Translations under genes and position numbers: made by a program
Source of the DNA: a virus
Direction: 5' to 3' (one strand)
IMG/VR virus record: IMGVR_UViG_3300027844_001155
Span: 1-43,157 of that record
Length of the DNA: 43,157 nt
The notes under the pieces: generated by a model
Seen by the model: only the letters and a program-made list of their open reading frames with translations
Told to the model about the DNA's origin: nothing
Database searches by the model: none
In this document: piece after piece, positions 1 to 43,157 of the stretch
Numbering within the stretch: position 1 is the stretch's first letter
Layout of the letters: each line of letters starts with the position of its first letter

Positions 1-1
1 T

Positions 2-64
2 GAAATCGTGGATGTAGTCGATGATGATGGACACCGGGAACGTTCTACCCTGGTTGTCGAATGA
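2..64 (+). CDS. 3' end of an unknown upstream gene (partial)
   Basis: One frame is open from the window edge to a TGA at 62-64. It encodes about 20 residues rich in Asp and Val, ending in TLVVE. The other two plus frames offer no better continuation, and the next good ribosome site lies well downstream, so this is probably the C-terminus of a gene that begins outside the window. There is too little to assign a function. By position it lies upstream of the terminase, where a small terminase subunit could be found, but nothing seen here supports that. Confidence 0.35.
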   Translation, partial: EIVDVVDDDGHRERSTLVVE

Positions 65-140
65 GGGGAGCGAAACGGGGACAAGCTTTCGCCAGGCGGC
101 GGCAAGTGGTTACTTTTCGTGACGGTAATAGGATTACAAC

Positions 141-293
141 ATGAACGCCTACTCGGCACTGGTGACTGGCACGCCGCCACCAAACTTGGTACGGTGTAGC
201 AATGTTCCTTTGCCCCAGAGCCCTCGTATAGGCACGAAGGGGGCAGGGGGTAGGTGCGTCTTACTTACGTCCAGGGATGGAGGCCTAGCATGA
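141..293 (+). CDS. possible tiny protein, 50 aa, unknown
   Basis: An ATG at 141 opens a 50-codon frame, starting MNAYSALVTG, that stops with TGA at 291-293. That stop overlaps the ATG of the next gene at 290 in an ATGA junction, a coupling used repeatedly elsewhere in this window. A weak GGA lies about 7 bases upstream. The product is rich in Gly, Pro and Arg, with no membrane segment or recognisable motif. It could be a chance frame in a leader region; the ATGA junction is the main support. Confidence 0.3.
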   Translation: MNAYSALVTGTPPPNLVRCSNVPLPQSPRIGTKGAGGRCVLLTSRDGGLA

Positions 294-2173
294 GCATGAC
301 CTTCGCAAGCCTCACCAAAAACAAGCCATACAGCGGCAAGGGCAAGCGCAAGGGCACACCTGGGCACTACACCTATGATTACGATGAGCCCAAGGGGCGG
401 GATAAGAAAGAGCACCGCGGTGCGGCCCGTATTCACGCAGCGAATACCGCGGCTATAGATTATTTCAATGCTGAAAAGGACTCTTCCGTCGATGCTGTTG
501 AGGATATGACGGAGCTTGCGTATGCGCCCGACGCTTACCCCAAGATGAAGGCGTTGGAGGGGTGGACAAAAGCGATGGGCCTAAAGGTGTTTGGCACAGG
601 TGTGTCTGCCACAAGCGCCTACGTCACCATAGAAGCGCCAGGTGAAGACCTGTTTTCGGATGTGAAGGTGCGGTTTAGCGATCACGGGAACATGGGCAGG
701 GGACATGCTGTGAGTGGTAAAGCCGACGTGAATATCGCGCAAGGCACGGCCCGCGATTTTGTCACAGGAATATGGGAGGCGCTAGATACTCTTTTAGACA
801 GGCTCGAAATGGACGAAGAAGACGAGCCTGGGTATGAGGCGGCTGTGGCGCACATTAGCGACGTGCAGGCAGCTCTTGTGCAAGTAAAGAGAGGGGAATT
901 AGCGAAACTAGAGCACGCACGCCCTATCGAGGGTGCTCACATACACCCCAGGGTGCTTTCTGCGCAGCTAGAGATCCACGCTGCCCGCATATGGGGGCTT
1001 CAATCTAACCTTGAAAAAATGGCCGTTGCCAAAGGACTTCCTATGACCTTTTCAGATATAATTAAAGCCCGAGGCGGCGGATACAGCGGCAAGGGCAAGC
1101 GCACGGGGAGCCCTGGGCACTTCAAGTATGATTACGATGAGCCCAAGGGACAGATCGGGTTCAGCGGGGTGGTGGTGGAGGCAAAAAAGCCAAAGAAGAG
1201 ACGCAGCGATGCTCAGCGCCAGCTTTCAATGTTCGGTGAGGCAGAAGCCCCGCACATACCTGGAGCTGCGGCCCCGAAGCACACTGGCCGCGCAAAACCC
1301 GCCGCGCCTGGACAGGCCAGCATCTTCGACGCGCCCAAGGACACGAAGACGATTGACGTGGAAGAGGCCATCGCGGAGAAGAAAGCGCCCAAGGCAAAAC
1401 TAACATGGCGGTCGGAGAAAGCGCGGGACATGAATATGCACCGCGACCCCAGCGAGCCGATAGCGGCGCTTATGGACGCCACGAGCCTGAGCGAATTGAA
1501 GGCGTTGATTGCGGCAGACCCGCGATTGGCGCTTGACGAGGTAAGAAGCGCAGGACGCAAGCACATTGCCCGCGTGGTGATTGATGATGATCAGATGGGT
1601 GAGATCTCGATAGAAGAGGCCATCGCGGAGAAGAAAGCGGCTTTAACGCCCGCGAGCCTTGTTTCTTTCTTAAAGGAGGGATCCGGCACTAACTCTGTAA
1701 GCGCGAGCGAGCTAAAATACTCATTTGGGGGCACGGTTCAACAGCACACAAAAATGCTTACAAGCATGGTTCAAGGGGGCGAGCTTGTGAAAGAGGGCAA
1801 ACAGTACCGCCTGGCGGAGGAGAACGCTTCGACGGCCACCGAATCAATCCTAAGCAAGATTACACCCGAAAAAGTGATGGATTTTGTGACCCCCGGCAAA
1901 GGCCCACTTGCCGCCAGTAACGCCATAAGTATTGATGATGCTTTATTCTACTTGGGCGACGATGGGCAGGAAGGGTATTCGGTTGAGCAGGGCCGTGAAG
2001 TAAAAACGCCTTTGCGAAAAGAACGGGAGGCGCTTGTCAGGCAAAAGCTGGACGAGATGGTGCAGCAAGGGACGCTAAAGAAAATTGGGCCAGAGGCATA
2101 CGCACGACCAGATTTCGGCACAAAACCTGCGGGCGAGAATGAGTATTTTAGCGATTCTCCGTATCGCACATAA
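290..2173 (+). CDS. tagged polyvalent protein with two winged-helix-like segments (627 aa)
   Basis: I chose ATG 290 over GTG 254 because GGAGG at 279-283 sits 6 bases before it. The 627-residue product carries two tags (residues about 14-36 and 265-287). Between them is a domain with an RFSDHG motif near residue 128 and an ADVNI strand, which I do not recognise. After tag two come a Pro/Ala-rich linker and two copies of EEAIAEKKA. Two segments near residues 453-510 and 523-605 have a helix-helix-basic-hairpin pattern that looks like winged-helix DNA-binding domains, for example GGELVKEGKQYRLAEE. No catalytic motif is visible. It resembles the other tagged proteins here and is probably an accessory or injected protein. 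The exact function is unknown. Confidence 0.8.
   Translation: MSMTFASLTKNKPYSGKGKRKGTPGHYTYDYDEPKGRDKKEHRGAARIHAANTAAIDYFNAEKDSSVDAVEDMTELAYAPDAYPKMKALEGWTKAMGLKVFGTGVSATSAYVTIEAPGEDLFSDVKVRFSDHGNMGRGHAVSGKADVNIAQGTARDFVTGIWEALDTLLDRLEMDEEDEPGYEAAVAHISDVQAALVQVKRGELAKLEHARPIEGAHIHPRVLSAQLEIHAARIWGLQSNLEKMAVAKGLPMTFSDIIKARGGGYSGKGKRTGSPGHFKYDYDEPKGQIGFSGVVVEAKKPKKRRSDAQRQLSMFGEAEAPHIPGAAAPKHTGRAKPAAPGQASIFDAPKDTKTIDVEEAIAEKKAPKAKLTWRSEKARDMNMHRDPSEPIAALMDATSLSELKALIAADPRLALDEVRSAGRKHIARVVIDDDQMGEISIEEAIAEKKAALTPASLVSFLKEGSGTNSVSASELKYSFGGTVQQHTKMLTSMVQGGELVKEGKQYRLAEENASTATESILSKITPEKVMDFVTPGKGPLAASNAISIDDALFYLGDDGQEGYSVEQGREVKTPLRKEREALVRQKLDEMVQQGTLKKIGPEAYARPDFGTKPAGENEYFSDSPYRT
329..397 (+). 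other. tag 1 (GKGKR/PGHY type)
   Basis: Encodes Y-S-GKGKRKGTPGHY-T-YDYDEPKG near the very N-terminus of the 627-residue protein, right after MSMTFASLTKNKP. Its first 23 bases (328-350) are identical to those of tags 2 and 3. Confidence 0.85.
1082..1150 (+). other. tag 2 (GKGKR/PGHY type)
   Basis: Encodes Y-S-GKGKRTGSPGHF-K-YDYDEPKG in mid-protein, after the helix-like MTFSDIIKARGGG. It shares two perfect 23-base blocks with tag 1 (1081-1103 and 1127-1149), separated by diverged codons. Confidence 0.85.
1361..1387 (+). repeat. 27-bp direct repeat, copy 1 (EEAIAEKKA)
   Basis: A 27-base block encoding EEAIAEKKA is repeated perfectly at 1613-1639 in the same gene and frame. The two copies bracket about 225 bases that encode a small helical segment. 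Confidence 0.85.
1613..1639 (+). repeat. 27-bp direct repeat, copy 2 (EEAIAEKKA)
   Basis: Second perfect copy of the block at 1361-1387. It precedes the first winged-helix-like segment of the 627-residue protein. Confidence 0.85.
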
Positions 2174-2205
2174 AGCTAAGGGGTGATTGAAGGGACGGAA
2201 TTGAA

Positions 2206-2418
2206 ATGGACGAGGACCGTAGAGCTATCTTGCTGCCTCCTGGCCGTGATACTGCTCGCAATAACCATATGGACAAAAACCTGATTTGCTTCGAGTGCGA
2301 TCATCGCCAGAAAACGCCGGGATTTTGCGAAAAGTGCGGTGGCAGCACCGAAGAAATTGAGTTTTGGTATGGACCGGATTTTGTGAATGTCGGAAGTAGT
2401 AGCCCAACTTTTATCTAG
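2206..2418 (+). CDS. small zinc-ribbon protein (70 aa)
   Basis: A 70-residue protein with two CxxC knuckles in CFECDHRQ..GFCEKCGG (residues about 29-45), the layout of a single zinc ribbon likely to bind one Zn ion. The start ATG 2206 has a purine-rich AGGGACGG 5-15 bases upstream. ATG 2269 (MDKNLICFEC) is a shorter alternative. Its end overlaps the terminase start by 32 bases in another frame, so the two are probably translationally coupled. Small zinc ribbons next to terminase genes may help DNA recognition, but nothing here proves a role, and it does not look like a classical small terminase. Confidence 0.65.
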   Translation: MDEDRRAILLPPGRDTARNNHMDKNLICFECDHRQKTPGFCEKCGGSTEEIEFWYGPDFVNVGSSSPTFI

Positions 2419-4084
2419 TGCCGAAGGACGGCGGGCGCTCAGCTTAGAGAGCCCTACGTTCTTCGACACATTCTATTGCAGTATGCGATGGGCCGCACAC
2501 CGCGAGAATTGGCTAGAGACTTTCCACACCACCATCGCTTCGGCAAAAGAATCAATGGACAAGGCCAGATGCCTGATCCTCGCTCCGCGGGACCACGGCA
2601 AAACCGAGGCCGCGGTGACGCTCACATCCTGGGCGATATGCACAAACCGCGACATTCGAGTGCTCTGGATTTCTGAGAGCTTGGGCCAGGCCGAGAAACG
2701 GATGCGCCGTGTTAAGAGCCTGCTCGAATCCGAGCGGGTGGTCGAAGACTGGTGCAGCTCACCAGAGAGCGGGTTCGGACCCTTTTTGCAGGCGGACACA
2801 GACCGCTGGATGGCCACCCAGGTCTACGTCGCCCGCCAACTCAATAGCGTGGACCCTACGCTCGAAGCTGTGGGCAGTGGTGGGGCGATTACTGGTGGTC
2901 ACTTCGACCTGATCATTTGCGATGACATCGAGGATGACAAAACGGTCTACACTCAAGGCCAGCGCCAAAAGACCCGTGAGTGGTTTCGCGGCACCATCGG
3001 GCCGATGCTCGTGCGCGGGGGCACGATGATTGTTATTGGAACCCGCAAGCACCACGGGGATCTCTATGGGCATATGCTGACAGACCCTACGTGGCGGGTT
3101 ATCTCGGACAAGGCAATTTTGACGTGGCCGGATAAGTACAGATTCGAGCTAGAGAAAGACGCTCGCGGGCGCGAGGTCATTACAGGCGTCATTGTCGAGG
3201 GCGAGCCCGAGGTGCTCTGGCCCGAAGAACGGGATATTGAATATCTGTTGCGCGAGCGCCAGGCCATCGGTCAGGTGTTATTTTCGCGAGAATTTCAGAA
3301 TGAAGTCCAGGATGACAGTGCAGCAGCGTTCCGCATGGCGTGGCTCAAAGCCGCGATGGAGCGGGGAAAGGATCTGAGCTTCTACGAGATCCCAGACGTG
3401 ACGGGGCTCGACGTTGTCCAGGGATGGGATCTCGCACTGGTCACGGACGCGAAGCACGCCGAGAACCGCGACACTGACTACACAGTGGGGATTACCTGGG
3501 CGCGTGACAATGACGGGAACCGCTATCTGATGGGCATTCGCCGCGAGCGCGGCCTTACGCCCGCGCAGCTCGAAGGTATCGTGAAACATGAATTTCACAA
3601 ATTTGGGCTGCACGTCCGCAACATCGCCGTCGAGAAAAACAATTTTGGCGAGCTGATTTACCTGGGCCTACAGAAATCAACAGACCTACCCCTCAAGCCG
3701 CATATCACAACGGGTAGGGCGAAAGCCGACCCCTGGGAGGGCGTGCCCTCGCTAAGCGTGTTATTCGAGAACGGAAAAGTGATTCTACCGTCAAAGACAA
3801 AGGAAGACCGCGAAATGCTGGAGCCTTTGATCAATGAATTGTGGGGTCTCGGTCGCGAAACGCACGACGATACTGTAATGTCTCTTTGGATTGCAGAGAC
3901 AGTTTTGCGAAAAAGCTCATTTGTTCATCGTGTGAGCTTTGACGACAATGCTGAATTTAACGCGGCGGCGGACGACCGCTTACGACAACTCTACGGGGAG
4001 GATGCTCAGGGGGAGGTGCTTGATGACGAAGATGCCACCAACCCCCTAAGTGCATTTTGGGCGACGGTTCCCTGGAGAAGGTAG
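2387..4084 (+). CDS. terL: terminase large subunit (565 aa)
   Basis: The packaging motor ATPase and headful nuclease. The N-terminal ATPase has a Walker A-like LAPRDHGKT (about 65-73), Walker B LIICDDIEDD (about 175-184) and a coupling motif IGTRKHHGD (about 217-224). The C-terminal RNase H-like nuclease shows QGWDLA (about 345-350), the acidic VEKNNFGE and a closing THDDTVMSLW (about 492-501). Together these supply the expected metal-binding acids. A length of 565 residues is normal for the family. It starts inside the zinc-ribbon gene at ATG 2387 with only a weak ribosome site, consistent with coupling. It acts at the portal vertex to drive DNA into the prohead. No small subunit is recognisable in the window. 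Confidence 0.95.
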   Translation: MSEVVAQLLSSAEGRRALSLESPTFFDTFYCSMRWAAHRENWLETFHTTIASAKESMDKARCLILAPRDHGKTEAAVTLTSWAICTNRDIRVLWISESLGQAEKRMRRVKSLLESERVVEDWCSSPESGFGPFLQADTDRWMATQVYVARQLNSVDPTLEAVGSGGAITGGHFDLIICDDIEDDKTVYTQGQRQKTREWFRGTIGPMLVRGGTMIVIGTRKHHGDLYGHMLTDPTWRVISDKAILTWPDKYRFELEKDARGREVITGVIVEGEPEVLWPEERDIEYLLRERQAIGQVLFSREFQNEVQDDSAAAFRMAWLKAAMERGKDLSFYEIPDVTGLDVVQGWDLALVTDAKHAENRDTDYTVGITWARDNDGNRYLMGIRRERGLTPAQLEGIVKHEFHKFGLHVRNIAVEKNNFGELIYLGLQKSTDLPLKPHITTGRAKADPWEGVPSLSVLFENGKVILPSKTKEDREMLEPLINELWGLGRETHDDTVMSLWIAETVLRKSSFVHRVSFDDNAEFNAAADDRLRQLYGEDAQGEVLDDEDATNPLSAFWATVPWRR

Positions 4085-4094
4085 GGGTATATAT

Positions 4095-4424
4095 ATGAGG
4101 ATAAGCACGATTACAACAACGGTCACGACCGCGGCTGATGGTAGCGCCACTCAGACGTTTTATCGCGGGGATTTGCCTCGCGACCCATCGCTCTGCGAGC
4201 TGCAAATAAGCTTTACTTGCGCGGACGCGAACCCCACTGCCACCGTGAATATTTTGCCAGTGGGGGATAGGGCGGGGTGGAAGCAGCACGCCGCGGGTAT
4301 CAGTGAGAGTGATACTGTCATGATCCAGTCTCCAACGATACAAGCGTTTCAGCTTGTTTTCGCAGGCGGCGGGGACACGAAAGACACCATCGTCACAACG
4401 ACAATGAGGTCTAAGAGCATCTGA
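4095..4424 (+). CDS. small beta-rich protein, probably structural (109 aa)
   Basis: ATG 4095 is preferred to the upstream in-frame ATG 4050, because a strong purine tract (GGAGAAGGTAGGGG) ends about 8 bases before it and 4050 lies inside the terminase gene. The 109-residue product is rich in Thr, Ser and Ala with alternating hydrophobic residues (MRISTITTTVTTAADG), suggesting beta strands. Its TGA overlaps the next ATG by one base. Its place just before three fibre-like genes suggests a virion accessory or fibre-associated protein. No family is recognised. Confidence 0.75.
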   Translation: MRISTITTTVTTAADGSATQTFYRGDLPRDPSLCELQISFTCADANPTATVNILPVGDRAGWKQHAAGISESDTVMIQSPTIQAFQLVFAGGGDTKDTIVTTTMRSKSI

Positions 4425-5218
4425 TGGCCACCCTCGTCGAAACAAAAGACGGGGTTATATCGGCATCGGGCAGAGTCTCGCTGCTACCCCCTGTGGCCAC
4501 TTTGGCCACTTTGGCCGCAACCCCCGTCTACGGGCTAACCAATGGCATAGGTGCGTTGGTCCTTGGACAAGAAGATTACTATATCTGGATTGCGACCTCG
4601 ACACATACGCCCGACGGGGCCAGCGTCATCCTTCCGGCCAGTTACAACCCTACAACCCCCTCAATGGGGAGGTGGGTCCGCGAGATTGAGAAAGCCCTGC
4701 CTGACGGCGTGGCCACTCTGGATAGTGACGGCGTCCTAGAACAGGCGGCGAAGAAAGTCTATGCTCAATCCGAGACATTAACATGGGATGCGCTTGCCGA
4801 TGGGATGCCCGTCGTGCGGAGCGGACCCACGATTGCATCAGGCGTACTGACGCAAGCGGTCACCGCGAGCACTACGGATATACCAAGTGCCGCGGCGGTT
4901 AAAACATTTGTTGAGGCCCAAGCCAGCGCGGGCGGTGCGCTTACAGTAGTGTCCAAGACTGCGGATTATACAGTCTTGGCGACGGATAGCGTGATTTACG
5001 GTGATCCTGGTTCGCAGGCAACGATCACGATTACACTCCCTCAACCTTCGACGGTTGGGAGCGGGAAGGAGTATCGCGTAAAACATATAGGGACGAGCAA
5101 TTCTGTAATTGTCGACACTAGCGGGGGCAACATTGATGGAAATAGCGCGGGCGAAACTTTGACGCCGCTCGAATCAACTACAGTAGTCTGTGATGGTACT
5201 GACTATTGGATCCACTAG
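4424..5218 (+). CDS. tail-fibre/virion surface protein (264 aa)
   Basis: The N-terminal half (to about residue 90) includes VETKDGVISASGRVSLLP and a GQEDYYIWIATSTHTPDG segment. The middle is helical (VLTQAVTASTTDIPSAAAVKTF), as in trimeric fibre shafts. The C-terminal 80 residues have the beta pattern DYTVLATDSVIYGDP..TITLPQP..GKEYRVKHIG..CDGTDYWIH, which I know from many phage fibre and appendage C-terminal domains. It is directly coupled to the preceding gene and followed by two other fibre-like genes. It probably forms part of a receptor-binding appendage; the receptor is unknown. Confidence 0.8.
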   Translation: MATLVETKDGVISASGRVSLLPPVATLATLAATPVYGLTNGIGALVLGQEDYYIWIATSTHTPDGASVILPASYNPTTPSMGRWVREIEKALPDGVATLDSDGVLEQAAKKVYAQSETLTWDALADGMPVVRSGPTIASGVLTQAVTASTTDIPSAAAVKTFVEAQASAGGALTVVSKTADYTVLATDSVIYGDPGSQATITITLPQPSTVGSGKEYRVKHIGTSNSVIVDTSGGNIDGNSAGETLTPLESTTVVCDGTDYWIH

Positions 5219-5227
5219 GAGAGACCC

Positions 5228-6814
5228 ATGTCCCATAAGTTTTTTAAGTCGAATGTTGAAGCATCCGACATTATTTCAGGAACCGTCGCCGCTGCGCGAT
5301 TGCCCACCCTTGACGCGATAAGCACCGCCGCGGCGGATCTTGCAATGGGCGCTAACGCCATAACAGGATTGAAAGATCCGTCCGCCGACCAAGACGCTGC
5401 GACTAAGAAGTTTATCGAAGATAACTACGATACGAGTACGTCGGTCGCGAGCACGTACTTGACGCAGTCGAGCGCAACCAACACGTACTTGACGCAGTCG
5501 AGCGCAAGCGCAACCTACGCCACCACGGGCTACGTTAGCTCTGCAATCGAAGGCATCGACCCCAAAGAGATTTGCGAAGCCGCTACGTCGTCTTCGAGCG
5601 ATACTCTAGGGTTCACATGGTCCGCGGGAGAGTACACAGAGTCAAGCGCGACTGGCGCATTGTCCATCGACGGGGTCACGCTCGCAAATGACGACCGTGT
5701 CCTGGTCAAGAACGACTCTACCGCCGCGCAGAACGGCATCTATGTGTGCTCCAACATTGACGGCTCTAGCGCGGTCAAGCTTACTCGCGCCACGGATACC
5801 GACTCTGTAGATGGACTAGTCAATGCGTACACGTTCATTAAGACTGGCGGGACTCAGAACGCGGGTAAGGGGTTCGTCCAGACGACTCTAACGGGTTCAG
5901 GTGTTATCAATTCCTCAGGTATAGGATTTACGCAATTCTCATCGTCGGTATCGGCGTTGACTTCCGAAGAAGTACAAGACATCGCAGGGGCCATGTTCTC
6001 ATCGAACACCGAGACGGGCATTACTGCGGTATATCAAGACTTCGATGGCACAATTGATCTAACGGTTGCCGACCTAACGGTGGATGGTGACACGGGCTCA
6101 ACCGCCATGTCCCCCGGCGATACCCTCAAGTTTACGGGCGGCACCAACGTCCAAACATCCATGAGCGGTGATATTCTCACTATCTCGTCCACCGACACCG
6201 ACACTCAGCTCTCCCAAGAGCAGGTTGAGGACTTCGCTGGACCTTTGGTGGCGACTGGCGGCACCAAGACTGGCATCACGGTGACTTACGACGATGTCAA
6301 TGGCGACATGGACTTTGTTACCGAAATCACAGCCGGGAACATCAGCAGCCACGCGATCACATCAGGGACGATCAATAACTTCGCTGTGACCAGCGTGCAA
6401 TCATCTAACCCTGGGATCAGCGCCAACATTGCTAGTGGCACTCTTACTCTCGACATGGACGACAACCCTGCTATCTCGATCAGCCAGGGCGCAGGTTCCA
6501 CTAATTTCTTGGTCGCCTCCCACACCATCCCGTCCACGGCTGACGGCCCAAAGCAGATGTACTGCTTCACGACAAGCACCGGCGATTTGACGCTCACGTT
6601 ACCTCGTGCGGGCACACAATACGCTCCCGTCGGCACTTCCTTTGTCGTCAAACTGCTGAGTACGGGCGGTGGCGATGTGACTGTGGCACGGTACAGCACT
6701 GACAAGGTAGACACCGTGGCTTCTGATGTCACCCTGGACACCGCGGGCGAGGCTCTCCGGTTCACAGCAATAGCCGACTCGGGTAATGGTACAACCACTT
6801 GGGTCATCAGCTAA
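5228..6814 (+). CDS. tail fibre protein with repeated modules (528 aa)
   Basis: A strong AGGAGAG lies just upstream of ATG 5228. The N-terminal part has KFFKSNVEASDIISGTVAA and a KDPSADQDAATKKFIE segment, a widespread fibre motif. A 30-bp tandem duplication follows (STYLTQSSA twice). Residues about 110-240 form a well-known fibre module with SIDGVTLANDDRVLVKN, AQNGIYVC and LTRATDTDS. The rest is repetitive beta structure (GNISSHAITSGTI, GDLTLTLPRAGTQYAP, TTWVIS end). It is a trimeric tail or side fibre by family resemblance. No chaperone or sialidase domain is visible. It probably works with the proteins on either side. Confidence 0.88.
   Translation: MSHKFFKSNVEASDIISGTVAAARLPTLDAISTAAADLAMGANAITGLKDPSADQDAATKKFIEDNYDTSTSVASTYLTQSSATNTYLTQSSASATYATTGYVSSAIEGIDPKEICEAATSSSSDTLGFTWSAGEYTESSATGALSIDGVTLANDDRVLVKNDSTAAQNGIYVCSNIDGSSAVKLTRATDTDSVDGLVNAYTFIKTGGTQNAGKGFVQTTLTGSGVINSSGIGFTQFSSSVSALTSEEVQDIAGAMFSSNTETGITAVYQDFDGTIDLTVADLTVDGDTGSTAMSPGDTLKFTGGTNVQTSMSGDILTISSTDTDTQLSQEQVEDFAGPLVATGGTKTGITVTYDDVNGDMDFVTEITAGNISSHAITSGTINNFAVTSVQSSNPGISANIASGTLTLDMDDNPAISISQGAGSTNFLVASHTIPSTADGPKQMYCFTTSTGDLTLTLPRAGTQYAPVGTSFVVKLLSTGGGDVTVARYSTDKVDTVASDVTLDTAGEALRFTAIADSGNGTTTWVIS
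5452..5507 (+). repeat. 30-bp tandem repeat in fibre gene
   Basis: The 26-base block at 5452-5477 is repeated perfectly at 5482-5507 (period 30 bases), encoding TYLTQSSA twice. This is a recent in-frame duplication in a coiled or shaft region of the fibre, a position where length can vary by slippage or recombination. Confidence 0.85.
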
Positions 6815-6837
6815 CCACCTGATCGGAGTACGTCCGC

Positions 6838-7665
6838 ATGGCATTTAATAAGGCATTCACGAAAATTCAAGTGAGCGGCCAAGGCGACGTTGATGCGGAC
6901 GTACACACCGATGATCTGACCTTTGTGGCTGGATCAAACATGACCATTACCACGCTTGGCGACGTGATCACGTTCACGTCGGCAAGCGGGGGTTCTGGTG
7001 GGGACGTAGTGGACGATACGACGCCGCAACTCGGCGGCGACCTAGACGTTAATGGCAAGACAATTGCGTCGGTCGTTAACGGAGATATTACAATCGCTCC
7101 ACACGGGAGCGGTGACTTGATTCTTGACGGCCACAAGTGGCCGCAGACCGATGGCACTAATGGCCAGGTACTTACAACGGACGGCGCAGCGCAATTGTCC
7201 TGGGCCTCCAGCAGCGGGTCTGGTGGGTTAGCTCTCACCACGGCGACCGCCACATTCGATAAAGATACTTCTTTCTGGTCAACGCTCACGGGCACAAGCC
7301 AGTACGGAGAAGTGCAATGGGACACGGGGATTAATTTACCGGCCAGCGCGGTGGTCATCGGGATCACTTGCCAGGTTACCACCGTGTTTAACAACATGGC
7401 GGGCTACGAAGTGGTTGGCCCGTTCTACGCGCCGACATCGACGCGGGTTTCCCTCCTAGGTGGACATTATTCGGGCAGCTATGGGATTTCCTCCTACTAC
7501 TCTGGGCAGATCCTCAATGTGGTAGGGACGGCGACAATGGGGATCCCATATGTGAATGGGACATCAGCGGTGGATCTAAAGTTGAATTTTTACCACTCGG
7601 CATATAGTACGCCCACCGCTCCGACACTGGGCGCGGCGACGGTAACGGTTCATTATTTGAGCTAG
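6838..7665 (+). CDS. tail fibre protein (275 aa)
   Basis: Starts at ATG 6838 with a GGAG about 12 bases upstream. The N-terminal region has AGSNMTITTLGDVITFTSA, then the typical fibre module DDTTPQLGGDLDVNGK, NGDITIAPHGSGDLILDG, HKWPQTDGTNGQVLTTDG and AAQLSWAS (residues about 60-125). This module is frequent in fibres of aquatic phages. The C-terminal 150 residues are a beta-rich, Tyr- and Gly-rich domain (GGHYSGSYGISSYYSG) that may be the receptor-binding head. It is third in a row of fibre-like genes. Confidence 0.87.
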   Translation: MAFNKAFTKIQVSGQGDVDADVHTDDLTFVAGSNMTITTLGDVITFTSASGGSGGDVVDDTTPQLGGDLDVNGKTIASVVNGDITIAPHGSGDLILDGHKWPQTDGTNGQVLTTDGAAQLSWASSSGSGGLALTTATATFDKDTSFWSTLTGTSQYGEVQWDTGINLPASAVVIGITCQVTTVFNNMAGYEVVGPFYAPTSTRVSLLGGHYSGSYGISSYYSGQILNVVGTATMGIPYVNGTSAVDLKLNFYHSAYSTPTAPTLGAATVTVHYLS

Positions 7666-7677
7666 GGGAGGCGGCAA

Positions 7678-7848
7678 ATGATCTCGGGGATCTTTTTTAT
7701 TGCGAGCGGGGTATCCTTTCCCGCAGTTTTGGTCCGCGACCTGGGAGGCGGGAGCCTTCTGATTTGCGTTTTTACGGAAAATGGGCCAGAAATACGAACG
7801 GCCACAGACGACACAACGGAACACCCTGGTGTGTTCATTAGGGATTAG
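7678..7848 (+). CDS. short protein of unknown function (56 aa)
   Basis: ATG 7678 follows GGGGAGG at 7665-7671, one of the best ribosome sites in the window, and the frame runs 56 codons to TAG 7846-7848, two bases before the next gene. The product begins MISGIFFIASGVSFPAVLV, a hydrophobic N-terminus that could be a single membrane segment or a buried strand. It continues with RDLGGGSLLICVFTENG and an acidic/Thr-rich tail. No family is recognised. It may be a small virion or fibre-accessory protein. Confidence 0.65.
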   Translation: MISGIFFIASGVSFPAVLVRDLGGGSLLICVFTENGPEIRTATDDTTEHPGVFIRD

Positions 7849-7850
7849 AC

Positions 7851-9896
<2,046 letters not shown>

Positions 9897-9898
9897 CT

Positions 9899-10435
9899 GT
9901 GAGCGATTACTCAGAGTTGCTCAAGGCAAGCTCGAAAAGCGCAAAGCGCAAGCGCAAAGTCAAGGCTGCAAAGAAGCAGGCGAAGCGTGAATCTTCGGGA
10001 TGGAAGCCCCCCGCAGGATATTCGGCCATTCCGAAGTCTAAAAAGGGAGGCTATCGAAAGATGGTCGGCGGCAAGTGGGATTACAAGTATCCGCCCGTGG
10101 GGCAGCAGGGGCAGCAGGTATCTGCTCCAGGGGATCTGGAGACCGCGGCGAAGGTGCTTCGCGACGCCCCCAAGGTTGCCAGCAAGGCCGCGAAAACAGC
10201 CGCCTCATTATCTCAAAAGTTGGCCAAAGTATCTCGCGCCTCGGGGGGCGCTGTTTTCGCTGCGCTGCACGAAGTAGGCGCATGGTATAAAGCAAAGCAT
10301 CACGAGATTGAAGAAGCTATACACATGGCTAAGGTCGCCAGTGATTTTTCAGTTGATCCTGGGCAAGCAGTTGACCTGATGCAGACCCTTTCTCAGATGG
10401 TCATGGCCCTCGACCTGGATGACGATGACGAATGA
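9899..10435 (+). CDS. basic tagged protein (178 aa), possible structural or DNA-binding role
   Basis: GTG 9899 is preceded by AAAGGAGG, giving an ideal ribosome site that overlaps the end of the previous gene. The product starts MSDYSELLKASSKSA, then a highly basic segment (KRKRKVKAAKKQAKR), then a tag of the PPAGYS/GKW type (residues about 37-65). The rest is Ala-rich helix and an acidic end (DLDDDDE). There is no enzyme motif. It looks like a minimal tagged protein: tag plus a helical body. Its stop overlaps the start of the giant gene in ATGATG. DNA condensation or capsid-interior packing is possible but unproven. Confidence 0.75.
   Translation: MSDYSELLKASSKSAKRKRKVKAAKKQAKRESSGWKPPAGYSAIPKSKKGGYRKMVGGKWDYKYPPVGQQGQQVSAPGDLETAAKVLRDAPKVASKAAKTAASLSQKLAKVSRASGGAVFAALHEVGAWYKAKHHEIEEAIHMAKVASDFSVDPGQAVDLMQTLSQMVMALDLDDDDE
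10007..10093 (+). other. tag 5 (PPAGYS..GKW type)
   Basis: Encodes PPAGYSAIPKSKKGGYRK then MVGGKWDYKYP. The same subtype occurs only once more, as tag 11, also at an N-terminus. Confidence 0.8.
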
Positions 10436-13400
10436 TGGATTACGAAGCCGTTATGCTCAAGGCCACCCGCGGGCAAGCCTATCGCGGCAAAGGCAAGCGC
10501 CTTCAAACCGCCGACGGCTATCGTTACATTTACGAAAAGCCGAAGCGGGGACGAGCCTCGAAGCTGGGCATCTTACTCCAGGGGCTCACGCAGCTCTGGC
10601 AACCAGGACAGTCTAAGACCAAGGACACGGGCGCTCGCGCCCGAGGGCTCCTATCTGCGGACTTTTGGCATGGCATCGTCAAGGCCACTGACCTGGACGC
10701 GCTGCGTTATCTTCGCGATTTTCTCACAGCTCACCAGACGAAGGGCGAGCGCAAGGAATCGCAAAAGCCCGCAGCCAGTCCAAAGAGTAAAGACCCGCGT
10801 GTCGACACGCCTCCTGCGCCCTGGGAGTCAATGGCCCATGTGCTACGTCATTTGAACCGACGCATTGCGAGCTTGGAGGCCGATCAGGTCGTTGAACAGC
10901 AGGGGTTGTTTGCAGAACCCGAGCCCATCGCGGAGCCCGAGCCCCCCGAGCCCCCAATCGCGGGAACCGGCAGAGTCGGGATGACCGTTGAGCAGCTCAT
11001 CGCAGACCAGGACCGTCGAGCTGCTGAGAAAGAACAAAAAACTGCGGAAATGCAAAAACTCATATCCGAGGGGACGGTTGAGTTTAGCGATGGAGCAGGA
11101 CACCACGCCTCAATCACGCCCGAGCCCGCCGAGCCGGGGCGATGGCGCACAACCCGATATGATGATCAGGGGATTAGCGGGCACACCGTATTCGATGCGC
11201 CTGAGTTGGCCATAGCGCGATTGATCGAGGACGGCCAGACCACCCCGGCCCCTGGCACGTTGGATCAATTTGGGGCGTTACAGCCCGAGCCCATCGCAGC
11301 CCCCGAGCCCATCGCGGAGCCTGAGCCCATCGCGGAGCCCGAGCCCATCGCGGAGCCCGAGCAGCAAATTACGGTAGGGGCGTCCGTTTGGGTCAAAGAC
11401 GGAAATGGGATCTCTCCAGCGAAGGTCATAAAGGTGCGGCCTCACCCACGTTGGGGGGTATCATACGACCTGGAGGTATTGACAGGCCCATCCCGAGGGC
11501 AGTTATTCGGGCGAAGCGCGGAGCGTTTGTCCGCACGAGAAACACATACGGCCCACCATCAGAGTACGTCGATAAGCGAAGCGAAAGAGCTGTCCGAAGG
11601 AAAGCCGTTTCGAGCGCCCCATTACTCAACGAGCGCAGCCGCAATTAAGGGCGAAGTCTCCTTTGCTCAAGGCGGGATCTTACACCTGGAGCAACTCGAA
11701 CAGTTTTCGGAAAAAGCGATTTCCGCAGTTGTTCGCGCTTTGATTGAAGCACCGGACGTGACGGTGACATGGAACACGGGGCAGGTGCTACAAGATTTGA
11801 ATCGAGAAAGGTTAGCGCAGCATTTGCAGGCGCTAGGGCTCGAACCCGAAGAACCCGAGCCCATCGCAGCCCCCGAGCGCCCGTCCCTGGCCGAGCAAAT
11901 GGCGACGGTTGGCGCTCCAGGTGTCCAGAGCAGTCTACCGCACCCTGATTTCCCCTTGGGCCAAGCCGAATGGGATCTTTTGGTCGCATTGCGCGAGGCT
12001 ACCAGTTTTGACGAGCGAGACCGCTTGGTCGAGGCGAACGAAGACGCCGCGTGGAAGCTCCGAGAAAATACCTTGCTCAGTATCATGGCTAACGTCGTGA
12101 ACGATGAGCGAGCGGACCAATTCTTTGAGCCGCCCGCACCGGCCGCGGAGCCCGCACCCGTGATCTACGGTGCCTACCATCGACCCGTAGCGTCCTCGAC
12201 GGTCCCTAGAGGGTATTCAGGCATCGGTGCTCATCCCGACTTTGCCCACGGCACCGTAACTTATCCCCAGGCACTTGACCCCGAAGAAGCAAAGCGCATG
12301 AGCTTGCGGGAGATCCCGTCACCTGAGCGCAAAGAAGAGGTGATTCAAGAGGCCCTCGCTGACATGATGGAGGACCGGGACGATAACCTAGAGCTATTCG
12401 ACGATGACCCCACCTACTTTGAGCGTATGGTCGGGTACGCCATCGACGACAACAACGTACACATGGACCGTAAAGAGCTTGCGGCAGAGGTTGCAAAGCG
12501 TCTGCGGGAGGCAGTTCTGAGCGAACCCGAAGATAACTTCGAGACCATGCCCGAGCCTGAGCCCGAGGTCTCTAGGCCGCGCTTTATGGACGCGGAAGGT
12601 CGTGTCGAGCCCGCGGTGCTTTACTCGATGCTCTACGAAGCGATGAAGGTAGATCCCCAGGTGCGTCTAACGGCCCAGGCGAACGATGAAGAGAATTTTA
12701 TACACGGCGCGGCCCGTGTGATCTCCGGGAAAGCAACGGACTTGCTCGTCGAAGCCCTTGACCAGGACGTGCCCGAGAATATCCGCGAGCAGAATACAGA
12801 AGTCCTGAATCGGTTTATTGAAATTTACAGCTCTGAGTCGGGCAAGTACGGCGAGCAGAACCGCGAAGTATTGGAAAAACTGTACGCCGATCTACGGCCC
12901 CCCGAGCCCGCCCCGCAGGTCATTCGTGGGGAAGCGGAAGGCGAGCGTAGAGAGCGTGAGGCCCTGCGTCCGACGGAACCCGCGCCCCCGCGCATAGACC
13001 TGGCCAGCCACATGGGCAAGAAGATGACCAAAGGCGAGCGCGAGAAAGCGAATGCTCGCGCCCAGGAATTGGTGCAGTCGGGCCGGGACTTGACCGATGC
13101 GGAAAAGCAGGAGGTCGCTGAGTTTTCGGGCGACGGGGGTATTGGCTCCAGTCTGAACCAATACTTCACGCGGCCAGACATCGCTTCTGCGATGTGGTCG
13201 ATGATGCAAGCTCATGGCTTACCCGAGAACGCGAAGGTGCTAGAGCCCGCTTGCGGGGCAGGCGTGTTCCTAGAGACCGCGCCCGAAGGGATGCAGCTCA
13301 CAGGCGTTGAGATTGATCAGGGCGTGGCCGACGTGGCGAGTGCGCTGCATGGTGACCAGCACGAGATCCTTTCGGAGTCCCTCGAAGCCCATGCACTGGT

Positions 13401-16400
13401 GCGCGAAGGGCTGGTGCCCGAATACCAGGGCGTGATCACGAACGCCCCGTTTCTTGCTCGCACGGGCGGTACTCAGCTACTCCACAAGCCTGAGATCGCG
13501 GTGGCCGACGAATACTTCGTGGACACGAGCCTGGATATGGTCGAGGACGGCGGGCTGGTTGCGATGATTGTACATGGTCGTGTTATGCACGGCCCCAAGG
13601 CCGCTTTTCGCAAAAAGCTACTGGCAAAGGCCGAATTGGTAGATGCCTTCCGTCTTCCCGAGGAAGCTTTCGCACACGCACACACCGCTCCTATCTCTGA
13701 TGTCCTGATTTTCCGCAAGCGGGATTCTGCGGTAGCCGCGGCGCTTAAAACGGGCGGTGAGGATATGCTGCGGGCAGTGGACGCCTGGGACCAAGACTTT
13801 ATTGACGGTAATTGGTTCGACGCCCACCCTGAGCGTGTGCTCGGAACAAAACTGAGTAAAGAAGAGACCGGATGGCGGGCGAAGATTACAGGCGACGCGG
13901 ACACACTAGCCGCCCGAATGCTCGAATTGACGGAGGAAGGCGCGACTCCTGGTGAGGCCGGGACGCCTGTGACCTGGGCGCAGTTACAGGCATTGGCGGA
14001 ATCAAGCGACGTGTTTGAGACCGCGATCAATCACGCGAACAGCCTGGAGGCAAAGACGCCGCCCGTCGATGGCGAGGTTAAAGTCATTAACGGCAAGCAG
14101 CATATCCTGGTGCGCGGGCGCTGGACGCCCGTTGACCAGGTAGACGTGGTGGCGCTGATTGATTCGAGCGATGAAGCGTTGACGCGGGCCATCGAGTCGA
14201 GCCGACTGGTGGCCAGCTTGCGGGACGCGGTTCTTGCGGGTGACTTCTTTAAGGCCCGAGCCTTGCGGCTTGAAGCATCCCAGGCCGTGAAGTCATGGTT
14301 TTTGGATTACGGACACCCGCTCGAACACAAAACGCTTGAGCTGCTGGCCAAAAAAGACCCCGCGGTCAATCTGCTGATCACAGCTATCGACACTGAGGGC
14401 GGGTTATCTGATTTACTCTCGAAGGATCCGCAGATTGCCGAGCAGGCGAATATTGACAGAACCGACTTGCTGGAGGTTGCTCAGTACCTTGCGGAGATTG
14501 ATAAACACGGGATTCTTGACATACAGCGGGTTCTTGATTTGTTCGAGGGGGAAGCTTCAAGAGCGGAAGCGCATGTCAAGATCTTGGCAAGCGGCAAGTT
14601 TGCTGTCGAGGCAGATGGTCAGATTCGACACTTCGAGGATTATGGCTCTGGTCTGATTTACGAAAAGTTTGATGCGGTAGAGCGCCAGCTTGCGGGCGAA
14701 CAACCCACGGTGGCAGAAAAAGACCAACTCGAAAAGCAAAAACAATTCTTGGCCGAGCGGATCGCGCAAATGCGCCGGTCAATTGATAATGCGGAGCTGA
14801 GCCTGCTCCACAAATGGATCCCCACGGAAATTATCGCGGAGTGGTGGACAGAGAGCCGTGGCGTCCCTCCGGGGTACAGCCACATTGACATTACGCAGGA
14901 GAACGGCGTCTACCACGCGGCGTATGTGGCACCTGATGGGTCGCGGGAGCCGTTGATATATGCGCGGGAGCGCGAAGAGACGGACGATCCTAAGAAGCGA
15001 TATGTATATAAGGGACCCAACATTGACGTGATTATGCGGCATTGGAACCCTCAAGGGATGCAAATCACTGACCGCCACGCGCAAGAGTTTGCCGCGTTCG
15101 AGCAGGACTTCAAGGAGTGGTGCTTAACGTCGAACCACGCCGAGGGTCTGGACGAGATGTATAACCGGACGTTCTTTGGAGACGTGCCGCGGGCGGTGGG
15201 ATCTGCGCCATTGCAGCTCGAAGGGATGCGTGAGGGGATAACCCCCCATCATTTTCAAAATGAGGCCGCTCGGTTTTTCTTGGACCGCGGCAAAGGGATC
15301 ATGGCGCTGGACGTGGGCCTGGGCAAGACGTTTGCGGCGATGATGCTGGCGCGGAGGCTTAAACAGACGGGCAAGACCCGCCGCCCCACGGTTGTTTGTC
15401 CAAAATCGGTTCTCGTCAATTGGGCCGAGGAATTAGAGTTTTTGTTTCCAGGATCGAAGGTGCTTGTAGTCGGAGCATCGCCCAAGCGGGATCGCAAGGG
15501 CAACGTCGTTATGAAGGATGGCAAGATTGTCTATCGGGACGACACCAATAATCGAGAGACAACGGCACGTAAGCTCACCGACATGATGCAGAATGACTAC
15601 GACCTGGTGATCATGACCCGAGAGATCTTTCAGGGTATCTCTGTGAAAGAAGACACACTCCGCGACTTTACAGAGGGAGACTACTCGTTCCGCCGTGCGC
15701 GTGACCTAGCCGAGGCTCGTGGTAGAAAAACCAAGGAGTCGCAGGAGAAAGCGGAGGAACAGATCAAGGCCAATTACGATTCCCAGATTGCGAGTGGCTT
15801 TAAGGGCACGGGCGGTCTCCCCATCTTCTTTGAGGACCTGGGCATCGACGCGATCATTCCAGACGAAGCGCACGCATACAAAAACTTATATGGGCTGCCT
15901 CGAATCCGAGGCAAGAAGAAGCCGAAGCACATGGGCGGGGGGATGCAATCGCAGCGGGCGCGAGATATGCACCTAAAAGCGCGGTTGGTCCTGGAGCGAC
16001 GGAAGGCAGGGGAGTCGAAGGAAGATCATCAGGCGCGTGTCGCGGCCATGCGGGCGCGTACAGGCGGCGAGCGCGGGGACGGCGTGTACTTCTTGACGGC
16101 CACGCCGACTCAGAATAGCCCGATTGAAGTCTACAATATGTTGGATATTCTCGCGCCCGAAGAGTTGGAGGCGCGTAGTATCCATGACGTTGAGGACTTT
16201 GTCACGAAGTATTGCGAGATCGAGGATCGCCTGGGCCTGGACGTTGGCGGAAATGTTGTAGAACAATCGGAGGTCGTGGGGTTCAAGAATTTGCCGGAAA
16301 TCCAGGGGCTCCTAGCTAAGTATCAGATTTACCGCACAGCGAAAGACGTGGGTTTGTCCATTCCTGACGCGCCCCATACCCGCCATGTGTTGGACATGAC

Positions 16401-18417
16401 GGATCAACAACAGGTGATTTACGACGATGTCCAGGCAGAGATTGAAGCACTGCGTGCGTCGGGCGAGACCGAGGACCAACAGAAAGCTTTTGGGATGCTG
16501 TCACAGCTTGAGAAGATCGCGATGGATCTAAGCTTGTATGATCCCGTGGCGTTTCCTGATGCGTGGCGGAAAGCCCCCAAGTACCTGGCGGTTAGAGACG
16601 CGGTTGTTTCCCGAATGCCAGAGACCAAGAAAGAAGCAAAGACAAAGATCAAAGAGCTGGAAAAGCAGCTTAAAGCCGCCCCCGAAGAAGAGCGCAAGGC
16701 TCTGCAAAAGAAACTGGATTATTATACATTGATCGCAGAGCGCGGTGGCGGGCACATTATCTTTTGTGATTATCACAGCGGGGGCTCTCAAGACCGAATC
16801 AAGCAACTCCTGGTGGAGGCGGGGATTCCCGCAGACGAAATTGCAATCGTTAACTCGAAGACCGCGGGCGCGTCGAAGCGGCAGGAGATCAGTAAGGATT
16901 TTAACGCGGGAAAAATCCGCGTCGTAATTGGGTCTAGTGTCATTGGCGAGGGCATAAATTTACAAAAAACGTGTACGGACATTCACCACGTCACGATCCC
17001 TTGGAACAATGCAATTGTTCATCAGCGTAATGGGCGCGGTGTCCGCCAGGGGAACCCCGCCGATACGGTGCAACTGCACGAATACGTGGCGCGGGGCACT
17101 TATGACGCCTACAAGGCCGCAACGGTCATGGGTAAAAAGGGCTGGCAGGACAAATTGCAAGGTGGCAGCGAGCGCATTGACATTGACTCTGAGAGCACGA
17201 CACGTATGGAAGTCCTGATCGAGATCAGCAAGGATCCCGAAGCGGCCAGGGCCGAGTACGAAACGCAAATGATTGAAATGCGCGAGGCGTTCACGGCCAA
17301 AAAAGAAGCCGACGCCATTAAAACGCTCTCGGAGCTGCGCCGAATGCGTTGGCTATATGAAAACTCTTCTCCGAGCGAAATGAATGATCGGCGGCAGGCT
17401 AAAATCACGCAATTACGAAACCGTGCGCGAGGGAATCAGTTTCTACCCGCGCACTTGAAGGCGGCAATCGACGAGGATCGGGCGGGGTTTATTTCCGCAA
17501 AAGGCCAGGCATTTTTCGAGGGGCAGCTTATTCGCCGCGCTGGCCGTGAATACATCGTGGACGCTATTGACTATCGGAAAAAGCGGATCGTTATCAAGTC
17601 TGAGGACAACGTATCTCCGCCCGTGTTGAAGCAGAGAGCCAGCGAGCGCGAGAGCGAAATCCGCTCAGAGCTGTGGGGCACGGGTAAATATCAAAGCGAC
17701 GGGCTTTATGGACAAGCTCGCGTGCTCGTGGATGAAAATAAAAAAGACACGCCCGAGTACAAGGCGCTCAAAGATCGCGTAGGCGCTCTTGAAGCCGAGT
17801 TGAAGAAATGGGAGAAAGAGCAAAAAGGAAAGCGCGGGGCGACTCCCGATCAGCCGTCGTTCGTGGAGTTGAACGCGGGAGGCGTATCGACACGCCCAGG
17901 GAATGAGGCCGATATTGTCACTAAGCAACTGGAGTCGGTCTACCAGGTCTCGTCTATGACTACTCGGTTTTCTTCGCGACAATTCGAGCGCCACGCGGAC
18001 ACAATGCAAGGGAAGTTGCAATCGCTGGTAGATAAGGGTGGCGGCTCCCAATATGACCGCGCCCCCGGCCTGATCGTTACCGCCGAGGGGGATATTGCCC
18101 GATACTTGGACGCTGAGTTGCCCCAGGGGGCGACCTGGTGGACGCCAACAGAGGCGGGTTTAGGCGCTTTGGCTCAGGCGATTGCGTCGGATTATGTTGA
18201 AGCGGGCTATCATCAACCGCTCAAGTCATACGACTGGTCGTGGGTTGCGCAGGACATGTCCGAATCAGGGCACCGCCTATCCGAGCTGTCGAAGACCTGG
18301 GCAAAATACAACCAGACTCCTGTGTGGGTCGCTTTTAACAAAAAGCTCAACCGTGAGATCCGGCACTTGCTTAAAGCAAAGGACGTGGCCCAAGAGATTG
18401 AGACGGAGGCTGCATGA
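10432..18417 (+). CDS. giant DarB-like methyltransferase-helicase polyvalent protein (2661 aa)
   Basis: In order: a short helix and tag 6 (residues about 17-40), Pro-Glu linkers, and a ComM/Mg-chelatase-like piece (KPFRAPHYSTSAAAI, GGILHLEQLEQFS, about 390-450). Next comes an N6-adenine methyltransferase with a SAM loop VLEPACGAGVF (about 936-946) and motif IV TNAPF near 1004, in place of the usual NPPF/Y. Then comes an SNF2-type helicase: Walker A LDVGLGKT (about 1626-1633), motif II DEAH (about 1811), TATPTQNS (about 1888), and the C-terminal half ending RNGRGVRQGN (about 2198). A long helical tail follows. P1 DarB is the named relative by layout: an injected anti-restriction protein that shields phage DNA from type I systems. 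I infer the same broad role. It is coupled to its neighbours on both sides. Confidence 0.92.
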   Translation: MMDYEAVMLKATRGQAYRGKGKRLQTADGYRYIYEKPKRGRASKLGILLQGLTQLWQPGQSKTKDTGARARGLLSADFWHGIVKATDLDALRYLRDFLTAHQTKGERKESQKPAASPKSKDPRVDTPPAPWESMAHVLRHLNRRIASLEADQVVEQQGLFAEPEPIAEPEPPEPPIAGTGRVGMTVEQLIADQDRRAAEKEQKTAEMQKLISEGTVEFSDGAGHHASITPEPAEPGRWRTTRYDDQGISGHTVFDAPELAIARLIEDGQTTPAPGTLDQFGALQPEPIAAPEPIAEPEPIAEPEPIAEPEQQITVGASVWVKDGNGISPAKVIKVRPHPRWGVSYDLEVLTGPSRGQLFGRSAERLSARETHTAHHQSTSISEAKELSEGKPFRAPHYSTSAAAIKGEVSFAQGGILHLEQLEQFSEKAISAVVRALIEAPDVTVTWNTGQVLQDLNRERLAQHLQALGLEPEEPEPIAAPERPSLAEQMATVGAPGVQSSLPHPDFPLGQAEWDLLVALREATSFDERDRLVEANEDAAWKLRENTLLSIMANVVNDERADQFFEPPAPAAEPAPVIYGAYHRPVASSTVPRGYSGIGAHPDFAHGTVTYPQALDPEEAKRMSLREIPSPERKEEVIQEALADMMEDRDDNLELFDDDPTYFERMVGYAIDDNNVHMDRKELAAEVAKRLREAVLSEPEDNFETMPEPEPEVSRPRFMDAEGRVEPAVLYSMLYEAMKVDPQVRLTAQANDEENFIHGAARVISGKATDLLVEALDQDVPENIREQNTEVLNRFIEIYSSESGKYGEQNREVLEKLYADLRPPEPAPQVIRGEAEGERREREALRPTEPAPPRIDLASHMGKKMTKGEREKANARAQELVQSGRDLTDAEKQEVAEFSGDGGIGSSLNQYFTRPDIASAMWSMMQAHGLPENAKVLEPACGAGVFLETAPEGMQLTGVEIDQGVADVASALHGDQHEILSESLEAHALVREGLVPEYQGVITNAPFLARTGGTQLLHKPEIAVADEYFVDTSLDMVEDGGLVAMIVHGRVMHGPKAAFRKKLLAKAELVDAFRLPEEAFAHAHTAPISDVLIFRKRDSAVAAALKTGGEDMLRAVDAWDQDFIDGNWFDAHPERVLGTKLSKEETGWRAKITGDADTLAARMLELTEEGATPGEAGTPVTWAQLQALAESSDVFETAINHANSLEAKTPPVDGEVKVINGKQHILVRGRWTPVDQVDVVALIDSSDEALTRAIESSRLVASLRDAVLAGDFFKARALRLEASQAVKSWFLDYGHPLEHKTLELLAKKDPAVNLLITAIDTEGGLSDLLSKDPQIAEQANIDRTDLLEVAQYLAEIDKHGILDIQRVLDLFEGEASRAEAHVKILASGKFAVEADGQIRHFEDYGSGLIYEKFDAVERQLAGEQPTVAEKDQLEKQKQFLAERIAQMRRSIDNAELSLLHKWIPTEIIAEWWTESRGVPPGYSHIDITQENGVYHAAYVAPDGSREPLIYAREREETDDPKKRYVYKGPNIDVIMRHWNPQGMQITDRHAQEFAAFEQDFKEWCLTSNHAEGLDEMYNRTFFGDVPRAVGSAPLQLEGMREGITPHHFQNEAARFFLDRGKGIMALDVGLGKTFAAMMLARRLKQTGKTRRPTVVCPKSVLVNWAEELEFLFPGSKVLVVGASPKRDRKGNVVMKDGKIVYRDDTNNRETTARKLTDMMQNDYDLVIMTREIFQGISVKEDTLRDFTEGDYSFRRARDLAEARGRKTKESQEKAEEQIKANYDSQIASGFKGTGGLPIFFEDLGIDAIIPDEAHAYKNLYGLPRIRGKKKPKHMGGGMQSQRARDMHLKARLVLERRKAGESKEDHQARVAAMRARTGGERGDGVYFLTATPTQNSPIEVYNMLDILAPEELEARSIHDVEDFVTKYCEIEDRLGLDVGGNVVEQSEVVGFKNLPEIQGLLAKYQIYRTAKDVGLSIPDAPHTRHVLDMTDQQQVIYDDVQAEIEALRASGETEDQQKAFGMLSQLEKIAMDLSLYDPVAFPDAWRKAPKYLAVRDAVVSRMPETKKEAKTKIKELEKQLKAAPEEERKALQKKLDYYTLIAERGGGHIIFCDYHSGGSQDRIKQLLVEAGIPADEIAIVNSKTAGASKRQEISKDFNAGKIRVVIGSSVIGEGINLQKTCTDIHHVTIPWNNAIVHQRNGRGVRQGNPADTVQLHEYVARGTYDAYKAATVMGKKGWQDKLQGGSERIDIDSESTTRMEVLIEISKDPEAARAEYETQMIEMREAFTAKKEADAIKTLSELRRMRWLYENSSPSEMNDRRQAKITQLRNRARGNQFLPAHLKAAIDEDRAGFISAKGQAFFEGQLIRRAGREYIVDAIDYRKKRIVIKSEDNVSPPVLKQRASERESEIRSELWGTGKYQSDGLYGQARVLVDENKKDTPEYKALKDRVGALEAELKKWEKEQKGKRGATPDQPSFVELNAGGVSTRPGNEADIVTKQLESVYQVSSMTTRFSSRQFERHADTMQGKLQSLVDKGGGSQYDRAPGLIVTAEGDIARYLDAELPQGATWWTPTEAGLGALAQAIASDYVEAGYHQPLKSYDWSWVAQDMSESGHRLSELSKTWAKYNQTPVWVAFNKKLNREIRHLLKAKDVAQEIETEAA
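10480..10551 (+). other. tag 6 (GKGKR type)
   Basis: Encodes Y-R-GKGKRLQTADGY-R-YIYEKPKRG after MDYEAVMLKATRGQA, at the N-terminus of the giant protein. It blends the GKGKR start with the YIY strand seen in the HKYIRR subtype. Confidence 0.82.
11284..11363 (+). repeat. Pro-Glu tandem repeat (EPEPIA) linker
   Basis: Tandem 18-base units encode EPEPIA about four times. Single or partial copies also occur near 10915-10960 and 11850-11880 in the same gene. The product is a stiff, acidic linker that separates the N-terminal tag, the ComM-like piece and the following helical regions. Confidence 0.85.
15897..15922 (+). repeat. 26-bp repeat with 6-bp hairpin, copy 1
   Basis: Inside the helicase part of the giant gene. 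It contains GCCTCG-AATC-CGAGGC, a perfect 6-bp stem with a 4-base loop, followed by AAGAAGAAGC. The whole 26 bases recur at 21784-21809 in another polyvalent gene, in the same reading frame (PRIRGKKK). Confidence 0.85.
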
Positions 18418-18728
18418 ACGAGGCGCTCGCAACGAATATCCTATCTATCCTAGCTGTAGATCACCTGTACTATCGTAACTTTGGTTGGTATTGGTGGGGC
18501 ATTAAGCGCGAATTGAAGCGCCTGGGTCACGGTCCATCCGAGCTAAAGCATTTAGGCGACTATTACGACGGGTCCGTAGACGTGTACTATGCAGATCTAG
18601 AGATACCCGATATGATCGACGCGGCGTTGGTGCATCAGGATCAGCATCGGTTCCACAAGCGGAATAACTCGCGCTCGTTTCTACCTGACGGCGAGCCGTA
18701 TATTTTGTTTGACGAAGACGCGGAGTGA
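18414..18728 (+). CDS. unknown protein (104 aa)
   Basis: The ATG at 18414 overlaps the TGA of the giant gene (ATGA), and the gene ends three bases before the portal start. It begins MNEALATNILSILAVDHLYYRN, then a Trp/Tyr-rich stretch (FGWYWWGIKRELKRLGHG). The middle has an acidic strand pair (SVDVYYADLEIPD) and the end is acidic. There is no signal peptide and no known motif. The aromatic, helical N-terminus could pack against another protein. Its place between the anti-restriction-like gene and the portal suggests a small accessory of one of them. Confidence 0.75.
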   Translation: MNEALATNILSILAVDHLYYRNFGWYWWGIKRELKRLGHGPSELKHLGDYYDGSVDVYYADLEIPDMIDAALVHQDQHRFHKRNNSRSFLPDGEPYILFDEDAE

Positions 18729-18731
18729 CAC

Positions 18732-20330
18732 ATGGGATGGTTCGACAAGTGGTTTGGCAGTGATGACACGACGGCGTTGGTGAAAGCCAAGGCGTCCGCC
18801 GTGCCGCAACCGACTGCCTGGAACCTTGACCCGATGGACTACACGCTTGGGACAATCTCAGGGGAGGCGTTGACGTACAGCGATTCGTCACGCGGCGTGG
18901 GTTACGATGTTCTTCGGTCGATGGCACGTACCCCCGTGGTCGCCGCTATCGTGAATACGAGAACCAATCAGGTAGCTGAGTTTGCCACCCCGCAGAGCGA
19001 TCCGTATAGTTTGGGGTTTTCTATTCGTTTGCGCGACCGCGAGAAGGAAGTAACTGCGGAAGACCGAAAAGAGATCAGACGACTCACTGACTGGATAGAG
19101 ACCTGTGGGGATCCTCGAATCTCGCCAGAGCTTGGGTTTGAAAGCTTCTTACGCCAGATCACCCGTGATTCGTTGATCTTTGACCAAGCGTGCTTCGAGG
19201 TCATTAAAAACCGAGGCGGCGGGGTTGCGGGCTTTGTGCCTGTCGACGGGGCCACGATTCGCAGGGCGCAAATTAGCGACGCCGAGCGAGCCCAGGGCAG
19301 GCGGTCGCTCGACACGACTAGCTATGTGCAAGTCGTAGGGCAAAAGGTCGTGGCCGAATTTACCGCGGCAGAGCTTGCGTTCGGAATCCGCAGGCCGCGC
19401 ACTTGGGTTAAAGCGAATGGATATGGGTTCCCGGAGCTAGAAGAGCTGGTGCGAACGGTCACGGCGTTGCTCGCAGCGGACACTCACAAGATTAATGATT
19501 ACAGCCAAGGGCTTTCAACGGCGGGCATTCTCGCGGTTAAGTCAAAAATGAACCCGCAGCTTTTTCGCGCTTTCCGCCGTGAGTTTTATTCGATGCTGTC
19601 GGGCGCGGCGAATAGTCGCCGGACACCGATTATCCAACTTGACCCCGAGCACAAGGAAGGGCTGGAGTCGATCAACCTTCAATCCAACCGAGACTGGCAA
19701 GATTTCCAAAACTGGACGGGCTACTTGCTCAAGATCGCGTGTGCCATCTATCAGATTGATGCTGCCGAGCTAGGGTTTGTGTTTGGGGCCGAGGGCCAGA
19801 CCGCGGCCATGAACCACCAGGGGCCAAGCGATAAGATTATGCTGTCCAAAGAGAAGGGGCTTAGGCCTTTGCTCCGGTCGATGCAAGGTTGGATCAACCG
19901 CTGGCTGATTTCTCCCCAGAACGAAGAATTTGAGCTGGTTTTCGGCGGCTTGAATGTCCGCACCGAAGACGAAAAGCTCGACCAAGACATTAAGCGCGCC
20001 ACGAAATTCATGTCCGTAAACGAGGTGCGTGCTCGATGGGACTTAGATCCCCTAGATTCGCCCGCAGCAGATATGGTCCTTGATCCTACATATATGAATA
20101 CCGCGTTTCAAATGTCGATGAACGACGAAGGCGAGGAAGGCGAAGGCGAAGGCGAGGAAGGCGACATGGGCGGCGAGGAAGCGCCGGATCAGGACTTCGA
20201 GGACTTTGACATTGATGCGTTTTTTGCAAAAGATGAGCCTGCTGAGCCCGAGCCTGCTGAGCCCGAGCCTGCTGAGCCCGAGATGGCAAAGGGCATCTAT
20301 GTAAAGTCTGTATCTGTTGAGGTCGAGTAA
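18732..20330 (+). CDS. portal protein (532 aa)
   Basis: A dodecameric DNA channel at the packaging vertex, by family. The sequence shows the usual portal order: N-terminal clip-proximal region (residues about 50-110, GYDVLRSMARTPVVAAIVNTR), a wing with GFESFLRQITRDSLIFDQ and VPVDGATIRR, a stem and crown with LELDAADTHKIND-like helices, and WTGYLLKIACAIYQIDAAELGF, typical of HK97-type portals. The C-terminal 70 residues are extra: an acidic Glu/Gly-rich stretch and three AEPEP repeats, then EMAKGIYVKSVSVEVE. The stop overlaps the next ATG (TAATG), so it is coupled to the large four-module gene. Confidence 0.93.
   Translation: MGWFDKWFGSDDTTALVKAKASAVPQPTAWNLDPMDYTLGTISGEALTYSDSSRGVGYDVLRSMARTPVVAAIVNTRTNQVAEFATPQSDPYSLGFSIRLRDREKEVTAEDRKEIRRLTDWIETCGDPRISPELGFESFLRQITRDSLIFDQACFEVIKNRGGGVAGFVPVDGATIRRAQISDAERAQGRRSLDTTSYVQVVGQKVVAEFTAAELAFGIRRPRTWVKANGYGFPELEELVRTVTALLAADTHKINDYSQGLSTAGILAVKSKMNPQLFRAFRREFYSMLSGAANSRRTPIIQLDPEHKEGLESINLQSNRDWQDFQNWTGYLLKIACAIYQIDAAELGFVFGAEGQTAAMNHQGPSDKIMLSKEKGLRPLLRSMQGWINRWLISPQNEEFELVFGGLNVRTEDEKLDQDIKRATKFMSVNEVRARWDLDPLDSPAADMVLDPTYMNTAFQMSMNDEGEEGEGEGEEGDMGGEEAPDQDFEDFDIDAFFAKDEPAEPEPAEPEPAEPEMAKGIYVKSVSVEVE
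20238..20282 (+). repeat. 15-bp x3 tandem repeat (PAEPE) in portal tail
   Basis: Three perfect 15-base units encode PAEPE repeats near the portal C-terminus. The composition resembles the EPEPIA linker of the giant protein and the EPKA repeats of the gene at 35884. Confidence 0.85.
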
Positions 20331-23300
20331 TGTTCTCGCGATTGCTCAAAGCAGCTCGCGGGGACCAGGCCGCGGAGCACAAGTACCTTCGCCGTGAAGG
20401 CACACCTGGGCATTATAAGTATATCTACACTGAGCCGGGGGAAAGGAAGGAGCCGGGGAGAAATGCTCGAAAAAATCTCACCATTCTAAGCATGGGCCTG
20501 GGACGAGATTCTATCACGATGCTTTTGCTTGCCCGTGAGGGGCGCTTGATGGTGGACGGCGAGGCTTTCTCTGGTGATGACCTGGACGCAGTGGCTTTTA
20601 GCGATCCTGGTTACGAGTGGCCGCACACCTATGCACTCATTCCGCGGGTTAAAAAAATCTGCCAAGAGATGAATGTCCCGTTTCTGATTTTGCAAAAACC
20701 AAAAAAGGAAGGCAAACTCGGATGGCAGCGGCATCATGACATGCGCCTTGCCCGACAAAAGCAGCGGGGCGAAGACCACGAGGTGGTGACCGTCCTATTC
20801 CCGACAGTGACCGCTCTTTCCCAGGCCGACCCCGCAGACCTTGCGAAAAAGCTGGCCTCGCCAAAGACAGATTTGATTGAATCGACCGAGGATCGGGCGG
20901 CGTACTACGTGCAGTCGGCTAAAAATCAGCACAAAAAGAAGCGGATTAGGGACAAAGCGACGGGAAATGAGCGGGCAGAAACGCCCGCGGAGGTGCGAGC
21001 ACGGGTGGGGCAGGCACCCGATCTGCGTGCTCCTGTGAAATTTGAACCCTCCTGGGTATCGGAAGGCAAGAAGAAAGAAACGCTGGAGGAACGCGCCCAG
21101 GCAGGCACTTATCATACACGAGGGCCTATTCTGGAGGACTACGAGCGCCTGTGCAAAATCACGTTACGGGCATCGGCAGCATGTACTTCTAATCAGAAGA
21201 TTAGCCCTATCAACTCCCGCCTAGTAAACGATATGTCTACACTGAAATTTGGCGTAGGTAGCTCTAAGGGGGAATGGGGCCGTGAGGTTACCGCGGGCAA
21301 TCGGGAAAAGCACCGAATCCTGATAGGGATTGCAGCAGATGAAGAACATCGGTTGCGCGGCGCGGAGGATTCTGCCAGCACCAGTAATTTTACGCGGCCC
21401 GTATATCCCCTTGCGGATATGGGAATTGCAAAACCAGACGAACAAGAGATCTTAGAAAGGCATGGGCTTGGGGATACGCGCAAGAGCGGGTGTGTCGGTT
21501 GTCATTTCCAGCCGACATCTTGGTATTGGGCACTGCGCGAGCTACAGCCCGAAGCATTTCAGCGCGTGGTGGAGTACGAAGAGCGGGCTATTCAATTTGC
21601 AAAAGAGAACGGGCTAACCGTCAAGTACCTGGGAGGCACGAAGCCGCTGCCTGGGCGCGTGGACGCCTTTGTGGCGCGGCATAATCCAACGCCCGAGGAC
21701 GTGGACCGGATTCTTGATAAGGAGTATGGCCGAGCGAAGAAAGAATCGAAACAGATAGGGCTCGACCTTGTCGGGATTGGTGAGCCTCGAATCCGAGGCA
21801 AGAAGAAGCAGCAAGCCGCAATCTTGCTCATGGACGACAATCCTGACGCGGAGCAGCTTGGACTGTTTGCGATGTCAACGCGCTATTTGATGGATTTGTC
21901 GAAGGCGCGTACCCCGTTTCGTTCATTGCTCAAAGCAGCTCGCGGTCAAGCGTATCAAGGCAAGGGCAAACGCAAGGGCACACCTAGACACTACACCTAC
22001 GAATATGATGAGCCCCAGCAGGGATCTTTTGCTTCAATCCTACAAGAGACGCGGCCCGCGCCCTCGAAGCCTGCCCCGCAGAAAGACGAACCCTGGTTTG
22101 ATGTGTACGGCCCGCGGGGAGCGCCTCGCCCTGGCGAAAAGGGATACAAAGAAGATCCGACGCGACCACCAGGAGCGCATGATGGGCAGGAGCCGTATGA
22201 CCTTGTCATTGATATGCTCGATCAGGCATCGCGGGTATGGAGCGATGAAGACTGGGCGCAGATCTATCAAGGGGGGCATCCCGATTTTGAATACTCGGAT
22301 TTGCCTGACCTGATCGGTGTCCCTGCGCGTGATGGGAACGGGGAATTGTATTCTGAAAATGACCGTTCGCACATTGCAGAAAGAATGATTGAGTTGGCGC
22401 GAGAAACCCGCGAGGAATGGGCGGAAGGCGGGGATCTGGACATTCCGCTACCCGAGACTACCCAGAGTCGCAAATCCACCGAGACAAAGCCTTTATGGAG
22501 CATCGAGCCGTACCGTGACGGGTTCCATTTCCCGAAGTGGGTTGTTGCCGCGGCCCTGGCGGATTCGATGGACCGGGATAATTTGAAGATGAGACTGGCC
22601 CTTGTCTCGAAAGACGAGGCCCGCGCTTTCATCGAGAAGCACCATTCTGCATTGCCGTACCTGAACCCCAAAGGACTGATGTACGCGATTGGTGTAAAGC
22701 GCGGCGGGCGGCTGGTGGCAGTGGCGACGGCAGGGACGCCAACAGGCAATTGGTCGAAGACAGGCCGAGACCCCCACCAGATTGTGGAATTGACGCGGGT
22801 GGCGAGTGATGGCACGGCGAAGGGAGCAGCGTCAAAGCTAGTTAGCCGACTGATTGATCTAATGCCCCAGAGCGGGCGCTCTGATCCTGACAAGCCCGCA
22901 TTGCTTGTGACCTACCAGTTAGAGAGCGAGTCGGGCACGACCTATACTGCATTGCGAGATAAGGGGCTTCGGCCTGTGGCGTCTGTTCGAGGATCAGCGC
23001 CTAGCGGTGCGCGGGCGGGCGCGAGTACGCAATCACTGGCGCACGTAGACAAAATCGTGTGGGAGGCGGGGCCGGAAGCGCGGCCCGCCAAGTGGGGACT
23101 GTTAGAATCGGCAGACCAGGTGGAGATGCTCAAAGCAGCTCGCGGTCAAGCGTATCAAGGCAAGGGTAAACGCACGGGCACACCTGGTCACTACGAATAT
23201 GATTATGACGAGCCTAAGCGGGGGCGTCGGAAGCGCACACCGCAGCTCCCGAAAGAGGAAAGCCCCCATCGTAGTGAAGGGGGCAAGGTAGGAATGGTAA

Positions 23301-26026
23301 CGGTGGCAGGTAGGAAACTAAGTGCAGAAAAGACCGACACCGACGACACCTTTCCACCTGCAATAGCGGCATTTAAGGTTATAGACGGCTGGCTGGCCTA
23401 TAGAGGGAGAAACGGATCAGAGGGCGTTGTTGTAGGGAGAAGAAGCGAGTTAGATAAGTGGAAAGCAGATGTTCAGAAGTACCTAAAACAAGTACCTATC
23501 GCACAGCCCGCAAAACAGTGGCGAGAGTCAGACGGCGGGAAAGACCATATTGAGTTTGCGACAGAAGCCGCTAACCGCACAGCAAAAGCCTTTGGACAAC
23601 CAGCGCCGAAGTTAGAGTTTTTGGTAGACGGAAAGTCTCGCGCAAGCGGCGAGGCGGGGCACAACAAACTGACAGTTGTCAACGCGCACACAGGGAGTAG
23701 GACAGATTACACAGGCGTGTTTGAAGGCATCAACACGCACGGAGGTGCCCACATAGCGGCCCATGAAACCACGCACTGGATGTATGGCGTGAACCCACAA
23801 GCGGGGAAGAAAGCAGAGGCGGCGGTAGCCGCCCACGCGAAAGAACACGGGGCCATAACCATGTACCACGCGACATCCAACCACCACGAGGGTTTGATGG
23901 AGGCAACGGCTCTTTTTGTCCTAAACAAAAGGGCAATGGAGAGTAAAGCCCCAAAACTGGCTAGGGCAATAGCGGCATGGATGACAGAGGTTAGCACGCT
24001 GCACAAGGCTCGCGGCCAGGCATATCAGGGCAAGGGTAAACGCACGGGCACACCTGGTCACTACGAATATGATTATGACGAGCCTAAGCGGGGGCGTCGG
24101 AAGCGCACACCGCAGCTCGCGTTTGATTTCGGCGCACCCGAGCCCCGCACGCCTGTGCGCTCGTATGCGGATTTGTTGGGTCTCTATCGCGACTTTCGTG
24201 CAACGGGCCAAGCCCCCGTCGAGATTAGGGCCGAGGCGCGTAGCGCGGATATGTCGCCTCGACAATGGATCACAAACAAGATGCGGGCCGCTGAGCAGCG
24301 CGAGGCTGAGCAGCAGGGGGAAGTGGGCGAGTACGATCTTGATCGTGCCTTGGATATGCCCGCGCCCAAGGCTGATGCAGATACGCTGGTGCCATACAGC
24401 GTGACGATGCCCAAAGCAGAAGAAGAATACGAAAACATTGTACACGACAATTGGCGGGATGAGCCCTGGGCTGATCCTGACTGGGCACCTGATCTGGCCA
24501 GCTATGACCAAATTGTAATTTCGTCGAGCGGCGGGAAAGATTCGCAGGCCATGCTGGACCGCATGATCGAGCTGGCCGATGCTCAGGGCGTGGACCGTGA
24601 GCACATCGTGGTCGTTCACGCGGACCTGGGCCGTTCGGAATGGGACGGGACAAAAGAGTTGGCCCGCAAGCAGGCCCACCGCTATGGGGTCCGGTTCCAT
24701 GTCGTTTGGCGTGAAGCCGGGGATTTGTTGGACAGCGTATTGGAGCGGTTCGATAAGCTCACCCAAAAGAGCCTTGACCAGACTGCAATCCAGTTGAGCG
24801 GGGTACGAACGTGGGATCAGTTGGTTGCCCTAGACGCGGAGATCCTCGCGTCGTTGATTGAGCACGTTGAGGAAATCGAGGTCACTGAGACCGGCCAGAG
24901 CGCAGCGCGTGAAGTGGGCGGCGCACTCATTCGCGCAAAAAAGATGCTGACAAATGTGAAAACATACAAACTCAAAGCGCAGGTAAAGGCCGAAGAGAAA
25001 GCCGTTGCCGCCGAGGGCGAGGTCGAAGACCTGGTGACGGCTCTAGCTGACGAGGCTAGTCCAAAGAAGCAGGCCAGCATCGAGACGAGTATTGTCAAGG
25101 CGCGGGCGAAGGCTACGGATTTGCGGGAAGCCGCCGAGGCGGCGAGGATGATCGACTTTGGCGAGATCGTTCCCTGGTTTTCTGCAAAAATGAGATTCTG
25201 CACCGCGGATCACAAGCGCGGCCAGATCAATAAGGCGCTCACGACAATCCAAAACCGGCATAAACAATCTAGCCAGCACAAACCGAGGGTATTGAATTGC
25301 CAGGGGCTTCGAGCCCAGGAATCCGCCAGCCGCGCCAAGAGGCCTGCTTTCAAGCGCAATAGCAAAGCAAAGAGCCGACACGAGGACGTGTGGTACCCGA
25401 TTCAGTCCTGGTCAGAAGAAAAGGTGTGGGATCGGATTAGAGCGAGCGGCACACCCTATGCCGAATCCTATGATCTGGGTATGAGCCGGTTGAGCTGTGT
25501 TTTCTGCATGATGGCGAGCGACTGGGATCTACGTACCGCGGCCTACAACAACCCGGACTTGCTCGAAGAGTACATCGAGGTTGAGGCGAGGACAGGTAAG
25601 AGCTTCAAGCCGGATATGTCGATGACCGACCTGAAGCAGTGGATGCAGGCCCCTGCGAATGTTGCTGAGCTTAAAGAGTATCTGCGCGAACGCCAGGGCT
25701 CAAAGCTCTATCTGCCGGGATCTGATGATATGGGGGGCCTGGTTCAGATTGGCGAGCCCTTGTCTAAGGCGATGGCGCGTTACCTGGAGAGATTATTCCG
25801 GCGCTCAATTACAGAGATTGAGCTGCGCGAAGGAACCCCGGTCGAGAAGATTGTTTTTGATTACAAAGCGAACGGCGCGTGCCTCCATTTCGCCACCGCG
25901 ACCGACTCAATCCACGTCACCTATTTTCCATATCCCCACGCTTATGGCGCGGCGATTGAGATTTTCGCAATTGCGAATAAGATAGGATTGCTTGTCGAGG
26001 AACACGGAGCCCCTAATGAGAGCTAG
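20330..26026 (+). CDS. four-module tagged polyvalent protein: PP-loop, GNAT-like, zincin, PAPS-reductase-like (1898 aa)
   Basis: Module 1, after tag 7: a PP-loop ATPase with SMGLGRDS (54-61) and a Cys pair CVGC (388-391). Module 2, after tag 8: a GNAT-like domain (about 755-895; VELTRVASDGTAKGAA, TYQLESESGTTYTALRDKG) resembling XF1762-type phage proteins. Module 3, after tag 9: a zincin with HETTH (1145-1149) and a downstream HHEGLMEA (1185-1192) that could supply the third ligand. Module 4, after tag 10: a PAPS-reductase/DndC-like domain with SSGGKDS (1399-1405), RFCTADHKR, GLRAQESA and SCVFC (1723-1727), interrupted by a long helical insert. The sequence shows one tag before each module. 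PP-loop proteins activate substrates by adenylation; the substrate here is unknown. It probably is a virion-delivered effector, possibly processed into separate enzymes. Confidence 0.9.
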   Translation: MFSRLLKAARGDQAAEHKYLRREGTPGHYKYIYTEPGERKEPGRNARKNLTILSMGLGRDSITMLLLAREGRLMVDGEAFSGDDLDAVAFSDPGYEWPHTYALIPRVKKICQEMNVPFLILQKPKKEGKLGWQRHHDMRLARQKQRGEDHEVVTVLFPTVTALSQADPADLAKKLASPKTDLIESTEDRAAYYVQSAKNQHKKKRIRDKATGNERAETPAEVRARVGQAPDLRAPVKFEPSWVSEGKKKETLEERAQAGTYHTRGPILEDYERLCKITLRASAACTSNQKISPINSRLVNDMSTLKFGVGSSKGEWGREVTAGNREKHRILIGIAADEEHRLRGAEDSASTSNFTRPVYPLADMGIAKPDEQEILERHGLGDTRKSGCVGCHFQPTSWYWALRELQPEAFQRVVEYEERAIQFAKENGLTVKYLGGTKPLPGRVDAFVARHNPTPEDVDRILDKEYGRAKKESKQIGLDLVGIGEPRIRGKKKQQAAILLMDDNPDAEQLGLFAMSTRYLMDLSKARTPFRSLLKAARGQAYQGKGKRKGTPRHYTYEYDEPQQGSFASILQETRPAPSKPAPQKDEPWFDVYGPRGAPRPGEKGYKEDPTRPPGAHDGQEPYDLVIDMLDQASRVWSDEDWAQIYQGGHPDFEYSDLPDLIGVPARDGNGELYSENDRSHIAERMIELARETREEWAEGGDLDIPLPETTQSRKSTETKPLWSIEPYRDGFHFPKWVVAAALADSMDRDNLKMRLALVSKDEARAFIEKHHSALPYLNPKGLMYAIGVKRGGRLVAVATAGTPTGNWSKTGRDPHQIVELTRVASDGTAKGAASKLVSRLIDLMPQSGRSDPDKPALLVTYQLESESGTTYTALRDKGLRPVASVRGSAPSGARAGASTQSLAHVDKIVWEAGPEARPAKWGLLESADQVEMLKAARGQAYQGKGKRTGTPGHYEYDYDEPKRGRRKRTPQLPKEESPHRSEGGKVGMVTVAGRKLSAEKTDTDDTFPPAIAAFKVIDGWLAYRGRNGSEGVVVGRRSELDKWKADVQKYLKQVPIAQPAKQWRESDGGKDHIEFATEAANRTAKAFGQPAPKLEFLVDGKSRASGEAGHNKLTVVNAHTGSRTDYTGVFEGINTHGGAHIAAHETTHWMYGVNPQAGKKAEAAVAAHAKEHGAITMYHATSNHHEGLMEATALFVLNKRAMESKAPKLARAIAAWMTEVSTLHKARGQAYQGKGKRTGTPGHYEYDYDEPKRGRRKRTPQLAFDFGAPEPRTPVRSYADLLGLYRDFRATGQAPVEIRAEARSADMSPRQWITNKMRAAEQREAEQQGEVGEYDLDRALDMPAPKADADTLVPYSVTMPKAEEEYENIVHDNWRDEPWADPDWAPDLASYDQIVISSSGGKDSQAMLDRMIELADAQGVDREHIVVVHADLGRSEWDGTKELARKQAHRYGVRFHVVWREAGDLLDSVLERFDKLTQKSLDQTAIQLSGVRTWDQLVALDAEILASLIEHVEEIEVTETGQSAAREVGGALIRAKKMLTNVKTYKLKAQVKAEEKAVAAEGEVEDLVTALADEASPKKQASIETSIVKARAKATDLREAAEAARMIDFGEIVPWFSAKMRFCTADHKRGQINKALTTIQNRHKQSSQHKPRVLNCQGLRAQESASRAKRPAFKRNSKAKSRHEDVWYPIQSWSEEKVWDRIRASGTPYAESYDLGMSRLSCVFCMMASDWDLRTAAYNNPDLLEEYIEVEARTGKSFKPDMSMTDLKQWMQAPANVAELKEYLRERQGSKLYLPGSDDMGGLVQIGEPLSKAMARYLERLFRRSITEIELREGTPVEKIVFDYKANGACLHFATATDSIHVTYFPYPHAYGAAIEIFAIANKIGLLVEEHGAPNES
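20378..20440 (+). other. tag 7 (HKYLRR/PGHY type)
   Basis: Encodes HKYLRREGTPGHYKYIYTEP shortly after the start MFSRLLKAARG. The upstream 21 bases (20341-20361) are identical to those before tag 8 (21925-21945). Confidence 0.85.
21784..21809 (+). repeat. 26-bp repeat with 6-bp hairpin, copy 2
   Basis: A perfect second copy of the element at 15897-15922, here near the end of the first PP-loop module (EPRIRGKKKQQAA). Confidence 0.85.
21953..22018 (+). other. tag 8 (GKGKR/PRHY type)
   Basis: Encodes Y-Q-GKGKRKGTPRHY-T-YEYDEPQ after FRSLLKAARGQA. The 40 bases 21927-21966 are identical to 23127-23166 at tag 9. It separates the first PP-loop module from the GNAT-like module. Confidence 0.87.
23153..23224 (+). 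other. tag 9 (GKGKR/PGHY type)
   Basis: Encodes Y-Q-GKGKRTGTPGHY-E-YDYDEPKRG after VEMLKAARGQA. It lies between the GNAT-like module and the zincin, and most of it is within the 90-bp repeat. Confidence 0.9.
23159..23248 (+). repeat. 90-bp perfect direct repeat, copy 1 (tag DNA)
   Basis: Ninety bases covering most of tag 9 and the following RGRRKRTPQL are identical to 24029-24118. The repeat brackets the zincin cassette. There is not even a third-position change between the copies, so the duplication is recent or maintained by gene conversion. Confidence 0.95.
24023..24094 (+). other. tag 10 (GKGKR/PGHY type)
   Basis: Encodes the same peptide as tag 9, after STLHKARGQA, and leads into the PAPS-reductase-like module (TPQLAFDFGAPEP). 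Confidence 0.9.
24029..24118 (+). repeat. 90-bp perfect direct repeat, copy 2 (tag DNA)
   Basis: Second copy of 23159-23248. Upstream of it the sequences diverge quickly (CAGGCATATCAG here versus CAAGCGTATCAA there), which fixes the left edge of the identity. Confidence 0.95.
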
Positions 26027-28106
26027 TTTTCGCAGCATTTTGCAGAAAGCGCAAAAGCCCCCCGCGGGGTACTCCCCCATTCCCAAGGGACGCAAGGGCG
26101 GATATCGCAAGCGCGTAGCGGGGAAGTGGGCTTATTGGTATCCGGGGGATCCCGCCGCCCCGCAAACCGAATTTGATTTTGCACCACCACCTGAGCCCGA
26201 GCCTAAGCCCCTGCCTACGGATAAATTGGAGGGGTATCGCCGCGAGCTGGCCGCAGAGCTGGATACTGAATCGGGTAAAGCGCAAGTGGCGTGGGTAGAG
26301 CGGGCGTTAAAAGAGCCCCACTTGGGCGTGCAATCGTATTCCGATGTGGCCGGTACGAATGAGAGCCCGAAGCTACGAGCGGCATACGATGCTTGGATGG
26401 CGAAAATGGCCCAGGCTACCCTCGATGTATCGGATGCGATCCATAACCCCGTTGGAGGCACAGACAGGACGGACAGGATCATTTACAACCAAGAGCAGCT
26501 TGCCAAGTTGACCAGGACGCTTAGGGATCTGGAACAGCCCGCGGGCTACGCTAAAGTAGGCGCAATAGATAGGGTGCCCGTGGACGAGGATGGTGAGTCC
26601 GTATTTTCAAGGTATGACTATGAGGGTCTGAGAGACCCGCTTTTGCAGGCGGTGGTAGATGCGGGCGGGTGGCAAGATATACAGAACACGTTCGATAACC
26701 TTGATGAGATAATCGAGGACGCGGTGAAGGGTATTGAAGAACATCTAGTCCCCCCAAAGCCAGGTTGGCCGCGGGGCGTCTTGCGCGATGACTATTTGCA
26801 ACTTTTGCACGATGATCCGAGCGTGCGCGGTTTTGAACCACAAAGGGGCGCGTGGAATGCTGAAGCCCGTGCGCGAGGCGTGAGGGAGTCTTTGATCAAT
26901 CATATCAGAGAGAACCAGAGCGGCCCGCTGCAAGCGCCAGACGTTCGCAATGAAGAACATCTCGCGAAATTCAAGCGCGAAATTCAAGCGCAGTTGGCCA
27001 GCCTACTAACAGTGGCCCCCCACGACGCGGAGGTTGTAACGTCAAATGCCCTGTTGAAATTCAACGAGTTTAGGTACTTATTGCGAAAGGGCAATGAGCT
27101 AGGGCATTGGGGCTCTGCCGAATTTCAGAACACAACGGCTCGCGCTACTGCTGTTTTTGGGGACGGTGGGCGCTTTCGACCGATAGATAAGGGAATGCAA
27201 GAGCATGTGTTGACTGATCGAGAGATTGAGAGCCCATACATGCGGCGCGTTGACAACTCCCTGACTGAGCGACCGGCACACTCAGATGCCCAGATCCACA
27301 AAGCTCGAATGATGGCAATGTCGCGGTACGTCCACGCGCAGAATCAGCTTCGCCGGTTTTCGCGGGAGGAACATCCTACGGTGTATCGGGGCCAAGGGCT
27401 TAAAGAAGATCTGGCCAAGAGCCTCACCGCGGGTGAGAGTTTCCCCCTAACAGGGTGTACGGCCTTCAGCTACTACCGAGAGACCGCAGAGCACTATTCA
27501 TCGTCGGAGTGGACACAGCAGCTTAGCGGTGAGGGCAAAGTGGCCGTCATCATCGAGCTTGAGCGCACCGAGGAATTTGATTCCACAATCGCGGGCTGGC
27601 ACGCAAAGGACCGAGCAGCCGACCAACCCGCGTTTGAGATTGTGAGCGGGGCGAACCATATCGAGATCACGGAAGTGATCCCTGGCAAGACGTTTGCGAA
27701 CACGTATCCGGTAGCCGATGATCTTATGGAGGCATTTGCGCGGGGGCGGGGCTATCTTGGATTGGATGACCTTGACGCGGGGTATCGTATTCCTGTGCCT
27801 TTTCAGGGTGTGGAACAAACCGGAGGTCCGCGTGGATTAATGCTGACGGGCAAGCGTGATATTTTACCAGGGGCATTTGAGAAAACTGAAAGCGGGAGCT
27901 GGCGCGTGTTGGGGAAAGGGGCCGTGCCTGGTTGGGCCGAATGGTTTGCAGATGTACGGGCGCGGGGCGGTCGCCCTGATGCGTCTTGGTCGAAAAACGA
28001 CGGAGACATTATCACGCCACGTCAGGTCGCAGCGTTTCTTCGAGCCGCGCAAGAGGCTTTCAAACCAACGACCCCCGTCATACGCGGGCGCGGAGTATTG
28101 GCATGA
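26016..28106 (+). CDS. tagged ADP-ribosyltransferase-like protein (696 aa)
   Basis: I chose ATG 26016 because GGAG at 26006-26009 lies 6 bases upstream; it overlaps the previous gene by 11 bases. The product begins MRASFRSILQKAQK, then tag 11 (residues about 15-43) and a Pro-Glu linker. A long helical middle follows (about 65-420). The C-terminal part (about 430-560) looks like an ADP-ribosyltransferase of the R-S-E class: TVYRGQG (Arg458), GCTAFSYYRETAEHYSS as the STS-like strand, and FEIVSGANHIEI near 539-550 with candidate catalytic Glu residues. ARTs modify proteins or nucleic acids using NAD; phage examples such as T4 Alt are injected. The target here is unknown, and the catalytic Glu assignment is tentative. 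Confidence 0.78.
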   Translation: MRASFRSILQKAQKPPAGYSPIPKGRKGGYRKRVAGKWAYWYPGDPAAPQTEFDFAPPPEPEPKPLPTDKLEGYRRELAAELDTESGKAQVAWVERALKEPHLGVQSYSDVAGTNESPKLRAAYDAWMAKMAQATLDVSDAIHNPVGGTDRTDRIIYNQEQLAKLTRTLRDLEQPAGYAKVGAIDRVPVDEDGESVFSRYDYEGLRDPLLQAVVDAGGWQDIQNTFDNLDEIIEDAVKGIEEHLVPPKPGWPRGVLRDDYLQLLHDDPSVRGFEPQRGAWNAEARARGVRESLINHIRENQSGPLQAPDVRNEEHLAKFKREIQAQLASLLTVAPHDAEVVTSNALLKFNEFRYLLRKGNELGHWGSAEFQNTTARATAVFGDGGRFRPIDKGMQEHVLTDREIESPYMRRVDNSLTERPAHSDAQIHKARMMAMSRYVHAQNQLRRFSREEHPTVYRGQGLKEDLAKSLTAGESFPLTGCTAFSYYRETAEHYSSSEWTQQLSGEGKVAVIIELERTEEFDSTIAGWHAKDRAADQPAFEIVSGANHIEITEVIPGKTFANTYPVADDLMEAFARGRGYLGLDDLDAGYRIPVPFQGVEQTGGPRGLMLTGKRDILPGAFEKTESGSWRVLGKGAVPGWAEWFADVRARGGRPDASWSKNDGDIITPRQVAAFLRAAQEAFKPTTPVIRGRGVLA
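26058..26144 (+). other. tag 11 (PPAGYS..GKW type)
   Basis: Encodes PPAGYSPIPKGRKGGYRK then RVAGKWAYWYP directly after an N-terminal helix FRSILQKAQK. It is the partner of tag 5. Confidence 0.82.
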
Positions 28107-31100
28107 GCAAGCGTGTGACGAAAAGAGAGTTTCTGTTTAACCTGGCGTTTGTCGAATATCCAATCCCGCCCCAGGACGAGGTATTCCCGCCCGAGCCCGA
28201 GAATCTCGAAAAGAAGCAAGGCCACAAGTACATTCGCCGCCTGGGCACTCCCGGCCACTACAACTACATTTATGAAGAAGCCAAGGGACGCTCGATCTCT
28301 CAGGTGCGCGAAACGGCTCCCGCGCTACACGGCGCTCTCTACGAGGCGTATGATGCGATGGTCGAGAATGCCCAAGACGACCCAAACTTTACCTGGAACC
28401 TGGACCGGGATGCTCTGGATGCGCCACCACCACCACACACTCAAAGGGCGCTCTTAGACGCGCTCACCCTATTCACGAATGGGGACGTGGCGAGCGTTCG
28501 TAATCCAGCGCGGCACGATGGCCGCTCTGCCCGAGTCGAAGGCCTCGGCCTTTATGAAATTGATCAAGCCGAAGAAGCCGATTACATCAAAGCCCACGCC
28601 GTTGTGAAAGCACTGTGCGAGCGGCCTTTGGCGAAGGGTGAAATGGACACTGTCTATCGCGGGATGAGGCTTTCGCGAGACGTGGTTTCTGCAATTCTGG
28701 CCGACGCGGACAAGAATCTAGGCTTTGATTTCAGCATTATCGGGTCGTGGTCTCCTACAAAGAATGAGGCCAATGGGTGGGCGATTGCCCGCACGTCCGA
28801 GGGTAAAGGCGAGGGGTATGTACCCGTTGTCTTTCAACTTGCGCCTGAGACCGGATCTTATATCCGAGATCTTTCTGCACACCCAAACGAAGACGAGTTT
28901 ATCACGGGCGGAACAATGCGTATTAAACGAGTCGTGCCCACTGAAATAACAAAGACAAGCCGTGGTATCAACGAGCCTGGCCTTGTCCCTTTGGCCCCGC
29001 GGTCCCAAACCGTGAGTGGGTACACGATTGAGCTGGAGCAAGTGATGCAGAAATCATTAGGGATGCTGTCCGCGCATATTCTCGCGGAGCTGGATTCCGA
29101 ATTTGATATTCCTGCAAACCGCATGATGCGGAAAGGGTTTCACGGGTTGCTGCACAAGGCGCGAGCCCATAAGTATATCCGACGCACGCCGACCGGCGAC
29201 CCCAAACGACCCTGGCGCTACTACTACGCCGAATCGAGCGTGGCCCGCAGCGCAGTGGCCGGGGAAACAATCCGCGTCAAAGGACACTCCCTCGAAGTGC
29301 TCTCCGTCGATGATGACAAGCTCGAAGTCGAGTGGGATGGCAAGAAACTAACGCTCTCTCACGATGAATGGGCCGAGAAAATGCGAAAAGTTGCCGGGGA
29401 TGCCTACATGGCGTCCGCGGAAAAACGAGCCCGCCAGCACGCCAATGCGATTTTGCGACATGTTCCGCGCAAGTTGCTTGCTGAGCTTGAAGGCGATAGC
29501 GATGCGATGAGAATGGCTGACCTACGTGCCCGTGCGCCTGATGTGTACCGGCGCTTGCGCAAGTCCTTCCGTCGTGCAGGCATCTCGGCGCTCGATGCTC
29601 AACGCTCGATTCGCTGGACCCTAGCCCGCCGCGGGTGGGTGCCCGAGGCGCGGGCCACGTTCTTGGGCGCGATGCTCAAGCCGGGGACCGCGTGGATCAC
29701 AAGTCAATACCAGACGATTGGAGGGGCGGCAGAGCGCATTGCACAATCGGAGACCGCCCCCCTTGATACGGTTGAGGTTCGGCCCGAGCACATAGCCGCG
29801 GCTCTCGACCTGCCCAGGACGAAAAAGGCCGTCGAGAAAGTGATCGCCAACGCCGATAGTGAGCTTGAGCGATTGCGTAAGCTGATGACGCGCCCGCGGC
29901 CTATGAAGCGAGGCCCTCCCGCACAGCAGGAAGAGTTAGATATTAACATTCCAAGTGATGCCATTGCACAGGCGATGGCCAGCGAGGCGCTCGCAAAGCT
30001 GCGGTTCCTGGTCAAGGCATACCCCGGTATGGCGTTAGACCCCACCGCTCTGGCCGAAGTCGGCGCAATCAATGAGATTCAAGCCGCGGCCCCCCGCGCC
30101 GAGCCCAGGACCAAAGGTGCCGAGTGTATGCTTTTCGTAGCGGGCGAGGGAGGGCAGGCTTCCCAACTAAAGGCACGTTACGAGCTGCGCGAGGCCAAGT
30201 CCGTCCGGCCTTCACATATCCCGTGGGAAGGGTTTTCCGAAAACGCGGAGTATCCCGCGGGGCTCCAGACCAGGCCGTATCACACCGATAAGCAGCTTCA
30301 ACAGGGCGTTCGAGATAACGCAGGGCTGAGCCCTGAGCGCACGCCGCAACCGGCGTTCTGGGTCAATACGAACCCCGATTCCGTCAACGGCCCGCCGATG
30401 ATTCTCGATGACGGCACGGTGCTAGGGGGCAATTCGCGAGCAATGTCCCAACAGGTGATTTTTACAGATCCCGATTTGGCCGGTGGTGAACACGATCAGC
30501 GCCTCCGAGCGTACCTCAAAGAGAACGCGGGGCAGTTTGGGTTTTCCGCCGATGACGTGGAGGCCCTCGAACATCCTATGCTTGTCCGCGTGGTCGAGCC
30601 CGAGAACACGAGCGACCGGAATCTCAAGCTGCTAGTCCAGCAAATGAACGAGAATTTCACAAAGGGTCTGGACCCACGGGCAATGCAAGTAGCTCTGGGC
30701 CGTCGCATAGACGAGGATGTGCTCAAAGCGTTAGCTCGTGAGATGGATCCCGACGAGACCATTGATCACTTTCTCGATTCGCAGGGACTCAACGACGATG
30801 GCCACCCTCGCAATAAAGCGTTTCTTGACCAGCTCCGAAAAGTAGGACTGATTGACGACAGGAACGCGAACCAATATTACAAGCCAGGGGCGGGCGGGGC
30901 TCTCGGGTCTCAGCTAAACGAAGATGGGAAGCGGTTAGTGGCGCGAGTGCTACTTGGACATGTAGTGGATGATGTTGATTTGTTAAGCGGGACACCCCCC
31001 GAAATGGTCAAGACCATCGCTAAATCGGTTCCATACGCAATCCAGGCAGGCGCAGGGGATGCGGATTACCAAATCAAGGAGCCTTTGAAGCACGCGCTAC

Positions 31101-31642
31101 GCGCCTATAACGATTTCGTGGACCGGAAGCTTCTTGCGAAGTCGAGCCGCGACCAAGACCTACTCACACGGCGAATTGATGCGTATTTCTCGCAGCTCAA
31201 AGCGGATTTGACAGATCCAAAGAGCGGCGACCAGGTGTTCGAGCCACAGCCAGTGGAGACAGACCCGCTGGTTCGCCAGATGTTTGAGGCTTTGATTCGA
31301 CGACCGGGGCCTAGCCAACTGTCCTGGGTGATGCAGAATTATATGGAACAGGTGGATAAAGAAGCCAGCGCAGCAAAGGATATGTTTCGCAAAAAGCCGT
31401 CTGCCGCTGAGTTTATGGAAATGGCGTTGAACACCGCGATTGGTCGAGCACAGGAAAACGCAGAGATTCGAGTAGCGCAAAAGAAAGCGGACGCCGACTA
31501 CAAGCGACGTGAGAAAGCAATGCTCGCGGCGTATGCCAAAGAGCAAGAAGAGCAAAAGAAGGCAGAGCAGGATGGCCCGGAGCGCGATGATGCGACAATG
31601 AGCATGTTTGACAAGGCTTTACACTTTTGGATGCAGCGATGA
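28103..31642 (+). CDS. tagged polyvalent protein: ADP-ribosyltransferase plus DdrB-like ParB domain (1179 aa)
   Basis: ATG 28103 overlaps the preceding TGA (ATGA) and has GGAG about 8 bases upstream. Tag 12 is at residues about 41-62. An ART follows: TVYRGMRLS (Arg186), SWSPTKNEANGWA as the STS-like strand, and the ExE motif NEDEF (Glu263, Glu265). Tag 13 (about 356-377) leads into a small beta domain and helical regions. Residues about 700-980 match the DdrB-like ParB superfamily domain: VRPSHIPWEGF, YPAGLQTRPYH, then PPMILDDGTVLGGNSRAMS and a long helical part. The C-terminus is a charged coiled coil. DdrB in P1 belongs to its injected anti-restriction set; by analogy this is a likely injected anti-defence or takeover protein. 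Confidence 0.85.
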   Translation: MSKRVTKREFLFNLAFVEYPIPPQDEVFPPEPENLEKKQGHKYIRRLGTPGHYNYIYEEAKGRSISQVRETAPALHGALYEAYDAMVENAQDDPNFTWNLDRDALDAPPPPHTQRALLDALTLFTNGDVASVRNPARHDGRSARVEGLGLYEIDQAEEADYIKAHAVVKALCERPLAKGEMDTVYRGMRLSRDVVSAILADADKNLGFDFSIIGSWSPTKNEANGWAIARTSEGKGEGYVPVVFQLAPETGSYIRDLSAHPNEDEFITGGTMRIKRVVPTEITKTSRGINEPGLVPLAPRSQTVSGYTIELEQVMQKSLGMLSAHILAELDSEFDIPANRMMRKGFHGLLHKARAHKYIRRTPTGDPKRPWRYYYAESSVARSAVAGETIRVKGHSLEVLSVDDDKLEVEWDGKKLTLSHDEWAEKMRKVAGDAYMASAEKRARQHANAILRHVPRKLLAELEGDSDAMRMADLRARAPDVYRRLRKSFRRAGISALDAQRSIRWTLARRGWVPEARATFLGAMLKPGTAWITSQYQTIGGAAERIAQSETAPLDTVEVRPEHIAAALDLPRTKKAVEKVIANADSELERLRKLMTRPRPMKRGPPAQQEELDINIPSDAIAQAMASEALAKLRFLVKAYPGMALDPTALAEVGAINEIQAAAPRAEPRTKGAECMLFVAGEGGQASQLKARYELREAKSVRPSHIPWEGFSENAEYPAGLQTRPYHTDKQLQQGVRDNAGLSPERTPQPAFWVNTNPDSVNGPPMILDDGTVLGGNSRAMSQQVIFTDPDLAGGEHDQRLRAYLKENAGQFGFSADDVEALEHPMLVRVVEPENTSDRNLKLLVQQMNENFTKGLDPRAMQVALGRRIDEDVLKALAREMDPDETIDHFLDSQGLNDDGHPRNKAFLDQLRKVGLIDDRNANQYYKPGAGGALGSQLNEDGKRLVARVLLGHVVDDVDLLSGTPPEMVKTIAKSVPYAIQAGAGDADYQIKEPLKHALRAYNDFVDRKLLAKSSRDQDLLTRRIDAYFSQLKADLTDPKSGDQVFEPQPVETDPLVRQMFEALIRRPGPSQLSWVMQNYMEQVDKEASAAKDMFRKKPSAAEFMEMALNTAIGRAQENAEIRVAQKKADADYKRREKAMLAAYAKEQEEQKKAEQDGPERDDATMSMFDKALHFWMQR
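28223..28288 (+). other. tag 12 (HKYIRR/PGHY type)
   Basis: Encodes HKYIRRLGTPGHYNYIYEE then AKG, immediately before the ART domain. Confidence 0.85.
29168..29233 (+). other. tag 13 (HKYIRR type, centre diverged)
   Basis: Encodes HKYIRRTPTGDPKRPWRYYY then AE after FHGLLHKARA, between the ART and the rest of the protein. The PGHY turn is replaced by KRPW. Confidence 0.8.
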
Positions 31643-31911
31643 AATTGCAAATATCAGAATCCTTCCCTGGCGAGCTGAACGGTGATCCTAACCATTTACT
31701 CGAAAAGGCGGCCAAGGCGCTAGAGACGGCCTTGGAACAGGCGGGCGTCACTTGCTGCGGGGCATTGCTAAAAGCTGGACCGTACCGCCAGCGGGGCGGT
31801 GAGCTGCAATTGATCGAAGACCTAGCCAAGGGCATGGGCGACTTGTACAGCGCAAGGCTCGAAAAGCTACAGGCCGATTTAATCAGGCGCGTGGAGGCGG
31901 CGAGTGAGTGA
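31639..31911 (+). CDS. small helical protein (90 aa), unknown
   Basis: ATG 31639 overlaps the preceding TGA (ATGA); an in-frame TTG at 31627 lies inside the upstream gene and is less likely. The product is mostly helical: NHLLEKAAKALETALEQAG, then a Cys pair (TCCGALLKAG), and ELQLIEDLAKGMGDLYSARL. It ends overlapping the MuF-like gene by 8 bases, with that gene's ribosome site (GGAGG 31893-31897) inside it. A small head-associated protein is likely from context. No family is recognised. Confidence 0.7.
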   Translation: MKLQISESFPGELNGDPNHLLEKAAKALETALEQAGVTCCGALLKAGPYRQRGGELQLIEDLAKGMGDLYSARLEKLQADLIRRVEAASE

Positions 31912-32956
31912 CGTAGGGTATGACCTGATGCAACGTCTTACGACGCAGGTTATCGCGGACCACCACGATGCGTTCCTGGTTGAGCTGTTTGGCGCTGATG
32001 CCAGCGGCCTGCCCGCCGAACGGCTAAGCGAATTAGTCGCCCAGGGCTTGATCCCCGCTCAAAACCTCAACGGCCTGACAATCCTGGGCATGGAAAACGA
32101 GTGTGACTATTTTGAATTCCTGTTACACGCGAACCACCATATCGGGCGCAACTACGAAGACTCCGAGGCCCTAGCCATCATGCGCGGTTGGGGAATCGAC
32201 GACTGGAAGGTCGCGGTCGACGCTTCGATCACGCAAGCGCGGGCAGACATGCCTACGCCTGAGCTGGACAGCGGCGTGGGGGTGGTCTTACCTCGACCAG
32301 ATCCCCCGCCGCCATCAACGCGCCCGCCCATCGTGCCCCAGGTGCCTCCGGGTCTCACGCCAAACGAAACGTATGGATATGTGCAGTCTGTGAATCGCGC
32401 CGGGGAGTTTGCCCGCGGGTTGGGCCAGCAGATGGGCCTCGACCTCGAAAACAAAATCCGCGAAGAGTGGTACGAGGAAAAGATTGTCGCGGAAGCGGAT
32501 CCCGAGAAGCGCACAGAGCGCCTTGACGTGATCCGCGAAGAAGTCGCACGAGAGATGATCGAGTCGCGGGATGCGCGGGCGCTGGCCGCTAGGCTGGCCA
32601 ACCGCACGGGCATGTACGCGCACAACTGGCTGAGAATTGCAAAAACGGAGTTGCAAGGCGCATACAACGACGCGGTGATCCTCGAAGGCGTCGATTTGTT
32701 TGGCGAAGACTGCCAAATCGCCAGGATTCACGAGAGCGGCGCTTGCCGACATTGTCAGCGGCTCTTTGGTCCCATTGATAACCCTATTGTCTTTAGTGTG
32801 AAAGATTTGCTGGCGAATGGTACAAACGTAGGGAAGCCTGCGAACGATTGGCGGGCAACAATTTGGCCCATCCACCCTAATTGCCGGTGTGACACGCGAA
32901 TGGTCCCACCTGGTATGACGATTGTGGACGGTGATATGGTGATGACTGATGAATAA
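31904..32956 (+). CDS. MuF-like head morphogenesis protein (350 aa)
   Basis: GTG 31904 has GGAGG 6 bases upstream. The C-terminal 120 residues carry the Mu gpF hallmark: a helix NRTGMYAHNWLRIAKTELQGAYND, then ARIHESGACRHCQRLFG and a closing PIHPNCRCDTRMVPPG. The Cys/His pattern probably binds a metal. The N-terminal half is helical with a Pro-rich stretch (PRPDPPPPSTRPP) in the middle. MuF proteins are minor head components found next to the portal and are often injected or sit inside the capsid. Here the gene follows the polyvalent cluster and precedes the prohead protease, the normal order apart from the inserted genes. No toxin domain is fused to it. Confidence 0.88.
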   Translation: MSDVGYDLMQRLTTQVIADHHDAFLVELFGADASGLPAERLSELVAQGLIPAQNLNGLTILGMENECDYFEFLLHANHHIGRNYEDSEALAIMRGWGIDDWKVAVDASITQARADMPTPELDSGVGVVLPRPDPPPPSTRPPIVPQVPPGLTPNETYGYVQSVNRAGEFARGLGQQMGLDLENKIREEWYEEKIVAEADPEKRTERLDVIREEVAREMIESRDARALAARLANRTGMYAHNWLRIAKTELQGAYNDAVILEGVDLFGEDCQIARIHESGACRHCQRLFGPIDNPIVFSVKDLLANGTNVGKPANDWRATIWPIHPNCRCDTRMVPPGMTIVDGDMVMTDE

Positions 32957-33698
32957 TGACTTTTTTGCAGTTTGGGCACCCTTCGACGTAATGAAGGGTT
33001 CCGCAGCAGACTCCGAGGCGATGACGGGCCGCATTGGCGGCATTGTCTCAACCGAGGAATTAGACCAGCAGGGTGATCGCCTTTTGCAAAAAGGGATCGA
33101 CTGGTCCTATGCGTTGAGCAAAGGCTGGTTTAATTACGAGCACGCCGCTGGTCCTGACAACGTCCTGGGCCACCCCGAGACGGTTGTCGAGTCTATCCAC
33201 AAAGGCCACCCCGCCACTCGAATTGAGGGGGTTCTTTACCTACACAAGCCGAAGGCCCGTGAGATCTACGAGACCGCGGTCGCAATGGCCAAAAGCCAGA
33301 CGGATCGCCGCCTGGGTTTCAGCGTCGAGGGCCAGGTCAAGGCGCGTGAAGGTGATCGGATCATCCAATCCAAGGTGTTAAATATTGCAATTACTGCACA
33401 CCCTGTTTGTGCAGAAGCCCGCCTCGACGTATTAAAGTCGCTTGCTTTCAACGCGGGGGGCAACATCGGATACCAACAATCCCCACAATTGGCGGGCGCG
33501 GGCAGTCTGTCCGCCCTGGTACCGCAGAGCATGGGGGGTAATACCGCAATATCCACATTTGCGGCGAGGGCGCTCCGCGGAAGAAAGAGAGTGAGCGTTG
33601 ACCACCTAGCAGGGATGATCTCGGAAGCGTTCCCGTCGCTTGGATACCAACGTGCTTTACAGCTCGCCCGAGACTTCTCACAAAATCTAGGGCGCTAA
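32949..33698 (+). CDS. prohead protease with capsid-like C-terminal peptide (249 aa)
   Basis: A serine protease of the HK97-type prohead family. Seen: GGIVSTEELDQQGDRLL, WFNYEHAAG with His65, GVLYLHKPKAREIY, RRLGFSVEG with Ser125, and VLNIAITAHPVC. These match the expected His/Ser catalytic set and strand order. The catalytic part ends near residue 165. The C-terminal extension holds AGAGSLSALVPQS (about 182-194), almost the same as the capsid protein N-arm, then a helical end. It overlaps the MuF-like gene by 8 bases. In the family the protease trims scaffold and capsid N-termini after prohead assembly. Confidence 0.9.
   Translation: MNNDFFAVWAPFDVMKGSAADSEAMTGRIGGIVSTEELDQQGDRLLQKGIDWSYALSKGWFNYEHAAGPDNVLGHPETVVESIHKGHPATRIEGVLYLHKPKAREIYETAVAMAKSQTDRRLGFSVEGQVKAREGDRIIQSKVLNIAITAHPVCAEARLDVLKSLAFNAGGNIGYQQSPQLAGAGSLSALVPQSMGGNTAISTFAARALRGRKRVSVDHLAGMISEAFPSLGYQRALQLARDFSQNLGR
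33494..33530 (+). repeat. 37-bp repeat shared with capsid gene, copy 1
   Basis: Matches 34536-34572 at 36 of 37 bases; the single change is silent (GTA/GTG for Val). It encodes GAGSLSALVPQS in both genes. Confidence 0.92.
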
Positions 33699-33792
33699 CT
33701 ATATCTAGTGTGCCCGTAGTTGCAATATGTTTTGCGGGGGACCATCCTGCAAAAAGAATCAAACCCCTATAGGGCTGTCTAGGAGCTATCCC
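33699..33792. promoter_or_regulatory. 94-bp gap before scaffold and capsid genes
   Basis: One of the longest gaps in the window, just ahead of the genes needed in largest amount. It holds CTATATCTAG (33700s), a TTTTGC/GCAAAA inverted repeat (33730-33735 with 33749-33754) and a perfect palindrome CCCTATAGGG (33765-33774). The scaffold gene's AGGAG follows at 33781-33785. A promoter or mRNA processing site is plausible by position and these features. I cannot pick out clear -35 and -10 boxes. Confidence 0.35.
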
Positions 33793-34413
33793 ATGAACGA
33801 GAAGCTATACCGGCATTTGGTCGCCAGCGGCGTCGCAGAAGATCAAGCGATGAATCTGGCAAAGGGCTTTAGCTCTGATGCCCCCGAAGATGTTGACGTT
33901 GAACGATTGCAAAAAGCACTCGACGGTGTGGCCGAGGCCATGCAGACCGAGCCGCAGCCGCAGATCGACGCAGCTATCCGCGAAGCACAAGACGTAGCCG
34001 AGGCCGTGACCAAGGGAGCTGACGCGCTCCTGAACGAGGTTCGGACGCAAAATGATGCGTTGGCCAAGGGATTATTGGCCATTGGCGAAGAGATGCGAGC
34101 CGTTCGAGATTTTCTCATCGGTCAAAATACCGCGGTTGCTCAGGTCGAGCAATCTGTGGAGGCTGTGAAAAAGTCGCTGAGCGAGCCCATCGCCGCTAAA
34201 GCGTTTGGAACCCCCGCAAGGCCCCTCGCCTCGCCTCAAGAGACCGGCGAGACCGGCGAGGACGAAAGCCCCCGCCATCTCATCGAGAAGGCTCTCACTG
34301 AGCTGCAAGCAGGTACCGATACGGCTCGCAGTCACGCCTTGCGCAAGGCGATTGTTCAAATTGAGAGCGGCGTGCCTATTGCCGACGTTCGCCAAAGCTT
34401 GGCACTGCACTAA
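33793..34413 (+). CDS. probable scaffolding protein (206 aa)
   Basis: ATG 33793 is chosen because AGGAG lies 7 bases upstream; the in-frame ATG 33727 has no such site. The product is almost all helix and rich in Ala, Glu and Gln, with heptad-like stretches (EAVTKGADALLNEVRTQND, EEMRAVRDFLIGQNTAVAQ), a Gly/Pro-rich break near residue 145-160, and a basic, helical C-terminus (LRKAIVQIESGVPIADVRQSL). That pattern and its place between the prohead protease and the capsid gene are typical of scaffold proteins, which bind capsid subunits through their C-terminus and are then removed. This rests on context and composition, not on a specific motif. Confidence 0.75.
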   Translation: MNEKLYRHLVASGVAEDQAMNLAKGFSSDAPEDVDVERLQKALDGVAEAMQTEPQPQIDAAIREAQDVAEAVTKGADALLNEVRTQNDALAKGLLAIGEEMRAVRDFLIGQNTAVAQVEQSVEAVKKSLSEPIAAKAFGTPARPLASPQETGETGEDESPRHLIEKALTELQAGTDTARSHALRKAIVQIESGVPIADVRQSLALH

Positions 34414-34425
34414 GGAGCATTAAGC

Positions 34426-35811
34426 ATGAATTTTCCAGGAATTAACGAGACGGTGCCGGTCCAGGACCTAATGCGCCTCAACGACATGCTGCGTAAGAGC
34501 GGCGATGTCGGGTATCAGACCCCCGCGAGCATCTCGGGCGCGGGCAGTCTGTCCGCCCTGGTGCCGCAGAGCCTTGAGGCCAGCTTGGCGAGCGCCACGT
34601 TCACCATGAACGAGATCGCTCTTTGGAAGAATATACCCAAAGTGAAGGTCGGATCGACGGTCCACGAATACAACGTGATCAAGGAGCATGGTCTCGATTT
34701 ATCGCCATATATGGCAGAGGGCGGAATCCCCGCCATGAACAAAACGGAATATGAGCGTAAATTTTTGAAGGTGAAATATCTTTCCGAAATGCGTCAAATT
34801 ACCGACGTCGCGAGCACAATCAATCCTTTAGTCGGTCCTAACCCTACGGCCCTGGCCGAAGAGACCGAGCGCGGAACCATTCGGCTTATGTCGAAGTTGG
34901 AGCGGGAGCTTTGGCACGGCGATGAAGATGCCAACGCGCTTGGGTTCGACGGTGTCATTAAGCAGATCAGTGCTGAGCCCAAGTCTGTCGTTGACATGCG
35001 CGGTGCGTCTTTGACGGCTGCTCGATTGCAGGAAACTCTTAGTGATGTGTACGCGGCCCCGTTTTACGGAAGCCCCGATTGCATCTATGTCGAGCCCCGC
35101 GTGCATGGTGACCTGATTAACTCCACCGTCCAGTTTGGGCGTCACGATCAGCTCAAGGTGAGTGACGGTTCGAGCTTCACCTTCGGCGCTCAGCAGCTCA
35201 ACATCATGGCCCCGTATGGGTCTGTGCCTGTAAAGGCCGCGCCCTTCTTGTTCAATTCGTGGGATGCCCCCGCGGCTGCGAGCGGACATGGCCTGGCAGC
35301 GGCCACCGTCAAGTCTATCGCCAATCCTGTAGATGCGGCATCTCTCTTTGTCGCCGCCGACGCAGGCGAATACTGGTATAAGATCGTACCGGTCAGTAAT
35401 TCGGCTGGTTATGGCGCTGCGGTTCAAACTGCAAAGGCCACGATTGTCGCGGGCAAGTCCACCGTGATCACCATGCACGCGCACGCTACTGCCGACTTCT
35501 TCCGAGTGTACCGCTCTCCGGTAGGTAGCCAGGCCGGTAAGCATCAATTCATTGGTCAAATGAGCAACTCAAACCCTGGGACCTCCGAGGATGTCTTTAC
35601 GGACATCAACGCCGTGATCCCTGGTACGTCGAGCGTTGTCATGATCAAGCATGATCCGAATTATCTACAGGTCGTCCGCTTACTTGACTACCTTCGTCGC
35701 CCATTAGCAGAGGTCCAAACCACGCGGCCCTTTCTTCTCATGATGTTTTTAAGCTGCGTCGTCAAAATTCCGTCGAAGATGCGTGTCTTAAAAAATGTTG
35801 GCATCGCGTAA
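34426..35811 (+). CDS. major capsid protein with inserted Ig/FnIII-like domain (461 aa)
   Basis: AAGGAG at 34412-34417 precedes ATG 34426. Position after protease and scaffold, an N-terminal arm, and segments such as EYNVIKEHGLDLSPYMAEGG, ETERGTIRLMSKLERELWHG and SPDCIYVEPRVHGDLIN match HK97-fold capsid proteins of the SU10/DUF5309 type. The N-arm (residues about 37-49, SGAGSLSALVPQS) is shared with the prohead protease. Residues about 285-400 look like an inserted Ig/FnIII-like surface domain (YWYKIVPVSNSAGYGAAV, DFFRVYRSPVGS, VFTDINAVIPGTSSV), after which the capsid fold resumes and ends KMRVLKNVGIA. It forms the icosahedral shell; the insert probably faces outward. Confidence 0.9.
   Translation: MNFPGINETVPVQDLMRLNDMLRKSGDVGYQTPASISGAGSLSALVPQSLEASLASATFTMNEIALWKNIPKVKVGSTVHEYNVIKEHGLDLSPYMAEGGIPAMNKTEYERKFLKVKYLSEMRQITDVASTINPLVGPNPTALAEETERGTIRLMSKLERELWHGDEDANALGFDGVIKQISAEPKSVVDMRGASLTAARLQETLSDVYAAPFYGSPDCIYVEPRVHGDLINSTVQFGRHDQLKVSDGSSFTFGAQQLNIMAPYGSVPVKAAPFLFNSWDAPAAASGHGLAAATVKSIANPVDAASLFVAADAGEYWYKIVPVSNSAGYGAAVQTAKATIVAGKSTVITMHAHATADFFRVYRSPVGSQAGKHQFIGQMSNSNPGTSEDVFTDINAVIPGTSSVVMIKHDPNYLQVVRLLDYLRRPLAEVQTTRPFLLMMFLSCVVKIPSKMRVLKNVGIA
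34536..34572 (+). repeat. 37-bp repeat shared with protease gene, copy 2
   Basis: Partner of 33494-33530, located in the part of the capsid gene that encodes the N-terminal arm, where prohead proteases usually cut. Confidence 0.92.
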
Positions 35812-35883
35812 TTCGGGAGGATCGCAAGGGGGTTTGCGCGAATGTCGCGTAAGCCCCGATTTTCTCGACCGGAAGGAGCCTGC

Positions 35884-36147
35884 ATGATTGTTCGATGTCG
35901 CGATAGTGCGTACTTTGGGGCTCAGATTAATGTAGGCGGTGTCTCTTACGCCATTGCATCCGATGGGGCATTGTCTCCGACGCCGGAAGGTGCGCAGCTC
36001 CACATCTTTAGGGAGTGGACATCGTTGTACTTGGTGGATGACGCCCACGTAGAGCCCAAGGCAGAGCCCAAGGCAGAGCCCAAGGCAGAGCCCAAGGCAG
36101 AAGCCGCGGCCCCCAAGCGCCGAGGCCGGAAGCCGAAAGAGTCCTGA
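35884..36147 (+). CDS. small head protein with EPKA repeats and basic tail (87 aa)
   Basis: ATG 35884 has AAGGAG 5-6 bases upstream, so I prefer it to ATG 35842, which would give a 101-residue version. The first 55 residues form a compact beta-like domain (MIVRCRDSAYFGAQINVGG, HIFREWTSLYLVDD). Four EPKA repeats follow, then a basic end (KRRGRKPKES) that resembles an AT-hook and could bind the minor groove of DNA. It lies between the capsid and connector genes, so a small head or head-completion protein is likely. The function is not proven. Confidence 0.72.
   Translation: MIVRCRDSAYFGAQINVGGVSYAIASDGALSPTPEGAQLHIFREWTSLYLVDDAHVEPKAEPKAEPKAEPKAEAAAPKRRGRKPKES
36052..36099 (+). repeat. 12-bp x4 tandem repeat (EPKA)
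   Basis: Four perfect copies of GAGCCCAAGGCA, encoding a flexible charged linker before the basic tail of the 87-residue protein. Copy number could vary by slippage. Confidence 0.95.
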
Positions 36148-36162
36148 ATGTGAGGGAGCGCC

Positions 36163-37548
36163 GTGGCCAGTATTCTCGACGAGTTGACCCCTGCCTGGCT
36201 CAAGGATCGTTTCCTTGTGGGCGTCGACCTTACGCTTGACGACGGCACCGCGTATCCTGACGCTATATATTCACAAGCTATCTCTGCCAGCGTTGCGTTC
36301 TTAGAGCATGATATTGGGATCACGATTGACCCCTTCGAGGTAACGGGCGAGCAGCACGACGCCTACGAGGCTAACCGCTCTGGCTTTTGGCCGTTTCGCC
36401 TGGACCATCGCCCTGTGCTCAAGATGGATAAGATGCAAGTCCGCTTTGGTGGCTTTGCGCCCGCAGAGCTGCCTGTGACGTGGGCGCAGCTCGTTAGCCC
36501 CGTGCATGGTCAAATCCACCTAATCCCGTCCGAAGAGTCGCTGCACTCAAGTTATCGGTTTACGCATGGGATCCCTTTGATCACAGGTGACGTACTCCAG
36601 CCGCAACGCTATGTCCCAGGGTATTTTCACTTCGATTATACAGCGGGGTTCGAGACTCGGGCGGTGACTGTGACTGTCCCTAACGGGGAGACCACGGGCA
36701 CTACAACATTGTCCCCTGTGATTTCTCTGCGGTATGAGCCTGTGATCTCTACGAACCCGCTTGCGGGGAATGGGATCACGGCAAAGGTGAAAACCAGAGG
36801 GTCCAAGTCGATTACGCTCGAATTGAGCGCCGCAGCGCCCGCAGAAACAGATTTTGAGGTCGTGATTTCGACTCTACCCGCTGACATCAAGCAGGCCATC
36901 GGCTACAAGGCGGCACTTTTGCCTTTAGACGTGGCAGGCGATCTCATTGCAGGCGCGGGCATTGCAAATCTACATGTGGGAGTGGACGGTCTCTCACAAT
37001 CTCTCGGAACAACCTGTTTGCATAAGAACACGCGCATTGCGTTGACTGATGGCACGCGCCCCACGATCAAAAGCCTCGTCGATGTGTCTGAATTCGCGGT
37101 GGCGTGTGTCGATGACACTGGCCATCCTCGCGTTGGCATTGGCCATTCGGCACGAAAGACCATCAAGGATGACGTGCTCCAGGTGAATCTATCGACTGGA
37201 GAGCACGTACTTTGCAACGCGAGCCATCCTTTTAGGACGTATGGCGGGGAGTACATTCCGGCGGGTGAGCTGCGACCTGGAATACCCCTGACCCCCTGTT
37301 CCCTGGTCACCGATGAGCCGTTTATCACGGTGGTCAGTGTGAATGAGACTGGCCGCAGGGAGTGGCTATACGACATTACGGTGGACGAGCATCATTGTTT
37401 CGGACTCGAAGCGGGCGTGATTGTACACAATTCTAGCGCCACAAATGCGGGCTACGGTGCCCGTGTTTTGCAGTTTGAGCGTGAGCTAAAATCCCTACTG
37501 CCCGCGCTCCGCGCCAAATATAAAGCTATCAACATGGGCGCAATCTAA
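36163..37548 (+). CDS. head-tail connector (adaptor) protein interrupted by an intein (461 aa precursor)
   Basis: GTG 36163 has GAGGGAG 4-10 bases upstream. The extein has an acidic N-terminal helix region, a central beta domain (VTVTVPNGETTGTTTLSP, then AKVKTRGSKSITLELS) and a C-terminal helical part (LPADIKQAIGYKAALLPLD, then NLHVGVDGLSQSLGTT, joined after splicing to SSATNAGYGARVLQFERELK). The SQS..TT-SSATN..YGAR block is one I recognise in phage neck or adaptor proteins, where it is continuous. The intein occupies residues 285-423, and removal gives a 322-residue protein. It lies just after the capsid genes, the right place for a protein that joins portal and tail. The gene is coupled to the next (TAATG). 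Confidence 0.85.
   Translation: MASILDELTPAWLKDRFLVGVDLTLDDGTAYPDAIYSQAISASVAFLEHDIGITIDPFEVTGEQHDAYEANRSGFWPFRLDHRPVLKMDKMQVRFGGFAPAELPVTWAQLVSPVHGQIHLIPSEESLHSSYRFTHGIPLITGDVLQPQRYVPGYFHFDYTAGFETRAVTVTVPNGETTGTTTLSPVISLRYEPVISTNPLAGNGITAKVKTRGSKSITLELSAAAPAETDFEVVISTLPADIKQAIGYKAALLPLDVAGDLIAGAGIANLHVGVDGLSQSLGTTCLHKNTRIALTDGTRPTIKSLVDVSEFAVACVDDTGHPRVGIGHSARKTIKDDVLQVNLSTGEHVLCNASHPFRTYGGEYIPAGELRPGIPLTPCSLVTDEPFITVVSVNETGRREWLYDITVDEHHCFGLEAGVIVHNSSATNAGYGARVLQFERELKSLLPALRAKYKAINMGAI
37015..37431 (+). mobile_element. mini-intein (139 aa) in the connector protein
   Basis: The insert starts with Cys285 (CLHKNTRIALTDG, block A), has a block B-like GEHVLCNASHPF with the conserved His, a block F WLYDITVDEHHCFGL, and ends GVIVHN with the penultimate His and final Asn423, followed by Ser424 as the +1 nucleophile. 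All residues expected for splicing are present. The usual TxxH of block B is NxxH here. At 139 residues there is no room for a homing endonuclease, so it is a minimal intein that cannot spread by itself. Splicing should happen soon after translation and restores the adaptor. Confidence 0.92.
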
Positions 37549-38369
37549 TGCAGCTCCCTTCCCGCGTACCGACCAAGCTAGGGCCGCGTGTCGATTTTCG
37601 CCCCGAAGAATTCCGCAAATTCCTATACAAAGCAGGGCTTGATCTGACCTGGGAGCAGGCGCAGGAATGCCCTTGCAGAAGGCGCAGCGACGAGATTACT
37701 TTAGATGGCAGTTTCGCGGTTCCGCAAGCTTCGCGCACGGCAGAGGCACGCTTAGATTGTTCAATGTGCAAAGGCAAGGGATACTTCTATCATTCGTCGC
37801 AACGTGTGAAAGCGGGCGTTACAAGCGCCACGGAGAATCCCGAGCGGTTCCGCGCATACGGCGAGTATGCCACAGGCATGGTATCTATCTCGTTGCTCCC
37901 AGAACACTTGCCCGCGTGGGGCGACCGCTTCACGATGATCAACTCCGTTTTATTGTATCGCGAGACTAGAGTGCGGGCCGCAGGGGCGATCACGACCTTG
38001 AAGCTACCCGTGGTGACCCGCTCTCTGGACTTAGTGCAAGGCGCAACCGACATAAACGTACTCCACGCGCACAAAGCAAATGTCGATGGGACAACCGACG
38101 TGGGCCTATCCTTGATCCCTGGTCAAGATTTTGAGGTTACAGCGGCAGGGGAAATAGATTGGGCGCTAGGGGATGCTTCGGGGAACGCTCCCGCCGAGGG
38201 GGTTAGATTTGCAATCTCGTACTACGCCCACCCCCGATTTGTGGTGATTGACCACCCCCATGCGTTTCGGGATACTTTCACCAAGCGCAAGAACCCTGAC
38301 GAGGTCTTCGCCCCCCTGCCTATCATGTGCAATGCTAGGCTCGACTTTCTGGGCCAGGACAACGAGTAA
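37548..38369 (+). CDS. neck/head-completion protein with Cys cluster (273 aa)
   Basis: Begins in a TAATG overlap. The N-terminal part has a four-Cys set (ECPCRRRSDE, then LDCSMCKGKGYFYHS, residues about 41-84), which looks like a zinc-binding site. The rest is beta-rich (VSISLLPEHLPAWGDRFTM, LPVVTRSLDLVQGATDI, VRFAISYYAHPRFVVID) and ends with LDFLGQDNE. I have seen this arrangement in neck proteins of contractile-tailed phages, but I cannot name the family with certainty. It lies between the adaptor and two further short tail-completion genes, which supports a head-tail joining role. Confidence 0.75.
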   Translation: MQLPSRVPTKLGPRVDFRPEEFRKFLYKAGLDLTWEQAQECPCRRRSDEITLDGSFAVPQASRTAEARLDCSMCKGKGYFYHSSQRVKAGVTSATENPERFRAYGEYATGMVSISLLPEHLPAWGDRFTMINSVLLYRETRVRAAGAITTLKLPVVTRSLDLVQGATDINVLHAHKANVDGTTDVGLSLIPGQDFEVTAAGEIDWALGDASGNAPAEGVRFAISYYAHPRFVVIDHPHAFRDTFTKRKNPDEVFAPLPIMCNARLDFLGQDNE

Positions 38370-39142
38370 TGGCATATATTCGCATTGACGATATTGACGC
38401 GAGTACTTTTGGCCTTCACGGAAAGGGCCGTCGCCAACGCATGGGGCGCGTCGCGTCTATAATCGTACACGAGTGGAAAAAGAAGGCGTCCGCCCTTGGG
38501 AAGACCCGCAACGCCTACGAGATGTCCATCCAGATCGCGCTAGTCACAGAAGATGAAGTAGTCGTGGAGTTGCCGGGGTCGAGTGCCCGAGGCGGTAATG
38601 CGACGCTTGCCCGAATCGTGGAATTTGGCATGGGACCAGGGGGCATTGGGACATACGGCCCCTACGACGTTCGGAAGCACTTGCTCACGTCGCAGCGGGA
38701 GGGCTCTTCGCGTATTCGCCCATCGAAAACGGGCGGTTCGCCCTATCGAATTGTAAACTTTGATCAGAGTGCTTCCGCTCTCCAAGAGTCCGCGAGCGGC
38801 AAGGACGTGATGGATATTTTCAAAGCGGCGAACGAGCGTGGGGAACGTGTATTTTCCGCGGACGTGGGGCGACAACGCACAGCGTGGGGCGCTACCATCC
38901 CCGCCCATATCGGGCAGCGGCTAAAGCCACACCACGCGGCAACGGGCGTCGCGGGGGGATACTTGTTTGGGGCGGAAAAAGGGGCCAGTGGCAAGAGCGA
39001 AACCTCGCGATTCTCCACATTCCGCACGGCGTCATTGTCCAATACCAATCCGATGGCCTGGCAGTCAAAGGGAGTTAAGCCCCGCCGATTCGGCAGGGAG
39101 GTCCAGAAGGACGTCCGCGAGAAGATATTGGCGGTGCTCTAA
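38369..39142 (+). CDS. tail completion / neck protein (257 aa)
   Basis: Starts in a TAATG overlap. The first 110 residues have the look of HK97 gp10-type neck proteins: VASIIVHEWKKKASALGKTRN, then strand-rich VALVTEDEVVVELPG, then an ARIVEFGMGPGGIGTYGPYD segment. The C-terminal half is Gly/Ser/Arg-rich and ends RRFGREVQKDVREKILAVL, a helix. No enzyme motif is visible. From the order adaptor, Cys-cluster protein, this, terminator, sheath, it belongs to the ring or plug that joins head and tail. Confidence 0.72.
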   Translation: MAYIRIDDIDASTFGLHGKGRRQRMGRVASIIVHEWKKKASALGKTRNAYEMSIQIALVTEDEVVVELPGSSARGGNATLARIVEFGMGPGGIGTYGPYDVRKHLLTSQREGSSRIRPSKTGGSPYRIVNFDQSASALQESASGKDVMDIFKAANERGERVFSADVGRQRTAWGATIPAHIGQRLKPHHAATGVAGGYLFGAEKGASGKSETSRFSTFRTASLSNTNPMAWQSKGVKPRRFGREVQKDVREKILAVL

Positions 39143-39798
39143 TGGCGGGCATCTTCGATTTGCATTTATTGCATGGGCTCCAAGGGGGTTGGGTTGACTA
39201 CAGAGACAGCTTCGCGCACTTTAGTGAGCTGTTTTTTGGCGTGAAAGAATCCCTGCTACAAACGTGGTGGCAGCACCTTAACGACAATGAGCCTAAGTTT
39301 CGCGCCGCGTTTGCTCCAGGCGCGGAGAATTTTCCGCTCGTGGTCGTCCAGCTCGAAAGCGAGTCCGAAGCGGAGAAGCCCGCGCTAGGTCAATTTGCGT
39401 ATCGTGACCCCGATACAAAACGGGCGGTACAGCAAATTATCATTCGCCAGACGGTGTCAGTGACCATCATGTCTAACCACCCTGAGATCACACGCGCACT
39501 ACATGTCGTGTGTCGGGCGCTAGTGTCACGATTGGGGCCTGTCTTCATGAAACAGTATCTCGATGTGCATTATTCAAGTGCCGAAGATCTTGCGCCCGAT
39601 GACCAACTCATGGCGGAAGATCTAGGCGTGTACGTGCGGCGGCAGCGGTACGAGGCAATCAGCGAAGTCTCTATTCCTGAGATCGTAGCGCCCGCCTCAA
39701 AGTTCTGGCAAACGCTGGCGACTGATATAAAAAACGAAAACAATGTAGATCCCACGGTCGGAGCAGGGCTCCCTGGCGGGGTCACTCTGGATGAATGA
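39142..39798 (+). CDS. probable tail terminator protein (218 aa)
   Basis: Starts in a TAATG overlap and ends 45 bases before the tail sheath gene. Residues about 60-160 show the beta-alpha pattern typical of tail terminators: FPLVVVQLESESEAEKPAL, then RQTVSVTIMSNHPEITRALHVVCRALVSRL, then YVRRQRYEAISEVSIPE. The protein is longer than many terminators because of an N-terminal helical region. Family knowledge: the terminator ring stops tail tube growth and binds the neck. The assignment rests mostly on gene order and secondary-structure pattern. Confidence 0.7.
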   Translation: MAGIFDLHLLHGLQGGWVDYRDSFAHFSELFFGVKESLLQTWWQHLNDNEPKFRAAFAPGAENFPLVVVQLESESEAEKPALGQFAYRDPDTKRAVQQIIIRQTVSVTIMSNHPEITRALHVVCRALVSRLGPVFMKQYLDVHYSSAEDLAPDDQLMAEDLGVYVRRQRYEAISEVSIPEIVAPASKFWQTLATDIKNENNVDPTVGAGLPGGVTLDE

Positions 39799-39800
39799 CT

Positions 39801-39843
39801 CGAAAAGAGCTATGCTCTCTCGGAATCCCTTTAGGAGATAATT
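39801..39843 (+). promoter_or_regulatory. short hairpin and ribosome site before the tail sheath gene
   Basis: The gap holds AGAGC-TAT-GCTCT (39806-39818), a 5-bp perfect hairpin, then TTTAGGAGAT, a strong ribosome site for the sheath. There is no T run after the hairpin, so it does not look like an intrinsic terminator. An mRNA stability or processing element is possible. Confidence 0.3.
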
Positions 39844-41823
39844 ATGCCTTCCAGCATGAATCTGAATGGTCTACGCCTATATAGACCTGGCATCTACGCG
39901 GTTATTGACGCTTCCGCTTTGGGGGGCAGCGGTGTGTCGACCGGCAACGTGGCGGTTGTAGGGGATTTTCCCCTGTTCAAAACGATGATTCCCTACACTT
40001 TTTCCAACGCACGGGCATTGTCCGATTGGTCTCTCGGAGACGCGGGGACCCAACAGATCGCGAAGCTTGCGTTCTCTCCGTCAACCGATGATCGCGTGGC
40101 GGGCGGTGCTGCTACTCTCACGCTTGTTAACGCGGGCGTTAACACTGTGGCAAGTAAGACTTTCAGCGATGGCGCAGCCGACTCGCTGGTGCTCAAGTCG
40201 CGCTTATGGGGCAATGCAGGCAACCGCATATTTGCAGAAATCGCAGTCAATGCAGCCAATGCAAACGCCAAGGATATTATCCTCAAGTACAACGGGCAGA
40301 CCGAGAAATTCACAGCCATCGAGTCCGGCGCGGTTTTCACGTTGACCTACGACGGAGGCTTGCTCGACGGAGCGAAGGCCACTTTCGACGCGAACGACAA
40401 GTACAAAATTGTCTGGGAGATCAACGAGGCTCTGGTCGCGAGCAAAACAGACGAAGTGTTCGCCGTCCCCAAACTCCCTCATGCTCGATGTGACTCTGCG
40501 GGTACCACGATTACGCTGTCCGTCTCGAACGCTGAGCAACAAGACGTGGTCGTCACGGTCACGGGCAAGGGCGCAGCGGGTGCAGCTCTTACTGAAAACA
40601 TTACGATACCAGCAGGCAACCTCACCGCCATTGGTGCCAGCTCTTTTGCAGAAATCACGGCTCTCGACTACACCACGGGGGCGGGCGGCAATGAAACGCT
40701 AACTGTGTCCGGCCATGCGTTTAACCTGGACCCCGCCAATTTTGCAAATATCAAGGAAGTCACCGATTTAATCGGGGGCGCAGCGGGCTTCACGGTTGTC
40801 GAAAAGAACCCGCGCCTGGGAGGTATCCCCGCAGGAGAAATCGACGAGCTTCCTGAGCAGGGAATCGGCGGGGCAGTCAAGGAATGGCGTGCAGACCTGT
40901 ATGAAATCGTGCGAGCGGTCAATACGTCGGCGTTCGTAAGTGCCGAACGGACAGCAAGCGCCACGAAGCCCCCCGTTGCGGGCAGCGGGTTTCTTCTGGG
41001 AGGCACTCAAGCCGCGGCGATCCTGGGCGGACATACAACCGCCTTGGCCGCAGTCGTGGCGAGCGATATTCAGATTGTTGTGTCCATGTCTACCGACGTG
41101 GGTGTGCATCAGGCGGTTGTCGCGCACTGCAATGATGCCGCCTTGTATGGTTACGAGAGATGCGCCTGGGTGGGCACGCCTGCGAGTAAGACATTGACGG
41201 AAGTTTTCGATGGATATTCGTCCAAGCTCAATACCCGACACGTCGCGGTCTGCGGGCAGTCGATCAAGGTAGCGGCCCCTGATGGGTCCACTCCCACGCT
41301 CGATCCCCCCTACACGGCGTTGACGATGGCCTGTATGCAGGCAGGAACCGCCGTGGCTACCCCTTTGACCAGGAAGCGGCCAGCGGTCCTTGACGTGATA
41401 GGTGAGTGGAACGGCGTACTCGACGCAAACGAGGCCATTCAAAAAGGCATTGCGTCTCTGAGCTACGACGCTCTGGGTTGGCGGATTGAGCGGTCGGTCA
41501 CGTCGTACATGTCGGATGATAACCCGATTTATTCGGAAGTATCCGCGAATGAGTCCGTGAACACGTCGGTTCGCACATTGCGTAATCGCCTGAACATCGA
41601 AATCGGGAACCCTATATTATCAAGCACGTCTTCCGCGCTTAAAGGATTTACGCAGTCTAGTCTCGAAGACCAGGTCCGCGACGGCGTGATCAAGGCCTGG
41701 CAAAATTTGATCATCGAAGATCTAGGGGATACGTTCAGTATCAGCTATGAGGTGGCCGCGGTCGAGCCGCTAAACTTCATTAAGATTATTGCAAATGTGG
41801 TACGCATAGCGGCCAGTGTATAG
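39844..41823 (+). CDS. tail sheath protein (659 aa)
   Basis: The main contractile tail protein. The N-terminal part reads LRLYRPGIYAVIDASALGG and GNVAVVGDFP, usual for sheath N-termini. The middle (about 85-310) is an insertion-rich beta region (SLVLKSRLWGNAGNRIFAEI). The C-terminal third is the conserved part: EVSANESVNTSVRTLRNRL, then SSLEDQVRDGVIKAWQNL, IIEDLGDTFSISYEVAAVEP and LNFIKIIANVVRI, which match the sheath handshake region. It is preceded by an excellent ribosome site and followed within 11 bases by the tube gene, the standard order in myoviruses. This establishes a contractile tail. Confidence 0.92.
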   Translation: MPSSMNLNGLRLYRPGIYAVIDASALGGSGVSTGNVAVVGDFPLFKTMIPYTFSNARALSDWSLGDAGTQQIAKLAFSPSTDDRVAGGAATLTLVNAGVNTVASKTFSDGAADSLVLKSRLWGNAGNRIFAEIAVNAANANAKDIILKYNGQTEKFTAIESGAVFTLTYDGGLLDGAKATFDANDKYKIVWEINEALVASKTDEVFAVPKLPHARCDSAGTTITLSVSNAEQQDVVVTVTGKGAAGAALTENITIPAGNLTAIGASSFAEITALDYTTGAGGNETLTVSGHAFNLDPANFANIKEVTDLIGGAAGFTVVEKNPRLGGIPAGEIDELPEQGIGGAVKEWRADLYEIVRAVNTSAFVSAERTASATKPPVAGSGFLLGGTQAAAILGGHTTALAAVVASDIQIVVSMSTDVGVHQAVVAHCNDAALYGYERCAWVGTPASKTLTEVFDGYSSKLNTRHVAVCGQSIKVAAPDGSTPTLDPPYTALTMACMQAGTAVATPLTRKRPAVLDVIGEWNGVLDANEAIQKGIASLSYDALGWRIERSVTSYMSDDNPIYSEVSANESVNTSVRTLRNRLNIEIGNPILSSTSSALKGFTQSSLEDQVRDGVIKAWQNLIIEDLGDTFSISYEVAAVEPLNFIKIIANVVRIAASV

Positions 41824-41833
41824 GAGTTGACTT

Positions 41834-42256
41834 ATGCCACGGGCATTCGCGGGAGCCAGGGCTAAGATCCTGGCCAATGGTAAGGAAATCGGTTGGGCGC
41901 AAGGCGTTAATGGGCAAGAGAATATCGCGCTCCAGCGTGTCGATGTCCTTGGGGACATTGATACCCAAGAGATCGAAGCTATTGGCCGCACAGTGTCCTT
42001 CTCGTGCGATTTCGTTCGTATCTTGGACCAGTCACTAGCCGAGATGGGGATCTGGCCCCGTGGCGGGACCGAGATTGTGATCAACTTCCCTGAGTTGACA
42101 TTTCAAATCTACGATCATGTCGATGAAAAGGTCAGATGGCAAATCGACGGCGCGAAATGCGAAAGCCGCAGTTGGCGCGTTGACCGCACGGGCGTAATGA
42201 CCACGAACGCGACCTGGCAAGCGCGTAAGCTCTATGATGAAGCGGGGGTTGTGTAG
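41834..42256 (+). CDS. tail tube protein (140 aa)
   Basis: ATG 41834 has AGGAG (41823-41827) upstream. At 140 residues it has the expected size for a myovirus tube protein. Seen: AKILANGKEIGWAQGVNG, VDVLGDIDTQEIEAIGRTVSFSCDFVRI, then ELTFQIYDHVDEKVRWQI and TNATWQARKLYDEAG. These are strand-rich segments like those of tail tube subunits. It sits immediately after the sheath and before the tail assembly chaperone. The hexameric rings form the channel inside the sheath. Confidence 0.85.
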   Translation: MPRAFAGARAKILANGKEIGWAQGVNGQENIALQRVDVLGDIDTQEIEAIGRTVSFSCDFVRILDQSLAEMGIWPRGGTEIVINFPELTFQIYDHVDEKVRWQIDGAKCESRSWRVDRTGVMTTNATWQARKLYDEAGVV

Positions 42257-42259
42257 TCT

Positions 42260-42751
42260 ATGGATCTTCGCAAGCTCGCAGAGGACGCCAAGAAGCCCAT
42301 TGATACCGAGCCGAAGTTTATTCAGCGCGAACAGGTGTGGTCGATTAGGTACACGTCGCCTGAGGGTGTGAAGTACGAGGGCTCGGTCGCAAGTCGTGTC
42401 ATGACAGGGGATGAGCGGTTCCAGTCTTCGCGAATTGCCGCAGATGTGGCGGGCCGTCCTTGGGCCACGTTGCCCCCTGGTGCGCAGCTCCATGCGGCAT
42501 CTCTTGGCGTTATCTCAGTGCAATTACGCAATCCACCAGAATGGCTTTTGAGTCATGCCGCGGAAGACGAAGAATTGGCCGCGCAATTATACGCATCGTG
42601 TAGGGAGCACGATGCACGTTGGTTTTCAGGAAACCGCGGAGCGGGTGAAGGAGATTCGAGCCACTCCAGGGTATCCATTGATCCAGTCGGTATTGCCACC
42701 GCTTCCGACATCCACGATACATCCGCTGTGGCCGAATTTGGGGCCAGGTGA
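42260..42751 (+). CDS. tail assembly chaperone, first frame (163 aa)
   Basis: By position between tube and tape measure this is the G-type chaperone. The first 120 residues look coding (MDLRKLAEDAKKPIDTEPKF, SVRYTSPEG-like strands, PPEWLLSHAAEDEELAAQLY). After YASCREHDARWF, near 42625, the sequence turns into Gly/Ser/Asp-rich text (SGNRGAGEGDSSHS) while the overlapping frame becomes protein-like. The real protein may therefore end by a shift into the other frame. No slip site can be proven by eye, but TGG-TTT-TCA at about 42618-42626 is a candidate. Confidence 0.7.
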   Translation: MDLRKLAEDAKKPIDTEPKFIQREQVWSIRYTSPEGVKYEGSVASRVMTGDERFQSSRIAADVAGRPWATLPPGAQLHAASLGVISVQLRNPPEWLLSHAAEDEELAAQLYASCREHDARWFSGNRGAGEGDSSHSRVSIDPVGIATASDIHDTSAVAEFGAR

Positions 42752-42914
42752 CTTCTTAGAAGCGATCCTTTTGAGGCTAGACGAAGACGTTTGGCGAGAG
42801 AATTTTGGGGTCACTCTGGATGCAGCGGGGATCCCCGTCACGGGCGATCCCCTAATCGACAAGTGGGAGAGAGAGGCCCGTGAGGGAAGAACACACAACC
42901 CGAATCCAGATTAA
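42612..42914 (+). CDS. second chaperone frame (T-like), independent start or frameshift product
   Basis: ATG 42612 has AGGGAG (42602-42607) 4 bases upstream, so it could start by itself. It gives a 100-residue protein with MHVGFQETAERVKEIRATPG, then a Pro-rich part and FLEAILLRLDEDVWRENFGV, which resemble T-type chaperone C-termini. It lies in the frame reached from the first chaperone by a +1 or -2 shift. Phage Mu uses -2 at this place. ATG 42555 is in frame too but lies within good coding sequence of the first frame. It overlaps the next gene by 35 bases. Confidence 0.6.
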   Translation: MHVGFQETAERVKEIRATPGYPLIQSVLPPLPTSTIHPLWPNLGPGDFLEAILLRLDEDVWRENFGVTLDAAGIPVTGDPLIDKWEREAREGRTHNPNPD

Positions 42915-43157
42915 GATCGACGACGTGGAAGCACAGGCGTCCATCGAAAGATTAGTCACCGAGCTAAAGCGGGCTCAGGACATCGCTCAAAATCTGTTAG
43001 TAGGCGGCGCGGGTGGTGCGGGCGCAATCACGGGGGCTGCTCAGGTAGCGGGTGCAAGCGGCGCGGTAAACGGCGGGGGAACATCCACAACGGCGAGTGG
43101 GGGCGGAGCGCGTGATGCCCAAGGGCGCTTTACCAGCGGTGACGGCGGTGACGGGGG
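42880..43157 (+). CDS. tape measure protein, N-terminal fragment (partial)
   Basis: GTG 42880 follows AGAGAGG at 42869-42875 and the frame is open to the end of the window (92 codons). It begins VREEHTTRIQIKIDDVEAQA, then a helix SIERLVTELKRAQDIAQNL, and then a Gly/Ala/Ser-rich stretch. This is a common start of tail tape measure proteins, and the position after the chaperones is right. The main part lies outside the window. Confidence 0.6.
   Translation, partial: MREEHTTRIQIKIDDVEAQASIERLVTELKRAQDIAQNLLVGGAGGAGAITGAAQVAGASGAVNGGGTSTTASGGGARDAQGRFTSGDGGDG

Follow-up and report, generated by a model that had tools for sequence, protein, structure and literature searches.

A predicted class 1 mini-intein in the neck adaptor gene of a metagenomic phage, most likely displaced from the site used by its relatives

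The adaptor gene and its neighbors

The window, that is, the whole stretch of 43,157 nucleotides analyzed here, carries on its plus strand an adaptor gene with a GTG start (36163–37548), the precursor of which has 461 residues and is predicted to yield a protein of 322 residues once spliced. The gene comprises an N-extein of 284 residues (36163–37014, plus strand), a probable mini-intein of 139 residues without endonuclease domain (37015–37431, plus strand), and a C-extein of 38 residues (37432–37545, plus strand), which begins with SSATNAGYGAR and constitutes the last helix of the adaptor. The insert of 417 bp is in frame, and its deletion leaves an open reading frame of 322 residues, which matches the product length given in an earlier note on this DNA. 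The intein DNA of two further metagenome contigs spanning the insert (L001, L002) is identical to that of the window.

The host protein, previously described as a head-tail connector, could be confirmed as such and narrowed to the neck adaptor based on profile, fold and gene order. The gene matched PHROG 772 (4e-34), and a profile built from 37 intein-free homologues matched the adaptor gp96 of Staphylococcus phage 812 (PDB 8q01_b; hmmsearch, E 4e-28). The same chain ranked first when the model of an intein-free homologue (L003, pLDDT 81) was compared with solved structures, both by Foldseek (6e-10) and by VIA-align 2 (Z 15.2, rmsd 3.9, 230 residues aligned). Gene order from protease to sheath is that of SPO1 genes 3.2 to 9.1 (protease-scaffold-MCP-6.2-6.3-6.4-..-sheath), and the Herelleviridae-type sequence of MCP, small gene, adaptor, stopper with CPC/CxxC, and sheath is present. 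The upstream neighbor encodes the major head protein (34426–35811, plus strand; PHROG 752, 1.5e-58), and the neighboring gene at 37548–38369 (plus strand; PHROG 1004, 3.1e-17) encodes the stopper. The latter carries a CPC...CSMC tetracysteine motif at residues 41 and 71 and weakly matches the 812 neck chain 8q01_S (E 0.0077); according to the study of the 812 neck, the CPC...CxxC motif is typical of Herelleviridae stoppers (PMC12886913). Thus, phage 812 gp96 (PDB 8Q01, 8QJE) and SPO1 gp6.3 share family and gene order with the adaptor of the window, from which they differ in having no intein. The label "tail fiber protein", given to this adaptor family in phrog_772 and in many GenBank records, is misleading, since profile, fold and gene order all designate a neck adaptor.

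Two other features of the region may be mentioned. Between the major head protein and the adaptor lies a small gene (35842–36147) with an AEPK repeat and a basic RRGRKPKES tail, in the same place as the small gene 6.2 of SPO1. Further upstream, between an open reading frame of 2661 residues and the portal gene, positions 18414–18728 gave a match to an Ulx-like anti-restriction family (phrog_1629).

Nature of the insert and its place in the DNA channel

The coordinates and splicing residues listed in the earlier note (Cys1, block B His, penultimate His, Asn, and +1 Ser) were all correct. On the plus strand, the N-terminal nucleophile Cys1 is encoded by TGT at 37015–37017 (residue 285 of the open reading frame), block B by 37216–37227 (N68-A-S-H71), block F by 37369–37383 (Y119-DITV), and block G, with the penultimate His and the terminal Asn (AAT, 37429–37431), by 37423–37431 (V137-H-N139). 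The +1 Ser of the C-extein follows immediately (TCT, 37432–37434), and we refer to this junction as site a. The insert matched the Pfam profile Intein_splicing (PF14890; 9.8e-11, 42.1 bits, for a cut-off of 35.8). With the NCBIfam models, its score was above the cut-off for the C-terminal model TIGR01443 (17.2 vs. 15.6) and below it for the N-terminal model TIGR01445 (21.0 vs. 24.5). Sequence matches to mini-inteins of solved structure were also obtained, one of which, to the Mtu RecA mini-intein, spans all of its 139 residues (E 1.5e-4). AlphaFold models of the intein, calculated for three sequences, reached a pLDDT of only 39. No endonuclease family, HNH or LAGLIDADG, was found in the 139 residues by the Pfam and NCBIfam scans.

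The insert displays several features of class 1 inteins, namely Cys1 at 37015, the VHN|S junction, and an in-frame insertion which is absent from most homologues. A class 3 intein, which has no nucleophile at position 1 and carries a WCT triplet, was rejected because Cys1 is present and because block F has Asp (YDITV) where class 3 inteins have Cys. Block B departs from the usual TxxH: His71 is kept and Asn replaces Thr, which might make the first splicing step slower. Related inteins present NASH, SEDH and TYNH at this place, the first residue being N, S or T.

Adaptor homologues were drawn from IMG/VR, with the N-extein as query and then by alignment. The insert is missing from 67 of the 71 distinct homologues considered by their C-termini, and at the insertion point the uninterrupted adaptors read TT[AS]SATN[SA]GYGAR, TTSSAMYSGYSAR or near variants. 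SPO1 gp6.3 is also uninterrupted (SIGTTQSPEFSGAGSR). Taken together, these sequences place both ends of the insertion at a single codon boundary, and the precise gap seen in intein-free homologues confirms the site. The profile matches, the solved mini-inteins and this gap thus bear out the earlier proposal of a mini-intein, which is probably active, as predicted from its sequence.

Across this region of the profile alignment, phage 812 reads I262 G T T265 Q266 S A M269 Y270 G271 G272, site a corresponding to T265|Q266 and a second site, b, described below, to Y270|G271 (270|271). Where the chamber opens at its exit, loops 265–272 of the 812 adaptor ring contact DNA in the channel, Met269 and Tyr270 lying against riboses (PMC12886913). 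As the alignment places site a within these loops, the intein would sit at the equivalent of the DNA-contacting loop of 812; in the model of the intein-free homologue, the insertion point falls where the last helix (279–308) starts. The Met-Tyr contact positions of 812 are Thr-Asn in the adaptor family of the window, so that the contact with DNA may differ in detail.

Twelve adaptor copies surround the channel, and twelve inteins of about 15 kDa could hardly share it with DNA. An unspliced ring would therefore be blocked or unable to form, and splicing would have to precede completion of the neck. The earlier claim that splicing is needed before neck assembly is strengthened by the position of the site in the DNA-contacting loop of 812, and is a reasonable deduction from geometry. 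Judging from the residues present, Cys1 would attack the Thr284-Cys1 bond, Ser+1 would then receive the N-extein, and cyclization of the terminal Asn would release the adaptor of 322 residues.

Related adaptor inteins, site shift and turnover

Inteins were detected in three other adaptors, L005 (139 residues), L051 (139 residues) and L046/L047 (163 residues). All of them are without endonuclease domain, and all are located at site b (ATN|S), five codons downstream of site a. In a tree including other viral and bacterial inteins, the four adaptor inteins form one clade (support 98/96), the nearest pair being the window and L005 (100/99); the L046 intein is a long branch and its placement in the clade is less sure. 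The latter intein (L046:4871-5359) is 24 residues longer owing to an extra loop past block B with an internal VVHN, and no nuclease motif was seen.

In the pairs formed by the window, L005 and L051, the inteins are almost exactly as similar to each other as their exteins (intein/extein identity 69/65, 56/56, and 56/55%), which at the sequence level suggests long joint inheritance. Between the inteins of the window and L005, differences at codon positions 1, 2 and 3 amount to 0.27, 0.18 and 0.68. For the three inteins, third positions are near saturation (0.64–0.68) and second positions are little changed (0.18–0.32), thus the inteins are under constraint. The preserved frame, the catalytic residues and the saturated third positions indicate that these inteins are presumably selected to splice.

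The +1 residues differ between adaptors. The window has Ser at site a and Ala at site b, a GCG codon (37447–37449, plus strand) standing where its intein-bearing relatives have the +1 Ser of site b. In the adaptor L005 the arrangement is reversed, site a having Ala and site b Ser, while an adaptor with an empty site, L035, has Ser at both. Since site b is occupied in all three other lineages, and since the window is nested with L005 among them, one move from b to a is the simplest history. Most likely, the intein of the window would descend from a site-b intein and have shifted 15 bp upstream in its own lineage, the only one from which this shift is known. The relocation would have ended at a place offering a usable +1 Ser. 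DNA resemblance between the two sites found no support as the cause of the shift, as only about 7 of 15 bases match (ATN-type alleles), a level reached by about 15% of other codon positions.

The alternative, that a related intein from another virus invaded site a independently, seems to us possible but rather unlikely. Sites a and b are indeed different codons, nearby sites are separately occupied elsewhere (TerL1-a and TerL1-b, one residue apart; PMC5050341), and the intein is scattered on the extein tree, with three to four changes. However, the closest intein (69%) resides in the closest intein-bearing adaptor, that of L005, and intein and extein have diverged to matching extents, as shared descent predicts. 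Descent from a site-b intein followed by a shift thus remains our preferred reading.

At least three changes are needed to explain the scattered distribution of the intein over the adaptor tree. A full and an empty site could be compared directly in L051 (occupied) and L035 (empty), the nucleotide sequences of which are 89.9% identical in the 3.9 kb before the insert and 90.0% identical in the 4.1 kb after it; the insert is clean, the intein alone differing in between. Such a clean pair indicates that presence and absence are still turning over. Identity in the first 50 bp beside the insert is 0.82 upstream and 1.0 downstream. The flanks are thus not uniformly more similar near the insert, which gives no clear conversion tract, and the difference between the two viruses is compatible with gain and loss alike. 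We hypothesize that the adaptor-intein clade is kept by occasional gain and loss among related viruses together with selection to splice, without known benefit. Tentatively, and at somewhat less than even chance, this nuclease-free lineage restricted to adaptors would stay mobile and would have relocated by 15 bp across the channel loop, from edge to edge, following the +1 Ser.

Mobility could also be sustained by a homing nuclease acting in trans from elsewhere in the genome. Clean presence and absence between close viruses, the lack of an internal endonuclease, and the existence of related phage inteins with HNH-like regions are consistent with this explanation. Nevertheless, no match to HNH (PF01844), the family searched, was obtained in 12 related records, all of them fragments, and we consider it improbable.

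The earlier note also proposed a timing or redox control. That the intein would act as a switch, conditional on redox state, temperature or timing, and hold the adaptor inactive until late infection is very improbable. The site lies in the DNA-channel loop, and all four adaptor inteins retain Cys31 and Cys67. However, few homologues carry the intein, and a partner virus about 90% identical is among those without it, thus the neck can function in its absence. Also, the Cys before block B is found in bacterial GyrA-type inteins as well and gives no support to redox control, and Cys1 is simply the class 1 nucleophile. Least credible of all is a decayed, non-splicing intein, either in a defective phage or in one working with the unspliced adaptor, as NxxH in block B could suggest, since the frame is intact, the catalytic residues are kept, the intein DNA is identical in two further contigs, codon positions 1 and 2 are strongly constrained, and the neck protein, which is essential, should not function with a folded insert of 139 residues in its channel loop.

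Considered as a whole, the data are, with high probability, best explained by a self-excising class 1 mini-intein in the neck adaptor, belonging to an adaptor-specific clade and most likely moved 15 bp upstream.

Wider relatives and comparison with known inteins

The additional matches of a wider intein scan came mostly from proteins other than adaptors, such as P-loop ATPases and portals. Two candidates were discarded, a short frame (L027) that resembles the CNASHPF motif by chance, and a match in Bacillus phage SP-15, which is not annotated as an adaptor. Distant viral relatives (30–34% identity), often with HNH-like regions, occur in various proteins, some of them portal-like or ribonucleotide reductase-like. 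Portal-like proteins with several inteins per frame were encountered in large environmental phages (L114:5250-11384; L130-L133; L143, L144, L148; L115; L116:6567-10961), about four in L114 and two in L116. A ribonucleotide-reductase-like protein (L112:1296-4940) contains two inteins, of which the first has an HNH-like region. In cells, the nearest inteins found were of GyrA type, in Chromatiaceae and Chloroflexota (L237-L243, L247; 32–35% identity), a label taken from their flanking sequence GQGNFG|C...HN|SVDGD; some have the size of a mini-intein and others are larger with an HNH-like stretch. No step in base composition was seen at the insert of the window. It is likely that the adaptor intein derives from an HNH intein which would have lost its nuclease long ago.

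A structural adaptor had been presented as a less usual place for an intein. This is fair, although inteins are already known in portal proteins of mycobacteriophages (PMC5050341) and several more were found here. The literature searched, in which subscription journals are thinly covered, yielded no earlier report of an intein in a head-tail connector or neck protein, nor of intein relocation. This kind of element is thus known; its adaptor host and its slight displacement relative to the site of related inteins appear to be unreported. The neck adaptor can be added to the known intein hosts, and it is a further case in which an intein occupies the part of a protein most critical to function, here a loop touching translocating DNA. 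Also, the full and empty pair and the two neighboring sites constitute a small natural system for the spread, loss and shift of nuclease-free inteins, which are poorly understood. Splicing domains of 139 residues with natural -1 Thr or Asn and +1 Ser may serve as tools.

Among class 1 mini-inteins, the Mtu RecA mini-intein and the Pho RadA intein resemble that of the window in Cys1, the terminal HN and YD..V in block F, and the former likewise has 139 residues without endonuclease. The window intein differs from both by NxxH in block B, and sequence similarity is only distant. Bacterial GyrA-type inteins differ from it in host protein and in site (GQGNFG|C...HN|S). The TerL and portal inteins of mycobacteriophages are likewise inserted at functional sites of ring-forming packaging and structural proteins, and include the near-adjacent TerL1-a and TerL1-b (PMC5050341). 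These sites being one residue apart, closeness of sites alone is not new; unlike sites a and b, they are not described as occupied by one intein lineage that moved. Two TerL inteins tested in that study have active endonucleases, unlike the mini-intein of the window, and its hosts do not include an adaptor.
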